DNA from: Carboxydothermus hydrogenoformans Z-2901
Lineage (GTDB): Bacteria; Bacillota; Z-2901; Carboxydothermales; Carboxydothermaceae
Direction: 5' to 3'
DNA: 64,000 nucleotides
NCBI RefSeq assembly: GCF_000012865.1
Contig: NC_007503.1
Span: forward strand, 1,240,001-1,304,000
The notes under the pieces are model-generated. The model was given only the letters and a program-made list of their open reading frames with translations, was not told the DNA's origin and made no database searches. Positions 1-64,000 of this stretch are shown here, piece by piece; positions within the stretch are counted from its first letter, which is position 1, and the number at the start of each line of letters is the position of its first letter. A program made the position numbers and the translations under genes.

Positions 1-1945
1 CCGCCCCTTTACCCGGCCAGAGGGCAAAAACAGTACCAAAAATGAGGAAATATCCGCCAATCCAAATCCAGGCAATTAAAGGATTGACTTTAATTTTAAA
101 AATCGCCGTATCCTGATTTTCCCAGCCGGCTAAAACCACATACAGGTCTTCCTTTAATGAACCTTTTATTGCCACCTCACTGGTGGGGTTTGGTTCATTA
201 GGATAAAAGTTTTTGGAAGGAACAAGACGGGTAAGGTACTTGCCGTCTTGATAGACATCAATATCGGCAACTACGGCATCAACATTGTTCATTCGTACCT
301 CTCTTAACCCTTTAAATTCAATAGTATAATTTTTAATTGTAACTTTTTCATTAGTTGTTAAAGTTACATTTTTTTCAATATCATACAGGGACGAGCCGGT
401 AATACCAATGGCAATCAAGACTAAACCAATATGAATGATATAACCGCCGTATCTTCTCCGGTTCTTTGCAAAAAGGTTTATTAAAGCCTTAACAAAATTT
501 TCACCGGTAAGTTTAACCCTTGTCTTAACTCCTTTAAAAATTTCATATAAAGTGGCAAAAAGAACAAAGAAATTAATAAAATAGGAGGCCACCGCCCAGG
601 GTTTTCTAACTCCTACGATAAGCAAGTAAATGATAACCACTAACGCTAAAAACAAGGGAACGGTAAAATTACGGAAGATACGCGAAACTGACGCTTTTCG
701 CCAGGCAATTAACGGGCAAATTCCCATTAGCAAGATAAAAGCCAGGAATATCGGAACATTCACTGTATTGAAAAAAGGAGCACCTACTGTTACCTTTTCA
801 CCGGTTAGCAGTTCAGAAAAAAGCGGAAAGGTTGTCCCCCAAAAAGTAGCAAAAGCTGCTCCTACTAATAGCAAGTTATTTAATAAAAAGCTACTTTCTT
901 TTGAAATAATCGATTCAAATTCTTTTCCTTCCCGCAAGAAATTAAGACGATCAATTAAAAGGTATAAAGAGCCAACTAACGCCAACAACGTAAATACCAA
1001 AAAATAACGGCCCAAACTCTGGTCGGCAAAAGCATGAACCGAAGATAAAACTCCACTTCTTGTTAAAAACGTGCCAAATAAAGTCAAAACATAAGTTATG
1101 CTGATAAGAAAAATATTCCAGACTTTTAGCATATCTTTTCGTTCTTGGACCATTACTGAATGAAGAAAAGCACTTCCCGTAAGCCATGGCATGAAAGAAG
1201 CGTTTTCGACAGGGTCCCAGGCCCAATATCCTCCCCAGCCAAGCTCCACATAAGCCCATTCCATTCCGGTCAAATTTCCTAAACTTAAAAACAACCAGGC
1301 CAGTACCGTCCAGCGTCGGGTAACTTTAATCCATTCATCCCCTGGATATTTGGCAATCACCGCCGCCATGGCAAAAGCATAGGGTACAGCAAACCCTACA
1401 TAGCCCAAATAAACCGCTATGGGGTGAATTACCATTCCCGGATTTTGTAACAGGGGATTAAGGCCATTTCCTTCAACCGGAGGAGGATTCAAGATTACAA
1501 AAGGTTTGGATATAAAAGATAACACAAATAAGAAAAATAAGTTATTAATATTAAGAATCGTCAAGGCAATTGGTTTAATGCGAGGTACTGCGTTATTTAA
1601 AGCAATGGCCAAACTGTACAAACTCAATACCCAAGCCCATAATAAAAGGGAACCTTCATTTCCAGCCCATAACGCGGAAAAACGATAGAAAAGGGGCAAG
1701 TCCGAACTGGTATAATGAGCCACATATTGAATAGCAAACTGCCCGCTTAAAAGAAATATTTCCAGAATTACAATGGCAATGGTTGTATTTATAGCAATGG
1801 CAATTGATGCACCTTTTACACTCTCCGCTAAAATAGAATTGTTTGACCGTATGGCAATTATGCCGGCTACTACTGCATAAGCACTTAGTAAAAATCCTAA
1901 AACCAGTGCAAAACTTCCGACATTTGCTAAAAATAAGTTATCCAT
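1..1945 (-). CDS. ccmF: CcmF heme lyase subunit, C-terminus cut by window edge
   Basis: CcmF is the integral-membrane subunit of the System I cytochrome c heme lyase, which attaches heme carried by CcmE to apocytochrome c outside the membrane. I translated this frame from ATG 1945; it stays open for 648 codons to the window edge. The WWD-type heme-handling motif WGGYWAWDPVEN lies at residues 237-248. Many hydrophobic segments are present, and the last visible residues (NPLIAWIWIGGY, then GTVFALWP) match the usual CcmF C-terminal region, so only a little is missing. A GGAGG lies about 10 bases before the ATG. It follows ccmE by 18 bases in the same operon. System I is mostly proteobacterial and archaeal, so its presence in a firmicute is notable. 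Confidence 0.93.
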   Translation of the reverse strand, partial: MDNLFLANVGSFALVLGFLLSAYAVVAGIIAIRSNNSILAESVKGASIAIAINTTIAIVILEIFLLSGQFAIQYVAHYTSSDLPLFYRFSALWAGNEGSLLLWAWVLSLYSLAIALNNAVPRIKPIALTILNINNLFFLFVLSFISKPFVILNPPPVEGNGLNPLLQNPGMVIHPIAVYLGYVGFAVPYAFAMAAVIAKYPGDEWIKVTRRWTVLAWLFLSLGNLTGMEWAYVELGWGGYWAWDPVENASFMPWLTGSAFLHSVMVQERKDMLKVWNIFLISITYVLTLFGTFLTRSGVLSSVHAFADQSLGRYFLVFTLLALVGSLYLLIDRLNFLREGKEFESIISKESSFLLNNLLLVGAAFATFWGTTFPLFSELLTGEKVTVGAPFFNTVNVPIFLAFILLMGICPLIAWRKASVSRIFRNFTVPLFLALVVIIYLLIVGVRKPWAVASYFINFFVLFATLYEIFKGVKTRVKLTGENFVKALINLFAKNRRRYGGYIIHIGLVLIAIGITGSSLYDIEKNVTLTTNEKVTIKNYTIEFKGLREVRMNNVDAVVADIDVYQDGKYLTRLVPSKNFYPNEPNPTSEVAIKGSLKEDLYVVLAGWENQDTAIFKIKVNPLIAWIWIGGYFLIFGTVFALWPGKGA

Positions 1946-1963
1946 CTCGCCTGCCTCCTGCAT

Positions 1964-2377
1964 TTATTGTTGTTTTTTTTCATATTTTGACGGACATTTC
2001 ACTAAAAGAGTATCTGCTTGGAAAACCTTACCATCGTATTTGCCTTCCACAACTATTTGGGCTTCCGGATGTTCAAGATTATCAGGTTTTACATCATTAT
2101 ATACGACGGGTAATTGAGTTTTTTCCGAGCCTTTGATCGGAATCATTATAAATTTTAATTCTAATGCTTTGGCATTCCAGGAAATAGAACCGGGTAGCAC
2201 CCTCCCTTCAATCCGCATTTTTTGGTCAACAGCATTTTCATAAACTATCTTATAAACCGCCTCATCAACTTGCAGGGAATAACTGGTACCGGACGAGGCG
2301 AAAGCCGAAATAAAAAGAAACGCTATGGCAATAACAATAATACCGCTTCCCACCAGAATTTTGGTCCTTTGATTCAT
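1964..2377 (-). CDS. ccmE: CcmE heme chaperone, Cys-type (CxxxY) variant
   Basis: CcmE is a membrane-anchored periplasmic-side OB-fold chaperone that binds heme covalently and hands it to CcmF. The 137-residue protein has an N-terminal membrane anchor (residues about 7-27) and a beta-rich domain. The heme-attachment region reads KCPSKYE near the C-terminus, with Cys128 and Tyr132. Classical CcmE has HxxxY; a CxxxY form is known from Desulfovibrio and archaea, where the Ccm system is reduced. The Shine-Dalgarno GGAGGG lies in the last codons of the upstream SHOCT-tailed gene, so translation is probably coupled. ccmF follows directly. Confidence 0.9.
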   Translation of the reverse strand: MNQRTKILVGSGIIVIAIAFLFISAFASSGTSYSLQVDEAVYKIVYENAVDQKMRIEGRVLPGSISWNAKALELKFIMIPIKGSEKTQLPVVYNDVKPDNLEHPEAQIVVEGKYDGKVFQADTLLVKCPSKYEKKQQ

Positions 2378-2381
2378 TACG

Positions 2382-3305
2382 TTAACCCTCCTGTTCTAAC
2401 GCCTTTTTAAGTAGCTTTCGATACTCTTCTTCCGTTATTTTCCCTTCAATAAACATCTTTTTTAATACTTTTTTGTTTACGACTTCACTTTCGTTTTTAT
2501 TTTTGGAATTTACAAGGTAAAAAGCAATAACTGCACCAATTACTAAGATCATTAAAATAATTATAGTCCCCACAATAAGGCTGGAATAACTTGAAGAATT
2601 ACTGTTTTTTTGATTCGAACTTTGCTGAGTTTTCGCCTGTTCCTGTAAACGATTTAAGGCAGTCTGATAATCTTCCTTGGGCACTACCGGAGTGGTATCA
2701 TTTCTTACATAAGAAATAGCAAAAGAAAGAGCTCTCTGATTGTTTAAAGTAAAACTATGAAGCTTTAAACCCTCGTGGGTTTGGGTTATCAGTTCATTTT
2801 TAAGAGACGTTTTAAAAAACCCAGCCCCGGGAGGTTCTAAAATCTTTACGCTTAACTCACTTATGGTAAACGGAAATTGTATATTTGTTTCTACTTTCTT
2901 TTCCGGCGATGAAAGTTTTCCAAAATGAAATTGGATAAATAGATTCATTTTCTCCTGTGGCTTTAAAACAGGATTTAACATTATTTTTAACGCCAGCTGT
3001 TTATCTTTATTTTCTAAATTAAACGGAAGATAGCTAAGTTCTCCAGTTTCCCTGACAAAAGCAACTTTGTCAACGCTGGTGTCCGCCGGAAGAAGAAAAC
3101 TTAATTCTTTCACTTCGGAATTTCCTTCATTAAAGATAATACCGGAAAAGGTGGCTAAGATATTTCCCGTCTGGTCGTATTCAGGAAAAAGGTTCACCTC
3201 AAAATGCTTCGAGGTAACCGTTTCCTGCGAGTAAACCGGGCTTATAAAAAAAATCACAAAAGCAAGTAAAAGAAAAATAGCTAACAAAAAACGCTGCTTT
3301 GACAT
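2382..3305 (-). CDS. Secreted/membrane protein with C-terminal SHOCT-like tail, ccm-linked, function unknown
   Basis: The 307-residue protein starts with a signal peptide (residues about 1-27, ending PVYSQ), followed by an extracytoplasmic beta-rich region of about 190 residues, a Gln/Ser/Asn-rich linker, a transmembrane helix around residues 245-268, and a cytoplasmic tail. The tail (KKMFIEGKITEEEYRKLL) looks like a SHOCT short helical domain, often found at protein C-termini and linked to oligomerisation. I do not recognise the extracytoplasmic domain. It is the first gene of the visible ccm operon, four bases ahead of ccmE, so a role in cytochrome c maturation or heme/apocytochrome handling is inferred from position only. 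Confidence 0.7.
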   Translation of the reverse strand: MSKQRFLLAIFLLLAFVIFFISPVYSQETVTSKHFEVNLFPEYDQTGNILATFSGIIFNEGNSEVKELSFLLPADTSVDKVAFVRETGELSYLPFNLENKDKQLALKIMLNPVLKPQEKMNLFIQFHFGKLSSPEKKVETNIQFPFTISELSVKILEPPGAGFFKTSLKNELITQTHEGLKLHSFTLNNQRALSFAISYVRNDTTPVVPKEDYQTALNRLQEQAKTQQSSNQKNSNSSSYSSLIVGTIIILMILVIGAVIAFYLVNSKNKNESEVVNKKVLKKMFIEGKITEEEYRKLLKKALEQEG

Positions 3306-3348
3306 TTAACCACTCCCCAAACGATATTCATGATTTTAAGTATTAAGT

Positions 3349-3376
3349 ATTATAGAATTTCTTTATGATATGATAA
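3349..3376 (-). promoter_or_regulatory. Probable sigma-A promoter of the SHOCT gene-ccmE-ccmF operon
   Basis: On the minus strand a TATAAT (3349-3354) is preceded by TTATCA (3371-3376) with a 16-base spacer. The -35 is a weak match. The site lies about 45 bases ahead of the start at 3305, in the AT-rich gap after the PLP lyase gene. Confidence 0.45.
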
Positions 3377-3404
3377 TTTCGACAATGAATCAGAAATCCC
3401 TTTT

Positions 3405-4625
3405 TTACTTTAAAAAATAATTTAAAGAAAATTTCTCGTAAAAACTCTCAATTAAGAGCATCCCATACTCTAAAGCTATACCCCCCTGAAAATAAACAAC
3501 ATAGGGTGGAATAAAAGGCCCATCCGCTGACAAATCAATTGATGAACCCGCAACAAAACTTCCCGAAGCCATAACAATCGGAGAGTCATAACCCGGCAAT
3601 AATGACGGCTCAATCGTTACAAAATTATCAATCGGGGAATACTCCTGAACCGTTTGCACAAATTTCAGCATTTTTTCCTTATCCCTAAAAATTAATGTTT
3701 GAACAATATCACCTCTTTTGGAAAAAGCCTCAGGCAAAACCTCAACTCCAGTTTTCTCCAAAAAATACGCTAAAAGTACGGCAATTTTAAGAGCTTCCCC
3801 AACTACTTTTGGCGCAAAATAAAATCCCTGTAAAATATCCCGGGCAAACCCCAAGGAAGGTCCAACCTCTTTACCCAAACCCGGTGCCGTCAACCGATAT
3901 GCCGCTTGCTCAATTAGTTCTTTTTTTCCGGCCAAATAACCCCCGGTTGGAGCAATGCCGGCACCAAGATTTTTTATTAAGGAACCAGCTATTAAATCTG
4001 CTCCCATTTCAATGGGCTCACAGGGTTCAACCATCTCCCCGTAACAATTATCAACTAAGACCACAAGGTTAGAACTATACTTTTTAGCGATTTTAATTAT
4101 CAATTTTATTTCCTCATTTAAAAGAGTTGGTCTAAGATCATAGCCACGGGATTTTTGGATGAAAAGCATCCTGGTATTTTTCTGAATATTGTTTTGAAAA
4201 ATTACTTCTAATTCTTCGGGATTAGTTGTAAAGGGTAAAATTTTATAAGTTATACCCCATTCCTTTAATGAACCTTGATTTTTACCCCGTTTGCCTATAA
4301 CCTCTTCAAAGGTTTTATAAGGATTGCCAAAGATTAAAAGCTCATCCCCGGGCCTTAAGACGGCAAAAAGTCCCAAAGTAATTGCATGGGTACCAGAAAC
4401 AATCTGAGGTCTTACCAAGGCATCTTCGGCTCCAAAATAGGAGGCAAAAACCGTTTCCATCTTATCCCGAGCCGTATCGCCGTAACCGTATCCGGTAGTA
4501 AATACAAAATCGGAGTAGCTAATTCGCGCCTCCCTAAAAGCTTTTTGCACCTTTTGAGCATTTTGGTAAACAACCGTATCTATAAGTTCAAATTGCGTTT
4601 TAACGTCCTGCGGAATTTTCAGCAT
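3405..4625 (-). CDS. PLP-dependent lyase, aluminium-resistance / methionine gamma-lyase-like family (YnbB-like)
   Basis: This 406-residue protein belongs to the fold-type I PLP enzymes annotated as aluminium resistance or cystathionine beta-lyase-like (Met_gamma_lyase Pfam family; Bacillus ynbB). The cofactor lysine is expected at K218 in GSLIKNLGAG, with the pyridine-binding Asp at D192 in VDNCYGE. Length is normal for the family. The physiological reaction is not established, though carbon-sulfur lyase activity on a Met/Cys-type substrate is usually assumed. It follows spoVK by 20 bases and probably shares its transcript. In Bacillus the homologue also sits near hfq and spoVK, so the neighbourhood is conserved. 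Confidence 0.85.
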   Translation of the reverse strand: MLKIPQDVKTQFELIDTVVYQNAQKVQKAFREARISYSDFVFTTGYGYGDTARDKMETVFASYFGAEDALVRPQIVSGTHAITLGLFAVLRPGDELLIFGNPYKTFEEVIGKRGKNQGSLKEWGITYKILPFTTNPEELEVIFQNNIQKNTRMLFIQKSRGYDLRPTLLNEEIKLIIKIAKKYSSNLVVLVDNCYGEMVEPCEPIEMGADLIAGSLIKNLGAGIAPTGGYLAGKKELIEQAAYRLTAPGLGKEVGPSLGFARDILQGFYFAPKVVGEALKIAVLLAYFLEKTGVEVLPEAFSKRGDIVQTLIFRDKEKMLKFVQTVQEYSPIDNFVTIEPSLLPGYDSPIVMASGSFVAGSSIDLSADGPFIPPYVVYFQGGIALEYGMLLIESFYEKFSLNYFLK

Positions 4626-4645
4626 CGCCTTCTTAACTCCTTTAC

Positions 4646-5536
4646 TTAAAGATTAAGGGCTAAAATTGCTTTTTCCAAATCTTCCTTTTCCAATACTAAA
4701 AGATCTTCTTTAGTTACCTTACTTTTACCTAAAAGCCTTACGGCCTGTCGCCTTATTGCCTTTTCAATAATATTTCTAATTAAACGAGCATTTCCACTAC
4801 TTTTTTTGCTTTGGTCAAGGTGCTTTAATTTATATTTTAAATAAAAAGCTGCCTCAGAAGAAAACAGGTATTCCCAATCTTCCAAGAACTTTTCAGCAAT
4901 AAAAAAAAGCTCCTCATCGGTATAATCGGGAAAGGTTATCTCAATGGGAAAGCGGGATTTAAGCCCCGGGTTTTGCTCTAAAAGATAATTCATCTCATCA
5001 TAATACCCGGCTAAAATAATAACGAGATTGTCCCGATAATCCTCTGCCCCCTTCACTACAACATCTATTGCTTCCCGGCCAAAGTCTTTGTCGCCACCCC
5101 GAGCTAACGAATATGCTTCATCGATAAATAAGACCCCTCCCAAAGCTTTTTTTAACTGTTCCCGTGTTTTTAATGCAGTATGGCCAATATACTCCCCTAC
5201 CAAATCAGCCCTTTCAACTTCTATTAAGTGGCCTTTTGTTAGGATACCAATTTCTTTAAAAAGCTTACCTATAATCCTGGCAACCGTGGTTTTTCCGGTA
5301 CCAGGATTTCCTTTAAACACCATATGCCAGCTAACGTTATTTGTTTTAAGCTTTTCCTGAACTCTTTTTTTGTGAATTTGAGCTAACGCATATATTTCAA
5401 AAACCATCTCTTTAACTTCAATCAACCCAACCATCCGATCAAGCTCTTTTAACAAAGAAGATACCTGGTCAAATTTTTCAATTTCGGTTTTTGAGGGAGA
5501 AGCAGTATTGATAGAATTTATTAATGTTACTTTCAT
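4646..5536 (-). CDS. spoVK: Stage V sporulation protein K, AAA+ ATPase
   Basis: SpoVK is a mother-cell AAA+ ATPase (CbbX/CfxQ-like) needed for spore maturation in Bacillus; its substrate is not well defined. The Walker A motif GNPGTGKT is at residues 76-83 and Walker B LFIDEAY at 136-142, followed by a sensor-1 segment (NLVIILAGY) and a C-terminal helical lid. Length (296) is close to the family norm. It starts 73 bases from the divergent amidase-deacetylase gene, and the shared upstream region would suit joint sporulation control. I could not define a sigma-E or sigma-G promoter with confidence. Confidence 0.88.
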   Translation of the reverse strand: MKVTLINSINTASPSKTEIEKFDQVSSLLKELDRMVGLIEVKEMVFEIYALAQIHKKRVQEKLKTNNVSWHMVFKGNPGTGKTTVARIIGKLFKEIGILTKGHLIEVERADLVGEYIGHTALKTREQLKKALGGVLFIDEAYSLARGGDKDFGREAIDVVVKGAEDYRDNLVIILAGYYDEMNYLLEQNPGLKSRFPIEITFPDYTDEELFFIAEKFLEDWEYLFSSEAAFYLKYKLKHLDQSKKSSGNARLIRNIIEKAIRRQAVRLLGKSKVTKEDLLVLEKEDLEKAILALNL

Positions 5537-5609
5537 AACCGTCCCTCCTCTTGGATCGGGAATAAAACTCCCTTTTTTCTAAAAAATTATTAAAGAGGAG
5601 GTTATTAAT

Positions 5610-6956
5610 ATGAAAAAACTTTTCTTTTCCCTTTTTTTTATCATCGGTTTTTGGGGAGCAAATTTTCCCGTTTATGTTAATTTGAACTCTCAACCTCAAT
5701 TAATTGTCATCGATCCCGGACACGGTGGAATCGATCCGGGAGCAGTTAACAGTTGGGTAAAAGAAAAAGACCTCAACTTAACTGCCTCTTTATATTTAAA
5801 ACAATTTTTAGAAAATGCCGGCGCTATTGTAACCTTAACTCGAAACGGTGATTACGATTTAAAAGACCTCTACCCTGGACCCGGTTCCCGCCAATTCAAG
5901 GACATTGAAAACCGGAAAAAGTACATTGAAAACCTAAACCCAGACTTTTTTATTTCAATTCACGTTAATTCCGGGAACTTTAGAAAAAAGTATTTTGGTC
6001 AAGTTTTTTACGGAAGAAACCCCATAAATGCCGAATTTGCCAGTATTATACAGGATTCTCTCAATAAAATTTACAATGTTTCAAAATCACCCCAAATCGC
6101 AGATTTCCTAATTCTTTCTGCCAGTACCCCCGGAGTATTAATTGAAATAGGTTTTATTGATGATAAACGGTTACAAAATAGCGATTTTTTAAAAAAGGTT
6201 TGTCAAGAAATTGCCAGTTCAATTATAAAATGCTTAAACCAAAAAAAGCAGATTTCTCAACTAAAAGGCGAATCCAAATTGTTAATTATTATTGACGACT
6301 TCGGAAATAACAGCGATAGTCTGGTGGATTTTTTAAAACTTAAACTGCCCTTTACTGCTGCGGTTATGCCCTTTTTAAACAATACACATCAAGAAGCCAA
6401 AGCCCTTTACCAGAGTGGAAACGATATTATAATCCACTTGCCGATGGAGCCCAAAAGCTATAAACGTTCCTGGCTAGGACCAAGACCAATTATGGTTAAT
6501 CTAACCCCACAAGAAATAACTTCGCTATTAATTGCAGCATTAAAAGAAAATCCTTGGGCAATTGGAATAAATAATCACACCGGTTCCAGAGCCTGCGAAG
6601 ATGAAAAAATAGTAAAAACAGTCCTTAGTTTTTGTCAAAAAAACAATTTAGCGTTCATTGACAGTCAAACCACGCCTAATTCTCTCTTTCCCCTCTTGGG
6701 CAGTGAATTTGGGGTTGTGGTGTTAAAGCGAGATATTTTCTTGGAAGTTAACGGCAAAGAGGAAAAAAACATCATTGAACAACTTAAAAAACTACAAAGC
6801 ATCGCTCAAAAAAAGAACTTGGGTATCGCCATTGGTCACGTTGGTTATGAAGGCGGAAAACCAACCGCCAACGCCCTTAAAAAAGTACTACCGGAACTGC
6901 AAAGACAGGGGTTTAAAATATGTACGTTAAGCGACCTCATTAAAAAACACCCCTAA
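5610..6956 (+). CDS. Fusion: CwlD-like N-acetylmuramoyl-L-alanine amidase plus YibQ-type polysaccharide deacetylase domain
   Basis: The protein has 448 residues. A signal peptide (about 1-24) is followed by an Amidase_3 domain (about 31-210) with zinc ligands H38, E52 and H118 and catalytic Glu E179 in LIEIGFI. The stretch from LTRNGDYDL to the [10 protein letters not shown] region resembles spore cortex amidase CwlD. Residues about 223-448 form a divergent polysaccharide deacetylase (YibQ family): IDD at 228-230, H276 in IIHLPMEP, H323 in NNHTGS, then FIDSQ and IGHVGYE. In Bacillus, CwlD and the deacetylase PdaA act in sequence to make muramic-delta-lactam in spore cortex, so this fusion could join both steps; that is inference. 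It diverges from spoVK, and its 3' end overlaps hfq by four bases inside a shared terminator. Confidence 0.85.
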
Positions 6957-6969
6957 GAAGGGGTGTTTT
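6944..6969. terminator. Bidirectional hairpin shared by the convergent amidase fusion and hfq
   Basis: A perfect 10-base stem (AAAACACCCC, 6944-6953, with GGGGTGTTTT, 6960-6969) encloses a six-base loop. TAA of the plus-strand gene (6954-6956) and TAG of hfq on the minus strand (6953-6955) lie at the stem-loop junction. A-rich and T-rich stem ends supply short U-runs in both directions. Confidence 0.85.
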
Positions 6970-7210
6970 CTTCATTTCCACCTTTAGCCAGGTAAGTATT
7001 AACTGGTCTTTGGGGAATTATGGTAGAAATTGCATGTTTATAAATCATATGCTGTTTTCCTTCACTTTCCAAAATTACAGTAAAATTGTCAAACCCTTTT
7101 ACAAAACCTTTAAGCTGAAAACCGTTAATTAGAAAGATCGTAACCCCCACATTTTCCTTACGTACCTGATTTAAAAAAGCATCTTGCAGATTTAATTGAT
7201 TCTTGGACAT
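6953..7210 (-). CDS. hfq: RNA chaperone Hfq
   Basis: Hfq forms a hexameric Sm-like ring that binds sRNAs and A/U-rich mRNA regions. The 85-residue protein shows the N-terminal helix ([14 protein letters not shown]), Sm1 ([25 protein letters not shown]) and Sm2 with the KH pair in [11 protein letters not shown] short acidic/polar tail (GGNEENTPS) follows the core. It is the last gene of the miaB-mutS-mutL-methyltransferase-miaA-hfq cluster, 38 bases after miaA, the usual partner of hfq in many bacteria. The gene ends within the bidirectional terminator shared with the convergent amidase fusion. Confidence 0.97.
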
Positions 7211-7248
7211 TGGTTTCCCTCCATCTCTCTTTATTTAAATTAAAAATT

Positions 7249-8184
7249 CTACAAAAAATTGTTTACTCCTGCCTCGGTAATTATTTTTTCAGTAATTTTT
7301 TCTAAGCTTTCTTTACCCGAATCAAACCATTTTATCCTGGGGTCCCGCCGAAACCAGGTGAGCTGCCTTTTGGCAAATCTGCGGGTATCCCTCTTAATCA
7401 GGTAAATTGCTTCATCCAGGGTTATTTTTCCTTCCAAATACTGAACAATTTCTTTATAGCCAAGAGCTTGCATGGCAGTACTTTCTTTAAATCCCATTTG
7501 CAAAAGTCTCTTTACTTCAGCAATCAGCCCTTTTTCAATCATTTTATCCACGCGTTCATTTATCCGCTGGTACAGAAGGGCTCTATCCATTGTCAAACCG
7601 TAGTAAAGCAAGCGGTACTGCGGTTTGGATTGTTTTCCCCTCTCCCAATAATAACTTATAGGTTTACCAGTATGTTCATACACTTCTAAAGCTCTGATAA
7701 TTCGCCTTAAATCGTTGGAATGAATTTTTTGTGCGGCTACTGGGTCAATTTTTTCCAACATCTGGTGAAGGTATGAACTTCCTTTTTCTTTTGCTGCCTG
7801 TTCCAATTTTCCCCTGAAAACAGGATCAAAGGAAAAGTCAGTAAAATCGTAGGGGTCAATAACCGAGCGAATATATAATCCCGTACCACCCACAATAATT
7901 GGAATCTTTCCCCGTTCATTAATTTCTTTAATTAATCTCCTGGCCTCTTTCTGAAACAAAGCCACACTGTATTTTTGAAAAGGTTCTAAAATATCAATTA
8001 AATGATGGGGTACCCCCTCCCTTTCTTCCGGCAAAACTTTTGCCGTTCCGATGTCCATGTATTTGTACACCTGCATTGAGTCTCCAGAAATAATTTCACC
8101 GTTAATTTTTTTAGCAACTTTTATCCCTAAGGCTGATTTCCCAACGGCAGTAGGCCCAACAATTATAATTAATTTTTCGCTCAT
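7249..8184 (-). CDS. miaA: tRNA dimethylallyltransferase MiaA
   Basis: MiaA transfers a dimethylallyl group to N6 of A37 in tRNAs that read UNN codons; the product is the substrate of MiaB, encoded earlier in the same cluster. The P-loop GPTAVGKS is at residues 9-16, followed by DSMQVYKYMDIGTAK and the GGTGLYI motif. The anticodon-loop-binding insertion and the C-terminal KRQLTWFRRDPRIKWFD segment are all present. Length 311 is typical. The start overlaps the end of the upstream methyltransferase gene by four bases. Confidence 0.97.
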   Translation of the reverse strand: MSEKLIIIVGPTAVGKSALGIKVAKKINGEIISGDSMQVYKYMDIGTAKVLPEEREGVPHHLIDILEPFQKYSVALFQKEARRLIKEINERGKIPIIVGGTGLYIRSVIDPYDFTDFSFDPVFRGKLEQAAKEKGSSYLHQMLEKIDPVAAQKIHSNDLRRIIRALEVYEHTGKPISYYWERGKQSKPQYRLLYYGLTMDRALLYQRINERVDKMIEKGLIAEVKRLLQMGFKESTAMQALGYKEIVQYLEGKITLDEAIYLIKRDTRRFAKRQLTWFRRDPRIKWFDSGKESLEKITEKIITEAGVNNFL

Positions 8185-8954
8185 AACTGTACCTCAATTA
8201 CCCCAAAAGCAATTTCACTGTCTTTTCCCGCTATTATTTTATCAAAAAACGGCAATAACTTTATTTCCTCCTTTCTTCCCTTAACCACAACCCTCTTTCG
8301 CGCAACACTACAAGCATTCCTTAACACTTCTTCATTTATATAGTCCTTAGCAGCAACATTTCTTAACCTTAAAATATGGGCAGATTTTCCTGTTGTTTTT
8401 TTAAACATTGGATCAAAATAGACAACATCAAAACTTTTAGGCGGTAGTTTTACTAAAAAATCAGTAAAATCACCATGTTTTACTTTAATTTTTCGCATTG
8501 GATTTATTAAATCAGGGTCTTCATCATATGTTTTGAGCCCATTGGAAGTTAACAGGTAAATTATCTTACTTTTTTCTAAACCTACCACTAAGCCATCTTT
8601 TACTGCATATTGAGCAACTATACTGTCCTGAGCAAGCCCTAAGGTACAATCCAAAACCGACATCCCGGGAACCAGTCCCATTGCTTTTATCATAACATCT
8701 TCTTGCCCTTTTTTCATCCCCTTAATTCTAATTTTTGCCATTCCGGGATGAAAATATAACTTGGACATATCAGAAAAAACTAATTCCAAGTTTTTTTTTG
8801 TTACCACTAAAACCGGCATATCTCGGGCAATTTCCATTAAGCTTCTTTTATTTCTGGCAACATAGGGAAAACCAGAATCGAGCGCTAAACTTAGCGCTTT
8901 TTTTATTTGTTCCTCAGTCGGATTTAGACTTGTGGTAATTATTGCCCTCTCCAT
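8181..8954 (-). CDS. Class I SAM-dependent methyltransferase, RsmJ-like
   Basis: This 257-residue protein has a Rossmann methyltransferase core. Motif I reads VLDCTLGLAQDS (residues about 100-111), there is an acidic strand end near GLEKS, and motif IV is VVYFDPMF, similar to the catalytic region of RsmJ (16S rRNA m2G methyltransferase). An N-terminal extension of about 80 residues precedes the core. The substrate is not proven; an RNA is likely, given placement between mutL and miaA in an RNA-modification and repair operon. It overlaps miaA by four bases. Confidence 0.75.
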   Translation of the reverse strand: MERAIITTSLNPTEEQIKKALSLALDSGFPYVARNKRSLMEIARDMPVLVVTKKNLELVFSDMSKLYFHPGMAKIRIKGMKKGQEDVMIKAMGLVPGMSVLDCTLGLAQDSIVAQYAVKDGLVVGLEKSKIIYLLTSNGLKTYDEDPDLINPMRKIKVKHGDFTDFLVKLPPKSFDVVYFDPMFKKTTGKSAHILRLRNVAAKDYINEEVLRNACSVARKRVVVKGRKEEIKLLPFFDKIIAGKDSEIAFGVIEVQL

Positions 8955-8973
8955 AAATTAAATTATCTCCTTT

Positions 8974-10710
8974 TTATCTAAAAAACTTTTTATTTATTTC
9001 AGTTAAAGATAATTCATAAATTGTTGGCCTCCCGTGAGGACAGCTCAAAGGATAATTGGTTTTAAATAACTCCTTTACCAGATTAGTCATTTCGCTGTAC
9101 GTTAATTTTTCACCAAATTTAACAGCATTTTTGCAGGCAAAAAGTTTTAGGGCTTTTTCCCGAAAACTAACCTGCTCTTTTTGCTCCATAATTTCGTATA
9201 AATACTCTTCCAAAACATTGGCGATATTATTTTGAGGAAAATCCTCTGGAATTTCCCGAACAAGATATTCACCCGGACCAAACGGTTCAATATGTAAGCC
9301 AATTTCCAGGAAGTTTTGGTAATTTTCCTGAAGAAAAGCTTCCAATTCGGGAGAAGCTTTTATCCTCACGGGAAAAGTAAGCACCTGGCTGTAAAAGGGA
9401 TTTAATTTAGTTTGGTATTTTTCGTATAAAATTCGCTCGTGAGCTGCGTGCTGATCAATTATAAGTAGTTTATCATTTTTTTCCACAATTATATACTTTA
9501 AAGAAAACTGCCCTATAACCTGAAAGTTTAATTCCTTCGCAAAGTCTTTATTTAGAGAAAAAGTCAGATTGTCGCTTGTGGAAAAAATATCTTCTTTTTC
9601 CAATAATTTGTCACTATTACCAGAAAACTCTTCAGCAAAATAAGTAACCTGCCAATAATCATTGTCTTCACTTTTAGTATTTGTTTCTCTTGCAGGGGAA
9701 AAAGATTTTAGGGAAGAACTTTTAGCATTTACCAACTTATTTCTGATTATCGTCCGAACATCCAAATAGATTTTTTGTTCATCCATAAACTTGACTTCCA
9801 ACTTCTGGGGATGTACATTTACATCCACCCAGGTACCCGGAACAACCACTTCTAAAAAAACAAGAGGCTTTAAACCAGTTGGAAGTAAGCTTTCATAAGC
9901 ATCGTCGATAGCTTTAGTTAAGATTCCGCTTTTCACCAAACGTTTATTAACAGCAAACACCTGTAATTTACGGTGGGGTTTCCCTGCAGGTGGCAAGGCA
10001 ATTCCACCTTTTATAAAAAATCCTTCACCCAGTTTTTCCTCTAACATAAGCAAATTGCCTTTTTCTAAACCCCAAAATCGGGCCAGCAACCCCAATTGCT
10101 CCTGAATTCCCGCCGAACTGTAAATCTTTTTTCCATCAATAAAAAGGGAAAATTTAACCCCGGGGTACAGTATTGCCATTTTTTCTATAAATTGCCTAAT
10201 AAGTCCTGCTTCCGTTTGTCCGGACTTTAAAAATTTTTTGCGGGCAGGAGTATTAAAAAAAAGGTCGGAAACAGTAACAACGGTACCATAAGCCATACCG
10301 ACTTCGGTTAAATTTATTACTTCCCCGGCATGGGCTATTAATTCATAGCCATTATTTTCTCCCCGAACTCTACTTTTGATTGATATTTTACTTACCGCCG
10401 CAATACTATATAAAGCCTCTCCTCTAAAACCAAAGCTCTCTAAATAATAAAGATCATCAAAGCTTGCTATTTTACTGGTAGTATGGCGTAAAAGGGCATC
10501 TGGCAGTTCCTCTGGCGGAATTCCAATACCATCATCTTCCACTACAATTTTCCCTAATCCACCTTCTTCAATATAAACATTTATATTTTGGGCTTTGGCA
10601 TCAAGGCTATTTTCTACCAGCTCTTTCACCACCGAATAAGGGCGTTCTACTACTTCGCCTGCGGCAATTTTTTTTATTACTTCATCAGGTAAACGCTTAA
10701 TTTTTGGCAT
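8974..10710 (-). CDS. mutL: DNA mismatch repair protein MutL with endonuclease motif
   Basis: MutL couples mismatch recognition by MutS to strand incision. I chose ATG 10710 (MPKIKRLPDEV), one base after the mutS stop with a G-rich SD inside mutS, giving 578 residues; a longer frame begins at 10746. The GHKL ATPase motifs are ELVENSLDA (about 30-38), DDGIGI and GFRGEALYSI. The C-terminal domain carries the endonuclease metal motif DQHAAHERILYE (about 419-430) and the accessory CPHGRPT motif, so this is a nicking MutL as expected in bacteria without MutH. The linker around residues 330-390 is low in conservation and rich in polar residues. Confidence 0.96.
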   Translation of the reverse strand: MPKIKRLPDEVIKKIAAGEVVERPYSVVKELVENSLDAKAQNINVYIEEGGLGKIVVEDDGIGIPPEELPDALLRHTTSKIASFDDLYYLESFGFRGEALYSIAAVSKISIKSRVRGENNGYELIAHAGEVINLTEVGMAYGTVVTVSDLFFNTPARKKFLKSGQTEAGLIRQFIEKMAILYPGVKFSLFIDGKKIYSSAGIQEQLGLLARFWGLEKGNLLMLEEKLGEGFFIKGGIALPPAGKPHRKLQVFAVNKRLVKSGILTKAIDDAYESLLPTGLKPLVFLEVVVPGTWVDVNVHPQKLEVKFMDEQKIYLDVRTIIRNKLVNAKSSSLKSFSPARETNTKSEDNDYWQVTYFAEEFSGNSDKLLEKEDIFSTSDNLTFSLNKDFAKELNFQVIGQFSLKYIIVEKNDKLLIIDQHAAHERILYEKYQTKLNPFYSQVLTFPVRIKASPELEAFLQENYQNFLEIGLHIEPFGPGEYLVREIPEDFPQNNIANVLEEYLYEIMEQKEQVSFREKALKLFACKNAVKFGEKLTYSEMTNLVKELFKTNYPLSCPHGRPTIYELSLTEINKKFFR

Positions 10711-10711
10711 T

Positions 10712-13237
10712 TTATTTTTCCCCCAAAGCTTTTTGCCGTAGTTCATATAATTTATTTAAAGCCTCCAACGGTGTCATACGAATCAGGTCTAATTCAATTA
10801 ATTCTTTTATTACACCCGAAGGCTCTGGCTTTTCCTCAAAAAGCGATAACTGAACCGGTACTGTATCTTTAACTTTTAGCCCCTTATCCTCGAACCTTGC
10901 TAATATTTCATAGGCCCTTTCCACCACTTCCCGCGGTAAGCCAGCAAGCTTTGCTACATAGATCCCGTAACTTTTATCGGTTTTGCCGGGCACAACTTTA
11001 TGGAGAAACTTAACTTCTTCTCCTTTTTCCTGAACCAGGACCGTAAAATTTTTGACTCCAGGAATTTCCCCTTCTAAGCCCGTTAATTCGTGGTAATGGG
11101 TTGAAAAAAGCGTCCTTGCTTTGATTTTTTTTTGAATATATTCAATAATTGCTTCCGCAATACTTATACCGTCATAGGTAGATGTTCCTCTACCAACTTC
11201 ATCTAACAAAATTAAACTCCGGGATGTTGCATTTCTTAAAATATTATTACATTCAATCATTTCTACCATAAAAGTACTTTGTCCTTTGGCCAGATCATCG
11301 GTGGCACCAATTCGGGTTAGGATTTTATCCACCAATCCAACCCTGGCATATTCCGCAGGAACAAAGCTACCAATCTGTGCCAAAATTACAATTAAAGCAG
11401 CCTGTCGCATGTAAGTACTTTTACCGGCCATATTGGGGCCCGTAATTAAAAGAAGCGAATTTTCCTTGGTGTCAAGGTATAAATCATTGGGAACAAAATT
11501 GGCCCGGCCAACACTCTTTTCAACCACCGGATGGCGGCCATTTTTTATTTCCAAAACCGGTTCAGCGGTAATGACCGGTCGCGTAAAGTCATACTCAATT
11601 GCGGCCACCGCCAGGGAAATTAAAAAATCCAAAAGCGCAACAGCACTTGCAGCTCTTTTTAAATCTTCCTGATATTTTAAAATTTCCGAGCGGATTTCAC
11701 AAAAAAGCTCATATTCCAAATTGGCAAGCTTTTCACTTGCACCTAAAATAAGGTTTTCATAATGTTTTAATTCTTCAGTAATAAACCTTTCGGCATTAAC
11801 CATTGTTTGCTTTCTTTGATAATCAGCGGGTACTAAGTGCAAGTTAGCTTTCGTTACTTCGATAAAATAGCCAAAAACTTTATTGTAATTAACTTTCAAT
11901 GACTTTATTCCCGTTCTTTCCCTTTCTTTCTTTTCGTAATTAATTATCCAATCCTGCCCTTCCTCCCGGGCTTTCCGGTACTCGTCAACGGTTGGATTAT
12001 ATCCGTTTTTTATAATACCGCCGTCTTTTGGTGAGACTGGAGGGTCATCAACTATACTTTTATCAATTAAATTATAAACCTCACGCATTTCTGGAAGATT
12101 TTTATAAATTTCGGCAAATAAAACTGACTTATTTTTTACATGGTTAATGCTGTTTTTAATATGCCATATTTGGGGAAGAGATTGTTTGATTTTAATTAAA
12201 TCTTTTGGATTTATTGTTCCGCAAACTAATTTAATGGAAAGTCTTTCTAAGTCATATAAATTCTTCAGGTTCTCCCGTAAGTTTTCTCTCAATTCATAAT
12301 CATTTACCAAAATTTCCACAGCATCCAAGCGGTCAGCAATTGCTTTTAAATTTAACAACGGTTTTGTGAGCTCTTCCTTTAATTTTCGAGCGCCCATAGC
12401 GGTCTGGGTAAAATCAATAATTCCCAATAAAGAAGAAGAATTGTCTTCACGGTTTCGTAAAATTTCCAAATTTTTCCGAGTACTTTCATCAAAATATAAA
12501 TAACTATCAATTTGATAAAACTCCGGTTGCCCAAAGATACTTAAAACCGCTGGTTCAATTCTTTTTAAATAACTAATTAAAATTTTATAAGCTTCTTTTG
12601 ACGCTTCAGGACCTTTAAAAGCAATTTCAATTTCTTCCGCCGGCAATTTTTCCAAGTAATTAACAATACCGGTAATATCTTTTAACAGAAAATTATTTTT
12701 AAAATTTTTTAATACCACCGCTTCAGTGGGTGCCAACCGGCGAATTTCGCTTGCCAAGACTTCTATTTTACCTTCATCAACAGACGTTATTCCCAAATAT
12801 CCTGTAGAAACTTCCGCAACCGCCAGGGCAATTAACCCATCTTTTTCTGCCAGGGCAATAATATAATTATTGGTCTTCTCTTGCAAAAAAAACTCTTCGG
12901 TAACCGTTCCGGGAGTATATATTTTGGTAACTTCCCGCTTCACCAGTCCCTTGGCTTTTTTCGGATCTTCCACCTGTTCACAAATTGCTACTTTATATCC
13001 CCGGGATAAAAGCTTGGCAATATAGCCCTGAGCCGAATGATAGGGAACCCCACACATGGGTACCCTTTCTTCCTGTCCAGCATCCCGGCCGGTTAAAACA
13101 ATTTCCAGCTCCCGGGAAGCAATTACCGCATCTTCAAAAAAAAGTTCGTAAAAATCTCCCAAACGAAAAAATAAAAGACAGTCGCTGTATTGCTTTTTAA
13201 TGTCAAGATATTGCTTCATCATCGGCGTAAAGCTCAT
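10712..13237 (-). CDS. mutS: DNA mismatch recognition ATPase MutS
   Basis: MutS dimers bind mismatches and recruit MutL. At 841 residues the protein has the N-terminal mismatch-binding domain with the conserved Phe-x-Glu site (LGDFYELF), connector, lever and clamp domains, and a C-terminal ABC-type ATPase with GPNMAGKSTYMRQ (around residue 610) and the DEVGRGTSTYDG Walker B region. A short C-terminal helical segment follows. It starts one base after the miaB stop, its SD lies in the last miaB codons, and it ends one base before mutL, so the three genes are tightly coupled. Confidence 0.97.
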   Translation of the reverse strand: MSFTPMMKQYLDIKKQYSDCLLFFRLGDFYELFFEDAVIASRELEIVLTGRDAGQEERVPMCGVPYHSAQGYIAKLLSRGYKVAICEQVEDPKKAKGLVKREVTKIYTPGTVTEEFFLQEKTNNYIIALAEKDGLIALAVAEVSTGYLGITSVDEGKIEVLASEIRRLAPTEAVVLKNFKNNFLLKDITGIVNYLEKLPAEEIEIAFKGPEASKEAYKILISYLKRIEPAVLSIFGQPEFYQIDSYLYFDESTRKNLEILRNREDNSSSLLGIIDFTQTAMGARKLKEELTKPLLNLKAIADRLDAVEILVNDYELRENLRENLKNLYDLERLSIKLVCGTINPKDLIKIKQSLPQIWHIKNSINHVKNKSVLFAEIYKNLPEMREVYNLIDKSIVDDPPVSPKDGGIIKNGYNPTVDEYRKAREEGQDWIINYEKKERERTGIKSLKVNYNKVFGYFIEVTKANLHLVPADYQRKQTMVNAERFITEELKHYENLILGASEKLANLEYELFCEIRSEILKYQEDLKRAASAVALLDFLISLAVAAIEYDFTRPVITAEPVLEIKNGRHPVVEKSVGRANFVPNDLYLDTKENSLLLITGPNMAGKSTYMRQAALIVILAQIGSFVPAEYARVGLVDKILTRIGATDDLAKGQSTFMVEMIECNNILRNATSRSLILLDEVGRGTSTYDGISIAEAIIEYIQKKIKARTLFSTHYHELTGLEGEIPGVKNFTVLVQEKGEEVKFLHKVVPGKTDKSYGIYVAKLAGLPREVVERAYEILARFEDKGLKVKDTVPVQLSLFEEKPEPSGVIKELIELDLIRMTPLEALNKLYELRQKALGEK

Positions 13238-13238
13238 A

Positions 13239-14561
13239 TTAAACTAAAACCCCTTCCAGGTGGAATAATTTACCTTCGGTAATTTTTACCTTTACTAACT
13301 TTCCTACTAAATCCTCATTTCCATTAAATACTACCAGCTTATTAGTTCGGGTCCGGCCAGCTAATTTTGTTTCATCGGTCTTGCTTTTTCCTTCCACCAA
13401 TATTTCGTGAATGTTTCCTTCCTCATTTTTGTTTAATTCTAAACTAATCCCATTTTGTAATTCAATCAGTTCCTGAATTCTTCTACTTTTTACCTCCTCG
13501 GGCACCTGGTCTTTCATTTCAGCAGCAGGTGTTCCGGTCCGCTTATTATACACAAAGGTAAAAGCACTATCATATCTGACCTTTCTCACCAAATCTAAAG
13601 TTTGTTCAAAATCTTCTTCGGTTTCTCCAGGAAAGCCCACAATTATATCGGTAGTGAAGCTTACTTTGGGAATTTTGGCCCGTATCTTTTCCACAAGGTT
13701 TAAATAATATTCCCGCGTATATCCGCGATGCATTGCTTTTAAAATTTTATTGGAACCGGCCTGTACCGGAAGATGAAGGTGTTCACAAATCTTCCGGGAA
13801 GAAGCCATCACCTCAATAACATCGTCAGTTAAGTCACGAGGATGGGAAGTGGTAAACCGTACCCGCCAAAGTCCATCTATCTTCTCGATATCCGCTAAAA
13901 GTTCGGCAAACATAGGCTTTCCCTTTAAATCTTTTCCGTAAGAGTTAACGTTCTGGCCAAGGAGCGTCACCTCCCTGTAGCCTTCAGCCACTAATTGCCT
14001 TATTTCCTGTAATATATCTTCCTTTTTACGGCTTCTTTCCCGACCGCGCACATAGGGGACAATGCAGTAGGTACAAAAATTGTTACACCCATACATTATC
14101 GTTACCCAGGCCCGCACGCCCGGCTCTCTTTTGACCGGAATACCTTCTACAATTTGCCCTTCCGACTGCCAGACCTCCAAAACCCGCTCGTGCTTTTCAA
14201 AAACCCTTTCTAAAATTTTCGGTAGTTCAGGAAGATTATGGGTTCCAAAGATAAAATCTAAGTGGGGAAATCTTTCTAATAAACGTTTGGCAACTTTTTC
14301 CTGCTGGGGAATACATCCTCCAACCCCGATTACTAAATCGGGATTTTCCCTTTTTAATTTTTTCAGTTCTCCGATTTTAGTAAAAACTTTATTTTCCGCA
14401 GTTTCCCGAACACTGCAGGTATTTATGATTATTAAATCGGCAGTTTTTTCTTCAGGACTCGGCACAAATCCCATACTTTCCAAAATCCCGGCAATTGTTT
14501 CCGAATCATGAACATTCATCTGGCAACCATGGGTTATTATATAGTAGCTTTTCTCTGCCAT
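13239..14561 (-). CDS. miaB: tRNA-2-methylthio-N6-dimethylallyladenosine synthase MiaB
   Basis: MiaB is a radical-SAM methylthiotransferase that adds a methylthio group to C2 of i6A37 in tRNA. The start at ATG 14561 (MAEKSYYIITHGCQMN) has GGAGGC eight bases upstream; the frame extends to 14591, but that ATG lies at the predicted transcription start. Residues C13, C48 and C82 bind the auxiliary cluster, C158, C162 and C165 (CNNFCTYC) bind the radical-SAM cluster, and a TRAM domain ends the protein. It is the first gene of the miaB-mutS-mutL-miaA-hfq run and produces 5'-deoxyadenosine, a substrate type for the salvage cluster at 44.9-48.9 kb. Confidence 0.96.
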   Translation of the reverse strand: MAEKSYYIITHGCQMNVHDSETIAGILESMGFVPSPEEKTADLIIINTCSVRETAENKVFTKIGELKKLKRENPDLVIGVGGCIPQQEKVAKRLLERFPHLDFIFGTHNLPELPKILERVFEKHERVLEVWQSEGQIVEGIPVKREPGVRAWVTIMYGCNNFCTYCIVPYVRGRERSRKKEDILQEIRQLVAEGYREVTLLGQNVNSYGKDLKGKPMFAELLADIEKIDGLWRVRFTTSHPRDLTDDVIEVMASSRKICEHLHLPVQAGSNKILKAMHRGYTREYYLNLVEKIRAKIPKVSFTTDIIVGFPGETEEDFEQTLDLVRKVRYDSAFTFVYNKRTGTPAAEMKDQVPEEVKSRRIQELIELQNGISLELNKNEEGNIHEILVEGKSKTDETKLAGRTRTNKLVVFNGNEDLVGKLVKVKITEGKLFHLEGVLV

Positions 14562-14595
14562 TTTTATTGCCTCCAATCTTCTTTTTCTCATAAAA

Positions 14596-14601
14596 AGTAT
14601 A
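14596..14601 (-). promoter_or_regulatory. Probable -10 element of the miaB operon
   Basis: The minus strand has TATACT at 14596-14601, with a poor -35 (TTTATT) about 17 bases upstream. Transcription from it would begin near 14589, which excludes the ATG at 14591 and supports the miaB start at 14561. Confidence 0.45.
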
Positions 14602-14651
14602 GCAAAGGAAAATCCTAAAATAAAGGTAATCTAACAGAAAGGAGGATGAAG

Positions 14652-14879
14652 GTGGGCGACCTGCAGGAAGAGTATATTACTTTGGCCTTAAGCGAAGGTA
14701 TTCAAAATTTAGAACAAACCTGTCGGATTTATCAAACCATAATTTCAAAGCATTCCGATAAAGTAATTCGGGAAGCCGCTCTTAGAGGTTTAGAAGGAAA
14801 ACAAAAACAAATAAAAAATCTTTTAGAAATTGCCAATGCCTATAACTTTAAAGTAAAGCGGGGGATTGAATGGAACTAA
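14652..14879 (+). CDS. Small helical protein, function unknown
   Basis: I do not recognise this protein of about 75 residues. It is predicted to be almost wholly alpha-helical (two helices, about 5-30 and 35-63) with heptad-like spacing and one Cys. GGAGG (14641-14645) directly abuts an ATG at 14646, too close for initiation, while GTG 14652 lies six bases after it, so GTG 14652 is the better start. Its end overlaps the next gene by ten bases, so the two are probably translated together. A ferritin-like or four-helix assembly with its neighbour is possible but unproven. Confidence 0.6.
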   Translation: MGDLQEEYITLALSEGIQNLEQTCRIYQTIISKHSDKVIREAALRGLEGKQKQIKNLLEIANAYNFKVKRGIEWN

Positions 14880-15094
14880 AAGATCTTTTGCTAATGGCTT
14901 TAAAGGCTGAGAGGCAAAACTACCTTTTCTTGGCCGAAATGACCGTTAAAATTAAACACCCCGAATTAAGAAGTTTATTTTCCGAACTACAAGCGGAAAC
15001 GTTAAGGCAGATATTTCTTTTAGAAACCCTGGTCGAAGAAAAACTGAGTTCACCCCCGGTAGTTAAAAAACTAATTTCTTTATTTAGAAAATAA
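14870..15094 (+). CDS. Small rubrerythrin-like helical protein lacking the usual metal ligands
   Basis: This 74-residue protein reads like the first half of a ferritin/rubrerythrin domain: LLLMALKAERQNYLFLAEM, then LRSLFSELQAETLRQIFLLE. In rubrerythrins the second helix has ExxH; here the His position is Arg (ETLR), so a di-iron site is unlikely. It overlaps the upstream small gene by ten bases, and its last 15 bases overlap the 3' end of the convergent membrane-protein gene. Function is unknown; a structural or spore-associated role is only a guess. Confidence 0.6.
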   Translation: MELKDLLLMALKAERQNYLFLAEMTVKIKHPELRSLFSELQAETLRQIFLLETLVEEKLSSPPVVKKLISLFRK

Positions 15095-15514
15095 CACATC
15101 GTCAATATAATACTTTACGGCAGTTACTACAATTAAGGCAACGATATTTAAACCAAAACTATACCAGTAGCTCCATTTTAAATGTCGGTAAACACCAAAA
15201 ATTTCTGCTAACCTCTCCACTCCGGTAAAAAGCAGGGAAATTAACGGAATATAAAGCCAAAGCCAACGTTCCCTCGGCTTAAAACCCCAAAAGATGATAC
15301 CCAGTAAAAAACCGTTAAGTAAATAAAATAAAGGCAAATTATAAAAACTGGGCATACCGTAAAAAACATATAATCTTAACTTAACCGCTGTGTAGTCCAC
15401 AATAAACATGAGCAAAATGGTAATAAGACCCGTTAAGTAAGAAATTTTTTTTCTCGGTCTTAAAAATACGACAATAATCAATAAATTAAATAAAAAGTAC
15501 AAGTACCAGAACAT
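15080..15514 (-). CDS. Multipass membrane protein, CBO0543-like, function unknown
   Basis: The 144-residue protein is very hydrophobic, with four or five predicted transmembrane segments (residues about 3-18, 25-44, 60-80, 88-103 and 118-135). Aromatic-rich motifs such as WSYWYSFG resemble small sporulation-associated membrane proteins of the CBO0543 type; the assignment is tentative. GGAGG lies about five bases before ATG 15514. It is the only minus-strand gene between two sets of plus-strand genes, overlaps one at its 3' end, and its start is 30 bases from the divergent FAD protein. Confidence 0.6.
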   Translation of the reverse strand: MFWYLYFLFNLLIIVVFLRPRKKISYLTGLITILLMFIVDYTAVKLRLYVFYGMPSFYNLPLFYLLNGFLLGIIFWGFKPRERWLWLYIPLISLLFTGVERLAEIFGVYRHLKWSYWYSFGLNIVALIVVTAVKYYIDDVLFSK

Positions 15515-15544
15515 CTTTACCTCCTGGTGAGCGAGGGATTACTT

Positions 15545-16612
15545 ATGAAAGTTGCGATAATTGGTGCCGGTTTAGCGGGACTTGCTACTGCTTTTCAATT
15601 AGACAGGTATAAAATACCTTACATAGTTTTTGACCGTCGCTATCAGCCGGGCGATCCTACCCCTCACATTGCGGTAAGTTTAAAAGTTATAAACCGCCCT
15701 GTTAAAGATATTGTAAGCTATTTTTATAAAAAATATGATTTACCCCTTGTCCCTTATCGAAAAATTACAAAAATATTGATGAATTCACCAGGAAACTTTG
15801 CAACAGTTCGCGGCAGTAATCTGGGCTATTTTTGGCTGAGAGGACATTTTCACAACTCTTTAGAAAACCAGCTATTGAGGTTAATCAAGGGAGAAGTAAG
15901 ATTTAAATCACCCCAGGATCCAGAACATTTAAAAGATGCTTTTTCTCACGTAGTTGTTGCTACCGGTAGTCCGATTATCGCTAATTCTTATGGTATATTT
16001 CATAAATTGTTTGACGGATGGGTCATAGGCTCGAATATTTCAGGGAATTTTGATCCAGAAGAGTTAGTAATGTGGATTGATACCGACTATGCCAAAAACG
16101 GCTATGCTTATTTAACCCCCTTTGATACAAAAAACGCTTCCTTATGCCTCGCCATAAACGACATAACAGAAAATCAGCTCAGCCACTACTGGCAGGTTTT
16201 TTGGCAAAAAGAAAAATTACCCTATAAAATTATCGAAACTTTTACGGTAAATCACATCGTGGGCTACCTTACTACAAATCAGCTTAATAATATTTATTTT
16301 ACCGGCGGGGCTGGAGGATTAATCGAGCCTTTCTTGGGTTTTGGTATTTTTTATTCAATTATTTCAGGTATTTTAGTTGCAAAAGCCATCAAAGAAAATT
16401 TATCCTATGATACATTATTAAATCCCATAAAGCAAGCGGTTCGGCAGTTCGATATTCTTCGCATCGGTCTAAATAAATTAAACAACAACTCCTTTGACTT
16501 TTTAACAGGATTACTTTCTTTTAGACCTTTAAATTATCTTCTCTATCACCTGCCCTTTGATTCCGTAAAATTGATAAGTTACCTGTTTGCTAAAGGAGGT
16601 TTAAAACGTTGA
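15545..16612 (+). CDS. FAD-dependent oxidoreductase, geranylgeranyl-reductase-like
   Basis: The protein of about 355 residues opens with a Rossmann dinucleotide motif (MKVAIIGAGLAGLATAFQL). Its second FAD motif, FTGGAGGLIEPFLGFGIFYS, is of the geranylgeranyl reductase / digeranylglycerophospholipid reductase type. I chose ATG 15545 because GAGGG lies eight bases upstream; a GTG at 15527 lacks such spacing. The stop overlaps the TTG start of a second FAD protein, so the pair is translationally coupled. Substrate is unknown; saturation of an isoprenoid or quinone side chain is one option for the family. Confidence 0.72.
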   Translation: MKVAIIGAGLAGLATAFQLDRYKIPYIVFDRRYQPGDPTPHIAVSLKVINRPVKDIVSYFYKKYDLPLVPYRKITKILMNSPGNFATVRGSNLGYFWLRGHFHNSLENQLLRLIKGEVRFKSPQDPEHLKDAFSHVVVATGSPIIANSYGIFHKLFDGWVIGSNISGNFDPEELVMWIDTDYAKNGYAYLTPFDTKNASLCLAINDITENQLSHYWQVFWQKEKLPYKIIETFTVNHIVGYLTTNQLNNIYFTGGAGGLIEPFLGFGIFYSIISGILVAKAIKENLSYDTLLNPIKQAVRQFDILRIGLNKLNNNSFDFLTGLLSFRPLNYLLYHLPFDSVKLISYLFAKGGLKR

Positions 16613-17388
16613 AGGTAGCTATCGTTGGTGGAGGATTTGCTGGACTTTTAACAGCCTGCCTGCTGGAAAAAAAGAAAATAGATTATCTTCTTTTTGAAGA
16701 AAAGCGAATTTGGGGAAAAAGCTTTTCTTATCCCGCCCTTATTTTAAAAAGGGATTATCAAAAATTACCTAAAAACATTAAAAAACTTTTACCAAAACCA
16801 AGTAGTTTTGCTTCTAACGCCCAGGTCTTCTGGCACGGAAACATAGGGCAGGGACTTGAAAATAAGCTTATTTCTTATCTTCCCAGCAAAAAAGTAAAGC
16901 TTTTTTCTCCCGTTGACATTCTTTCTTTAAAAAATAAATTTGATCTTATAATTAACGCAACTGGAAATCCGTTAAACACCCGCAAGGTAGGCCTTTGGCA
17001 GGATTGGGGAACTATGCACTTTCGAGCCGGCTTTTACACCACATTAATGAATCCCCCAAAAAAATTCTTTAAAAAAATTCCCGGAAACCATCCAGGATTT
17101 ATCTTAAATATGCCGATAGATCGGCAAAGTGGCGTTTTAGTGATGGGAATTCAAGGTATAACATTCCGCACCTTACCTTTTTACTGGGATTTTGTACTTG
17201 TCAAAGATAGTTTTAACGTACACTTTGTGGAAATTAATGATTGGATGCAAAATTTTGGTTTGGCAAGGCCTTTTAATTTCCAAAATATTTTTTTCGTAGG
17301 CTTATCAGGGATATCATCTCCCCAGTGGTATCGTAACGATTATTTTGCAATACTGTCGGTTTTAAAAGCATTAAATTTTTTGTTGTAG
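16609..17388 (+). CDS. Second FAD-binding protein of the tandem pair
   Basis: The 259-residue protein begins with a Rossmann FAD motif (KVAIVGGGFAGLLTACLL) and has a second NATGNPLN strand typical of flavin oxidoreductases. It is shorter than its neighbour and lacks an obvious GGR-type second FAD motif, though FFVGLSGISSPQ near the C-terminus may fill that role. The start is TTG 16609, with AAAGGAGG nine bases upstream, overlapping the previous stop. The 3' end overlaps the convergent GerAB-like gene by 18 bases. It probably forms a complex with, or acts after, the upstream FAD protein. Confidence 0.68.
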   Translation: MKVAIVGGGFAGLLTACLLEKKKIDYLLFEEKRIWGKSFSYPALILKRDYQKLPKNIKKLLPKPSSFASNAQVFWHGNIGQGLENKLISYLPSKKVKLFSPVDILSLKNKFDLIINATGNPLNTRKVGLWQDWGTMHFRAGFYTTLMNPPKKFFKKIPGNHPGFILNMPIDRQSGVLVMGIQGITFRTLPFYWDFVLVKDSFNVHFVEINDWMQNFGLARPFNFQNIFFVGLSGISSPQWYRNDYFAILSVLKALNFLL

Positions 17389-18450
17389 CTTTTTATTTTT
17401 TGTCAGGAACAAGAAGAAAACAAAAAGAAGCGGAATTAATACAGAAAAAATTAAAGTAAAATACGTTAATTCTCCCAAGTAGCTAAAATATTTTCCCATA
17501 TTCTCAAAACCGTAAATCGCAGAAATTAAGGCCAAAACGCTTAAAGGTAGAATATGAAGTTCTGCTTTCTTAACATTTATTACGGCTTTGAACAGTTCGG
17601 CTAACCCCAGATATAAAAAGGTTAGCTTTAAAACCCCACCAATTGACCACACCCCTAACATGACACTATCCAAATGTTTTAAAAAATCAGCGATATTGAC
17701 TATCCTAACCATTTCTAAAGCTACCAGTTCCATTTTGGCCGCACATTTGACCCCAAACACCGCTACCCCCAATACTCCTCCAAAAAGGGCAATACAAATA
17801 AAAAAATAACCCACCACAAGCAAGCGAAATAATTTTTCCGGCTTACTATAAAAATTTATCGCAAAAAACCACAATAGCAACGTATCACCAAAAAAATTAA
17901 TAATTTCAATACTACCTTTGATTACGGGGAATATTCCCCTAAGTAAAAACGGCTTAAAATTTCCAAAATCCGCCTTTGTTAATGCATAACCAGCAACAAG
18001 AATTAGGGCGAATATCCCAAAGGGAGTTAAAATTTCTGTGGCCCGGGCCATTGTTTCGGTACCAGATAAGACCCCGTAGAAAATAACCAACTGCATTAAA
18101 ATTCCAATTACTAAAAGCGGTGTCTGGGGTAAAAATACCTTCACTAATTCTAAAAATTCTCTATACACGGTAATAATTAAAATAAAATAAAGATAAAAAT
18201 AAGCAAAAAGGATTGCTTTACCAAGTGTTCCTCTTTTTTTTAAGTAACTTGTTAAATTATCAGGGTAAATTTTACATCCGATATAAGCATAAATCCATGC
18301 CAGAAAAACACTAAAAATAAAAGCCAAAATTATTGATAGCCAAGCATCGGGACCAACTTCCTTGGCGATTACGCTTGGCATAAAAATATCAATCGCTGAT
18401 AATATCAGGATAAACTGAATAAAAAGTAGCTGGATTCCGGTAATTTTCAT
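17371..18450 (-). CDS. Spore germination permease, GerAB family
   Basis: GerAB proteins are amino-acid-permease-like subunits of nutrient germinant receptors in the spore inner membrane. The 359-residue product has about ten hydrophobic segments, the length and N-terminus (MKITGIQLLFIQFILILSAIDIFMP) typical of the Spore_permease family. I chose ATG 18450 because GGAGGG lies about ten bases upstream; the longer frame to 18501 has no SD. No gerAA or gerAC gene is beside it, so it is either an orphan subunit or pairs with subunits encoded elsewhere. It diverges from minC across an 86-base gap containing an inverted repeat. Confidence 0.82.
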   Translation of the reverse strand: MKITGIQLLFIQFILILSAIDIFMPSVIAKEVGPDAWLSIILAFIFSVFLAWIYAYIGCKIYPDNLTSYLKKRGTLGKAILFAYFYLYFILIITVYREFLELVKVFLPQTPLLVIGILMQLVIFYGVLSGTETMARATEILTPFGIFALILVAGYALTKADFGNFKPFLLRGIFPVIKGSIEIINFFGDTLLLWFFAINFYSKPEKLFRLLVVGYFFICIALFGGVLGVAVFGVKCAAKMELVALEMVRIVNIADFLKHLDSVMLGVWSIGGVLKLTFLYLGLAELFKAVINVKKAELHILPLSVLALISAIYGFENMGKYFSYLGELTYFTLIFSVLIPLLFVFFLFLTKNKKLQQKI

Positions 18451-18479
18451 TTTATCTTCCCTCCTGGCATATTTTAACC

Positions 18480-18495
18480 AAATCCAGGAGGATTT
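18480..18495. repeat. Perfect inverted repeat between the GerAB-like gene and minC
   Basis: AAATCC and GGATTT are separated by AGGA in the divergent intergenic region. It could be an operator or weak hairpin; the arms are only six bases long. Confidence 0.35.
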
Positions 18496-18536
18496 TTGCA
18501 TACAGGTGTCGAAATTTGGAATTTGAGGTGATTTAA

Positions 18537-19160
18537 ATGCCCGAACCGGTCCAAATTAAAGGAACTCCCAAAGGATTACTGGTAATGTTAAACAGCCAGG
18601 ATTTTGCTCTTCTAAAAGCATCCTTAATAGAAAAAATGGAAAAAGCCAAAGGTTTTTTTAAAGGTGCAAAATATACAATTATGTACAATGACGATATTAG
18701 TTTAACCAATGCCGAAAAAGAAGAATTAGAAGCCATCTGCAACCGTTATGGTTTAATCGCCGAATCTTTTTCCCTACCTATGTCTAAAACCGGTGAACTT
18801 TTAAAGAATATCGCCACTTCTTTAGAAACAGTAGAGGGAGAAGAATGTGAAATCGTACTTAAAAACTTTCGTAGCGGCCAAACTTATTTCAGTAATAAAT
18901 CTCTTCTCATCCTTGGCGACGTTAATCCGGGTGCCGAGATTATATCGCACGGAAATATCATTGTCTGGGGAAGCCTGCGGGGAATTGCTCATGCCGGTTA
19001 TCCCAATAATGAAAAAGCCCAGGTTATCGCAATAAACCTGGTACCAGCACAAATCCGCATAGGAAAATTCGTTACCAGAGCTCAAGAAAATCCTGGTAAT
19101 CGACCCTATCCCGAAAAAGCAAGGGTAGAGGATGGCCAGGTAATTATTGAAAAATATTAA
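18537..19160 (+). CDS. minC: Septum site-determining protein MinC
   Basis: MinC inhibits FtsZ polymerisation away from midcell and is carried to the membrane by MinD. The N-terminal domain (residues about 1-95) is followed by a C-terminal beta-helix domain (about 100-207) with the conserved sequences GDVNPGAEI, GNIIVWGSLRGIAHAGYP and ALNLVPAQIRI-like INLVPAQIRIGK. Length 207 is normal. An SD (GAGGTG) lies eight bases upstream. minD and minE are not adjacent here, so the Min system is split in this genome or minD lies elsewhere. It converges on the Nudix gene with a four-base overlap. Confidence 0.93.
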   Translation: MPEPVQIKGTPKGLLVMLNSQDFALLKASLIEKMEKAKGFFKGAKYTIMYNDDISLTNAEKEELEAICNRYGLIAESFSLPMSKTGELLKNIATSLETVEGEECEIVLKNFRSGQTYFSNKSLLILGDVNPGAEIISHGNIIVWGSLRGIAHAGYPNNEKAQVIAINLVPAQIRIGKFVTRAQENPGNRPYPEKARVEDGQVIIEKY

Positions 19161-19681
19161 AAAGCTATGAAATTTAAAAACCAAAAAAGCCCGATTAAGG
19201 TTTTAGCATCTTTTATTTTGTTACTGTGTAAAAGCTCCTTTATTTTATCAATTTCTATAAAAACAGTTTTAACGATCTCATCCTCATCCGGACGAGGATC
19301 AGTTTTTTGTAATTCCTTAGCCAGATAAAGATACATTACCTCGTTGGAAAATCCCGGTGTAGTATAAAAGGTGGTTAAGTGCTGCAGCTTTTTTGCTATA
19401 AATCCCGTTTCCTCAAGTAATTCCCGATAGGCCGTTACTTCTGGAGCTTCATTTTTATTTAATTTTCCGGCCGGAAGTTCTAAAAGCCGTTCTTTAACCG
19501 GGTAGCGATACTGTTCCACAAAAACAATTTTGTTTTCAAAAATAGGAATAATTGTTACAGCACCCGGATGCAGTACCACTTCCCGGGTAGATATTTTCCC
19601 GTTTTCCAAAAGAACTTCATCTTTAACTACGGTTAAGATATTACCTTTAAAAAGACAGTTAGACTTTATAGTTTTTTCCAT
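19157..19681 (-). CDS. Nudix hydrolase, probable ADP-ribose pyrophosphatase
   Basis: The 174-residue protein has a full Nudix box, GKLNKNEAPEVTAYRELLEE followed by TGF, in a context typical of ADP-ribose pyrophosphatases (NudF): VTIIPIFENKIVFVEQYRYP before it and TPGFSNEVMYLYLA after it. The family hydrolyses ADP-ribose to AMP and ribose-5-phosphate, limiting non-specific ADP-ribosylation. It follows the DUF3786 gene by 12 bases on the same strand. The exact substrate cannot be decided from sequence. Confidence 0.88.
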   Translation of the reverse strand: MEKTIKSNCLFKGNILTVVKDEVLLENGKISTREVVLHPGAVTIIPIFENKIVFVEQYRYPVKERLLELPAGKLNKNEAPEVTAYRELLEETGFIAKKLQHLTTFYTTPGFSNEVMYLYLAKELQKTDPRPDEDEIVKTVFIEIDKIKELLHSNKIKDAKTLIGLFWFLNFIAF

Positions 19682-19693
19682 TTTTTTGCCTCC

Positions 19694-20278
19694 TTATTTT
19701 ATTAATTTAAGAACCGCAAGGGAAGCTAACTGCACCAAATCCTCAATTTCCAGGTAAAGACGTGCCCGAGCGTCAAATAAAATATTAGCATTGGCCGGAA
19801 ATTCTTCATCTTCCGCCCAAAAAACAAAAAATAAATCAACCTTGGGAAAGACCTTTAATTGAAAGGAAATATCTCCTTTATTATAAAACTTTGCCCCAAG
19901 CTTTTTGGCCTTTTCCTCTAATAAATTTGGCGCCTGGCCAAAGGTTTTTATAAGTAAATTTACAGTCCGTTTTCGAAAGGGCTCTAAATACAATAAACCG
20001 TCCTTTAATTCTGCAAATCCAACCCAGGTGCCCAAAGGCGGTAGGTCTATGGCTTTGGTTAAATAATGCAACACTAAAATTTTTTCTTGAATTGAAATTT
20101 CCGGAATAAATTCAGCTTCGGGCCAAGTAATGGTAACCTTATCATTAAAATACGGCAAAAAAATTTTTTTATCCTGTAATTCAGCTCCGGCATTTTTCAC
20201 AAGAAGTTCCGGATTACTTTTGACATATTTTTCCCGTGCAATTTCTAAAGTAAGATCCAAGCGATAAGGTACCCCCAT
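19694..20278 (-). CDS. DUF3786 domain protein
   Basis: The 194-residue protein matches the DUF3786 pattern: an N-terminal region with the ITWPE-type strand, LHYLTKA in the middle, and the closing LFDARARLYLEIEDLVQLAS segment. The family is common in anaerobic Clostridia and deltaproteobacteria, where it is often near corrinoid or acetyl-CoA pathway genes; its function is unknown. No such genes are next to it here. It probably forms a transcript with the downstream Nudix gene. Only one terminator lies upstream, so it likely has its own promoter in the 59-base gap. Confidence 0.75.
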   Translation of the reverse strand: MGVPYRLDLTLEIAREKYVKSNPELLVKNAGAELQDKKIFLPYFNDKVTITWPEAEFIPEISIQEKILVLHYLTKAIDLPPLGTWVGFAELKDGLLYLEPFRKRTVNLLIKTFGQAPNLLEEKAKKLGAKFYNKGDISFQLKVFPKVDLFFVFWAEDEEFPANANILFDARARLYLEIEDLVQLASLAVLKLIK

Positions 20279-20319
20279 TTTTACCCACTCCCTTTTTTCC
20301 TATATTATAACATAAAAAA

Positions 20320-20341
20320 ATAACCACCTTTTGGTGGTTAT
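20320..20341 (-). terminator. Intrinsic terminator of the small gene at 20338-20523
   Basis: ATAACCACC pairs with GGTGGTTAT across a TTTT loop, and on the minus strand seven Ts follow. The stop codon of the small gene lies inside the stem. Confidence 0.85.
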
Positions 20342-20523
20342 ATAGCTTTTGCTTTTCTGGGCATTCCTGATTTTTTCTGTTTTTGTGAAATAAAACTCAA
20401 ACCCATTTCTTCTTCGATATCCATTATTCTGACAAGTAAATTTAATCTTTCTTCATTTTCGGCAACAGCCCACCGATCCAAAAGACGCGTTCTTAAACTT
20501 CTCAATTTATCGCTTTTGCGCAT
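20338..20523 (-). CDS. Small basic helical protein, function unknown
   Basis: The 61-residue protein is rich in Lys and Arg, with a helical core (RLLDRWAVAENEERLNLLVRIMDIEEEMGL) and a basic tail (KQKKSGMPRKAKAI). I do not recognise a family. It is likely real because a good SD (AGGAGGG) lies nine bases before the ATG, a TATAAT-like -10 lies about 50 bases upstream, and a strong terminator immediately follows. It diverges from the 2-hydroxyacyl-CoA dehydratase-like operon across a 204-base gap. A nucleic-acid-binding role is possible from charge alone. Confidence 0.6.
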   Translation of the reverse strand: MRKSDKLRSLRTRLLDRWAVAENEERLNLLVRIMDIEEEMGLSFISQKQKKSGMPRKAKAI

Positions 20524-20727
20524 ATTTTTCTACCCTCCTGTGAAAGTCCTCACATTTACTTTTTATATTAAACATTATACTTAAAATTCCTGCAAGAATG
20601 GTTAAATTTTTTTAAAAATTTTATTATTTTATAATGAATTTTTTAAGAAGGATTTTGGCTTAAGACGCCGTATATAGATATCTTATGGGGTATTCTCTAA
20701 AATCCAGCTGCAGGAAGGAATGGTTTT

Positions 20728-21696
20728 ATGAATGCACCAGTTATTGGAATTGCTCGAACCCTAAACTATTATGCTTATTATCCTTTTTGGCAGGGTTTTT
20801 TTGACAGCTTAAATTTAAAAACCGTTGTTTCTTCACCAACTACAAAAGAAATTTTAGACCAAGGGGTAAAAGACGCCTTGGCCGAAGCATGCCTTCCAAT
20901 TAAGCTTTTTTTTGGACATATAGCAACTTTAAAAACAAAAGTGGATTATCTTTTTATTCCGAGAATAGTAAATTTAAACAGGAAAACTGTTTACTGTCCT
21001 AAATTTCTTGGACTTCCGGATATGATTAAATATTCTTATGAAAATCTTCCTCCGGTTATCGACATCCGGGTGGATAACCGTAATTTAAAAGATAGTTTAC
21101 TAATCTCATCCTTAAAATTGGCTTCATTCTTTGGATTTTCAAAGTTACAGGGTTTTAAAGCGTATCGGGAAGGAATCAGGCGGCAAAACCTTTACGAAAA
21201 TTTACTTCAAAAAGGTTACCTGCCGGTAAATGAAGTTAACGTTAATTCACCAAAATTATTCTCTGTAAAATCATCGTTTAAAATTGCTTTACTGGGTTAC
21301 CCCTATCTCGTCTACGATAATTATGTAAATCTTAAAATTTTAGAATTTCTACATAAAAACAACGTTCAGGTTCTAACTGCCGAACAGGTACCCTGGCCGA
21401 TTAGAAACAAATATGCCCCTTTTACAAATAAAAAGCGCCTTTTCTGGACTTTTAGCGATAGAGTATTAAGTAGTTTTCAGTATTTTTTAAAAAATGTCCC
21501 CGACTTAAAAGGTATTATTCATTTAACAGCCTTCGGTTGCGGTCCCGATTTTATCGTCGACCGTATAATGGAAATAGACGCTGGAGAGCAGCAAATTCCC
21601 TATTTAACTTTAACCATAGATGAGCATACTGGAGAAGCAGGACTCGTAACCCGAGTGGAAGCATTCTTAGACATGATAAAGCGTAAATCCCGGTAA
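20728..21696 (+). CDS. DUF2229-type subunit of a 2-hydroxyacyl-CoA-dehydratase-like system
   Basis: The 322-residue protein resembles the DUF2229 (CoA enzyme activase-associated) domain. It has Cys residues suited to Fe-S ligation: C55 (EACLPIK), C90 (VYCPKF) and C271 (FGCGPD). Its C-terminus (DEHTGEAGLVTRVEAFLD) closely matches that of the next gene, so the two are paralogues of one fold. It is the first gene of a three-gene plus-strand operon, 11 bases before the HgdB-like gene. The 204-base upstream gap holds a TATAAT at 20630-20635 with no good -35. The substrate is unknown. Confidence 0.75.
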   Translation: MNAPVIGIARTLNYYAYYPFWQGFFDSLNLKTVVSSPTTKEILDQGVKDALAEACLPIKLFFGHIATLKTKVDYLFIPRIVNLNRKTVYCPKFLGLPDMIKYSYENLPPVIDIRVDNRNLKDSLLISSLKLASFFGFSKLQGFKAYREGIRRQNLYENLLQKGYLPVNEVNVNSPKLFSVKSSFKIALLGYPYLVYDNYVNLKILEFLHKNNVQVLTAEQVPWPIRNKYAPFTNKKRLFWTFSDRVLSSFQYFLKNVPDLKGIIHLTAFGCGPDFIVDRIMEIDAGEQQIPYLTLTIDEHTGEAGLVTRVEAFLDMIKRKSR

Positions 21697-21707
21697 GAGG
21701 TGATGGA

Positions 21708-22808
21708 ATGAAAACTCTAAGAATTACTTTCCCTTACATGGGAAACTATGTCCACGCTTTTCGCGGGTTGTTAGAAGATTTGGGTTATGAAGTGGTAATG
21801 CCAGTAAAACCTTCCAAGCGAACCTTAGATTTAGGAGTTAAATATGCACCGGAGTTTTCCTGCCTTCCCTACAAAATTGTACTTGGTACCTACTTGGAAA
21901 CACTACCAAAAGGCGTTGACCGCATTGTTACCAGCGGTGGTGTCGGGCCCTGTCGAGCCGGTTTGTATGCCAGCCTGCACGAAAAGATTTTAAAAAAAAT
22001 GGGTTATAACGTTGAATTTATTGTGTTGGAGCCACCACTTGTTGATTTAAAAGGTTTTTACAAGACGGTACAGAAGTTAAATTACAAAAACTACTCTTTA
22101 TGGTACATATATAAAGCAATTAAACGAAATTGGCGGAAAATAAAGGCACTGGATACCATTGAACAAAAAGCCTTATTTTTAAGACCCCGGGAACTTAAAA
22201 AAGGTAGTGTTTCAGCAAAGTACAAAGAAGTCCTGCAGTATGTCATAAATGCCTATTCCGAAAAGGAAATTGATGAAGCGGAACAAGAAGCTTTAAAACA
22301 GTTGGATAAAATTCCCGTGGATTTAGAAAAATTAGTGGTTAAAGTCGGAATGGTGGGCGAAATTTACGTTTTACTTGAACCAAGCAGTAACTTTGAAATT
22401 GAAGAAACCATCGGCCACTTAGGGGCGGAAGTTAAGCGTTCTATGTTTTTAACCGGGTGGACCCGGGATAATACCTTACCCGGAAAAAGCGAAGAGTTAG
22501 TCAGTGTTAAAGCCGCAGCAAAACCTTATCTTCCAGAATTAATCGGTGGCCACGGTCAGGATTCGATTGGAAACGCCATTCTTTATATAAAACAAGGATT
22601 TGATGGCTTAATTCAACTTGCTCCTTTCACCTGTATTCCGGAAATTGTGGCCCGAACCATCTTAACCAAAATTAGTCAAGAACATAATTTCCCGATTTTA
22701 ACCTTTTTCTTGGACGAGCAAACGGGCAAAGCCGGAATGGAAACCCGTTTAGAAGCATTTATTGACCTTTTAAAAAGAAAAAAACTTCAAAAACTTAGCA
22801 AAAGCTAA
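21708..22808 (+). CDS. HgdB-like dehydratase/reductase component
   Basis: The 366-residue protein belongs to the 2-hydroxyglutaryl-CoA dehydratase D-component-like superfamily. Candidate cluster ligands are C52 (EFSCLPYK), C82 (GPCRAG) and C309 (FTCIPE). It ends with DEQTGKAGMETRLEAFID, matching the preceding protein. In many Firmicutes this domain, DUF2229 and the activator are fused in one protein of about 1400 residues; here they are separate genes. Dehydratases of this group use an ATP-driven one-electron reduction by the activator encoded next. Function in this organism is unknown, and no CoA-ester metabolism genes are adjacent. Confidence 0.75.
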   Translation: MKTLRITFPYMGNYVHAFRGLLEDLGYEVVMPVKPSKRTLDLGVKYAPEFSCLPYKIVLGTYLETLPKGVDRIVTSGGVGPCRAGLYASLHEKILKKMGYNVEFIVLEPPLVDLKGFYKTVQKLNYKNYSLWYIYKAIKRNWRKIKALDTIEQKALFLRPRELKKGSVSAKYKEVLQYVINAYSEKEIDEAEQEALKQLDKIPVDLEKLVVKVGMVGEIYVLLEPSSNFEIEETIGHLGAEVKRSMFLTGWTRDNTLPGKSEELVSVKAAAKPYLPELIGGHGQDSIGNAILYIKQGFDGLIQLAPFTCIPEIVARTILTKISQEHNFPILTFFLDEQTGKAGMETRLEAFIDLLKRKKLQKLSKS

Positions 22809-22822
22809 AGGGGGCAAGATAA

Positions 22823-23773
22823 ATGGACCTATATCTTGGAATTGATGTGGGCTCGGTAAGTACAAATCTTGTTTTAATTGATGAAGAAAATAACGTTCAT
22901 GAAAGCTTATATTTAAGGACCAGAGGACAACCAATTCGAGTAATAAAGGAAGGAATGCAAATCCTTAAAGAAAAATATGAAAATAAAGTAACAATAAAAG
23001 GAGTTGGTACTACAGGAAGCGGTCGCTATTTAGCCGGCGTTATCGTTGGTGCCGATATAGTTAAAAATGAAATTACGGCTCATGCCATAGCTACCACCAC
23101 TTTTGTCCCCGAGGTCCAGACAATAATTGAAATAGGCGGACAGGACTCAAAAATAATCATCATCCGGGATGGCGTAGTAACTGATTTTGCTATGAATACC
23201 GTTTGCGCTGCTGGTACCGGTTCTTTCTTGGACCAGCAGGCGTCCCGTTTAAATATTCCCATTGAACAGTTTGGCGAATTAGCCTTAAAATCTACCGTCC
23301 CGGTGCGTATCGCCGGTCGCTGTACGGTATTTGCCGAATCGGATATGATCCATAAACAGCAATTAGGATACAAAATCGAAGATATCATCAATGGATTATG
23401 TGAAGCTTTAGTAAGAAACTACTTAAACAACGTTGGGAAAAATAAAGAAATCCTTCCTCCCATCGTTTTCCAGGGAGGTGTTGCCGCCAACCGTGGTATT
23501 CGGGAGGCGTTTGCCCGCGCTTTAGGGCAGGACATTATCGTACCAAAACATTATAATGTTATGGGAGCAATAGGAGCTGCCATTTTAGCCAGGGAAGCAA
23601 CCAACGGGCAAAAAACCAACTTTAAAGGTTTTGCCATTGCCGATTATAATTACGAAACTCGCAGCTTTGAATGCACTTACTGCCCCAACCATTGCGAAAT
23701 CGCCGAAATTTCCGAGGAAGGAAAAGTTATTGGTCGTTGGGGAGGTCGTTGCCCGCGCTGGGAGGTAATTTAG
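22823..23773 (+). CDS. HgdC/BadF-type ATP-dependent activator with extra C-terminal Cys motif
   Basis: This 316-residue ASKHA-fold ATPase is of the 2-hydroxyglutaryl-CoA dehydratase activator family. It has the phosphate-binding motif GIDVGSVSTN, the second motif EIGGQDSK, and ligands for an intersubunit [4Fe-4S] cluster at C128 (VCAAGTGSF) and C167 (GRCTVFAESD). Residues beyond about 270 extend past a minimal HgdC and carry C284, C287 and C291 (CTYCPNHC) plus C310 (GGRCPRW), as in the large fused relatives. It is expected to donate electrons to the two upstream gene products. Its last 47 bases overlap the 3' end of the convergent histidine kinase gene. Confidence 0.85.
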   Translation: MDLYLGIDVGSVSTNLVLIDEENNVHESLYLRTRGQPIRVIKEGMQILKEKYENKVTIKGVGTTGSGRYLAGVIVGADIVKNEITAHAIATTTFVPEVQTIIEIGGQDSKIIIIRDGVVTDFAMNTVCAAGTGSFLDQQASRLNIPIEQFGELALKSTVPVRIAGRCTVFAESDMIHKQQLGYKIEDIINGLCEALVRNYLNNVGKNKEILPPIVFQGGVAANRGIREAFARALGQDIIVPKHYNVMGAIGAAILAREATNGQKTNFKGFAIADYNYETRSFECTYCPNHCEIAEISEEGKVIGRWGGRCPRWEVI

Positions 23774-25193
23774 GTAAAACCACTGTAAATTTTGCCCCCC
23801 CTTCGGGATTATTCCGGGCAAAGATTTGCCCCCCATGGGCTTCCACAATCGATTTCGTTATGGCCAATCCAAGCCCGAAGCCTTTACTGCTTCGGGCTTT
23901 ATCTACTTTATAAAACCTTTCAAATATTTTTTCCAAATCTTGCTCCGGAATCCCTGGACCGGAATCCTTGACGTGTATTTGGTAATCTTTTTCCCCTTCA
24001 ATAACTTCAAACTTTACCTTACCTCCTGCTGGAGTGAATTTCAAGGCATTGCTTAAGAGATTTCCTACCACTCGTAAAAGCTTGCTTCTATCGCCAACAA
24101 CCTTTCCATCCTGAACATTTACTTCCAGCTCAAGTTCGATTCCTTTTTCGAAAAATTGGGTTTTAAATGCATTAAAACAATCCTGGGCAAAATTAGCTAA
24201 ATCTATTTTTTCAAATTTTAGTTTTTCTCTCCCCTCTTCAATACTGGCTAAATCTAAAAGCTCATTTGCCATAGCTTTTAGTCTTTCTGCTTCCTGTAAA
24301 ATATTTTTTAAGTGCTCTTCTCGTATTTTTTCATCTGTTACTATACCATCTAAAAGTGCCTCGGTATAGCCCTGTATAATAGTTAAAGGAGTTCGTAACT
24401 CGTGGGAAACATTTGCCAAAAACTCACGGCGATTTTGTTCTCTTTTATTATAAGCAATTATATATTTTTCTAACTGAGCAGCCATTTGGTTTATCGTTTG
24501 GACTATGTCCCCCAACTCATCCTTACCTTGATAGGAAATCCGGTGACTAAAATCTCTATTGGCAATTTTTTGGGCGGCAGTTTTGATTTGCACCAGCGGT
24601 TTTGTAATGGACGTGGATAACCAAAAGGCCAAAATCGTTGCCAAAATAATCCCGATAATTGTGGAAAAAATATTAATTTTAATTAACTCAAAAAAATTAC
24701 CACTAATTTCTTTAACCGGTGCCTGAAGTAAAATGGCAAATAACACTCGATCTTGTAATATCACTGGAACTCCCGTAAATAAAACATCCTGTTTTAATAA
24801 CTTACTCTCTACTCTAACCGCAACTTTTTTCCCGGAAAGTAAATTTTTTACCAGCTCCTGCGGAATAATATCGGCAGCCCACATTTGACAGCTATTTTGG
24901 GGAAAACCGGCACGACCGGTACAAATTATTACTCTACCTACAGCATCGGTCAATGTAATATTAGCATTTAAATAGCTTCCCATAATCTCCATTTGATGAA
25001 ATATTTTTTCTATATCTCTTTCGGCCACTATATATTCGGCAAGTTTTTCACCCGCTCGAAATAAGTTTTCCTGTTGCTGCGAAAAATATTTTTGCCCCAT
25101 ATAAATAGTAGTAGTCCATAAAATAGAACTGGTGGCGGCAACCACCAGCAATACTAATGCAAGCCAAAATTTTAATTTAAGAGAATTAATCAC
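23727..25193 (-). CDS. Sensor histidine kinase, PhoR/ResE-like
   Basis: The 488-residue protein has TM1 at about 9-30, an extracytoplasmic sensor region of about 140 residues, TM2 at about 173-196, a HAMP linker, a HisKA domain with phospho-acceptor H264 (NVSHELRTPL), and a HATPase domain with N (NLLSNALKF), G1 (DSGPGI) and G2 (GFGLGLAITKS) boxes. The signal is unknown. It overlaps the response regulator by eight bases. The C-terminal tail (KLPPSAGNDLPNDQ) overlaps the convergent activator gene on the other strand by 47 bases. Confidence 0.93.
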   Translation of the reverse strand: MINSLKLKFWLALVLLVVAATSSILWTTTIYMGQKYFSQQQENLFRAGEKLAEYIVAERDIEKIFHQMEIMGSYLNANITLTDAVGRVIICTGRAGFPQNSCQMWAADIIPQELVKNLLSGKKVAVRVESKLLKQDVLFTGVPVILQDRVLFAILLQAPVKEISGNFFELIKINIFSTIIGIILATILAFWLSTSITKPLVQIKTAAQKIANRDFSHRISYQGKDELGDIVQTINQMAAQLEKYIIAYNKREQNRREFLANVSHELRTPLTIIQGYTEALLDGIVTDEKIREEHLKNILQEAERLKAMANELLDLASIEEGREKLKFEKIDLANFAQDCFNAFKTQFFEKGIELELEVNVQDGKVVGDRSKLLRVVGNLLSNALKFTPAGGKVKFEVIEGEKDYQIHVKDSGPGIPEQDLEKIFERFYKVDKARSSKGFGLGLAITKSIVEAHGGQIFARNNPEGGAKFTVVLPKLPPSAGNDLPNDQ

Positions 25194-25872
25194 CGTTTTT
25201 CACCTCAAACTTGTAACCTACCCCCCAAACAGTTTTGATATAGGAAGCTGCCTCTTGCAACTTTTCCCGCAAACGGGTAACGTGAGTATCAACCGTTCGG
25301 GCTTCGCCAAAATAATCATATCCCCAAACATTGGCAAGCAACTGTTCCCGCGAAAGAGCTTTCCCTCGATTAGTAACCAAATATAAAAGAAGATCAAACT
25401 CTAAGGGTGTTAGCACTACTTCTTCTCCATTAACCTTTACTTCTCTGGCCTCCGGATGAATTTCTAAAATACCCTGCTTTATAACCGAACTCGCCTCTTT
25501 TTCTGGGATACCAGAACTCCTCCGTAAAACCGCTTTTACCCGGGCAACCACTTCCCTCGGACTAAAAGGTTTTACCACATAATCGTCAGCACCAATTTCT
25601 AAGCCTAAAATTTTGTCAATCTCTTCTCCCCGCGCGGTCAGCATGATTATAGGAACCAACGAGGTTTTACGTATTTCTTTGGCAATCTCCATCCCATCAA
25701 TCTCCGGAAGCATCAAATCAAGAATAATTAAATCTATTTTATGCTCGGAAAAACGCTTTAATGCCTCTTTTCCATCCTGGGCTTCCAAAACCAGAAAACC
25801 TTCCTTTTCAAGATAAAGCCGCAATACTTCCCGGATTTTTTCTTCATCATCCACCAGAAGTATTGTTTTCAT
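25186..25872 (-). CDS. OmpR/PhoB-family response regulator
   Basis: The receiver domain has the acidic pair D8/D9, phospho-acceptor D52 (IILDLMLPE), T and K switch residues, and a C-terminal winged-helix domain ending RTVDTHVTRLREKL and TVWGVGYKF. I chose ATG 25872 (MKTILLVDDEE). A longer frame begins at 25911, but that ATG overlaps the predicted -10 box, so it cannot be on the transcript. GGGAGG lies 11 bases upstream of the chosen start. It is co-transcribed with the histidine kinase, whose start it overlaps. Targets are unknown. Confidence 0.94.
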   Translation of the reverse strand: MKTILLVDDEEKIREVLRLYLEKEGFLVLEAQDGKEALKRFSEHKIDLIILDLMLPEIDGMEIAKEIRKTSLVPIIMLTARGEEIDKILGLEIGADDYVVKPFSPREVVARVKAVLRRSSGIPEKEASSVIKQGILEIHPEAREVKVNGEEVVLTPLEFDLLLYLVTNRGKALSREQLLANVWGYDYFGEARTVDTHVTRLREKLQEAASYIKTVWGVGYKFEVKNGD

Positions 25873-25909
25873 TTTATTTAAAACCTCCCTTTCACCAACT
25901 TCTGCTTTC

Positions 25910-25918
25910 ATTATAACA
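25910..25918 (-). promoter_or_regulatory. Extended -10 promoter of the two-component operon
   Basis: On the minus strand TGTTATAAT forms an extended -10, with only a weak -35 at the usual distance. A perfect ATCCGGAT palindrome (25921-25928) lies just upstream, in the spacer, and could be an operator. Confidence 0.6.
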
Positions 25919-25979
25919 TAATCCGGATATTATTTACCTCAGTTTCTCTTCCACGGAATTTCTAATATTTTCCTTCTGT

Positions 25980-26336
25980 TTAAAAGTCCAGGACATTCTG
26001 GTAATGGTTTACAAAAAATCTATTGTCTTTTTGTTCGATACCAATAAAATCAACTCGCGGTTGCAGATGATACAGAAAATTTTCATGAATATAAACCTTT
26101 ATTGCTTTTTTTAAGGACGCTTTCTTTTTCTCATTTACCGTTTCTGAGGGAGTACCAAAAGAAATATCCGAACGAAATCTTACCTCAATAAAAACCAGAA
26201 ACTCACCATCCTGGGCAACAATATCTATTTCCCCACCGCGAATTTGATAATTCCGCGTAAGAATTTTATATCCTTTTTTTCTTAAATACTGTTCCGCCAA
26301 CTCTTCCCATTTTTGCCCTAACTCTCTTCGATTCAT
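25980..26336 (-). CDS. yraN: YraN/UPF0102 family nuclease-like protein
   Basis: YraN proteins have a restriction-endonuclease-like fold (GEIDIVA, then LVFIEVRFR) and are linked to DNA repair or uptake; the cellular role is unclear. I chose ATG 26336 (MNRRELGQK) because GGAGGG lies five bases upstream; the longer frame to 26369 overlaps the nuo terminator. The product is 118 residues, normal for the family. In many Firmicutes this gene follows rnhB; here the 11-gene nuo operon lies between them. Confidence 0.9.
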   Translation of the reverse strand: MNRRELGQKWEELAEQYLRKKGYKILTRNYQIRGGEIDIVAQDGEFLVFIEVRFRSDISFGTPSETVNEKKKASLKKAIKVYIHENFLYHLQPRVDFIGIEQKDNRFFVNHYQNVLDF

Positions 26337-26356
26337 TTTTCCCTCCAGTAGTAAAA

Positions 26357-26382
26357 AACGGAAAGCCAAAAGGCTTTCCGTT
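26357..26382 (-). terminator. Intrinsic terminator of the nuo operon
   Basis: An 11-base stem (AACGGAAAGCC with GGCTTTCCGTT) around AAAA is followed by TTTTTT on the minus strand. It begins at the nuoN stop codon. Confidence 0.9.
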
Positions 26383-27811
26383 ACTTCATGAAAATCATGG
26401 CAGCTTGTTGAGCAATTTTAGCCAGCGGAGTTGGGTAAACCCCTAAAACAATTGTTACCGCCATAGTTATTAATAGGGTAAAGTAAATGGAATTGGGAAG
26501 AGTTATTGGAGTTTGGTCTTCGGGTTCATCCCGGTATACCACTAAAACCACCCTTAAGTAATAATAGACGGAAACCATGCTCATAATTAAGGCCAACAAA
26601 GCAAGCCAACCCCAGTTCTTAATAATGGGGTAGAACAGGTAAAACTTACCGGCAAATCCTGCCAGAGGAGGTATTCCCGCCATAGATAGGAGGGAAACAA
26701 CCAAAACCGCCGCCATTATTGGAGAACGTTGGGAAAGGCCTGCAAAATCGCGAATTTCTTCCTTTCCGGTTACATTTTCATATACTGTAACTACCGTAAA
26801 AGCTCCAATTGTTGCAATAAGATACACACTTAAGTAAAACATTATAGCCTTAAAGCCAGTAAAATCCGTTGCCAAAAATCCAACTAAAATATACCCTGCT
26901 TGAGCAATACTGGAGTAGGCCAACATTCTCTTTAAATTGGTTTGGGGAATGGCAACCAAGTTACCTACAACCATTGTTAAAGCGGCCAAGGTTGCCAGTA
27001 AACCTACCCAGTGTTCTCTAATTCCCGGAAATGCCAAGTAGAAAAACCTAAAGAAGATGGCAAAAGATGCCGCTTTGGAACCGGTAGCCAAAAAAGCAGT
27101 AACCGGTGTCGGAGCTCCTTGATAGACATCAGGAGCCCACATGTGAAAGGGCACCGCCGATATTTTAAAGGCAAAACCGGCAAGAACAAAAACCATAGCC
27201 AAAACAAAGGCCGGACTTATTCCATTATTTGTTACAATTGCCGCAATATCCACAATATTTAACGTTCTGGTTAGTCCATAGAACAACGATAAACCGTACA
27301 GTAAGATGGCCGAAGAAACACCTGCCAAAATTAAATATTTTATTCCGGCTTCGGCTCCAATTGCCGAATCCCGCCTATAAGCGGCAAGAATAATAAAGGT
27401 AATTGTCATTAGCTCCAGACCCAGGTAAAGCGTCAGAAAGTCCGTTGCTGAAACCAAAATCATCATACCCAATACAGCAAACACTGCAAAGACGAAAAAT
27501 TCACTGTAATAACCGATCTTTTCCATATATCTTGGAGCAATGGCTGTAACAAAAACACCAGCTAACAAAGACAAAGCTTTAAAGAAAATAGCAACTTTGT
27601 CAACCTGATACATTCCTTCAATTGCCATTCCGGTATGTTTCCAGGCAATGGGCATGTAAAGGAAGATTCCCAATAAACCAATAGTGGTAAGATAGCCTAT
27701 ACCTTTTTGCAGATTGCGGGGGGTAATTAAAGCTAATACAAAGAGCAATATCCCCAGGGATAAAACTAAAATTTCCGGAATCAGCAAGAGATAATTGATA
27801 TTAACACTCAT
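26381..27811 (-). CDS. nuoN: NADH-quinone oxidoreductase subunit N
   Basis: NuoN is one of three antiporter-like proton-pumping subunits of Complex I's membrane arm. The 476-residue protein has about 13-14 hydrophobic segments and the Proton_antipo_M signature, including the [20 protein letters not shown] loop and a conserved helix Lys region. It is the last gene of the operon, directly after nuoM with no gap, and its stop is followed at once by a strong terminator. Confidence 0.94.
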
Positions 27812-29332
27812 TTAAAACTTCCCCCCTATCGCCATTGTTGCACCAAGTTTGGCCAGGATAGGAGCGACACCGCTATTAACCATATCCATGATTAAAAACG
27901 GTAGCACGCCACCAGCAACTAAGACAAAACCTAAAACGACCAAAGGAACCAGTTCGGCACCTTTAATATCTTTTAAGTGGTCATACTCTTCCCGACGAGG
28001 ACCAAAGAGGGAATAAGCCAAGGCACGTAATACATAAAGAGCAGTTATGATAACCCCGGCAATAGCAATTACCGCCAGGAACTTAGGAATCATTGCTTCG
28101 TTTTTCCAGATTCCAACAAAAACCGTAAATTCCGGTACAAAGCTAATTAACCCCGGTAGTCCGAGGGAAGCCATACCGGCCATAACTAAGCCTATAGCTA
28201 ACTTAGGCGTTTGATGGGCAAGGCCACCTAAGTCAGGTATATAGCGGGTATGAGTTTTTTCGTAAACAAAACCGATCATCGAGAAGAACAGAGCCGCCAT
28301 CACACCATGGGCAAACATATTGGCAACAGCCCCGTTTATTCCAATGATGTTTAATGAGGCGATTCCCAAAAGCACGTATCCCATGTGACTTACCGAAGAG
28401 TAACCGACAACGTATTTTAAATCCTTTTGAGCTAAGGCAATTAAAGCCGCATAGGCAACGTTAACCGTTGCCAGGATCGCAATAATCGGCGCCCAGTATT
28501 TTGCACCTTCTGGAAGTAAATAAAGAGCAATCCTGATCAAGCCGTAACCACCTATCTTTTTCAAGACCCCGGCGTGAATCATCGATACTGCCGTTGGTGC
28601 TCCGGCATAACCATCGGGCGACCAGGAATGAAATGGCCACATCGATAAAAGAGAACCAAAGCCAAAGAGTAAAAAGGGAAAGATTGTTATTTGAAAATCT
28701 TTGGGAAAAGCAACTTTTCCTAATGCTTCAATATTCATTGTTGGATAACCCAGCAAATCGCTGCTCTTTACAAAAATTGATATTAAACCAAAAAGGAGAA
28801 AGGCACTACCTATTAAAAGGTAAATAGTAAGCTTCATACCGGCATATTCTTTTGTAACTCGCTTGGAACTTCCCCAAATCACAACCATGATATAAATTGG
28901 AATAACCACAACTTCGTAGAACAGCAAGAAGATAAACAAATCCTGAGCTATAAAGGTACCCATAACACCGGCAATTAATAGTAAAAACAGCACGAAAAAT
29001 TCTTTGGGCCGGTTATTCACATTCCAGGATGCAAAGATAGCTGCAAATCCAAGAAGATTGGTTAACAGTAACATCGGTAAACTCAAACCATCTACCCCGA
29101 GGTAAAATTGAACCCCTAAATCCGGAACCCAATTATACTTTTCGACAAACTGAAAGCCGCCCTTGGATAAATCGTAGCTGAAAAAGGCAAATACTGATAA
29201 AAACAAAGCTACAAACATGGCAAAAGCTGCCACTGATTTAATCGCCTTGTGTTCATCTTTGGGAATAAAGGCAATAACTAATGCCCCAATGATCGGCGCC
29301 AAAAGGGTTGCAGTCAGTAATGGAAAATGCAT
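27812..29332 (-). CDS. nuoM: NADH-quinone oxidoreductase subunit M
   Basis: NuoM is the second antiporter-like pumping subunit. The 506-residue protein contains the family motifs [13 protein letters not shown] (with the conserved transmembrane Glu), [20 protein letters not shown] and [12 protein letters not shown]. About 14 transmembrane segments are expected. Its start overlaps the nuoL stop by one base (TAATG), a sign of translational coupling, and nuoN begins immediately after it. Confidence 0.95.
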
Positions 29333-31263
29333 TATTTCCCACCTCCCAAGAATAGCGATGCAAAGGAGGCATCACCAAAAGCAAAGTATAAAGTGATGAC
29401 AACAATTACCATAAATATTACTAAGGCATAAGTTTGCAAATTTCCGGTGGTTGTATAACGCAGTACCGCTCCGGAACCACGGGTAATTGCCCCTATACCA
29501 TTAACAATTCCATCAACGATATATAGGTCAAACCAGTATAAAATTTTCCCCATGCCGTCCACAACCATTTGGTTAAACCAGAGGTAGATTTCATCAATGT
29601 AATATTTGTTGTAAGAAAGCTTATAAAGAACCCCAAATTTTTCGGCAACTTTATCCGGGTCAATAGCTTTTTTCAGGTACATTAAATAGGCAAGATAGAT
29701 ACCGGCCAAAGCCACCAAAACCGATACTCCCATTAAAACATAATCCGGTTCAGCATGGTGAAACTCACCCATTCTCACCCAGTAGCCAAACCCTTTTTCT
29801 AACCAGGGAAGCCCGACCCAACCCCCTACAATGGAAAAGAATGCTAATATTAACAAAGGTAAACGCATATTCCAGGGAGCTTCATGCGGATGATTCTCAG
29901 GCTTTTCCGGTCCAAAAAATGCGGTAAAGACCTGTCTAAACATATAAAACGCAGTCAAAAAGGCAGTTACCAGCGCTAACCAAAAAAGCGGCGTATAAAT
30001 ACCCGGAGCTTCATGGGCTGCTTCTTTAACTACAAGTAAAATCTCATCCTTACTCCAGAATCCGGCAAGAGGTGGTATTCCGGCAATGGCTAAAGCCCCT
30101 ATGACAAAGGTCCATGTAGTCCAGGGCATCTTTTTATACAAACCACCCATTTCGTGAATATGGGCTTTTCCGTGAAGTGCATGAAGAACTGACCCGGCAC
30201 CCAGGAACATTAAAGCTTTAAAGTAAGCATGGGTCATTAAATGAAACATGGAAGCGGTTAAGCTTGCTGCCCCTAAAGCTAACATCATGTACCCAAGCTG
30301 GCTTATGGTAGAATAAGCAAGAATTCGCTTCATTTCCGTTTGGGTTAAAGCAATGGTTGCGGCAAAAAAGGCTGTAAAACCACCAATTATCGCCACAACA
30401 TGCATCGCGGTAGGTACGGCTTTAAAGAGGAAAAGGATTCGACCTACCAGGTAAACACCTGCCACAACCATGGTGGCCGCGTGAATTAAAGCACTAACAG
30501 GTGTGGGACCTTCCATAGCATCGGGAAGCCAGACGTGTAGCGGAAACTGGCCGGATTTACCAATTGGACCCAAGAATAAAACAACCAAAACCAAGGTTAA
30601 GGTTCCCGCTGAAACATAATTCTGGAAGTTAACGGCTTTTTCCGCAAGTTCGGGAATGTTTAAGGTTCCAAAAATAAGTTGCAGAGACAATAAACCGATC
30701 AATAAACCAAAGTCCCCTACCCGGGTGGTTATAAAAGCCTTTTTAGCAGCTTCCCGGGCGGAATCTTTGTAAAACCAGAAACCAATGAGCAGATATGAAC
30801 AAAGACCTACTAATTCCCAGAAAACAAACATCTGCAGCAAGTTACTCGATAAAACAAGCCCCAACATTGATGCCGCAAACAACGAAAGATAAGCATAAAA
30901 ACTCGAAAATCCCGGGTCTCCTTCCATGTAACCGAGGGAGTAAATTTGTACCAGTGAGGCAACCAGGGTAACTACCCACAGCATCATAGCCGAGGTAGGA
31001 TCAAGCATAATCCCCACATCTATCCTAAGACCCGGCATGGAAAACCAGCGGGTTGAATAAACCATGGATTTCTCAATTAATTCGGGTTGAGTATAAACAC
31101 CATATACTACCGCTACGGCTAAAACAAAGGAGGTAAGAATCATTAAAATGGAAAAGGTTGAACTTGCTTTGGGCCATGGCCATAGCAAAAGGGCTATCAC
31201 CGCAAACGAAATTGCCGGGAGGAGCGGAATTAACCATGCATTGTGCATTGCAAACTCTACCAT
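29332..31263 (-). CDS. nuoL: NADH-quinone oxidoreductase subunit L
   Basis: NuoL is the distal antiporter-like subunit, with a lateral amphipathic helix at its C-terminus that runs along the membrane arm. The 643-residue protein has the typical segments VFWELVGLCSYLLIGFW, HVWLPDAMEGPTPVSALIHA and [15 protein letters not shown]. Length and motifs are complete. It lies 22 bases after nuoK and overlaps nuoM by one base. Confidence 0.96.
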   Translation of the reverse strand: MVEFAMHNAWLIPLLPAISFAVIALLLWPWPKASSTFSILMILTSFVLAVAVVYGVYTQPELIEKSMVYSTRWFSMPGLRIDVGIMLDPTSAMMLWVVTLVASLVQIYSLGYMEGDPGFSSFYAYLSLFAASMLGLVLSSNLLQMFVFWELVGLCSYLLIGFWFYKDSAREAAKKAFITTRVGDFGLLIGLLSLQLIFGTLNIPELAEKAVNFQNYVSAGTLTLVLVVLFLGPIGKSGQFPLHVWLPDAMEGPTPVSALIHAATMVVAGVYLVGRILFLFKAVPTAMHVVAIIGGFTAFFAATIALTQTEMKRILAYSTISQLGYMMLALGAASLTASMFHLMTHAYFKALMFLGAGSVLHALHGKAHIHEMGGLYKKMPWTTWTFVIGALAIAGIPPLAGFWSKDEILLVVKEAAHEAPGIYTPLFWLALVTAFLTAFYMFRQVFTAFFGPEKPENHPHEAPWNMRLPLLILAFFSIVGGWVGLPWLEKGFGYWVRMGEFHHAEPDYVLMGVSVLVALAGIYLAYLMYLKKAIDPDKVAEKFGVLYKLSYNKYYIDEIYLWFNQMVVDGMGKILYWFDLYIVDGIVNGIGAITRGSGAVLRYTTTGNLQTYALVIFMVIVVITLYFAFGDASFASLFLGGGK

Positions 31264-31285
31264 TTTTTCACCTACCCTTCAATAG

Positions 31286-31594
31286 CTACCATTTTAAGAA
31301 ATTAAATTCATCCAGGGAAATAGTTTCTTTATTTCTGTACATAGATATTACTATACCAAGACCTACCCCAACTTCTGCAGCAGCAACCGCAATTACAAAA
31401 AGGGCCATTAACTGTCCGTAAAAACCATCAACACCTATATATTTGTTTATGGCAATTAAATTTAAATTTACGGCATTTAACATTATCTCCGTTGATACCA
31501 GTACTGTAATAGCATTTTTCTTGGAAAGAACGCCAAATAGGCCAATTGCAAACAACACCGCACTTAAAAGCATGTAATGGGCTAAGGTAATCAT
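31286..31594 (-). CDS. nuoK: NADH-quinone oxidoreductase subunit K
   Basis: NuoK is a small three-helix subunit of the proton-transfer path (MrpC-like). The 102-residue protein carries conserved membrane Glu residues in LVSTEIMLNAVNLN and in VIAVAAAEVGVGLGIVIS. The start overlaps the nuoJ stop by four bases (ATGA), indicating coupled translation. Length is normal. Confidence 0.95.
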   Translation of the reverse strand: MITLAHYMLLSAVLFAIGLFGVLSKKNAITVLVSTEIMLNAVNLNLIAINKYIGVDGFYGQLMALFVIAVAAAEVGVGLGIVISMYRNKETISLDEFNFLKW

Positions 31595-32100
31595 TTCTGC
31601 GGCTTCACCTCCAGAGCCAAGATAATGGCACCAATAAGAGCCACTAAAAGCAAGACTGCCGCAACTTCAAAGGGAATTACAAACTTCCCAAACATTAAAT
31701 CAGCCAGTTTATTAATGGCCATCGGATCAACTAAAGGACGTTCGGCTAAGTTCCAGGGGGTTTTAACAACTACCCAGGATAATCCTATAAAAACCAAGAA
31801 GCTGATAATTGCTCCGGGGATGGTTAAGCGGTTAAAAAGGTTGGTTTCGTGTAAATCACTTCTTTTGGTTAACATCACCGCAAAAACGACCATTATTGAG
31901 ACCGCACCCGCATAAACCACCAGCTGAACTCCTGCGAGAAAACCCGCATCTAACATAAGGTAAGTTACTGCCATCAAGACAAAAGTTGCAGCTAAAAAAA
32001 GCACGCTGTGAACAATGTTACGCATAAAGACAACCCCTAAAGCCGAGAAAATAAGTAAGAAAGCTACAATGGCAAAGGCTATAACCTCTCCATTAAGCAT
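31591..32100 (-). CDS. nuoJ: NADH-quinone oxidoreductase subunit J
   Basis: NuoJ is a five-helix membrane subunit whose third helix shifts during coupling. The 169-residue protein has the conserved pattern RNIVHSVLFLAATFVLMA and LVVYAGAVSIMVVFAVML. It overlaps nuoI by eight bases and nuoK by four. Length is typical. Confidence 0.94.
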   Translation of the reverse strand: MLNGEVIAFAIVAFLLIFSALGVVFMRNIVHSVLFLAATFVLMAVTYLMLDAGFLAGVQLVVYAGAVSIMVVFAVMLTKRSDLHETNLFNRLTIPGAIISFLVFIGLSWVVVKTPWNLAERPLVDPMAINKLADLMFGKFVIPFEVAAVLLLVALIGAIILALEVKPQK

Positions 32101-32515
32101 TTTCGCTCCCCTCCCCGGTCGTTATCTCCTCTCTTTTAAAAAGAGTTAATTTTATGTCTTCTATCCGGTACTTTGCTAATTCGTATTCCTGATTAAAAAC
32201 AAGAGCATTAGTGGGACAGGCTTCAACACAAAGACCACAAAAGAGGCAGTATTTCATCTCCATTTCGTAGGAAGCAAGTTTTCGCTTGTTGTTTTCATCT
32301 TTAATGCTCCCCACTTTGATTACTTTATTTGGGCAAGCCTGCTGGCATAACCCGCAAGCAATACATTTTTCACTGTGGAGGGTAAATGAACCATGAAACC
32401 TTGGAGGCAGTTTTTCCTTGTGTTCCGGATATTCTAAAGTCACCGGTTTTTTCCATAATTCCTTAAAAGTAATTGCAAGTCCCTTTAATAAACCAGTACC
32501 ATTTAACTTTGTCAT
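32093..32515 (-). CDS. nuoI: NADH-quinone oxidoreductase subunit I, 2x[4Fe-4S]
   Basis: NuoI carries clusters N6a and N6b that pass electrons toward NuoB. Two ferredoxin motifs are clear: CIACGLCQQACP and CLFCGLCVEACP. I chose ATG 32515 (MTKLNGTGLL), with AGGTGG upstream and a five-base gap after nuoH; GTG codons at 32527 and 32524 are also possible. The product of about 140 residues is normal for a short NuoI. In this operon it is the entry-side iron-sulfur subunit, since NuoE, NuoF and NuoG are missing. Confidence 0.94.
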   Translation of the reverse strand: MTKLNGTGLLKGLAITFKELWKKPVTLEYPEHKEKLPPRFHGSFTLHSEKCIACGLCQQACPNKVIKVGSIKDENNKRKLASYEMEMKYCLFCGLCVEACPTNALVFNQEYELAKYRIEDIKLTLFKREEITTGEGSENA

Positions 32516-32520
32516 TTTTA

Positions 32521-33573
32521 TCACCACCTAATCATCCGGTAAAGATACAATCCAAAGCCCGTAATAAAAATATTGGCTAACGAGACCGGTAAAAGGAATT
32601 TCCAGGCAAAATTTAACATCTGGTCTATCCGGATCCGCAAGAAAGTCCAGCGGGTCCACATGTAAAGTGTAATCACAAAGTACATTTTGATGATAAACCA
32701 GAGCCAGGAAGGGATAAATGTCCATCCAAAGGGAGCATTCCACCCGCCTAAGAACAGGGTAGTAACCATTATTGCCCCAATCATGAAATTGGTATACTCA
32801 GCCAAGAAGAAAAGTGCAAAGTTCATGCCGCTGTATTCGGTATAAGGTCCGGAGATAATTTCCGATTCCCCTTCCACCAGGTCAAAAGGTGTTCTTTTAA
32901 ACTCCGCATTTACGGCAATGAAGTATATTAAGAAACCAACCGGTTGTAAAAAGATAAACCAAACCTTTTGCTGTGCTGCAACGATATCGGAAAGCTTCAT
33001 CGACCCCGCCATCATCACTACGCTTAACATTGCTAAAATTACGGGCATTTCATAGCTCAACATCTGGGCAACAGAGCGCATTGCTCCCAAAAGCGAATAT
33101 TTATTATTAGACGACCAACCTGCCATCCACAAAACAATGGTTTCAACGGAAGTAATTGCCACAAGATATAAAACCCCGAGATTTAAGTCGTAGGGTACCA
33201 TTCCCTTACCAAAAGGAATTACTAAAAATAGCATAACGGGAATGGTAAATATTAAAACCGGAGCTAAGAGGTACGGCCAGCGGTCAACGTTATTTGGAAT
33301 AAAGATTTCTTTCGCAAATAACTTCACGGTATCGGCAACCGTTTGGAAAATTCCCCGGGGTCCAACCCGGTTAGGACCTAAGCGAGCCTGTACCCAGGCA
33401 CCAAACTTCCGGTCATAGTAAATTAAAAATAAGGCGTTTAGGAATAAAAACGCTAAAACACCCACTACCGCCAGTAACATTAAAAAAACATCGGTTACCA
33501 ACGGTACAAAATGTTGACTTTCCAGCCATGTTCTTAAACCCTTAGCCATTCCTACAAATAAATTTTCACCCAT
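32521..33573 (-). CDS. nuoH: NADH-quinone oxidoreductase subunit H
   Basis: NuoH is the membrane subunit at the quinone-binding interface with NuoB and NuoD. The 350-residue protein has eight or so helices and the family signatures ARLGPNRVGPRGIFQTVAD, SLLGAMRSVAQMLSYE and RTPFDLVEGESEIISG. It follows nuoD by 23 bases with its own SD. Confidence 0.96.
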   Translation of the reverse strand: MGENLFVGMAKGLRTWLESQHFVPLVTDVFLMLLAVVGVLAFLFLNALFLIYYDRKFGAWVQARLGPNRVGPRGIFQTVADTVKLFAKEIFIPNNVDRWPYLLAPVLIFTIPVMLFLVIPFGKGMVPYDLNLGVLYLVAITSVETIVLWMAGWSSNNKYSLLGAMRSVAQMLSYEMPVILAMLSVVMMAGSMKLSDIVAAQQKVWFIFLQPVGFLIYFIAVNAEFKRTPFDLVEGESEIISGPYTEYSGMNFALFFLAEYTNFMIGAIMVTTLFLGGWNAPFGWTFIPSWLWFIIKMYFVITLYMWTRWTFLRIRIDQMLNFAWKFLLPVSLANIFITGFGLYLYRMIRW

Positions 33574-33596
33574 AGACTCTCTCCCCTACTGTTAAA

Positions 33597-34694
33597 TTAA
33601 CAGTCCACATCACCCAAAACAACATCAATACTTGCAAAAATGGTGATAAAGTCCGCCAATTTAGTTCCGATTAATAATTCCTTTAACATCCCAATATTGA
33701 TAAATGAAGGTCTTCTTACATGCATCCGGTAAGGCTTGGTTGAACCATCACTCACCACATAGTAACCAAGAATCCCTTTGGGAGCTTCTACTTCGTGGTA
33801 AACCTCCCCTACCGGCGGTTTTATAACCTTTGGCACCTTGGCCATGATAGGACCTTCCGGAATCATCTCCAGAGCTTGTTCAATTATTTTTACCGATTGC
33901 CTGATTTCTGCCAACCTAAGATAAAAACGGTCCCAGCAGTCACCGTTAGCCCCAGTAGGTATATCAAATTCAAAACGGTCATATACGCTGTAGGGCCGAT
34001 TTTTTCTTAAATCAAACTTATAGCCAGAAGCCCTTAAATTTACACCACCCCATCCCCAGGCTAACGCTTTTTCAACGGAAACCGGTGCAAGCCCTTTAGT
34101 TCTGGCAAGAAAAATCTCATTTCCCGCCAAAAGTCCTTCTTCTTCATCAACCCCATCCAGGATTTTGGGCAGGTATTCCTTTGCTTTTTCAATAAATCCT
34201 TCGGGAAGATCGTCGGCTACTCCACCTATCCGCATAAAGCTAAAGGTCATGCGGGAGCCAGTCAGCATTTCCAAAAGTTCTAACACTAACTCCCGGTCCC
34301 TGAAGGGATACATCCAGCCGGTATAACTTCCCATATCCAAAGACATACTGGCTAAAAAAACGTGGTGGCTGGCAATCCGAGATAGCTCTGTAGCAATAAC
34401 CCGGATAAATTCAGCTCGTTCCGGGACTTCAATTCCCATAAGTTTTTCAATAGCCTGCACATATCCTAAATTGTAGGACATCGCACCAAGATAATCCATA
34501 CGGTCGGTATAGGGAATTACCTGGGTATAAGTACGATCTTCCGCTAATTTTTCAATTCCACGATGCAAGTAACCAACCACTGGTTCGGCATCGACAATGG
34601 TTTCACCGTCTAACTTTAAGATAATCCGAAACACCCCGTGGGTGCTTGGGTGCTGCGGACCAACGTTTATTGATATTTCCTGGGTTTTTAGCAT
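33597..34694 (-). CDS. nuoD: NADH-quinone oxidoreductase subunit D
   Basis: NuoD is the 49-kDa-type subunit that lines the quinone pocket with NuoB; it descends from the large subunit of [NiFe] hydrogenases. The 365-residue protein starts with [15 protein letters not shown], includes [11 protein letters not shown] and ends GDVDC. The hydrogenase Cys pairs that bind NiFe are absent, as expected for true NuoD, so it is not a hydrogenase. nuoC lies 12 bases upstream. Confidence 0.95.
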
Positions 34695-34706
34695 TTAAAT
34701 CCACCT

Positions 34707-35138
34707 CTACCTGTTGGATTGAACCTTATAATCCTTTCTTAAGGGAAAACCTTCAAAATCCTCGCCTAAAAACACCCGGGTCAAATGGGGATGATTTTCA
34801 AAAACAATCCCCATTAAATCATAAACCTCCCGCTCCTGCCAGTCAGCAGCTGGCCAGATGGAAAAAGCTGAAGGTATCCGGGGATTTTCTCTGTTAACGC
34901 TTGTTTTTACGGTAATAATGTCATAGTTGTTTAAAAAAGATTCCACGTGGTATACAATTTCAAATCTTTCCGGCGGATAATCAACGGCAGTTAAATTGGT
35001 TAAAAGTTCAAAACCCATATCTTTAATTTCCCGCAAAACGTTTAATATTTCATCCTTGTTTTTCACAATAATAGCATCTTTATTTAATTCCACATCGTAC
35101 TTTCCATGCAAACGGTCATAAACCTCATTAACGTTCAT
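34707..35138 (-). CDS. nuoC: NADH-quinone oxidoreductase subunit C
   Basis: NuoC is the 30-kDa-type peripheral-arm subunit that scaffolds NuoD. The 143-residue protein ends with the signature EREVYDLMGIVFENHPHLTR followed by FPLRKDY. It is a separate subunit here, not fused to NuoD. Its start overlaps the nuoB stop by one base (TAATG). Confidence 0.94.
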   Translation of the reverse strand: MNVNEVYDRLHGKYDVELNKDAIIVKNKDEILNVLREIKDMGFELLTNLTAVDYPPERFEIVYHVESFLNNYDIITVKTSVNRENPRIPSAFSIWPAADWQEREVYDLMGIVFENHPHLTRVFLGEDFEGFPLRKDYKVQSNR

Positions 35139-35638
35139 TATCTTTTCACCACCCGGGGATTTTGAATCTTTCTTTTAAGTTCTAACCAGCCATAAAGAAG
35201 GGCTTCAGGCCTTGGAGGACAACCAGGTATATAAACATCCACCGGTAAAAAGGTATTTGCCCCGGGGACAACATGATAAGAATCAACAAACGGTCCGCCG
35301 GATATAGCACAGCTTCCCATCGCAATGACATATTTCGGCTCCGCCATCTGCTCGTACAACCGTAATACCAGAGGCTGCATCTTTTTGGTGATTGTACCTG
35401 CAACAATCATTAAATCCGCATGTCGCGGGGAGGGTCGCCAAACTTCATATCCAAAACGTGAAAAATCATACTTTGGTCCCCCAGCTGCCATAACTTCAAT
35501 AGCACAGCAGGCAAGACCAAAGGTTAACGGCCAGAGGGAATTACCCCGAGCCCAGTTAAATACTGCATCCAAAGTAGTGAGAAAGACGTTCTTCCCAATT
35601 AATTTTTCTTCTTCGCTTTGAATAGTTTTTATTTCCAT
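35138..35638 (-). CDS. nuoB: NADH-quinone oxidoreductase subunit B, cluster N2
   Basis: NuoB binds the terminal [4Fe-4S] cluster N2 that reduces quinone. Ligands are C44 and C45 ([10 protein letters not shown]), the Cys in MGSCAISGG and the Cys in [11 protein letters not shown] chose ATG 35638 (MEIKTIQ), which overlaps the end of nuoA by ten bases and has GGAAGG/AAGGGG upstream; a longer frame to 35668 lies wholly within nuoA. The product is 166 residues. Confidence 0.95.
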
Positions 35639-35985
35639 TCTAACGCCCCTTCCTTCCAGGCATACCACAAGCCTAAAACTAAGATTCCAATAAATATTAC
35701 CATTTCAACAAAGGCAAACAAGCCTAAAACATTAAAACGGACAGCCCACGGGTAAAGAAATATTGTCTCCACATCAAACAAAACAAATACCAAAGCATAC
35801 ATAAAATAATTCCCTTTAAACTGCACCCAGGTCGGTCCAATAGTTTCCAGTCCGCATTCATAAGTCTCCCGCTTTATGAGAGACTTACTTTTGGGTGACA
35901 GTAAGTAATTTAAAACTAAAATAATTATGGATAAGAAGAAACCCGTGAGAAAAAAGATTAAAATAGCACCTTTTGGGCTTAGCAC
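35629..35985 (-). CDS. nuoA: NADH-quinone oxidoreductase subunit A
   Basis: NuoA is a three-helix membrane subunit near the quinone site. The protein shows the conserved loop [17 protein letters not shown] and [15 protein letters not shown] chose GTG 35985 (VLSPKGAIL), seven bases after GGAGG, giving 118 residues; the longer frame to 36039 has no SD and runs through an AT-rich region that likely holds the operon promoter. It is the first gene of the nuoABCDHIJKLMN operon; nuoE, nuoF and nuoG are absent. Confidence 0.93.
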
Positions 35986-36065
35986 CCCTTTCCCTCCTTC
36001 CCTTTTATTGTTTATATAAAAAATACATAATACACCCATTTAATTATATTCAACATAAACATCGC

Positions 36066-36719
36066 TTATACCTTTTCAAACAGCTTTAATTGTCCATAAA
36101 AACTTTTTATAGGTTCAAAACTTTTACGATGAATCGGTGAAGGGCCTAAAAGCTCTAAAGCTTCCCGGTGTTCTCTTGTTAAGTACCCTTTATTTTTTTT
36201 AAAGCCGTAACCGGGAAAATCTTTATCGTACTGTTCCATAATTTTATCCCTGATAACTTTTGCCAAAATCGACGCACAAGCAACGGCAAACGAAATCTCA
36301 TCGGCCTTAACCATGGATACCTGTTTACCCGAAAATCCAGTAAGCTTCAGGGCATCCAAAATTAACGCTTCGGGTTTTATACTTAAACTATCGAGGGCAG
36401 CTTTAAAGGCAAATTTTGTCGCTTGGTAGATGTTTAACCGGTCAATTAAGTCCGGCCCTACCACTGCCACAGACCAATCGGTTACCAAATTGATGATTTC
36501 CTCAAAAAGTTTTTCCCGTTTTTTCGACGAGAGTTTTTTAGAATCGTCAACTTCGGGAATATAAATCCCCGGTTTAATTACCACAATAGCAGCCACCACG
36601 GGCCCCGCTACTGGGCCGCGACCAGCTTCATCGCCCCCAGCAACCAGTTCATAACCGGAAGAAAATAGCTGGTTTTCAATTTGCAGATTAAAAGGTAAAT
36701 TATTGTCTAATGTTTTCAT
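36066..36719 (-). CDS. rnhB: Ribonuclease HII
   Basis: RNase HII cleaves RNA in RNA-DNA hybrids and removes single ribonucleotides from DNA. The active-site segment GGDEAGRGPVAGPVV is near the N-terminus, with further acidic residues in ILDALKL and the VKADEISFAVACASILAKV region. I prefer ATG 36719 (MKTLDNNLP); a TTG at 36761 would extend the protein by 14 residues, and neither start has a clear SD. It follows rbgA by about 87 bases on the same strand, its usual partner. The nuo operon begins about 80 bases downstream. Confidence 0.92.
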   Translation of the reverse strand: MKTLDNNLPFNLQIENQLFSSGYELVAGGDEAGRGPVAGPVVAAIVVIKPGIYIPEVDDSKKLSSKKREKLFEEIINLVTDWSVAVVGPDLIDRLNIYQATKFAFKAALDSLSIKPEALILDALKLTGFSGKQVSMVKADEISFAVACASILAKVIRDKIMEQYDKDFPGYGFKKNKGYLTREHREALELLGPSPIHRKSFEPIKSFYGQLKLFEKV

Positions 36720-36806
36720 AACCAAGGTAATATTCGCTATTTTATCGAATTTTCCCTGCAAAATTAAATTAATTTTAAAGTAATTTTAAAGTTATATTTT
36801 TCACAT

Positions 36807-37637
36807 TTAATCCAGTGTATATTTACCTAAGAGGCCCTGACGAAATTCTTTTAAAATTACCAAAGCTACTTTTTGGTAATCAATTTCCTCTCCCCGTAAA
36901 AATAAGCCTCTTCTACGCCCAATTTTTTCATAAATTTCATTGAGATTTTCCGAACCGTTTAAGTTAAATCTATTAAAAAATTCCGGTTTACGATAAGTGC
37001 ACAGTATTTTTAATAGCCAATTGGCAACTTCAATAACCGGTAATACTTCGTCACTTATGGAACCAGTGGCGCCTAACTTTAAGCCAACTTCCATATCTCC
37101 CAATTTCGGCCATAAAACTCCTGGAGTATCCATTAATTCCAGTTTATCGGAAAGTTTAATCCATTGTACACCTCTTGTCACCCCCGGTTTGGCACCGGTT
37201 TTTACCGAACGCTTTAATAACCGATTGATAACGGTTGATTTACCTACATTGGGAATCCCAACCACCATTCCCCGTAATGGCCTGGGGCGAAGCCCTTTTC
37301 CGGACCACTTTTCTTTATACTGTCCGTAAACTTTTTCGATAATGTTCCAGACCTCTTTTAAACCGCCTGTTGCTTTCGATTCAACCAAACAGTAATAAAC
37401 TCCTTCTGGCCAGGGAAGTTTTTTTAAAATTTCTTCGGTTTTTTCGACATCGGCCAGATCTTTTTTATTGAACAAAACAATTCTTGGTTTATTTTTGCAT
37501 ATTTCTTCAATATCGGGATTTTTACTGGACAAAGGAATACGAGCATCTCTTATCTCCAAAACTACATCCACAAGTTTTACCTGAGCAAGTAAGGCTTTTT
37601 TTGTTTTGAACATGTGACCAGGGTACCAATTTATCAT
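36807..37637 (-). CDS. rbgA: Ribosome biogenesis GTPase RbgA (YlqF)
   Basis: RbgA is a circularly permuted GTPase needed for late assembly of the 50S subunit. Motif order is permuted: G4 NKKDLAD comes first, then G1 GIPNVGKST and G3 DTPGVLWP. The N-terminus MINWYPGHMFKTKKAL matches the family. ATG 37637 is preceded by an in-frame TTG at 37640 with slightly better SD spacing; the choice changes one residue. It lies between rplS and rnhB as in many Firmicutes, but lepB, often found here, is absent. The rplS terminator lies about 50 bases upstream. Confidence 0.94.
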   Translation of the reverse strand: MINWYPGHMFKTKKALLAQVKLVDVVLEIRDARIPLSSKNPDIEEICKNKPRIVLFNKKDLADVEKTEEILKKLPWPEGVYYCLVESKATGGLKEVWNIIEKVYGQYKEKWSGKGLRPRPLRGMVVGIPNVGKSTVINRLLKRSVKTGAKPGVTRGVQWIKLSDKLELMDTPGVLWPKLGDMEVGLKLGATGSISDEVLPVIEVANWLLKILCTYRKPEFFNRFNLNGSENLNEIYEKIGRRRGLFLRGEEIDYQKVALVILKEFRQGLLGKYTLD

Positions 37638-37685
37638 CAAAAAGGCTTCTCCCTTCTTAAAAATTTACAAATTTACCTACAATGA

Positions 37686-37713
37686 AAAAAGGGACGAATC
37701 CTCGTCCCTTTTT
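37686..37713 (-). terminator. Intrinsic terminator of rplS
   Basis: GGGACGA pairs with TCGTCCC, flanked by A5/T5 that extend the stem; six Ts follow on the minus strand. The stem overlaps the rplS stop codon. Confidence 0.9.
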
Positions 37714-38053
37714 ATCGCCGCTCAGCAATTCTGGCAGCTTTACCCGTGAGCTTTCTTAAGTAGTAAAGTCTTGCCCTTCTTACCTTACCACGGCGGATAA
37801 CTTCAATTTTTTCAATTCGCGGGGAGTGTAAGGGAAATGTCCGCTCAACGCCAATACCGTAAGAAACCCGGCGAACGGTGAATGTGGCACTTAATCCAGA
37901 GCCTCTTTTCCTTATAACAACTCCCTCATAGGGCTGGATTCTTTCCCGGTTACCTTCAATAACTTTAAAGTAAACTTTTACAGTATCACCGGGACGAAAC
38001 TCAGGAAGGTCTTTTCGTAACTGTTCTTCTTCCAAAGATTTTAGTAAATCCAT
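37712..38053 (-). CDS. rplS: 50S ribosomal protein L19
   Basis: L19 sits at the 30S-50S interface. ATG 38053 ([14 protein letters not shown]) has GGAGGG nine bases upstream and gives 113 residues, the family norm; the open frame runs on to 38149 but overlaps the promoter. Signatures include [20 protein letters not shown] and the basic C-terminus [13 protein letters not shown]. It has its own consensus promoter and a structured leader, then its own terminator, so it can be expressed apart from trmD and rbgA. Confidence 0.97.
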
Positions 38054-38074
38054 TACTTTTTCCCTCCTTCCGGC

Positions 38075-38105
38075 ACGTTCATGGAGCCCCTGTCCAGCGG
38101 AACGT
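38075..38105 (-). ncRNA. Structured leader of rplS, likely L19 r-protein leader
   Basis: In the 5' leader, ACGTTC pairs with GAACGT, and an inner TGGA pairs with TCCA around an apical loop. The hairpin lies between the predicted transcription start (about 38114) and the SD, as in the Firmicute L19 leader family (Rfam L19_leader), which is thought to bind L19 for autoregulation. Confidence 0.6.
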
Positions 38106-38120
38106 TTGGTAAGCGTAAAA

Positions 38121-38149
38121 ATTATAACATTTATTTCTTGGCCATGCAA
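38121..38149 (-). promoter_or_regulatory. Strong sigma-A promoter of rplS
   Basis: TTGCAT (38144-38149) and TATAAT (38121-38126) are spaced by 17 bases on the minus strand, with an extended -10 TGT. It lies between the upstream SPOUT methyltransferase gene and rplS. Confidence 0.85.
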
Positions 38150-38154
38150 TAGCC

Positions 38155-38727
38155 TTATTTACAAAACCATTCTTCCCCCAAAAGGCGGTCTAAAATAATA
38201 GCTACAGCGCTTCTAACACTTAAATGGTTATAATCGGTAGGTCCGTATATCGGTTCTAAAATATAGGTAGCACTTTCCATAACCTCTCGGACCAGTCCCC
38301 ACCCGGTACCAAAAAGTAAAAGGTACGGATTTTCGTCATCCTTAATCTTTTTCCTTAAAAAATTATAACTCACCGTGTTGGGATATAAGCGCGCATCAGT
38401 GCTTACAGTTAATGGTTTTTTCCCTTCAATTTTTTCAATATCAAGCATTACATCTTCTAAACTATCAACTAATTTTACAATACGAAACGCTTCCTTACGG
38501 TCGGGATTATAACTGGCCCCGTAGCCCTCCTGCCAAAAGTTCAACACTTTGTTTATTAATTGCTTCATGGTAGAGGAAGGATGCACAATATAATAATTTT
38601 TTATACCATACGTCCGCGAAGAACGCGCAATGTCATGGATATCAAGATTGGTAACCGATGTAGTAACAACTTCCAAATGCTTATTATAAACCGGGTGATG
38701 AACAAGGGCCAGGTAAACATTGCCCAA
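38155..38727 (-). CDS. SPOUT-type RNA methyltransferase (RNA_Me_trans family)
   Basis: The 190-residue protein belongs to a SPOUT-fold family (Pfam RNA_Me_trans) that commonly lies between trmD and rplS in Clostridia. The likely knotted SAM-binding region is [10 protein letters not shown], followed by ILEPIYG and [16 protein letters not shown]. The N-terminus ([12 protein letters not shown]) is also conserved. The RNA target is not known. It follows trmD by two bases. Confidence 0.82.
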
Positions 38728-38729
38728 AC

Positions 38730-39491
38730 CTATTCGCTCCTTTCTGGAATCTCATCGATTAACATCGCCAATTCAAAAAAGCCCTGCCATAAAAGAATTT
38801 TTTCTTCTTTGGTAAGCCCCCTTACTTTTAGTAAATCCCGGCGCCGAAAAAGAGTATTTAGAAGGGATTGTTTTTTTCGCCATAAATCTATTTTTTTATG
38901 ATTACCCGAAAGCAAGACCTCCGGAACTTCCAGTCCTCGGAAATTACGAGGACGGGTATAGTGAGGATACTCTAAGAGCTGGTCACTAAAACTTTCCTCC
39001 TCGGCCGATACTTCATCACCCAATACTCCGGGAACCAAACGAGCCACCGCATCGATAATTACCATAGCGGCAATTTCACCGCCGGTTAATATGTAATCAC
39101 CAATCGAAATTTCTTCATCAACAATTAACTGGCGAACTCGCTCGTCAATACCTTCATAGTGACCGCAAATAAAAATTAAATGTTCCTTTTGGGAAAGCTC
39201 CCGGGCAAGCTTTTGATTAAATTTTCTTCCTTGGGGTGAAAGCATGATGGTAAATGAATTGTTCTTGGGAATTGCTTCGTATGCCTTAATTATAGGTTCA
39301 ACTTTCATGACCATACCGGCACCACCACCGTAAGGTTTATCATCGGCCTGGTGATGCCGGTCAGTAGTAAAATCGCGAATATTAATGTAGTTTATTGTTA
39401 TTATCCCTTTTTCTTGGGCCTTTTTTAAAATACTGCTGTTAAGGGGTCCGTAAAACATTTCAGGAAAAAGAGTTAAGATATCTATTTTCAT
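38730..39491 (-). CDS. trmD: tRNA (guanine-N1)-methyltransferase TrmD
   Basis: TrmD methylates N1 of G37 in tRNAs and prevents +1 frameshifts. The SPOUT knot motifs are [15 protein letters not shown] and [13 protein letters not shown], with MDVL-type start [13 protein letters not shown] and the [11 protein letters not shown] segment. Length 253 is usual. Its start overlaps the rimM stop by one base, and the two genes work on ribosome and tRNA quality together. Confidence 0.97.
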
Positions 39492-40009
39492 TATTTTTTT
39501 TCCTCCAACATCCCCGGCAAAAGTTCAACCTTGATAAAACCTTCAGGTAAATTTACTTCTTTAACGAATACCTTAATAAAAGGCAGGAGCAATTCTTTAT
39601 CATGGATGGTATCAATAACCAACAAATCATTAGCGGGATTTTTTAAAACCGTACGAACTACCCCTATTTTCTGGTAATTTAAATCATAAACGGTAAGGCC
39701 TTTTAATTGAAAAAGGTAAAACTCATTTTCTTTAAGCTGGACAATTTCGTTTTTTGGGATTTTCAGGTAACCAAAGATTAACTTATTTGCCTCTTTAATA
39801 TCATTAATTTCCATAAATTTTACCAAAATTCGCTCGGCCTGTAATTGCACCTCTTCGATACGCAGGGGAAAAATCTCATCTTCTTTTTCCCAAAATACCC
39901 TTTCGGTATTTAAAAACCGCTGAGGATGATCGGTTAAGGGTTCTACTTTTACCCATCCCTCAATCCCAAAGGTTCCAAGAACGTAGCCTATAGCAATTAA
40001 ATTATTCAT
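39491..40009 (-). CDS. rimM: Ribosome maturation factor RimM
   Basis: RimM aids processing and assembly of the 30S head. The N-terminal beta-barrel ([21 protein letters not shown]) and the C-terminal PRC-barrel ([18 protein letters not shown], ending [12 protein letters not shown]) are both present. Length 172 is normal. A terminator lies 20 bases upstream, after khpA, so rimM needs read-through or a promoter within this short gap. Confidence 0.95.
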
Positions 40010-40027
40010 TTCCCATCACCTTTTAAA

Positions 40028-40052
40028 AAAAAGGGGCAAAAAGCCCCTTTTT
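40028..40052 (-). terminator. Terminator/attenuator between khpA and rimM
   Basis: AAAAAGGGGC pairs with GCCCCTTTTT around AAAAA, starting at the khpA stop; a run of Ts follows on the minus strand. It would limit read-through into rimM-trmD. Confidence 0.85.
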
Positions 40053-40278
40053 ATACTATCTCTAAGATTACTTTCTTTTTTTCTTTCGAAGCTGCAGCCT
40101 TAACCAGTGTTCGTAAAGCTTTAGCAATTCTACCTTGCTTACCAATAATTTTTCCCACATCTTGAGGTGCAACTTTTAATTCAATTAAGATTGCTTTTTC
40201 GCCTTCGGCAACGGTTACTACCACTTCATCCGGATTATCAACCAATGATTTTGCTAAAACCTCAACTAATCTTTTCAT
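40051..40278 (-). CDS. khpA: KH-domain RNA-binding protein KhpA
   Basis: The 75-residue protein is a single KH domain with the GxxG loop in IGKQGRIAKAL, the pattern of KhpA (YlqC), which pairs with KhpB/Jag and affects cell elongation and division in Firmicutes. It lies between rpsP and rimM as usual. The stop codon is part of the terminator stem. Confidence 0.93.
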   Translation of the reverse strand: MKRLVEVLAKSLVDNPDEVVVTVAEGEKAILIELKVAPQDVGKIIGKQGRIAKALRTLVKAAASKEKKKVILEIV

Positions 40279-40296
40279 AAGTCCACCTCTCGGTGT

Positions 40297-40557
40297 CTAT
40301 TTTTGCTGAAATTTTTGTAAAACCCCGGCTTTTCTAAAAAGAGCGCGGGCAGTTTCGGTTAGCTGGGCACCTTTTTTAAGCCAGTCCAGAGCTTTTTCTT
40401 CGTTAATAACTACTGCCGCCGGCTGCTTCACCGGATCATAATAACCAATCTCATCAATAACGCGGCCATCCCGCGGCGAACGGGCATCGGCCACTACCAC
40501 CCGATAAAAGGGATTATTCTTTGCCCCCATTCTTTTCAAGCGTATTTTTACTGCCAT
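40297..40557 (-). CDS. rpsP: 30S ribosomal protein S16
   Basis: S16 is an early 30S assembly protein. The 86-residue sequence begins [32 protein letters not shown] in conserved fashion (residues 1-32) and has IDEIGYYDP. It lies 36 bases after ffh and 18 before khpA. Confidence 0.97.
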
Positions 40558-40593
40558 TATTTCACCTCCCTTATTAGGTTTCCAATTGCTATT

Positions 40594-41934
40594 TTATGAA
40601 AAGAAGGGAAACTTAATTTTTTTGCCTTTTTTTAACTGTTTCTCCATACCACCAAATTGTTTCATCAATTTCTTCATCTGTTCAAATTGCTTTAACAACC
40701 GGTTAACCTCTTGAATCGAAGTTCCGCTACCTTTAGCAATACGCTTTTTTCGGCTACCATCAATAATTTCCGGCTTTCTTCTTTCTTCGGGAGTCATGGA
40801 ATAAATAATAGCTTCGATGTGTTTTAGCTCTTTTTCATCAACCATCCCCGCAATATCTTTTACTTTACCCATCCCAGGAATCATTCCCAGTAATTGCTCT
40901 AACGGCCCCATCTTCTTTATTTGCTGCATGGAATCCAAAAAATCTTCCAAATCAAACTCCCTGCTTTTTAATTTTTCCTGCATTTTCTGGGCTTTTTCTG
41001 CATCTAAGGCTTCTTTAGCTTTTTCAATCAGGGTTAAAACGTCACCCATACCCAAAATACGGGAAGCCATTCGATCTGGATAAAAAGGCTCCAAGTTTTC
41101 AATTTTTTCACCCATTCCCGCAAACTTAATCGGGCATCCGGTTACAGCCTTAACCGATAAGGCTGCACCCCCTTTAGTATCCCCATCTAATTTGGTAAGA
41201 ATCACCCCGGTTAAACCTAACTCATCGTTGAAACTTTTTGCCACATTTACCGCATCCTGACCGGTCATGGCGTCCACAACCAACAGTATCTCGTGGGGAT
41301 GAACCACATCCTTGATTTTCTTTAGTTCATCCATCAATTCTTCATTGATGTGCAAGCGTCCTGCAGTATCAATTATGACGTAATTTTTTAAGTTTGACTT
41401 GGCAAAATTAATCGAAGCTTTGGCAATATCTACCGGTGACTGCTCTCCCATCGTAAATACCGGCACGTCAATGGTATCACCTAAAACCTGGAGCTGTTTG
41501 ATTGCCGCTGGGCGGTAAACGTCCGCAGCTACTAAAAGCGGTTTCTTCCCCTGTTTTTTTAATAAATAGGCTAACTTGGCAGCGGTAGTAGTCTTACCGG
41601 CCCCCTGCAAGCCCACAAGCATAATAATTGTTGGAGGCGAACCGGCATCATTTAATTTTGCATTGGTTTTTCCCATTAAATTTATTAATTCTTCATGAAC
41701 AATTTTTATTACCTGCTGCCCCGGGGTTAAACTTTCCAGTACTTCATGACCAACTGCTTTTTCTTTTACTTTAGCAATAAAATCTTTGACTACCTGAAAA
41801 TTAACATCAGCTTCCAAAAGAGCTATCCGCACTTCCCTGAGTGCCAGGTTAACATCTTCTTCGGTTAATCTTCCCTTACCTTTTAGCTTTTTAAAAACTT
41901 CCTGAAGTTTATTTGACAGGTTTTCAAAAACCAT
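40594..41934 (-). CDS. ffh: Signal recognition particle GTPase Ffh
   Basis: Ffh binds signal sequences and the SRP RNA and pairs with FtsY at the membrane. NG-domain motifs are GLQGAGKTTTAAKL, DTAGRL and TKLDGDTKGG, and the C-terminal M domain has the RNA-binding GSGTSIQEVNRLLKQF segment and a Met-rich tail (MKKLMKQFGGMEKQLKKG). Length 446 is typical. It follows ylxM by 14 bases. FtsY is encoded at 48961-49872. Confidence 0.97.
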   Translation of the reverse strand: MVFENLSNKLQEVFKKLKGKGRLTEEDVNLALREVRIALLEADVNFQVVKDFIAKVKEKAVGHEVLESLTPGQQVIKIVHEELINLMGKTNAKLNDAGSPPTIIMLVGLQGAGKTTTAAKLAYLLKKQGKKPLLVAADVYRPAAIKQLQVLGDTIDVPVFTMGEQSPVDIAKASINFAKSNLKNYVIIDTAGRLHINEELMDELKKIKDVVHPHEILLVVDAMTGQDAVNVAKSFNDELGLTGVILTKLDGDTKGGAALSVKAVTGCPIKFAGMGEKIENLEPFYPDRMASRILGMGDVLTLIEKAKEALDAEKAQKMQEKLKSREFDLEDFLDSMQQIKKMGPLEQLLGMIPGMGKVKDIAGMVDEKELKHIEAIIYSMTPEERRKPEIIDGSRKKRIAKGSGTSIQEVNRLLKQFEQMKKLMKQFGGMEKQLKKGKKIKFPFFS

Positions 41935-41948
41935 TTCATCCGCTCCCG

Positions 41949-42290
41949 CTAATCAAATAAATTTTTAATTTCTTCAAAATAAGGTAATAAAAGTTTATAG
42001 TTATCTTCACCCAGTAACTCTTGCATTTTCATTAGGATATTATTATACCGGGCTATTTTTTGTTCATTTTTTCTTAATAAACCGAGTTTTTCTTCAAAAA
42101 TGTTTAACTGCCGTATAGCCCGCTGTAAAATGTCATAAACTCCCTGCCGGCTTATTTTTAAATACTCGGCAATTTCCGCTAAAGACCAATTTTCGATATA
42201 ATAAAGTTCAAGAATTTCCCGTTGTTTTTCGGTCAATAAACCTCCATAAAGTTCTAACAAGCTTCCGTTTCGGGCAAATTCATCAATCAT
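41949..42290 (-). CDS. ylxM: YlxM-family SRP-associated helix-turn-helix protein
   Basis: YlxM proteins have a sigma-70-region-4-like HTH (LTEKQREILELYYIENWSLAEI, about residues 20-41) and are always near ffh; YlxM stimulates SRP GTPase function in Streptococcus. I chose ATG 42290 (MIDEFARNG), preceded by AGGTGA; a TTG at 42305 has no SD. The product is 113 residues. It is the first gene of the ylxM-ffh-rpsP-khpA operon, with a good promoter about 40 bases upstream. Confidence 0.92.
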   Translation of the reverse strand: MIDEFARNGSLLELYGGLLTEKQREILELYYIENWSLAEIAEYLKISRQGVYDILQRAIRQLNIFEEKLGLLRKNEQKIARYNNILMKMQELLGEDNYKLLLPYFEEIKNLFD

Positions 42291-42315
42291 TTTTTCACCT
42301 GTCAAGTATTTAACC

Positions 42316-42344
42316 TTTACAGTAGTATTTTATTTATATATACT
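42316..42344 (+). promoter_or_regulatory. Sigma-A promoter of the class III aminotransferase gene
   Basis: TTTACA (42316-42321) and TATACT (42339-42344) are separated by 17 bases. It overlaps the oppositely directed ylxM promoter. Confidence 0.7.
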
Positions 42345-42355
42345 TAAATTGTCAA
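42327..42355 (-). promoter_or_regulatory. Sigma-A promoter of the ylxM-ffh operon
   Basis: Consensus TTGACA (42350-42355) and TAAAAT (42327-42332) are spaced by 17 bases on the minus strand. Its sequence is interleaved with the plus-strand promoter. Confidence 0.8.
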
Positions 42356-42378
42356 GGAAAAAAGAAGGAGGCAAGAAA

Positions 42379-43752
42379 ATGGAACTTATTACCTTGGAGC
42401 AAGCTTTAACCTTAACCCGTCAGGATATCCGGGACCTCTACCGTGAGTACGTTAACGAAAGTTTAGCAACCCTTTTAAGTTTATTGGAATTTGATAAACA
42501 GTTTGTTAAAGCTAAGGGAACAAAAGTTTGGGACAATGAGGGAAATATTTATCTCGACTTTTTAGGAGGTTATGGTAGCTTAAACTTCGGTCACAATCCA
42601 GAGGAAATCTGGGAAGCGGTAAAAATGGTGGAAGAACTGCCCAATCTTTTGCAGGCCTCGATAGGTCAGTTAATTGGAGCAGCTGCCTACAATTTAGCAA
42701 AAATAACTCCTGGTAATTTAAAGCGGGTATTTTTTGGTAATTCTGGAGCAGAAGCTGTGGAAGGAGCGCTGAAGCTCGCCAGAATTTATACCGGACGTCC
42801 GGGCATTGTTTATGCTCACAATTCTTTTCACGGAAAATCTTTTGGCGCCCTTTCCGTTACCGGTAGGCAAAAGTACCAAACACCTTTTACCCCCCTCTTA
42901 CCCGAATGCTATCCCGTAACATACGGAGATTTAGACGAATTGGAGAATATCTTAAAATCCAAACCCATCGCAGCCTTTATTGTAGAACCAATTCAAGGTG
43001 AGGGTGGCGTTGTTGTTCCTCCGCAAGGCTATTTAAAAAATGCCTTAGAACTTTGCCATAAATACGGAGCACTGTTAATAGTGGATGAAATCCAAACCGG
43101 TTTTGGTAGAACTGGTAAAGTCTTTGCGGTAGAATATGACGAAATTGTCCCCGATATCATGTGTGTGGCTAAATCCCTGGGCGGTGGAGTTATGCCTGTG
43201 GGTGCGTATATAACCACTGATACTATCTGGAAAAAAGCTTACGGTTCCACCGATAAAGCAACCCTGCATACTTCTACTTTTGGGGGAAATACTAAGGCAA
43301 TGGCAGCAGTGATCAAAGCAATTGAGCTTTTAGTGAAGTGGGATTTAGCAAAAAAAGCCAAAGAACTTGGGGATTACTTATTGAGCCAGTTAAGTTCACT
43401 GCAAACCTCCTATCCCCTGATTAAAGAAGTCCGAGGTAAAGGTCTTTTAATTGGGCTCGAATTCAACGAACCCCAGGGCTTATTAAATAAAATTCCCGGG
43501 CTAACAAATCTCGCCCGGGAGTATACCGGCAGCTTTGTCGCTGGACTGTTAATGAATAAGCACAGGATTATTACCGCATATACCCTGAATAATCCTAATG
43601 TAATTCGCTTAGAACCACCCCTTATTGTAGAAAAAGAAGAATTGGACAGGTTAATCTATGCTTTAAAGGATATTTTTGAAAGCCACAGTAGTTTTTTAGG
43701 GGTAGCATCGGCCAACCTTAAAACGGTTATCGGCTCCCTTTTTAAGAGATAA
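42379..43752 (+). CDS. Class III aminotransferase, putrescine-aminotransferase-like
   Basis: This fold-type I PLP enzyme transfers an amino group from an omega-amine or similar substrate. Motifs are NSGAEAVEGALKLAR, VDEIQTGFGRTG and the cofactor Lys in CVAKSLGGGVMPVGAY. ATG 42379 (MELITLEQ) has GGAGG seven bases upstream, giving about 457 residues; this length and the N-terminal extension suit putrescine aminotransferase more than acetylornithine aminotransferase, but the substrate is not proven. The gene is monocistronic, with its promoter interleaved with that of ylxM, and its last 11 bases overlap the convergent rRNA methyltransferase gene. Confidence 0.82.
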   Translation: MELITLEQALTLTRQDIRDLYREYVNESLATLLSLLEFDKQFVKAKGTKVWDNEGNIYLDFLGGYGSLNFGHNPEEIWEAVKMVEELPNLLQASIGQLIGAAAYNLAKITPGNLKRVFFGNSGAEAVEGALKLARIYTGRPGIVYAHNSFHGKSFGALSVTGRQKYQTPFTPLLPECYPVTYGDLDELENILKSKPIAAFIVEPIQGEGGVVVPPQGYLKNALELCHKYGALLIVDEIQTGFGRTGKVFAVEYDEIVPDIMCVAKSLGGGVMPVGAYITTDTIWKKAYGSTDKATLHTSTFGGNTKAMAAVIKAIELLVKWDLAKKAKELGDYLLSQLSSLQTSYPLIKEVRGKGLLIGLEFNEPQGLLNKIPGLTNLAREYTGSFVAGLLMNKHRIITAYTLNNPNVIRLEPPLIVEKEELDRLIYALKDIFESHSSFLGVASANLKTVIGSLFKR

Positions 43753-44914
43753 CTTGTAAAATGAAAAACTTCAAATAATACGTTTCGGGTGAGGAGAGGA
43801 GCATCGGGTGATCTTTAGCTTGCCGCCGGGCTTCAATAATCCTCACTCTTTTTTTGGCATCAAACGCCGCCTCAGAAATCACATTCCAGAATAAATCTTC
43901 GGTTAAATGATACGAACAGGAACTGGTGACTAAAATACCCCCCTCATTTAAAAGCTTCAAAGCCCTTAGATTTATCTCTTTATAACCCCTTATGGCCCCA
44001 GGTAAAGCTTCTTTACTTTTGGTAAAGGCAGGAGGGTCTAAAATTACAATATCGAAATTTGCTCTATTCTTTTCCAGTTCGCGCAGGTAGTCAAAACAGT
44101 TCGCCTCGATAAAGAAAATTTTATCCTGAAATCCGTTTAATACAGCATTTTCCTGGGCCCGGGTTATCGCCTCGGAAGAAATATCTACCCCAATTACTTC
44201 TTTTGCTCCAAACCCGGCAGCATAAACGGAAAAAGCTCCCGTATGACAAAAACAATCCAGTACTTTTTTTCCATGGAAAAAAGGTTTTAAAGCTAAACGA
44301 TTTTCTCTCTGGTCCAAAAAATAACCGGTTTTATGACCTTCTTTTATATTCACCGAAAATTTAAAGCCATTTTCGTTAATTACCACCAGTTCCGGTACTT
44401 CGCCAGCTAAGAGTCCGGTTGCAAGGGGTAATCCCTCCTTGGTCCGCACCGGAACATCGCTTCTTTCATAAATACCCCTGGGTTTTATAACTTCCATTAA
44501 GGCCTCAACAATTAACGGTTTTAATTTTTCAATACCATAAGTTAAACTCTGCAACACCAAGTAATCTCCAAAACGGTCCACAATTAAACCGGGAATTTGA
44601 TCGGCTTCTCCGTATATCAAACGGTAAGCATCGGTATTGGAAACTACCGAGGAACGATACTGATAAGCTTTAATTATTTTCTTTTTAATCCAGTCATAGT
44701 TTATCTCTTCGTCGTGAAAAGACATTATTCTTACCGCAATTTGAGAGTTACTATTATAATAACCAATTCCTACAAAACGGTTATTATGGTCCAAAACACG
44801 AACTAATTCCCCCGGAGAATACGGGTATTGAGCGGCTAATTCGGTTTTATAAATCCAGGGATGGCCTCTGTAAACCCGATGGTTTCTCCCTTTTGTTAGA
44901 CGTACCGTTTGCAC
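43742..44914 (-). CDS. rlmI: Class I 23S rRNA (cytosine-C5)-methyltransferase, RlmI-like
   Basis: The 390-residue protein has an N-terminal PUA domain (VRLTKGRNHRVYRGHPWIYK) and a Rossmann methyltransferase domain with VLDCFCHTGAFSVYAA and ILDPPAFTKSK, then TSSCSYHL. This matches RlmI/YccW, which makes m5C1962 in E. coli 23S rRNA; the Bacillus-type relatives may have other targets. It lies five bases after the amidohydrolase gene at the end of the salvage cluster, though its function is unrelated. No clear terminator follows. Confidence 0.88.
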   Translation of the reverse strand: MQTVRLTKGRNHRVYRGHPWIYKTELAAQYPYSPGELVRVLDHNNRFVGIGYYNSNSQIAVRIMSFHDEEINYDWIKKKIIKAYQYRSSVVSNTDAYRLIYGEADQIPGLIVDRFGDYLVLQSLTYGIEKLKPLIVEALMEVIKPRGIYERSDVPVRTKEGLPLATGLLAGEVPELVVINENGFKFSVNIKEGHKTGYFLDQRENRLALKPFFHGKKVLDCFCHTGAFSVYAAGFGAKEVIGVDISSEAITRAQENAVLNGFQDKIFFIEANCFDYLRELEKNRANFDIVILDPPAFTKSKEALPGAIRGYKEINLRALKLLNEGGILVTSSCSYHLTEDLFWNVISEAAFDAKKRVRIIEARRQAKDHPMLLSSPETYYLKFFILQVIS

Positions 44915-44919
44915 TTTAT

Positions 44920-46221
44920 CTACCCCGCAACTAATTTTAATCCGCGTTTATTTGCTTCAAATTTAATTTTTTCCTCATCAAGGCGTGTTAGCTGTCTCTT
45001 TTCCATGATAATTTCCCCATCGACAATTACCGTGTCCACATCGGCTCCTTTGGCCGAATAAGCAATTAAGTTAAAAATGTTGTGTCTGGGATAAAAATTG
45101 GTTTCATTGGTATTAAGCAAAATTATATCGGCTTTATATCCTTCCTTAAGTAATCCAACTTCCGTTAACCCCAGGGCTCTGGCACCCAAACTCGTTGCCA
45201 TTGCGATAGAGGTTTTGGCGTTTAAAGCTTCTGGATTCATGCTGCTTACTTTTTGTAAGTAAGAAGCCGCACGTAATTCTTCAATCATGTCCAGGTCATT
45301 GTTACTTGCAGCCCCATCGGTGCCCAATCCTACTAAGACCCCGGCTTCTAACATTTTTGCCACCGGAGCAATTCCCGATGCTAATTTCATGTTGCTTTGG
45401 GGGTTATGAATGGCACCGACTTGATAACGTTTGAGAATCTGAATTTCCTCGTCATCGACATGTACTAAATGGGCACCTATGGTTTTTACCTCAAATAAGC
45501 CTAAGCTTTCTAAATGTCTGACCGGCGTTGTTCCATATCTTTCCTTGATAATACTTATTTCATCTAAAGTTTCGCTAATATGGATGTTTATCGGAACATT
45601 TAATCTTTTTGCTTCCCAAATTACATCCTTTAAAAATTCTGGAGGACAGGTATAGGGAGCATGAGGTGCCAATGCGGTAGTTATCCGACCATTTGCCTTC
45701 CCCTGCCACTTTTCAATAAAATCTATACTTTCCTTAAGTCCCTTTTCGCCGTTTTCCGGATCTAAAGCAACCATGCCACGGCTTAATATAGCCCGAATAC
45801 CGCTTTGTTCAACAGCATGAGCAACTTCATCCATGAAAAAGTACATGTCGCAAAATGTAGTAGTTCCGCTCTTAATCATTTCCACTATTCCCAGGAGACT
45901 TCCCCAGTAAACATCTTCGCCGGTTAAGCGGCTTTCACTGGGCCAAATAACATTATTTAACCAGTCCATTAAAGGAAGGTCATCGGATGCTCCCCGAAAT
46001 AAGGTCATGGCTACATGCGTATGACCATTAATTAAACCCGGTAAAGCTACTTTATTGCTACCGTCAATTATTTTTAAGTTCTCTTTATCATTTACCTCAA
46101 TATCAACACCAATTTTCGAAATCTTGTTTCCTTCAATTAAAATATCGTTTTCAACCGCTGCAAACTTATTTAAGTCTAAAACCGTAGTATTTTTTATTAG
46201 GATTGTCAATTCATTCACCAT
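44920..46221 (-). CDS. mtaD: MTA/SAH/5'-deoxyadenosine deaminase
   Basis: This amidohydrolase deaminates 5'-methylthioadenosine, S-adenosylhomocysteine and often 5'-deoxyadenosine to the inosine forms (family MtaD/DadD). Metal ligands H67 and H69 lie in GLINGHTHV; other active-site segments are APHAPYTCPPE, NIHISET and GTDGAASNNDLDM. The 433-residue length is typical. The start is uncertain: ATG 46221 is very close to a GGGG, and a TTG four codons later has better spacing. The gene is the fourth of the salvage set after the phosphorylase, hydrolase and aldolase-like genes. Confidence 0.87.
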   Translation of the reverse strand: MVNELTILIKNTTVLDLNKFAAVENDILIEGNKISKIGVDIEVNDKENLKIIDGSNKVALPGLINGHTHVAMTLFRGASDDLPLMDWLNNVIWPSESRLTGEDVYWGSLLGIVEMIKSGTTTFCDMYFFMDEVAHAVEQSGIRAILSRGMVALDPENGEKGLKESIDFIEKWQGKANGRITTALAPHAPYTCPPEFLKDVIWEAKRLNVPINIHISETLDEISIIKERYGTTPVRHLESLGLFEVKTIGAHLVHVDDEEIQILKRYQVGAIHNPQSNMKLASGIAPVAKMLEAGVLVGLGTDGAASNNDLDMIEELRAASYLQKVSSMNPEALNAKTSIAMATSLGARALGLTEVGLLKEGYKADIILLNTNETNFYPRHNIFNLIAYSAKGADVDTVIVDGEIIMEKRQLTRLDEEKIKFEANKRGLKLVAG

Positions 46222-46227
46222 CCCCGG

Positions 46228-46860
46228 TCAAAAAAGTTTTTTTAGATAATTAATTTCTTCCGAACTTAAAGTATGTGGGTTACGTACCTTTAATGCCGCT
46301 AAGTATATTTCTGCACATTTTTCTACAATTCGACAAAGGTTAAAGCAGACATCAAGATTTTCTCCCATGGTAATAAGACCATTGTTGGCCAGCAAAAAAG
46401 CATTATTGGCAAAAGCTTTTTCCTTTATTTCTAACAAATAACTTTCAGAATCAATATAAACCGATTTAAGTAAAGGCACGTCTTTTCCAATAGACCGTAC
46501 CATTTCCGGCAAAATAACCGGCAATGGTTCATGTAATACCGAAAGTGCAGTACAGTGTACGGGGTGAGCGTGAATGATAGCACGGACATCCGGACGAACG
46601 TTATAAATTTGCCGGTGGAGTTTTAAATTAAACTTTGCTTGATTTTCTCCCTCTAAAATATTCCCCTCCATATCCACAATTAAGACATCAAAGGTACTTA
46701 AGCAAGCCATATCGGGAGTAAGGGGAGTAATTACTACCACTTTCTCTTCCGGTATATACACACTCAAACTACCCCAGTTATAAAACATTAACCCGTACTG
46801 GCAAAGTTTTTGCGTTGTTCTAACTATCTTTTCCTTTAATTTTTCAACACTTAACTTCAT
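46228..46860 (-). CDS. Class II aldolase/adducin-fold protein missing key catalytic residues
   Basis: The 210-residue protein aligns without gaps over its core to L-fuculose-1-phosphate aldolase FucA. H97 and H99 (IIHAHP) match zinc ligands H92 and H94. However, the catalytic Glu (FucA E73) is Asn at N78, the third zinc ligand (H155) is Asn at N160 (LLANNGLI), and the phosphate-binding Ser-Ser before E73 is Lys-Phe. The nucleotide sequence confirms both Asn codons. It lies between the SAH-hydrolase-like and deaminase genes, where an aldolase for 5-(methylthio)ribulose-1-phosphate or 5-deoxyribulose-1-phosphate would be expected. The changes suggest a different reaction or a non-enzymatic role. 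Confidence 0.85.
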   Translation of the reverse strand: MKLSVEKLKEKIVRTTQKLCQYGLMFYNWGSLSVYIPEEKVVVITPLTPDMACLSTFDVLIVDMEGNILEGENQAKFNLKLHRQIYNVRPDVRAIIHAHPVHCTALSVLHEPLPVILPEMVRSIGKDVPLLKSVYIDSESYLLEIKEKAFANNAFLLANNGLITMGENLDVCFNLCRIVEKCAEIYLAALKVRNPHTLSSEEINYLKKLF

Positions 46861-46875
46861 TTAAACCCCTTCTCT

Positions 46876-48111
46876 TTAACCAAATAAATATTCTTTTTGG
46901 TCATCGGTTAACTTGTCTATTTCGATATTAAGCGATTTTAATTTATATAGAGCAACTTTTTCATCAAGTTCGTTTGGTAAATTATAAACTTTAGGTAATA
47001 ATTCATCATGTTTTTCCAAAAGATACAAAACCGCCAAGAGCTGTAATGAAAAAGAAAGATCTATAATTTCCGCCGGATGCCCTTGTCCCGCAGCCAAGTT
47101 TACCAAACGGCCTTCGGCAATAACGTTAAGCTGCCGGCCATCAGGGAGGATATAACCGGTTACCTTTGGCCTCACTTCGCGGATTTCCACTGCCATAGCT
47201 TTTAACTCATCGAGGTTGATTTCCACATTAAAATGACCGGCATTGGCAAGAATTGCACCGTTTTTCATTACTTCAAAATGTCTTCCCCGGAACACATCTT
47301 TGCAACCGGTAACTGTTATAAAGATATCTCCTATTTTAGCAGCGGTCAGCGAATCAGTAACTTCAAAACCATCCATATAGGCTTCTAAAGCACGAATGGG
47401 ATTAACCTCTGTAACAATCACCCGCGCACCAAGTCCCCGGGCTTTTTGTGCTACACCTTTACCACACCAGCCGTACCCTGCAACCACAAGATTCTTTCCA
47501 GCAATTAATAAATTGGTAGTAGCCATGAGGGCCGTAAGAGATGATTCCCCGGTACCATAACGATTATCAAACATATGCTTGGTTAAAGCATCATTTACCG
47601 CAATCATTGGAAATTTCAAGGCATTCTTTTTTTCCAGAATCCGCAAACGATGGACGCCCGTAGTTGTTTCTTCCGCACCACCAATTACGTTTAGCGCCAA
47701 ATCCGGGCGAACATGATGTAAGATGTGAACCAGGTCTCCTCCGTCATCAATAATAATATCGGGCTTAATTTCTAAAGCTTTTATTAAATGTTCTTCGTAC
47801 TCCGAAGGCGTAGCCCCATGCCAGGCAAAAACTTCTAAACCCTCTTCAACCAAGGCAGCAGCAATCTCATCCTGGGTTGAAAGTGGATTTGAGCCGGTCA
47901 CGGCAACTTCTGCTCCAAGATCTCGCAAAATTAATGCAAGGTAAGCAGTTTTTGCCTCCAAATGGATACTCATCGTAATCTTTTTTCCGGACAAGGGTTT
48001 TTCCCCAAGCAATTCATTTTTTAAATAATTTAAAACCGGCATGTAATTTTTGACCCAATTAATTTTTTGCTGCCCTAAAGGAGCAAGCTTTCTATCCCTA
48101 ATAATGCTCAT
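46876..48111 (-). CDS. ahcY: Adenosylhomocysteinase-family hydrolase, possibly S-inosylhomocysteine-specific
   Basis: The NAD-dependent 411-residue enzyme hydrolyses S-adenosyl- (or S-inosyl-) homocysteine to homocysteine and a nucleoside. The NAD motif is VVAGYGWCGKGVAQ, with SNPLSTQDE and NDALTKHMFDNRYGT also conserved. It lacks the long C-terminal tail of mammalian enzymes, as in archaeal types. The adenine-contact region reads HLEAKTA with K54 where human SAHH has E59, which bonds the adenine 6-amino group; the methanogen S-inosylhomocysteine hydrolase has the same motif, from memory. With the deaminase two genes away, inosine-type substrate use is plausible. Confidence 0.9.
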   Translation of the reverse strand: MSIIRDRKLAPLGQQKINWVKNYMPVLNYLKNELLGEKPLSGKKITMSIHLEAKTAYLALILRDLGAEVAVTGSNPLSTQDEIAAALVEEGLEVFAWHGATPSEYEEHLIKALEIKPDIIIDDGGDLVHILHHVRPDLALNVIGGAEETTTGVHRLRILEKKNALKFPMIAVNDALTKHMFDNRYGTGESSLTALMATTNLLIAGKNLVVAGYGWCGKGVAQKARGLGARVIVTEVNPIRALEAYMDGFEVTDSLTAAKIGDIFITVTGCKDVFRGRHFEVMKNGAILANAGHFNVEINLDELKAMAVEIREVRPKVTGYILPDGRQLNVIAEGRLVNLAAGQGHPAEIIDLSFSLQLLAVLYLLEKHDELLPKVYNLPNELDEKVALYKLKSLNIEIDKLTDDQKEYLFG

Positions 48112-48136
48112 AAAATTCTCCCCATTCCCCTGTTTT

Positions 48137-48934
48137 TTATTTCCCTAACTGACTTTGACCACTTACTGCCCTCTGACACCAGCAGTTCCGGTCGGGATCA
48201 AGGTTCTCAATAGTTTTAGCAATAAGGTTCTTTAATTGTTCACTTTTAGCGGTCATCATTTCCACAACTTCTTCATGGGTTAAAGGATTAGGTGAAATAC
48301 CAGCAGCATAGTTGGTCACTAAGGAAATTGAAGCATAACACATTTCGGCTTCCCTTGCTAACACAACTTCCGGAACGCTGGTCATTCCCACAAGGTCTCC
48401 ACCTAATTTTGCAAACATTTTTATTTCCGCTGCCGTTTCAAAACGCGGGCCTTCGGTACAAACATAGGTACCCGCAGGATGTACGGTATATCCCAACTCT
48501 TTCGCAGCGTTATAAATAATTTTTCGCAATTCCGGGCAATATGGTTCGGTGACATCGGTATGAATTACGCCTCGTTCGCCCCCATCATAAAAGGTATAAA
48601 TGCGGTTTTTCGTAAAATCAAGAAACTGGTCAATTAAAACAAAATCACCACCTTTCATATTTAAATTCAACGAACCAACGGCAGTCGTTGCAATAATTTG
48701 CTTAACTCCCAGCGTTTTCAACCCCCAGATATTGGCCCGGTAATTAATAAGGTGGGGTGGAACCGTATGGCCAGCTCCATGGCGTGGAAGAAATGCCACC
48801 CTTTTACCTGAAAGTTCGCCTATCGTAACTTCAATATCGCCATAAGGCGTAGCTACTTTTTCTCTGGAAAGATTATTTAACATCTTCGGGTCATAAACAC
48901 CGGTACCACCAATTACTGCAATTTTTACAGACAT
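48137..48934 (-). CDS. mtnP: MTAP-family nucleoside phosphorylase, likely methylthioinosine/6-oxopurine type
   Basis: The 265-residue enzyme splits a purine nucleoside with phosphate into base and ribose-1-phosphate analogue. Family motifs are GGTGVY, RHGAGHTVPPH and TEGPRFETAAEI. The base-specificity loop reads SLVTNYAAGI with N208, like 6-oxopurine phosphorylases, rather than the TDYDCW of human methylthioadenosine phosphorylase. It may therefore prefer methylthioinosine, deoxyinosine or inosine over MTA. It follows ftsY by 26 bases and is the first of the salvage genes; the mtnA isomerase is not here. Confidence 0.88.
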   Translation of the reverse strand: MSVKIAVIGGTGVYDPKMLNNLSREKVATPYGDIEVTIGELSGKRVAFLPRHGAGHTVPPHLINYRANIWGLKTLGVKQIIATTAVGSLNLNMKGGDFVLIDQFLDFTKNRIYTFYDGGERGVIHTDVTEPYCPELRKIIYNAAKELGYTVHPAGTYVCTEGPRFETAAEIKMFAKLGGDLVGMTSVPEVVLAREAEMCYASISLVTNYAAGISPNPLTHEEVVEMMTAKSEQLKNLIAKTIENLDPDRNCWCQRAVSGQSQLGK

Positions 48935-48960
48935 TGGAATTCCTCCCTGCGGTTTATTTT

Positions 48961-49872
48961 TTAAGATGAAAATAACGCTTCAACAAATTCTTGGGGGTCA
49001 AAGGGTCTTAAATCATCCATTTTTTCCCCAACCCCAATAAATTTTATTGGAATTTGATAACTACTTTTAATCCCTATAATTACACCGCCTTTAGCTGTTC
49101 CATCCAGTTTTGTTAAAACCAACCCGGTCAAATCCAGGGCTTTATTAAAATACTCCACTTGACTTAAAGCATTCTGTCCGGTAGTGGCATCCAAAACTAA
49201 TAAAACTTCATCAGGAGCCCCCGGTAACTCCCTTTCTATTACTCTTTTTACTTTTCTTAGTTCTTCCATTAAGTTTGTTTTTGTATGAAGCCTACCAGCG
49301 GTATCAATAATTAATACATCTATTTTTCGGGCAATGGCCGCCTTAACTGCATCAAAAGCCACCGCTGCCGGGTCCGAACCTTCTTTTTGTTTTATCACCG
49401 GACATCCTACTTTATTACCCCAGATTTCCAATTGCTCTATGGCAGCAGCCCTAAAAGTATCGCCAGCTGCTAACAATACCTGCTTTCCTTGTTGCTTGAA
49501 GTAGTAAGCTAATTTCCCGATAGTGGTAGTTTTACCTACACCATTTACCCCTACTACCAATATTACCAGGGGCGTTCTTGGGACATTCTTCAGTTTATTG
49601 TCTCCCGCTTCTAAAATTTTTAAGATTTCTTCTTTTAACACCTGCTTTAATTGCTCACTATCGGTAATCCGTCGTTCTCTTGCCGTTTTTCTTAGCTTTT
49701 CCACCAGCTCAAGACTTGGTTTAACACCCACGTCACCTTCAATCAATATTTCTTCCAGTTTTTCAAAAAGCTCCTCATCGACCGTCGACTTTTTGAAGAC
49801 ATCCTCAATTTTAGCTACGATGTTTTGCTTGGTTTTTATTAAACTCTCTTTTAAACGGTCAAAAAATCCCAA
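48961..49872 (-). CDS. ftsY: SRP receptor FtsY
   Basis: FtsY is the membrane-associated GTPase receptor for Ffh-ribosome complexes. The 303-residue protein is the NG core with a very short N-terminus, no acidic A domain, as in many Gram-positives. Motifs are GVNGVGKTTTIGKL, DTAGRLHTK and TKLDGTAKGG. It follows smc by 33 bases in the classic rnc-smc-ftsY order. Confidence 0.97.
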   Translation of the reverse strand: MGFFDRLKESLIKTKQNIVAKIEDVFKKSTVDEELFEKLEEILIEGDVGVKPSLELVEKLRKTARERRITDSEQLKQVLKEEILKILEAGDNKLKNVPRTPLVILVVGVNGVGKTTTIGKLAYYFKQQGKQVLLAAGDTFRAAAIEQLEIWGNKVGCPVIKQKEGSDPAAVAFDAVKAAIARKIDVLIIDTAGRLHTKTNLMEELRKVKRVIERELPGAPDEVLLVLDATTGQNALSQVEYFNKALDLTGLVLTKLDGTAKGGVIIGIKSSYQIPIKFIGVGEKMDDLRPFDPQEFVEALFSS

Positions 49873-49905
49873 ACTTCCTCACCTGCCATTACATTATCTT
49901 TTTTC

Positions 49906-52900
49906 TTACCCTGCTTTAATATTTTCCATGGGAAGCGAAAGAACTTTGGAACATCCATCTTGCATGCTAATGCCAATTAACTTTGCACAGACTTCCATAC
50001 TTCCCCGCCGGTGGGTGATAAGGATCACCTGGTTTCTTTCCCCAATTTTTTTTAAGTAAGCAGCAAAACGCTGAACATTTGCTTCATCTAAAGCGGCATC
50101 AATTTCATCCAAAACGCAAAAAGGTGACGGTTTTAGATTAAACAGGGCAAAAAGCAAGGCTATTGAGGCCAGAGCCCTTTCGCCACCGGAAAGAAGCCCC
50201 AAAGGTTGGCGCTTTTTCCCTGGAAGCTCCACAATAATCTCAATTCCCTCTTTTTGATCTTCTCCAACAACTTTTTCTAAGGCAGCACGTCCTCCCCCAA
50301 ATAGCTCTTTAAATACTAAGTCATACTCTTCGTTAAGTAACTTTAAAAACTCGTTAAACCTTTGCTCCATTTCTTCGGTTAATTGGCTTAAAAGTTTTTC
50401 TAATTGTTCTTTAGCCTCATTAAGATCATTTCTTTGCTGATTTAAAAAATTAATGCGTTCTTCCAATCGCTTAACTTCATCAATTACAAAAAGATTTACC
50501 GGGCCCAACCCCTGAATTTGATTGTAAAGCTCTTCAATTTCCCTTTCCTCAATATAAACCGGTTCTAATTTTAATACTTCCTCATCTCCCAACACTATAT
50601 CGTATTTTTCATTCAATAACAACTTTAACCTGTTGATTTCCTGTAAAAGGTTGCGCTGTTCCGTTTCTAAACGCGAAATCTCGGCAAAATGTTTTTGTAT
50701 TAGTTTTTGGGTTTTTGTCAGAGTCGTTTGCATTTCCGAAAGTTTATCCTTTAACTCCTCATGCTTATTTTTAACAGTTTCAAAATATTTTTTACTCACA
50801 GAAAGTAAATCCCCATGGGCCGCTATCTTGCGCTCTAAAGTTAAAAAATCTTTTTTAAGATTTAAAATTTTATTTTTAAACTCTAAGGCTTTTTTAGCAC
50901 TGACCTTCTGTCTTTCAAAGAGTTCTTTTTTTTGGAGACTTTTTTCATTTATAAGGTTAAAAATATTTTCCAGCGCCTTTTCTAATTGAACCTGCTGTAA
51001 CGTTAGTTCTTGATAGTAATTTTGATTTTCATATATTAAATCATTGATTCTGGATATTTCCTTTTCAAGAAAAGCAATCTTTTCCTCTAATTTTTTCTTA
51101 AGAGAAATAATATTGTTGATTTGTTGTTCCCTATTTTCTTTTTCCACTAACAAATTTTTCTTTTCCCTATTATTTTTATCTAACTGCCCTTTTAGCTCAA
51201 TTAACCTACTTTCTATTAAATTCCTTTTATCTTTGATATTTTGTTCTTTTAAATCGGCCTCAGTTAGCTGGGCTTCTATGTCACTCAGCTTTTCTCCAGT
51301 TAATTTTATTGTTGCGTCAATATCCTCCTGTTTTTTTAAAAATGCACTTAATGCCTCTTCCACTTCATTATTCTTTTGTAAAAGCTCATCAACTTGCTTT
51401 TGAAGTAACTTTATTTCATTTTTTCTTTGTAAAACCGAGACAGTTTGATTAAAACTACCACCAATAATAATTCCACCAGGGAGCAGCAATTCTCCCTCAA
51501 GACTCACTACTTTATAACGATGTTTGGTCTTTTTCGCAATGATTAAGCAGGATTGATAATCCTTTCCTACCAGAACTTTACCTAAAAGGCTTTCGTAAGC
51601 TTTAGAAAGCTCCTGGGGAAACGAAATTAAATCAAGGGCAGTACCTATAAAACCATCACTATCCGTTAAATTGCTGAAGTCACCTTTTAAACTTTCCGTT
51701 TCCAGCAAATCAAGGGCCAAAAAGGTTATTCTGCCGAGATTTTTTAATTTTAAATATCTTATAATACCTTCTAAATCCCGAGAACTTTTCACAATAACAT
51801 TTTTTATCCCCGCACCCAAAGCAGTTTCAACCGCTAATCGATATCTTTCATCAACTTCTAAAAACTCCCCAACAGTTCCTATGATATTATCCGGATTAGG
51901 CAGTAAGCCACTTTTTTTTGCCTCAAATAAATTTTTTACGTCTTTTCCGTAACCTTCATAACTCTCTTCAAGCTTAGTTAATATTTGTAAGCGGGTAATA
52001 TTTTCATTATATTTTTTTTCCAAAACCCTTTTTTCGTTTTGCAGGATTAAAATATTTTTGGCTAATAAATTCAATTCTTCTTCCAGTTTCTTTCGTTTAT
52101 TTTTTAACACTTCCCGCTTTCTCAGATTTTCCTTTTTAAAATCGTTTAAGCTTCTCAGAGTATTTTCTATTTCACCAATTTCTCTATTTAGTTCATATAT
52201 ATCTTTTTCAATCTTTAAAGAATCGTTAGTTAACCTTGTTAAGGAGTCAGAAATAAAATTAATTTCATTCCTTAACGACACTTCACGAAAATTTAACTCA
52301 AATTGTTCATCTTTACAATTTTCCAAGCTCTTCTTTAATTCCAAAAGTTTCTCTTCGTTTATCCCAAGCTTTTGCTTCTGCACTTTAAGATTTCCGATAA
52401 TCTCCCTTTCTTTGGCTTTTAAATCCTTTACTTGTCTTTGGTACGAATTTAATTCTTGATTTATTTCAACAAGTTTCCTGCCATTTGCTTTAATCTGTTC
52501 TTTTAAGCTTTTAAGCTCCAACCAGAGGCGATTTTCTTCTTCTTGTTGATATTTTTTGACGTTGTCAAGTTTCTCTAAACAGCTTTCTAAATTTAAAACA
52601 ATTTTCTGCAGGTTATCAGAAAAAAGACCTAACTTTCCTTCCTCGGAAAGAATCTTTGCAAAACTTGCTTCCAGGCGGTTAACCTGGTCCTGATTCTTTT
52701 CAATAAGATTATGTAACAGGGTGATTTTTTCTTCGTTTTCCCGAACTTTATCCAGTAAATTTTTTATTTTTATTCCATAATAATTTTTAGCTTTAAAGGT
52801 AAGTTTTTCTTTTAATGTTAAATACGTTTTTGCTTTAATAACATCCTGTTCTTTAGCCTGTAATTGGTTAGTTAACTCGTTGGTCAGGTCATTAAGCCTG

Positions 52901-53463
52901 GTAATCCCGTTCTGAGTTTCCAACAGCTTTTTCTTCGCTTCCAACTCCCGCATCCGAAAGCGGTTAATTCCTGCAGCCTCTTCCAGATAGCTTCTTTTTT
53001 CTTCCGGTGACGAAAACAGAATCTCATCCACCTGGCCCTGACCGATAATGGCATAGCCATGCTTCCCAAGCCCAGTATCCACCAATAACTCATGAATGTC
53101 TTTAAGTCGGCAGGGAGATTTATTTATGTAAAATTCACTTTCTCCCGAACGAAAAAAGCGCCGCGTAATTGCTATCTCAGCGTAAGGCAAGGGAAAATGC
53201 TTATTACTGTTGTCTAAAATTAATGTTACCTCAGCCATTCCTACCGGTTTTCTTCCCTGCGAACCGGTAAAGATTACATCCTGCTGTCGCTCAGAACGTA
53301 AAATCTTTGTTTTTGTTTCTCCCAAAGCCCAGCGAATTGCTTCCGCAACGTTACTTTTACCGCTACCGTTTGGTCCCACGATACCCGTTATCGAAGGTTC
53401 AAAAGTTATTTCCGTTTTTTCCGCAAAGGATTTAAAACCCTGGATAACTACTTTTTTTAACAC
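49906..53463 (-). CDS. smc: Chromosome segregation protein SMC
   Basis: SMC is the ATPase of condensin-like chromosome organisation, working with ScpA and ScpB. The 1185-residue protein has Walker A GPNGSGKSN near residue 32, two long coiled coils, a hinge at about 505-660 (VGEFLEVDERYRLAVETALG), and a C-terminal head with signature LLSGGERALASIALLFA and Walker B CVLDEIDAALDEAN. Length is typical. It starts one base after the rnc stop. Confidence 0.97.
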   Translation of the reverse strand: MLKKVVIQGFKSFAEKTEITFEPSITGIVGPNGSGKSNVAEAIRWALGETKTKILRSERQQDVIFTGSQGRKPVGMAEVTLILDNSNKHFPLPYAEIAITRRFFRSGESEFYINKSPCRLKDIHELLVDTGLGKHGYAIIGQGQVDEILFSSPEEKRSYLEEAAGINRFRMRELEAKKKLLETQNGITRLNDLTNELTNQLQAKEQDVIKAKTYLTLKEKLTFKAKNYYGIKIKNLLDKVRENEEKITLLHNLIEKNQDQVNRLEASFAKILSEEGKLGLFSDNLQKIVLNLESCLEKLDNVKKYQQEEENRLWLELKSLKEQIKANGRKLVEINQELNSYQRQVKDLKAKEREIIGNLKVQKQKLGINEEKLLELKKSLENCKDEQFELNFREVSLRNEINFISDSLTRLTNDSLKIEKDIYELNREIGEIENTLRSLNDFKKENLRKREVLKNKRKKLEEELNLLAKNILILQNEKRVLEKKYNENITRLQILTKLEESYEGYGKDVKNLFEAKKSGLLPNPDNIIGTVGEFLEVDERYRLAVETALGAGIKNVIVKSSRDLEGIIRYLKLKNLGRITFLALDLLETESLKGDFSNLTDSDGFIGTALDLISFPQELSKAYESLLGKVLVGKDYQSCLIIAKKTKHRYKVVSLEGELLLPGGIIIGGSFNQTVSVLQRKNEIKLLQKQVDELLQKNNEVEEALSAFLKKQEDIDATIKLTGEKLSDIEAQLTEADLKEQNIKDKRNLIESRLIELKGQLDKNNREKKNLLVEKENREQQINNIISLKKKLEEKIAFLEKEISRINDLIYENQNYYQELTLQQVQLEKALENIFNLINEKSLQKKELFERQKVSAKKALEFKNKILNLKKDFLTLERKIAAHGDLLSVSKKYFETVKNKHEELKDKLSEMQTTLTKTQKLIQKHFAEISRLETEQRNLLQEINRLKLLLNEKYDIVLGDEEVLKLEPVYIEEREIEELYNQIQGLGPVNLFVIDEVKRLEERINFLNQQRNDLNEAKEQLEKLLSQLTEEMEQRFNEFLKLLNEEYDLVFKELFGGGRAALEKVVGEDQKEGIEIIVELPGKKRQPLGLLSGGERALASIALLFALFNLKPSPFCVLDEIDAALDEANVQRFAAYLKKIGERNQVILITHRRGSMEVCAKLIGISMQDGCSKVLSLPMENIKAG

Positions 53464-53464
53464 A

Positions 53465-54172
53465 TCAAACCTCCTTCTCGTTTTTTAAAAGCTCCAGGGC
53501 CTTTTTAGCGGCTTCCTGTTCAGCTTCTTTTTTTGATTTTCCCCTACCCGTAGCAATCAGCTTATCGTTAATAATAACTCCAGCGGTAAAAATTTTTTGG
53601 TGGGGAGGACCTTCTTCCAGTAAAATTTCGTACCGCAAAACGTTATTTTTTTCTTTCTGCAATAGTTCTTGCAAAGTGGTTTTTTCATCTTTGGGTAATT
53701 GTTCAAGGTTTTCTGGCTTTAGTTTTTCTCCGTAAAGCCTGGTAATAAAACTAAAGGCAGCTTCGATTCCACAATCAAAATAAACTGCTCCAATTACTGC
53801 TTCTACTGCATTAGCTAAATTCGACATCCTTTGGTTTCCTCCTGCTTTAAATTCACCTTTTCCCAGACGCAAAAATTTATCGAGATTAATTTTAAAAGCA
53901 AGCTCGTATAACGATTCAGCACAAACCAGGCGGGAACGTAGTTTTGTTAAGTCTCCCTCACTTTTTTGGGGAAAGGTTCGAAATAAATAATCACTAATAA
54001 AAAGCTCCAAAACTGCATCTCCCAAAAATTCAAGCCGTTCGTTATGCTCTATACCCTCTTCGGGATGTTCAAAAGCATAAGAAGGATGGGTTATGGCAGA
54101 AAGTAAAATACTGGGGTTATTAAAATTAAACCCCAGAATTTTTTCCAAGGATATTAAATTCTCTTTATCCAT
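53465..54172 (-). CDS. rnc: Ribonuclease III
   Basis: RNase III cleaves double-stranded RNA, including rRNA precursors. The nuclease signature is NERLEFLGDAVLEL, with a second acidic site in ANAVEAVIGAVYFDCG, and a C-terminal double-stranded RNA-binding domain ends with GRGKSKKEAEQEAAKKALE. Length 235 is usual. It lies four bases after fabF and one base before smc. Confidence 0.97.
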   Translation of the reverse strand: MDKENLISLEKILGFNFNNPSILLSAITHPSYAFEHPEEGIEHNERLEFLGDAVLELFISDYLFRTFPQKSEGDLTKLRSRLVCAESLYELAFKINLDKFLRLGKGEFKAGGNQRMSNLANAVEAVIGAVYFDCGIEAAFSFITRLYGEKLKPENLEQLPKDEKTTLQELLQKEKNNVLRYEILLEEGPPHQKIFTAGVIINDKLIATGRGKSKKEAEQEAAKKALELLKNEKEV

Positions 54173-54176
54173 GATA

Positions 54177-55415
54177 TCACCCGTTAAATTTTTTTACAAT
54201 TAAACTTACATTATGACCGCCAAATCCCAATGAGTTAGAAAGGGCAGCTTTTACCACCGTATCCCGACCGGTATTGGGAACATAATCAAGATCTAATCCT
54301 TCCTCCGGTTCATCGCAATTTAAAGTAGGGGGAACTTGATTGAAAAATACTGCCAAAATCGAATAAATGGTTTCTATCCCCCCGGCCGCTCCTAACAAAT
54401 GCCCCGTCATCGACTTCGTTGAGCTTACCATCAGCTTGTAAGCATGATCACCAAAAACCTTTTTTATTGCTAAAGTTTCTACTTTGTCATTTAATGGCGT
54501 CGAAGTCCCGTGAGCATTAATGTAATCGATATCTTCGGGATTTAACCGGGCATCTTTCAGGGCTAACTCCATTGCTCGGGCGGCACCTTTTCCTTCAGGA
54601 TCAGGAGCGGTGATATGGTATGCATCGCTCGTAACGCCATACCCCACAATCTCTCCATAAATCCGTGCTCCGCGGGCCAGGGCATGTTCCAAAGTCTCTA
54701 ATATCAAAATTCCGGCACCTTCACCCATAACAAACCCGTCCCGGTCTTTATCAAAAGGCCGGGAAGCTTTTTCCGGCTCGTCATTTCTCGTAGACATAGC
54801 TTTCATAGAACAAAACCCGGCAAAAGAGAGAGGAGTTATCGCTGCTTCCGCACCACCGGCAATGGCAACATCAACCTCGCCCCTTTGCAAACAGCGAAAA
54901 GCATCCCCCACCGCATTAGCTCCCGAAGCACACGCTGAAACAATCGTTTCATTGGGGCCGGTTAAGCCAAAGGTAATTGCTATCTGCCCCCCAGCCATGT
55001 TGGCAATCATCATAGGTACAAAAAAAGGACTGACTCGGTCTGGCCCCTTCTCCCGTAAAATAGCAGCCTGCTCCTCCAGAGTTTTTATCCCACCAATTCC
55101 ACTTCCAATAAATATTCCTGCTCTTTCAGGATTAATTTTACTGAGCTCAAGCCCCGCATCTTCGATTGCCAATTTAGTTGCCGCAACAGCAAACTGAGTA
55201 AAACGGTCCATGCGCCGGGCTTCTTTTTTATCAATAAATTTTAAAGGGTCAAAATCCCTAACTTCAGCAGCAATACGGGTTGCAAAGCCAGTGGTATCAA
55301 AGGAACTTACTTCTCTAACCCCCGATACTCCTTTCATTAAGTTATCCCAATTTTCTTTAATCCCAATACCAAGCGGGGAAATTAGACCCAAACCAGTAAC
55401 TACAACCCTTTTCAT
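54177..55415 (-). CDS. fabF: 3-oxoacyl-ACP synthase II FabF
   Basis: FabF extends acyl-ACP chains with malonyl-ACP. Catalytic residues are the Cys in [12 protein letters not shown] and the two His in [11 protein letters not shown] and [14 protein letters not shown]. Length 412 is typical. It follows acpP after a gap with a strong terminator hairpin, so its expression is likely lower than that of acpP, and it leads into rnc-smc-ftsY. Confidence 0.97.
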
Positions 55416-55433
55416 TTTTTCACCTCTTTTAAA

Positions 55434-55464
55434 AAAGTCCCGGGAAACAATTCCGCGGGACTTT
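55434..55464 (-). terminator. Terminator/attenuator between acpP and fabF
   Basis: AAAGTCCCG pairs with CGGGACTTT, with an inner GGAA-TTCC pairing, followed by a run of Ts on the minus strand and then the fabF SD. It would give excess acpP over fabF mRNA. Confidence 0.85.
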
Positions 55465-55468
55465 AAAT

Positions 55469-55702
55469 TTAAACTCTCTCCTGAATATAGTTAACAGCAT
55501 CCCCAACGGTGCGAATTTTTTCCGCATCTTCATCGGGTATCTCTAATTCAAACTCTTCTTCAAAAGCCATAATTAACTCCACAATGTCCAATGAATCCGC
55601 TCCAAGGTCGTCAATAAACGATGCTTCCATAGTAACTTCATCTTCTTCGACTCCTAATTGATCCACGATTATTTTTTTAACCCGCTCAAACACTCCTGCC
55701 AT
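55469..55702 (-). CDS. acpP: Acyl carrier protein
   Basis: AcpP carries acyl intermediates on a 4'-phosphopantetheine arm attached to Ser37 in [14 protein letters not shown]. The 77-residue acidic protein is a standard ACP. It follows fabG by 15 bases and ends before a terminator hairpin. Confidence 0.98.
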
Positions 55703-55717
55703 AAATTCACCTCCTTC

Positions 55718-56461
55718 CTACATCACCATTCCGCCATCCACAACAATTGTTTGCCCAGTTATATAGCCTGCGCCTTCACTTGCCAGAAACAACACCGCCG
55801 CCGCCACATCATCGGGGGTACCCAGTCTTTCTGCAGGGATGGCGTTAAGCAAAGCTTCTTTTACTTTTTCGTCTAATTTCTCGGTCATATCTGTTTTTAT
55901 GTACCCGGGCGCAACGGCATTAACGGTTATTCCCCTGCTGGCAAGTTCCAAGGCCACGGCTTTGGTAAAGCCGATAATAGCGGCTTTACTTGCAGCATAA
56001 TTGGCTTGACCGGCATTTCCTTTAATGCCAACCACCGAACTGATATTAATGATTCTTCCAAACCGCTGTTTTAGCATTATTTTGGCAGCTTCGCGGGTTA
56101 CAAGAAATGTTGAATATAAATTTGTTTTTATAACGGAGTCAAAGTCGTCATATGACATGCGTAAAAGAAGTTTATCTTTGGTAATACCCGCATTATTTAC
56201 AACAATATCAATTTTGCCAAAAGTCGTTACTAATTCCTTAAAAATTCTCTCAACTTCTTCTTTTTGGCTGACATCACCTTTTACAAGAAGAACTTCTGCA
56301 CCCTTACTTTCTAACTCCTCTTTTAACTGGCTGGCCAGCAAATCGTTATGAGCATAGTTTATTCCAACTTTTGCTCCTGCCAGAGCAAATCTTTCGGCTA
56401 TTTTACGTCCGATACCGCGGCTTGCCCCAGTAACCAGGACAACTTTACCGCTAAAATTCAT
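55718..56461 (-). CDS. fabG: 3-oxoacyl-ACP reductase FabG
   Basis: FabG is an NADPH-dependent short-chain dehydrogenase reducing 3-ketoacyl-ACP. The N-terminal TGASRGIG motif, NNAG, and the catalytic Ser-Tyr-Lys set (NISSVVG and YAASKAA) are present. I chose ATG 56461 (MNFSGKVVLVTG), nine bases after GGAGG and one base after the fabD stop, giving 247 residues; the longer frame to 56509 lies inside fabD. Confidence 0.97.
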   Translation of the reverse strand: MNFSGKVVLVTGASRGIGRKIAERFALAGAKVGINYAHNDLLASQLKEELESKGAEVLLVKGDVSQKEEVERIFKELVTTFGKIDIVVNNAGITKDKLLLRMSYDDFDSVIKTNLYSTFLVTREAAKIMLKQRFGRIINISSVVGIKGNAGQANYAASKAAIIGFTKAVALELASRGITVNAVAPGYIKTDMTEKLDEKVKEALLNAIPAERLGTPDDVAAAVLFLASEGAGYITGQTIVVDGGMVM

Positions 56462-56462
56462 T

Positions 56463-57401
56463 TTATCCAACCTCCCCGGGGTTATCAAGTAAAAACCGCA
56501 AACTTTCAAGATTATTTACACTAAAAGTGGCAACCGGGACTATGCGCTTAATTAAGTTAGTTAATACCTTGCCAGGACCTATTTCAATAAATTTCGTAAC
56601 TTCGACCTTAACCATTTCCAGCACCGACTGCTCCCATAAAACCGGAGAAGCCATTTGCTTAGATAGTAAATCCTTTATTTTCACAGGATCAGTTAAGATT
56701 TCAGCGGTAACATTACTGATAACCGGTACTTTAGGAGGTAAAAACTCAACCTTTTCTAAGTACTCCTGAAACTTTAACGCGGCAGCCCTCATCAGGGACG
56801 AATGAAAAGGTGCTGAAACCGGAAGTTCTACAATCTTTCGAGCCCCCACTTCCTTTAATTGGGTTTTTGTAAGCTCTTTTATTTTACTTTCACCGGCCAA
56901 TACGTACTGGCCCCCACCGTTAAAGTTCACGATTTCCATGATACCATATTCCTGGAGTTTTTTTACCGTAGCCACAAGTTCTTCTTTTTCTATGCCCATA
57001 ACCGCAAGCATTACCCCTTGCCCCAAAGGAACAGCTTCCTGCATCAGTTTTCCCCTGACATGTACAAGTCTAACTGCATCGGCAAAATTTATTACTCCGG
57101 CAGCGGTAAGGGCAGTAAACTCTCCTAAACTATGACCGCCATAAATTTTAGCTTTTATTCCCTTTTCTTCTAAAGTTACATACAGAGCATAGCTTAAAGT
57201 TAAGATTGCCGGCTGGGTATTTTCGGTTTTATTGAGTTCCTCTTCGGGTCCTTCAAAAATAATTTTAGTTAAGTCATAACCTAAAATTTCATTGGCTAAA
57301 TTAAAGTATTTTCGTACCACTGGTAGTTCATCATATAAATCTTTGCCCATACCAACATACTGGGAACCTTGACCTGGAAAAACAAAAGCAGTTTTACTCA
57401 T
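56463..57401 (-). CDS. fabD: Malonyl-CoA:ACP transacylase FabD
   Basis: FabD loads malonyl groups onto ACP. The nucleophile Ser is in YGGHSLGEFTAL, and FPGQGSQYVGMG at the start and the PVSAPFHSSLM His are conserved. Length 312 is usual. It overlaps fabK by eight bases and is followed by fabG. Confidence 0.97.
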   Translation of the reverse strand: MSKTAFVFPGQGSQYVGMGKDLYDELPVVRKYFNLANEILGYDLTKIIFEGPEEELNKTENTQPAILTLSYALYVTLEEKGIKAKIYGGHSLGEFTALTAAGVINFADAVRLVHVRGKLMQEAVPLGQGVMLAVMGIEKEELVATVKKLQEYGIMEIVNFNGGGQYVLAGESKIKELTKTQLKEVGARKIVELPVSAPFHSSLMRAAALKFQEYLEKVEFLPPKVPVISNVTAEILTDPVKIKDLLSKQMASPVLWEQSVLEMVKVEVTKFIEIGPGKVLTNLIKRIVPVATFSVNNLESLRFLLDNPGEVG

Positions 57402-58338
57402 CGAATTCCCTCACAATCCTTTTCATTATTTCTCTCGCCTCATGCATAATTTCTTCAATAATTTCCTTAACCGGTTTTATTTCTTTTATTAATCCGGCAA
57501 TTTGTCCCGCCATCAGTGAACCTTCTTCTATATCCCCTTCCTGCATGCATCGCCTCAAACTTCCCGCACCAAGTTTTTCAAGTTCCTCGGGAGGAGCTCC
57601 TTTTTGTTCTAACTCCAAAAAACGCCGGGCAAGCTTATTTTTTATGACCCGCACAGGATGACCGGTCGAAGCCCCGGTGATAACCGTATCTCTGTCGCCG
57701 GCTTTAATTACCGCTTCTTTCACTGCTGGATGAATTTCCGTTTCTTCCGCACAAAGAAAACGGGTTCCAATTTGTACCGCTTGGGCTCCTAAGGCTAAAG
57801 CAGCAACCAATCCCCGACCATCAGCAATTCCACCGGCTGCAACTACCGGAATCGAAACATTATCTACAACTTGCGGTACAAGGGCCATGGTGGTAAGTTC
57901 TCCTATATGTCCCCCCGATTCATGGCCCTCAGCTATCACCGCATCTACTCCCGTTTTTTCCAGGCGCTTTGCCAAGGCCACCGAAGCCACCACTGGAATT
58001 ATTTTTACGTTATTTTCCTTGAGTTTTTTTATATACTTGCCGGGATTGCCAGCACCGGTAGTTATCACCGGAACCTTTTCTTCAATGATTACTTCCATAA
58101 CTTCATCTACATGGGGAGAAAGCAACATTACATTCACCCCAAAGGGTTTATCGGTAAGGTTTTTTACCTTCCGAACCTCCGCTAAAACCCATTCCGCCGG
58201 CGCATTACCCGCACCTATAATCCCAAGGCCACCGGCATTGGAAACCGCTGCTGCTAAGCGCGCAGTTGCCACCCAGGCCATTCCCCCCTGGATAATGGGA
58301 TACTTTATCTTTAAAAGTTCCGTAATCTTCGTCTTCAA
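57394..58338 (-). CDS. fabK: Enoyl-ACP reductase II FabK (FMN-dependent)
   Basis: FabK is a flavoprotein enoyl-ACP reductase that replaces FabI in some Firmicutes and is insensitive to triclosan. The 314-residue protein has the nitronate monooxygenase-like fold: IIQGGMAWVATARLAAAVSN, then EGHESGGHIGE and VVAAGGIADGRG. Close relatives are 2-nitropropane dioxygenases, but placement inside the fab operon points to FabK. It overlaps fabD. Confidence 0.93.
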   Translation of the reverse strand: MKTKITELLKIKYPIIQGGMAWVATARLAAAVSNAGGLGIIGAGNAPAEWVLAEVRKVKNLTDKPFGVNVMLLSPHVDEVMEVIIEEKVPVITTGAGNPGKYIKKLKENNVKIIPVVASVALAKRLEKTGVDAVIAEGHESGGHIGELTTMALVPQVVDNVSIPVVAAGGIADGRGLVAALALGAQAVQIGTRFLCAEETEIHPAVKEAVIKAGDRDTVITGASTGHPVRVIKNKLARRFLELEQKGAPPEELEKLGAGSLRRCMQEGDIEEGSLMAGQIAGLIKEIKPVKEIIEEIMHEAREIMKRIVREFDE

Positions 58339-58351
58339 TTTATCGCCCCCC

Positions 58352-59344
58352 CTAATATTCCATAATTAAACCGCCCCAGGCAAGCCCCGCTCCAAAACCA
58401 CTGAGTAAGAGCTTATCACCTTTCTTTAGTTTTCCCGCATGAATAGCTTCATCCAATGCTATTGGTATAGACGCCGCCGAGGTATTTCCGTAAAGCTCGA
58501 TATTAATAAAGGTCTTTTCAATATCTAAAGCTAAACGTTCCAAAGAGTTAACAATTATTCGACGATTGGCTTGGTGAAATAAATATAAATCAATATCGTC
58601 CGGTTGTAATTTGGCTTTTTCAAGTAAACCGTTTACCGACTCTTCAATTTTCTTTACAGCAAATTTAAAAACTTCACTTCCATTCATTTTAATAAAATGG
58701 AGCCTTTTTTCGACAGTTTCTGCTGATGCTGGAAGTTTAGACCCACCAGCAGGCAATTTTAATAGCTCAGCACCACTTCCGTCGGCTCCAAGTTCAAAGG
58801 CCAAAATCCCCGCTTTTTGAGGATTTACACCCAATATCACAGCACCTGCACCATCACCAAATAAAACAGCGGTACTTCTATCCTGCCAGTCAACTATTGC
58901 TGAAAGCTTTTCAGCGCCCACTACAAGTACCTTTTGGGGATACAGCACTTTAGTATATAAAGCTCCGGTAACTAAAGCATAAATAAACCCAGTGCAACCA
59001 ATAGACAAATCAAAAGCCCCGGCATTGGTAGCCCCAATCTTTTCCTGCAACTGGGCCGCCGTTGCGGGAAAAATCATATCCGGAGTAGCGGTAGCCACAA
59101 TTATTAAACCAATTTCCCCTGGTTCGATTTTTGCCTTCTGTATTGCCTTTTCTGAAGCATAGTATGCCATTGATAGGGTAGTTTCTTCCGGGGAGGCAAT
59201 ACGCCTTTCCCTGATTCCAGTTCGGGTTACTATCCATTCATCGGTAGTATCCAATCTTGACTCAAGCTCTTTGTTCGTTAAAACCTTTTCTGGCACATAA
59301 TACCCTGTTCCTAAAATTTCAATGCCTTCAATCCTTCCAGACAT
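58352..59344 (-). CDS. fabH: 3-oxoacyl-ACP synthase III FabH
   Basis: FabH starts fatty acid synthesis by condensing acetyl- or branched acyl-CoA with malonyl-ACP. The catalytic Cys is in SIGCTGFIYAL, with the His in FHQANRRI and Asn in YGNTSAAS. Length 330 is typical. Its start overlaps the plsX end by 17 bases, and an SD (GGGGGA) lies inside plsX. Confidence 0.97.
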   Translation of the reverse strand: MSGRIEGIEILGTGYYVPEKVLTNKELESRLDTTDEWIVTRTGIRERRIASPEETTLSMAYYASEKAIQKAKIEPGEIGLIIVATATPDMIFPATAAQLQEKIGATNAGAFDLSIGCTGFIYALVTGALYTKVLYPQKVLVVGAEKLSAIVDWQDRSTAVLFGDGAGAVILGVNPQKAGILAFELGADGSGAELLKLPAGGSKLPASAETVEKRLHFIKMNGSEVFKFAVKKIEESVNGLLEKAKLQPDDIDLYLFHQANRRIIVNSLERLALDIEKTFINIELYGNTSAASIPIALDEAIHAGKLKKGDKLLLSGFGAGLAWGGLIMEY

Positions 59345-60320
59345 TAAAATCCCCCTTTATCAATTCAGCTAAAAAACCGGATTCAACGGTCTTTGTCATT
59401 ACTTTTAAACCATTGCGTACCGCCAGTCGCCGGGAGCGCCCGTGGGCAATAAAAACTATCCCGTTTACCCCCAAAAGCGGAGCACCGCCATATTCTGCAT
59501 AATCAAGACGCTTTTTTATTTTTTGTAAAGACTCTCTTAAAATAAATCCCCCAAGACTCCCCCTTAAACCGGTAAAAACCTCATTTTTCAAAAGAACAAA
59601 AATACTTTCTGCCAGTCCTTCTCCAGTTTTAAGAACGATATTACCAACAAACCCATCGGCAACAATTATGTCCGCCACACCTCTAAAAATGTCCTTCCCT
59701 TCAATATTCCCTATAAAGCCAGAAATTTTTTCCTTTAAAATGGGAAAGGTCTTTTTTATCAGGTCATTACCTTTTCCTTCTTCTTCTCCGTTACTTAACA
59801 ACGCCACCCGAGGATTTTTTATTTGGTACGCAGTTTTTAAATAAACCTGGGCCATGACCGCAAATTGAAAAAGGTTTTCAGGTTTGACATCAACGTTGGC
59901 ACCAGCATCAATTAAAAACGTCTGCCCGGTCAGGGTGGGCAGCGGGGTAATAATTGCCGGTCGATCAATTCCGTTAATCTTACCCAAGCATAGCACCGCC
60001 GAAGCCATCACCGCTCCGGTATTGCCGGCAGAGAAAAAACCCTGAGCTACTCCTTCCCTTACTAATTGAAGACCTTTCCATACCGAGCTTTCCTTTTTCT
60101 TTATCGCAACTGTTGGTTTTTCTTCCATCGTTACAACTTCGTCGGCATTTATTATTTCAATATAACCAAGGGATTTTCCTTTTTTTGTTAATTCCTTTTT
60201 TATTTCATTTTCCCGGCCAACCAAGACAATTTTCTCTCCGGTTTCTTCAACAAAATCCTGGACCCCTAAAACTATTTCCCGGGGAGCATAATCTCCCCCC
60301 ATGGCGTCAACCACTAACAA
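59328..60320 (-). CDS. plsX: Phosphate acyltransferase PlsX
   Basis: PlsX converts acyl-ACP to acyl-phosphate, the acyl donor for PlsY in phospholipid synthesis. The N-terminal VDAMGGDYAPREIVLG and the AGNTGAVMASA and GFVGNIVLKTGEGL segments are family signatures. Length 330 is normal. It lies two bases after fapR, matching the fapR-plsX-fab order of Bacillus. Confidence 0.97.
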   Translation of the reverse strand: MLVVDAMGGDYAPREIVLGVQDFVEETGEKIVLVGRENEIKKELTKKGKSLGYIEIINADEVVTMEEKPTVAIKKKESSVWKGLQLVREGVAQGFFSAGNTGAVMASAVLCLGKINGIDRPAIITPLPTLTGQTFLIDAGANVDVKPENLFQFAVMAQVYLKTAYQIKNPRVALLSNGEEEGKGNDLIKKTFPILKEKISGFIGNIEGKDIFRGVADIIVADGFVGNIVLKTGEGLAESIFVLLKNEVFTGLRGSLGGFILRESLQKIKKRLDYAEYGGAPLLGVNGIVFIAHGRSRRLAVRNGLKVMTKTVESGFLAELIKGDFNVWKD

Positions 60321-60322
60321 TC

Positions 60323-60883
60323 CTAACCCTCCCTTGAAATTTTAAAAACCACAAATCTTCCAACATAAACAATTTCATTTTCTACATTGCCCACAACTTT
60401 TATGTAATATTTATTTTGTTTTTTTACCCGAACCACCGCGGTAGCAATAACCTTTTGACCCAAATATGCCGGTTTTTTAAAGCTCACCCGGGCAATCCCC
60501 GTCAAGACATTTTTACCCGGACACAAAGCAACTGCCAGAGAGTTTGCCTGGGCAAAAAGAAAGTGTCCGCGAGCAATATTTCCATCCTTAAAGCACATTT
60601 CCGGTGTAATTTCCAACATTGATGCCGCCTTTTCTCCCGGTTCTAATAAAAGCAACCGTCCAATAATATCCTCTTTGGCAAGCGATGTTAAATTTTGATA
60701 AGCTCGTTGCGCCATCATTTCAATACGTTCCCGTTGTTCGGGGATAGCTAAAATCATCCGATCCAAACGGATAGTCTGCACACTTACCCCTAAAGTTGCT
60801 GCTAATTGTTCATCAGTCAAAAAAGGGTTTTTTTCAATTATTTCCAGTAATTTTTTTCTTCTCGCTTCCGGAGACTTATTCAT
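60323..60883 (-). CDS. fapR: Fatty acid synthesis repressor FapR
   Basis: FapR represses lipid synthesis genes and is released by malonyl-CoA. An N-terminal DeoR-like HTH (LTDEQLAATLGVSVQTIRLD, about residues 18-37) is joined to a C-terminal hot-dog domain (about 65-186). Length 186 is usual. The operator-like palindrome 14 bases upstream implies control of its own operon, fapR-plsX-fabH-fabK-fabD-fabG-acpP. Confidence 0.95.
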   Translation of the reverse strand: MNKSPEARRKKLLEIIEKNPFLTDEQLAATLGVSVQTIRLDRMILAIPEQRERIEMMAQRAYQNLTSLAKEDIIGRLLLLEPGEKAASMLEITPEMCFKDGNIARGHFLFAQANSLAVALCPGKNVLTGIARVSFKKPAYLGQKVIATAVVRVKKQNKYYIKVVGNVENEIVYVGRFVVFKISREG

Positions 60884-60896
60884 TTAACACCACCTA

Positions 60897-60913
60897 TTAT
60901 TACCTGCTACTAT
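60897..60913. promoter_or_regulatory. Likely FapR operator
   Basis: TTATTACCTGCTACTAT closely matches the Bacillus FapR site (TTAGTACCTGATACTAA, from memory). It lies just downstream of a possible -10 (TATTAT on the minus strand) and overlaps the fapR leader, suiting autorepression. Confidence 0.75.
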
Positions 60914-60955
60914 ATAATAGTTTAACTTATCCCCGATTGTCTTGCAAGTAAAAAA

Positions 60956-60981
60956 AAATCTCCAGTTGCAACTGGAGATTT
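60956..60981 (-). terminator. Intrinsic terminator of rpmF
   Basis: A perfect 26-base palindrome (AAATCTCCAGTTG and its complement) is followed by about nine Ts on the minus strand. Confidence 0.93.
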
Positions 60982-60985
60982 TTGG

Positions 60986-61162
60986 CTATTCCATATTCAC
61001 AACCTGCCGGCCATCATAATACCCGCAGTTTTTACACACCCGATGAGGTATCATTAATTGATGGCAGTGGGGACAGCTTACAAGTTTAGGAGCAGCAATC
61101 TTCCACTGCGAACGCCGTTTATTTTTTCTTGCCTTTGACACCCGTCTTTTTGGTACTCCCAT
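60986..61162 (-). CDS. rpmF: 50S ribosomal protein L32
   Basis: I read this 58-residue protein directly: it starts MGVPKRRVSKARKNKRRSQW and contains two CxxC pairs (CPHC and CKNC) of the zinc-binding L32 form, ending with NMEstop. It follows the DUF177 gene by three bases, the usual partner in bacteria, and has a strong terminator right after it. The fapR operon begins about 70 bases downstream, as in many Firmicutes. Confidence 0.96.
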   Translation of the reverse strand: MGVPKRRVSKARKNKRRSQWKIAAPKLVSCPHCHQLMIPHRVCKNCGYYDGRQVVNME

Positions 61163-61165
61163 ACC

Positions 61166-61666
61166 TTACACCCCCTTTTGCTTTTCTAAGAGCTGTTTTA
61201 ACGGCAACAGCCGAATATCGATTTCTTCATGCGAACAGCTGCATTCCCGCTCATTTAAATTTTCACCACAAACCGGGCACAGGCCTTTACAATCATGATG
61301 GCAAACAGGTTTCAAAGGTAAATTTAATACCGTTTCTTCAAAAACCAGTTCATCAAGATTTATTTTAAAATCAACCAGAGCATAACTATCCTCATCAGCA
61401 ACTAACTTATATAAACGTTCCACAAAAAGATCAACTTTTAGCTCGATATTGCTAAGACAAAGGCTACAGTTGGTATGAACTTCCCCGGTTATTCTCCCTT
61501 TTAAATAAAACCCATCATTGGTATTTTGCACGGTGCCGGTAATTAAAAAAGGCTTATCGCTGGTAAAATTACCAAAGCCCTCTCCCAGCGTTTCAAGATT
61601 AATTTTTTCGGCAAACTCCAGCACGACATTTTTGTCATTTTTTATGGAAGTTAAATCTAAGTACAT
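61166..61666 (-). CDS. DUF177 (YceD) family protein
   Basis: DUF177 proteins are encoded beside rpmF and have been linked to 23S rRNA or ribosome assembly, with an unclear molecular role. The protein has an N-terminal beta region and a Cys-rich centre: CSLC, then CHHDCKGLCPVCG and CSC, possible zinc sites. I chose ATG 61666 (MYLDLTSIK), about nine bases after GGGGG; the longer frame to 61687 lies between the promoter and this start. Length is about 166. Confidence 0.9.
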   Translation of the reverse strand: MYLDLTSIKNDKNVVLEFAEKINLETLGEGFGNFTSDKPFLITGTVQNTNDGFYLKGRITGEVHTNCSLCLSNIELKVDLFVERLYKLVADEDSYALVDFKINLDELVFEETVLNLPLKPVCHHDCKGLCPVCGENLNERECSCSHEEIDIRLLPLKQLLEKQKGV

Positions 61667-61692
61667 CTTTAAAACCCCCAATAACAAGTAAC

Positions 61693-61721
61693 ATTATAAC
61701 CGGGGTAAAAAATACTGTCAA
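61693..61721 (-). promoter_or_regulatory. Consensus sigma-A promoter of the DUF177-rpmF unit
   Basis: TTGACA (61716-61721) and TATAAT (61693-61698) are spaced by exactly 17 bases on the minus strand, a perfect consensus. It lies within a few bases of the ackA stop codon. Confidence 0.9.
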
Positions 61722-61726
61722 CTATT

Positions 61727-62923
61727 TTACTTGTTAACTACCAGTTCAAGGGTTTCTTTAGCGATCATCAATTCTTCATTGGTTGGAATTACCATGATTT
61801 TCACTTTCGAGTCCGGAGTAGAAATTATTGCTTCCTTACCTCTTATTTTATTTTTCTCTTCATCAAGGGTTGCCCCAAGAAACTCCAAATATTTGCAAAC
61901 TTCCTTGCGCACCACATCCGAATTTTCCCCCACACCTGCCGTAAAAACTATGGCATCAACGCCATTCATGGCAGCGGCATAAGCCCCAATATATTTTGCT
62001 ACCTGGTAACAAAACATTTCCAGAGCAAGCTTAGCTTTATCATCCCCGGCAGATGCCCTTTCCTCAATATCTCTAAAGTCGCTGTAGCCAGATATTCCTA
62101 AAACACCGCTCTTTTTATTTAAAATATCATTAACCTGAGCGGCCGACAATCCTTCCTTTTCTTGGATAAAGGTCACAATAGCTGGATCAATATTCCCCGA
62201 ACGGGTTCCCATCAGAAGACCCTCTAAAGGAGTAAAACCCATAGAAGTATCTATCGATTTCCCTTCTTTTACCGCCGCCACACTTGAACCATTTCCCAGG
62301 TGACAGGTAATTATTTTTAGTTCATTTAGTGGCTTTCCAAGGATTTCTGAAGCTTTATAGGCAACGTACTTGTGGGAAGTTCCGTGAAAACCATACCGTC
62401 TAATCCCGTATTTTTCATACCAGTAATACGGTACGCCGTAAAGGTACGCTTTCCTGGGCATGGTCTGATGAAAAGCCGTATCAAAAACACCCACCTGCGG
62501 AGTATTTGGCAGGAGTTTTTGACAAGCTCTTATGCCTAAAATATTTGGAGGGTTGTGCAAAGGAGCCAGGTTAACACATTCCTCAACAGCTTTAAGGATT
62601 TCTTCATTGATAATAACTGAGCCGGAAAATTTTTCTCCACCATGCACAATTCTGTGGCCAATCGCAGTAATTTCTTCTAAATTACGCAAAATGCCGTATT
62701 CTTCCCGTACTAACTCTTCTAAAACTGCATTAATTGCAACCTCATGATTGACAAAAGGTTGCTCCTTTTTGATTTTTTCCCGGCCGGGAAGATCAATTAT
62801 TAACCGCGAACCTTCTAACCCAATCCTTTCTACCAAGCCTTTTGCTAATACCGTTTCCTTCTCCATGTCCAGTAACTGATATTTAAGGGATGAACTACCG
62901 CAGTTTAGCACGAGTACTTTCAC
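61727..62923 (-). CDS. ackA: Acetate kinase
   Basis: AckA interconverts acetyl-phosphate plus ADP and acetate plus ATP, the substrate-level step of acetogenic and fermentative acetate formation. Motifs are [41 protein letters not shown] and FTAGVGENS. Length 398 is typical. It follows pta by about 45 bases, with a weak hairpin between them. Confidence 0.97.
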
Positions 62924-62951
62924 AAAATATGCCCCCTTTTACGAAAATTTA

Positions 62952-62970
62952 AAAGCGCCAAAGGCGCCTT
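62952..62970 (-). terminator. Weak hairpin between pta and ackA
   Basis: AAGGCGCC and GGCGCTTT (with one G-U pair) form an eight-base stem around TTT, followed by a few Ts on the minus strand. It may attenuate ackA rather than stop transcription. Confidence 0.5.
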
Positions 62971-63973
62971 AAATACCATAATATGATTGAACCGCAGTTA
63001 TAGCTACCAAGTTTACAATTTCATCCACACTACAGCCCCGGGACAAATCATTTACCGGCTTGGCCATACCCTGCAATATTGGTCCGATCGCTTCTCCCCC
63101 AGACATTCTCTGAGCAAGTTTATATCCTATGTTTCCCGACTGCAAATCGGGGAATATCAAAACATTTGCTCGTCCGGCCACTTCACTTCCAGGAGCTTTC
63201 TGGGCACCTACCGCAGGGACAATTGCCGCATCTACCTGAAGTTCTCCTTCAATTTTTAAATCGGGTCGGAGACGATTGGCAATTCGTGCGGCCTCCCGCA
63301 CTTTTTCAACCAACTCATGTTCGGCACTTCCTTTAGTTGAAAAAGATAACAATCCCACATAAGGAGTTATTCCTAACAACTTTTGCGCAGTCATAGCTGA
63401 TGCAATAGCAATTTCCGCTAACTGCTGGGAATTAGGATCGGGGTTAACAGCGCAATCGGCAAAAAGCATTATTCCATGCTCGCCAAATTGCGGATTAGGA
63501 ATTACCATAATAAATGCTCCGGAAACAACTGAAAACTCCGGCTTGGTTTTTATTATCTGTAAGGCCGGACGTAAAACATTGGGGGTTGGACTTAATGATC
63601 CTGCCACTAAACCATCGGCATCTTCAGCTTTAACCATAAGCGTTGCATAGTAAAGGGGATCATTTATTAGTTCATACGCTTTTTCCAAGGTCATTCCCTT
63701 ATTTTTTCTAAGTTCATACAAAAGATTAGCATATCTATCCCGGTTATTATCTTTTAACGGATCAATGATAGTAACTCCATTAAGATCTACATTTAAATTT
63801 TTTGCTCTTTCGGCAATTTCTTTTTCGTTGCCTAATAAAATTATTTTAGCTAATTGTTGATTGATAATTTCACTCGAAGCTTTAATAACACGATCATCTT
63901 TACTTTCCGGAAGTACAATTGTTCTTTTAAATTCTCGGGCTTTGCTTTTCACTTTTTCAATAAAATTTAACAT
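62969..63973 (-). CDS. pta: Phosphate acetyltransferase
   Basis: Pta converts acetyl-CoA and phosphate to acetyl-phosphate, and works with AckA. The 334-residue single-domain form starts MLNFIEKVKSKAREFKRTIVLPES, with SPTPNVLRPALQIIKT, EGELQVDAA and GNIGYKLAQRM conserved. GGGAGG lies seven bases before the start. A phosphotransbutyrylase role is possible by family, but ackA next door supports acetate. Confidence 0.95.
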   Translation of the reverse strand: MLNFIEKVKSKAREFKRTIVLPESKDDRVIKASSEIINQQLAKIILLGNEKEIAERAKNLNVDLNGVTIIDPLKDNNRDRYANLLYELRKNKGMTLEKAYELINDPLYYATLMVKAEDADGLVAGSLSPTPNVLRPALQIIKTKPEFSVVSGAFIMVIPNPQFGEHGIMLFADCAVNPDPNSQQLAEIAIASAMTAQKLLGITPYVGLLSFSTKGSAEHELVEKVREAARIANRLRPDLKIEGELQVDAAIVPAVGAQKAPGSEVAGRANVLIFPDLQSGNIGYKLAQRMSGGEAIGPILQGMAKPVNDLSRGCSVDEIVNLVAITAVQSYYGI

Positions 63974-64000
63974 AAAAAAGCCTCCCGACTTTTTTCAACA

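Follow-up and report, generated by a model that had tools for sequence, protein, structure and literature searches.

The window (the whole stretch of DNA that was analysed, 64,000 nucleotides of Carboxydothermus hydrogenoformans Z-2901) carries a salvage operon on the reverse strand. Its genes are listed below, followed by the residues that matter in one of them, here called ald*. Residue equivalences were taken from alignments to E. coli FucA, and codons were read directly in the DNA.

48137-48934 (-): mtnP, methylthioadenosine/methylthioinosine phosphorylase (TIGR01694 above cut-off)
46876-48111 (-): ahcY, adenosylhomocysteinase family (TIGR00936 above cut-off), 15 bases upstream of ald*
46228-46860 (-): ald*, class II aldolase-fold protein (210 aa) whose aldolase active site is lost
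44920-46221 (-): mtaD-like deaminase (5'-deoxyadenosine / MTA / SAH deaminase type), 6 bases downstream of ald*
43742-44914 (-): RlmI-like 23S rRNA cytosine methyltransferase, last gene of the run
46768-46770 (-): Ser31, replaces FucA phosphate-site Asn29
46717-46722 (-): Leu47-Thr48, replace FucA phosphate-site Thr43-Gly44
46627-46635 (-): Lys76-Phe77-Asn78 (codons AAG-TTT-AAT), replace FucA phosphate-site Ser71-Ser72 and catalytic Glu73
46564-46572 (-): His97-Ala98-His99, kept metal-ligand histidines (FucA His92 and His94)
46381-46383 (-): Asn160 (codon AAT), replaces FucA metal ligand His155

No Rfam match and no tRNA were found near the operon, and promoter-like sites there were at chance level. 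The surroundings (39491-53463), named by eye, include RimM-like, Ffh, YlxM-like, FtsY and chromosome-segregation SMC genes. A class III aminotransferase lies on the forward strand at 42349-43752; its best NCBIfam matches were PigE and putrescine aminotransferase, both below their cut-offs.

In relatives, the operon reads mtnP-mtnA-ahcY-ald-mtaD, and rlmI follows mtaD in several of them, as it does here. The slot between ahcY and mtaD is occupied by a canonical aldolase in these genomes, and the syntenic orthologues of ald* are canonical DHAP-shunt-type aldolases. The trio of mtnP or mtnK, mtnA and aldolase makes up the DHAP shunt, or 5-deoxyribose salvage pathway (PMC6079011, PMC10986504). In Carboxydothermus, mtnA is absent from the ald* operon. 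In Methanocaldococcus and Thermotoga, a deaminase is known to act before an AhcY that cleaves S-inosylhomocysteine (PMC10978960). By analogy, the operon may work by this route, and its ahcY product possibly acts on S-inosylhomocysteine.

The ald* frame is intact over its 210 codons, and the product belongs to the class II aldolase superfamily: the PF00596 profile matched with 121.7 bits (curated cut-off 22.2), and sequence matches to FucA and DrdA structures had E values of 2e-28 to 1e-18. The scores for the MtnB dehydratase (TIGR03328, 41.1 bits) and the AraD epimerase (TIGR00760, 53.9 bits) were under the respective cut-offs of 137.05 and 389.1. An AlphaFold2 model, made from a nine-row alignment that included IMG/VR homologues, reached a mean pLDDT of 87.4 and a pTM of 0.87. 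It matched FucA with a TM score of 0.88-0.90 and DrdA with 0.86-0.87; the fold is therefore predicted to be preserved. A fold search against viral structures gave nothing useful, and a literature search found no paper linking Carboxydothermus to the gene. IMG/VR contigs classed as viral (L151-L154, L160, L161) also carry class II aldolase homologues, with L153, L154, L160 and L161 forming one related group.

The active site was lost at several points. The catalytic Glu of the family (FucA E73, DrdA E76) was Asn78 in all three Carboxydothermus species. FucA is described as requiring both this residue and Tyr113' (PMC11841055), and in DrdA the equivalent Glu76 serves as metal ligand and base (PMC6079011). 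Two of the three metal histidines were kept (His97 and His99), and the third was Asn160. None of the phosphate-site elements N29, T43-G44 and S71-S72 was retained. Pro118 stands at FucA Y113, a position held mostly by Glu or Asp in the relatives, and the C-terminal tail that the relatives carry (the FucA Tyr209/Arg212 region) was missing. The original prediction had named the two kept histidines, Asn at E73 and H155, and Lys-Phe at S71-S72, and alignments and codons agreed with it exactly. Right in the changes it listed, it understated the extent of the alteration, as N29, T43-G44, Y113 and the C-terminal tail were changed as well. E. coli FucA (PDB 1FUA; mutants E73Q, E73S, S71Q and N29Q) shares the fold and two of the three metal histidines with ald*, which naturally replaces several of the positions that the FucA structural studies mutated singly or in small sets. 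Without the Glu, the third metal His, the tail and the phosphate site, aldolase activity of ald* on a sugar phosphate is judged very unlikely.

The two other Carboxydothermus genomes carry ald* at 95% (C. islandicus) and 80% identity with the same replacements. As three genomes agree, a sequencing error was ruled out as the origin of the pattern. The replacements were then set against 108 other aligned sequences, a set drawn almost wholly from the same phylum that also contains E. coli FucA and a single Aerophobetes row. N29, S71, H92, H94 and H155 were each found in 108 of 108, and position 73 was Glu in 105 and Asp in 3. Three rows with incomplete extracted ORFs were left out of this count; L021 and L027, which belong to these, had canonical residues. 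Of 17 family-invariant columns, 7-8 were lost in ald*, compared with three in the next worst row and a median of 0. In L086, L131 and L008, the residue at FucA 73 is Asp and the three histidines are intact; these homologues may be epimerase-like or belong to other subfamilies.

When peptide patterns were run against 84,980 species genomes, the hits were limited to C. islandicus and a single homologue that has Asp at position 73 and retains the three histidines. No further close relative of ald* was found in 398 genomes of the phylum and in the 113-genome class of the nearest orthologues. In these searches, which reach close relatives only, a wider subfamily with the ald* pattern beyond the genus was not found. 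The homologue comparison proposed with the original prediction thus showed Asn78 and Asn160 conserved as a group of their own, confined to one genus as searched. The prediction's view that ald* departs from a normal fuculose- or ribulose-phosphate aldolase stands too: with catalytic and phosphate residues and one metal ligand lost, such an enzyme is very unlikely.

Only two PF00596 proteins are encoded in the genome, ald* and a paralogue, ald2. The mtnA gene lies ~104 kb from the ald* operon, and ald2 directly follows it. The paralogue is fully canonical in its active-site residues, and the two proteins share about 30% identity. Both genes coexist in all three Carboxydothermus species. Judged from its residues, ald2 can very probably supply aldolase activity to Carboxydothermus.

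In a tree of 111 rows, the three altered ald* proteins formed one clade nested among the operon-type aldolases (support 86/93, 85/90 and 86/76). The ald* stem was long (1.45 changes per site); ald2 fell into a separate clade on a stem of 0.44. Support for the clades that tie ald* to the operon aldolases is moderate, and since long stems are known to cause misplacement, the exact position of ald* is uncertain. The tree, with this moderate support, and the synteny, as independent support, show that ald* descends from the operon's DHAP-shunt-type aldolase. Carboxydothermus mtnA fell outside the operon-type mtnA clade (86/83), which is expected if the mtnA-ald2 module was acquired separately.

Between the window genome and C. 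islandicus (the closest pair), the dN/dS of ald* was 0.069 (NG86) and 0.060 (YN00). The neighbours and ald2 had values of 0.05-0.16 (NG86), and ald* was comparable with or below mtaD, ahcY, rlmI, mtnA and ald2. The substitutions were unevenly distributed: variable residues across the three species numbered 7 in the first 100 and 37 in the last 110. Four-fold sites differed between the window genome and the most distant species in both halves of the gene (22/32 and 19/30). The conservation of the N-terminal half could reflect an interface. All 25 former-pocket positions were invariant in the three species (variable: 0/25 versus 44/185 elsewhere, p=0.003), but the test covers three species and is confounded, since 19 of the 25 positions lie within the conserved N-terminal half. 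For this reason, the comparison suggests, without proof, that the remodelled pocket is under constraint. The earlier argument against a pseudogene holds, as the frame is intact and the dN/dS of 0.06-0.07 is like that of the operon neighbours; with three genomes in agreement, the pseudogene reading was rejected. As ald* has been left almost unchanged by evolution, it has probably been repurposed and not abandoned.

Our preferred explanation, to which we give a probability of roughly 55%, is that ald2 displaced the DHAP-shunt aldolase of the operon and that the latter was repurposed, most likely as a non-catalytic binding or regulatory pseudo-aldolase. It builds on observed synteny, residue losses, an intact paralogue and constraint. 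The ancestor of ald* would have been an aldolase of the Ald2/DrdA kind within mtnP-mtnA-ahcY-ald-mtaD, cleaving 5-methylthioribulose-1-phosphate or 5-deoxyribulose-1-phosphate to DHAP and an aldehyde. Isomerisation and aldol cleavage would have passed to a separate mtnA-ald2 module in the ancestor of Carboxydothermus, and the operon's native mtnA would then have been lost. We infer that this displacement was the cause of the change in ald*. In a burst of change, the operon aldolase may have lost its acid/base Glu, a metal-binding His, the C-terminal tail and the phosphate site in its entirety, after which strong purifying selection would have frozen the protein. With its remodelled, conserved pocket, ald* would now probably bind a pathway metabolite or a partner as a regulatory or accessory subunit. 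The protein has the marks of a pseudoenzyme: catalytic residues are lost, while the fold (as predicted) and purifying selection are kept. DrdA/Ald2 (PDB 6BTD, 6BTG; EC 4.1.2.62) is similar to ald* in fold, probable ancestry and mtnP context, with mtnA present in the relatives. In contrast to ald*, which has no Glu, third His, phosphate site or tail, DrdA keeps Glu76, and the canonical relatives keep three histidines and the phosphate site.

The original prediction proposed that ald* may catalyse a different reaction. In a rival reading along this line, ald* would be a neofunctionalised enzyme with a new lyase, hydrolase or isomerase activity, and its substrate would be a nucleoside or deoxy-sugar intermediate handled by the operon. 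His97 and His99, possibly with Asn160 or Asn78, would form a weak or altered metal site, and Lys76 and Thr48 would hold a carboxylate or other group. The two metal histidines and the pocket, all invariant in the three species, would be compatible with a new catalytic activity too, and the chemistry of the family is varied. Pyruvic oxime dioxygenase, which has the class II aldolase fold, performs new chemistry, and its sequence no longer contains Glu73, Tyr113 or the phosphate site (PMC11841055). However, that enzyme keeps all three (Fe-binding) histidines and ald* only two, and ald* has also lost the acid/base Glu, the Tyr and the tail. The adducin head domain shows the other outcome: its His ligands were lost, catalysis is reported absent and the fold became a binding domain (PMC12599920). 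It shares with ald* the class II aldolase fold with a lost metal site, although adducin is a multidomain eukaryotic cytoskeletal protein, whereas ald* is a bacterial, stand-alone operon protein in which two histidines remain. A binder is favoured over a new enzyme because the dioxygenase keeps its three histidines, whereas the adducin head, reported to be non-catalytic, lost its ligands. Since none of the named residues for catalysis and phosphate binding is left and a metal ligand is gone, a non-catalytic ald* is at least as likely as a new reaction, and we regard neofunctionalisation as possible, at about half the weight of displacement and repurposing. The narrower proposal, that a metal site of two histidines (plus Asn) without a Glu base performs an undescribed step in S-inosylhomocysteine, methylthioinosine or 5'-deoxyinosine salvage in Carboxydothermus, is doubtful. 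We know of no active family member without His155.

In class II aldolases, the active sites are located at the boundaries between subunits. A dead ald* subunit could sit in mixed tetramers with Ald2 and tune it, and the predicted fold and the joint presence of both genes in all three species are compatible with this. Yet the proteins are only about 30% identical, belong to different clades and are encoded in different operons, which makes such tetramers unlikely. Far less credible is an ordinary shunt aldolase that tolerates the substitutions. It would explain the shared operon slot and the two kept metal histidines, but ald* lacks the tail, a metal ligand and every named residue for catalysis or phosphate binding, and the genome has a canonical paralogue. 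Decay, with the gene kept only for translational coupling, comes last. The gaps of 15 and 6 bases to the neighbours would suit it; it is contradicted by the dN/dS of 0.06-0.07 and by an N-terminal half that is nearly invariant though synonymous sites differ widely in both halves.

It is confirmed that ald*, a conserved protein, has lost its aldolase active site in a genus-specific manner, and the evolutionary cause, displacement by ald2, is probable. An enzyme in a salvage operon has seemingly been displaced by a homologue and converted within one genus, while the canonical form keeps the slot in relatives. The automatic annotation of ald* as L-fuculose-phosphate aldolase is very probably wrong for Carboxydothermus. 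The same applies to pathway reconstructions that count it as the shunt aldolase, for which the mtnA-linked paralogue is the real candidate. At locus L036 (7448-11549), mtnA and ald2 are followed on one strand by pyrimidine-nucleoside phosphorylase-like, cytidine deaminase-like and deoC-like genes, so that DHAP-shunt genes are joined to a nucleoside-breakdown cluster.
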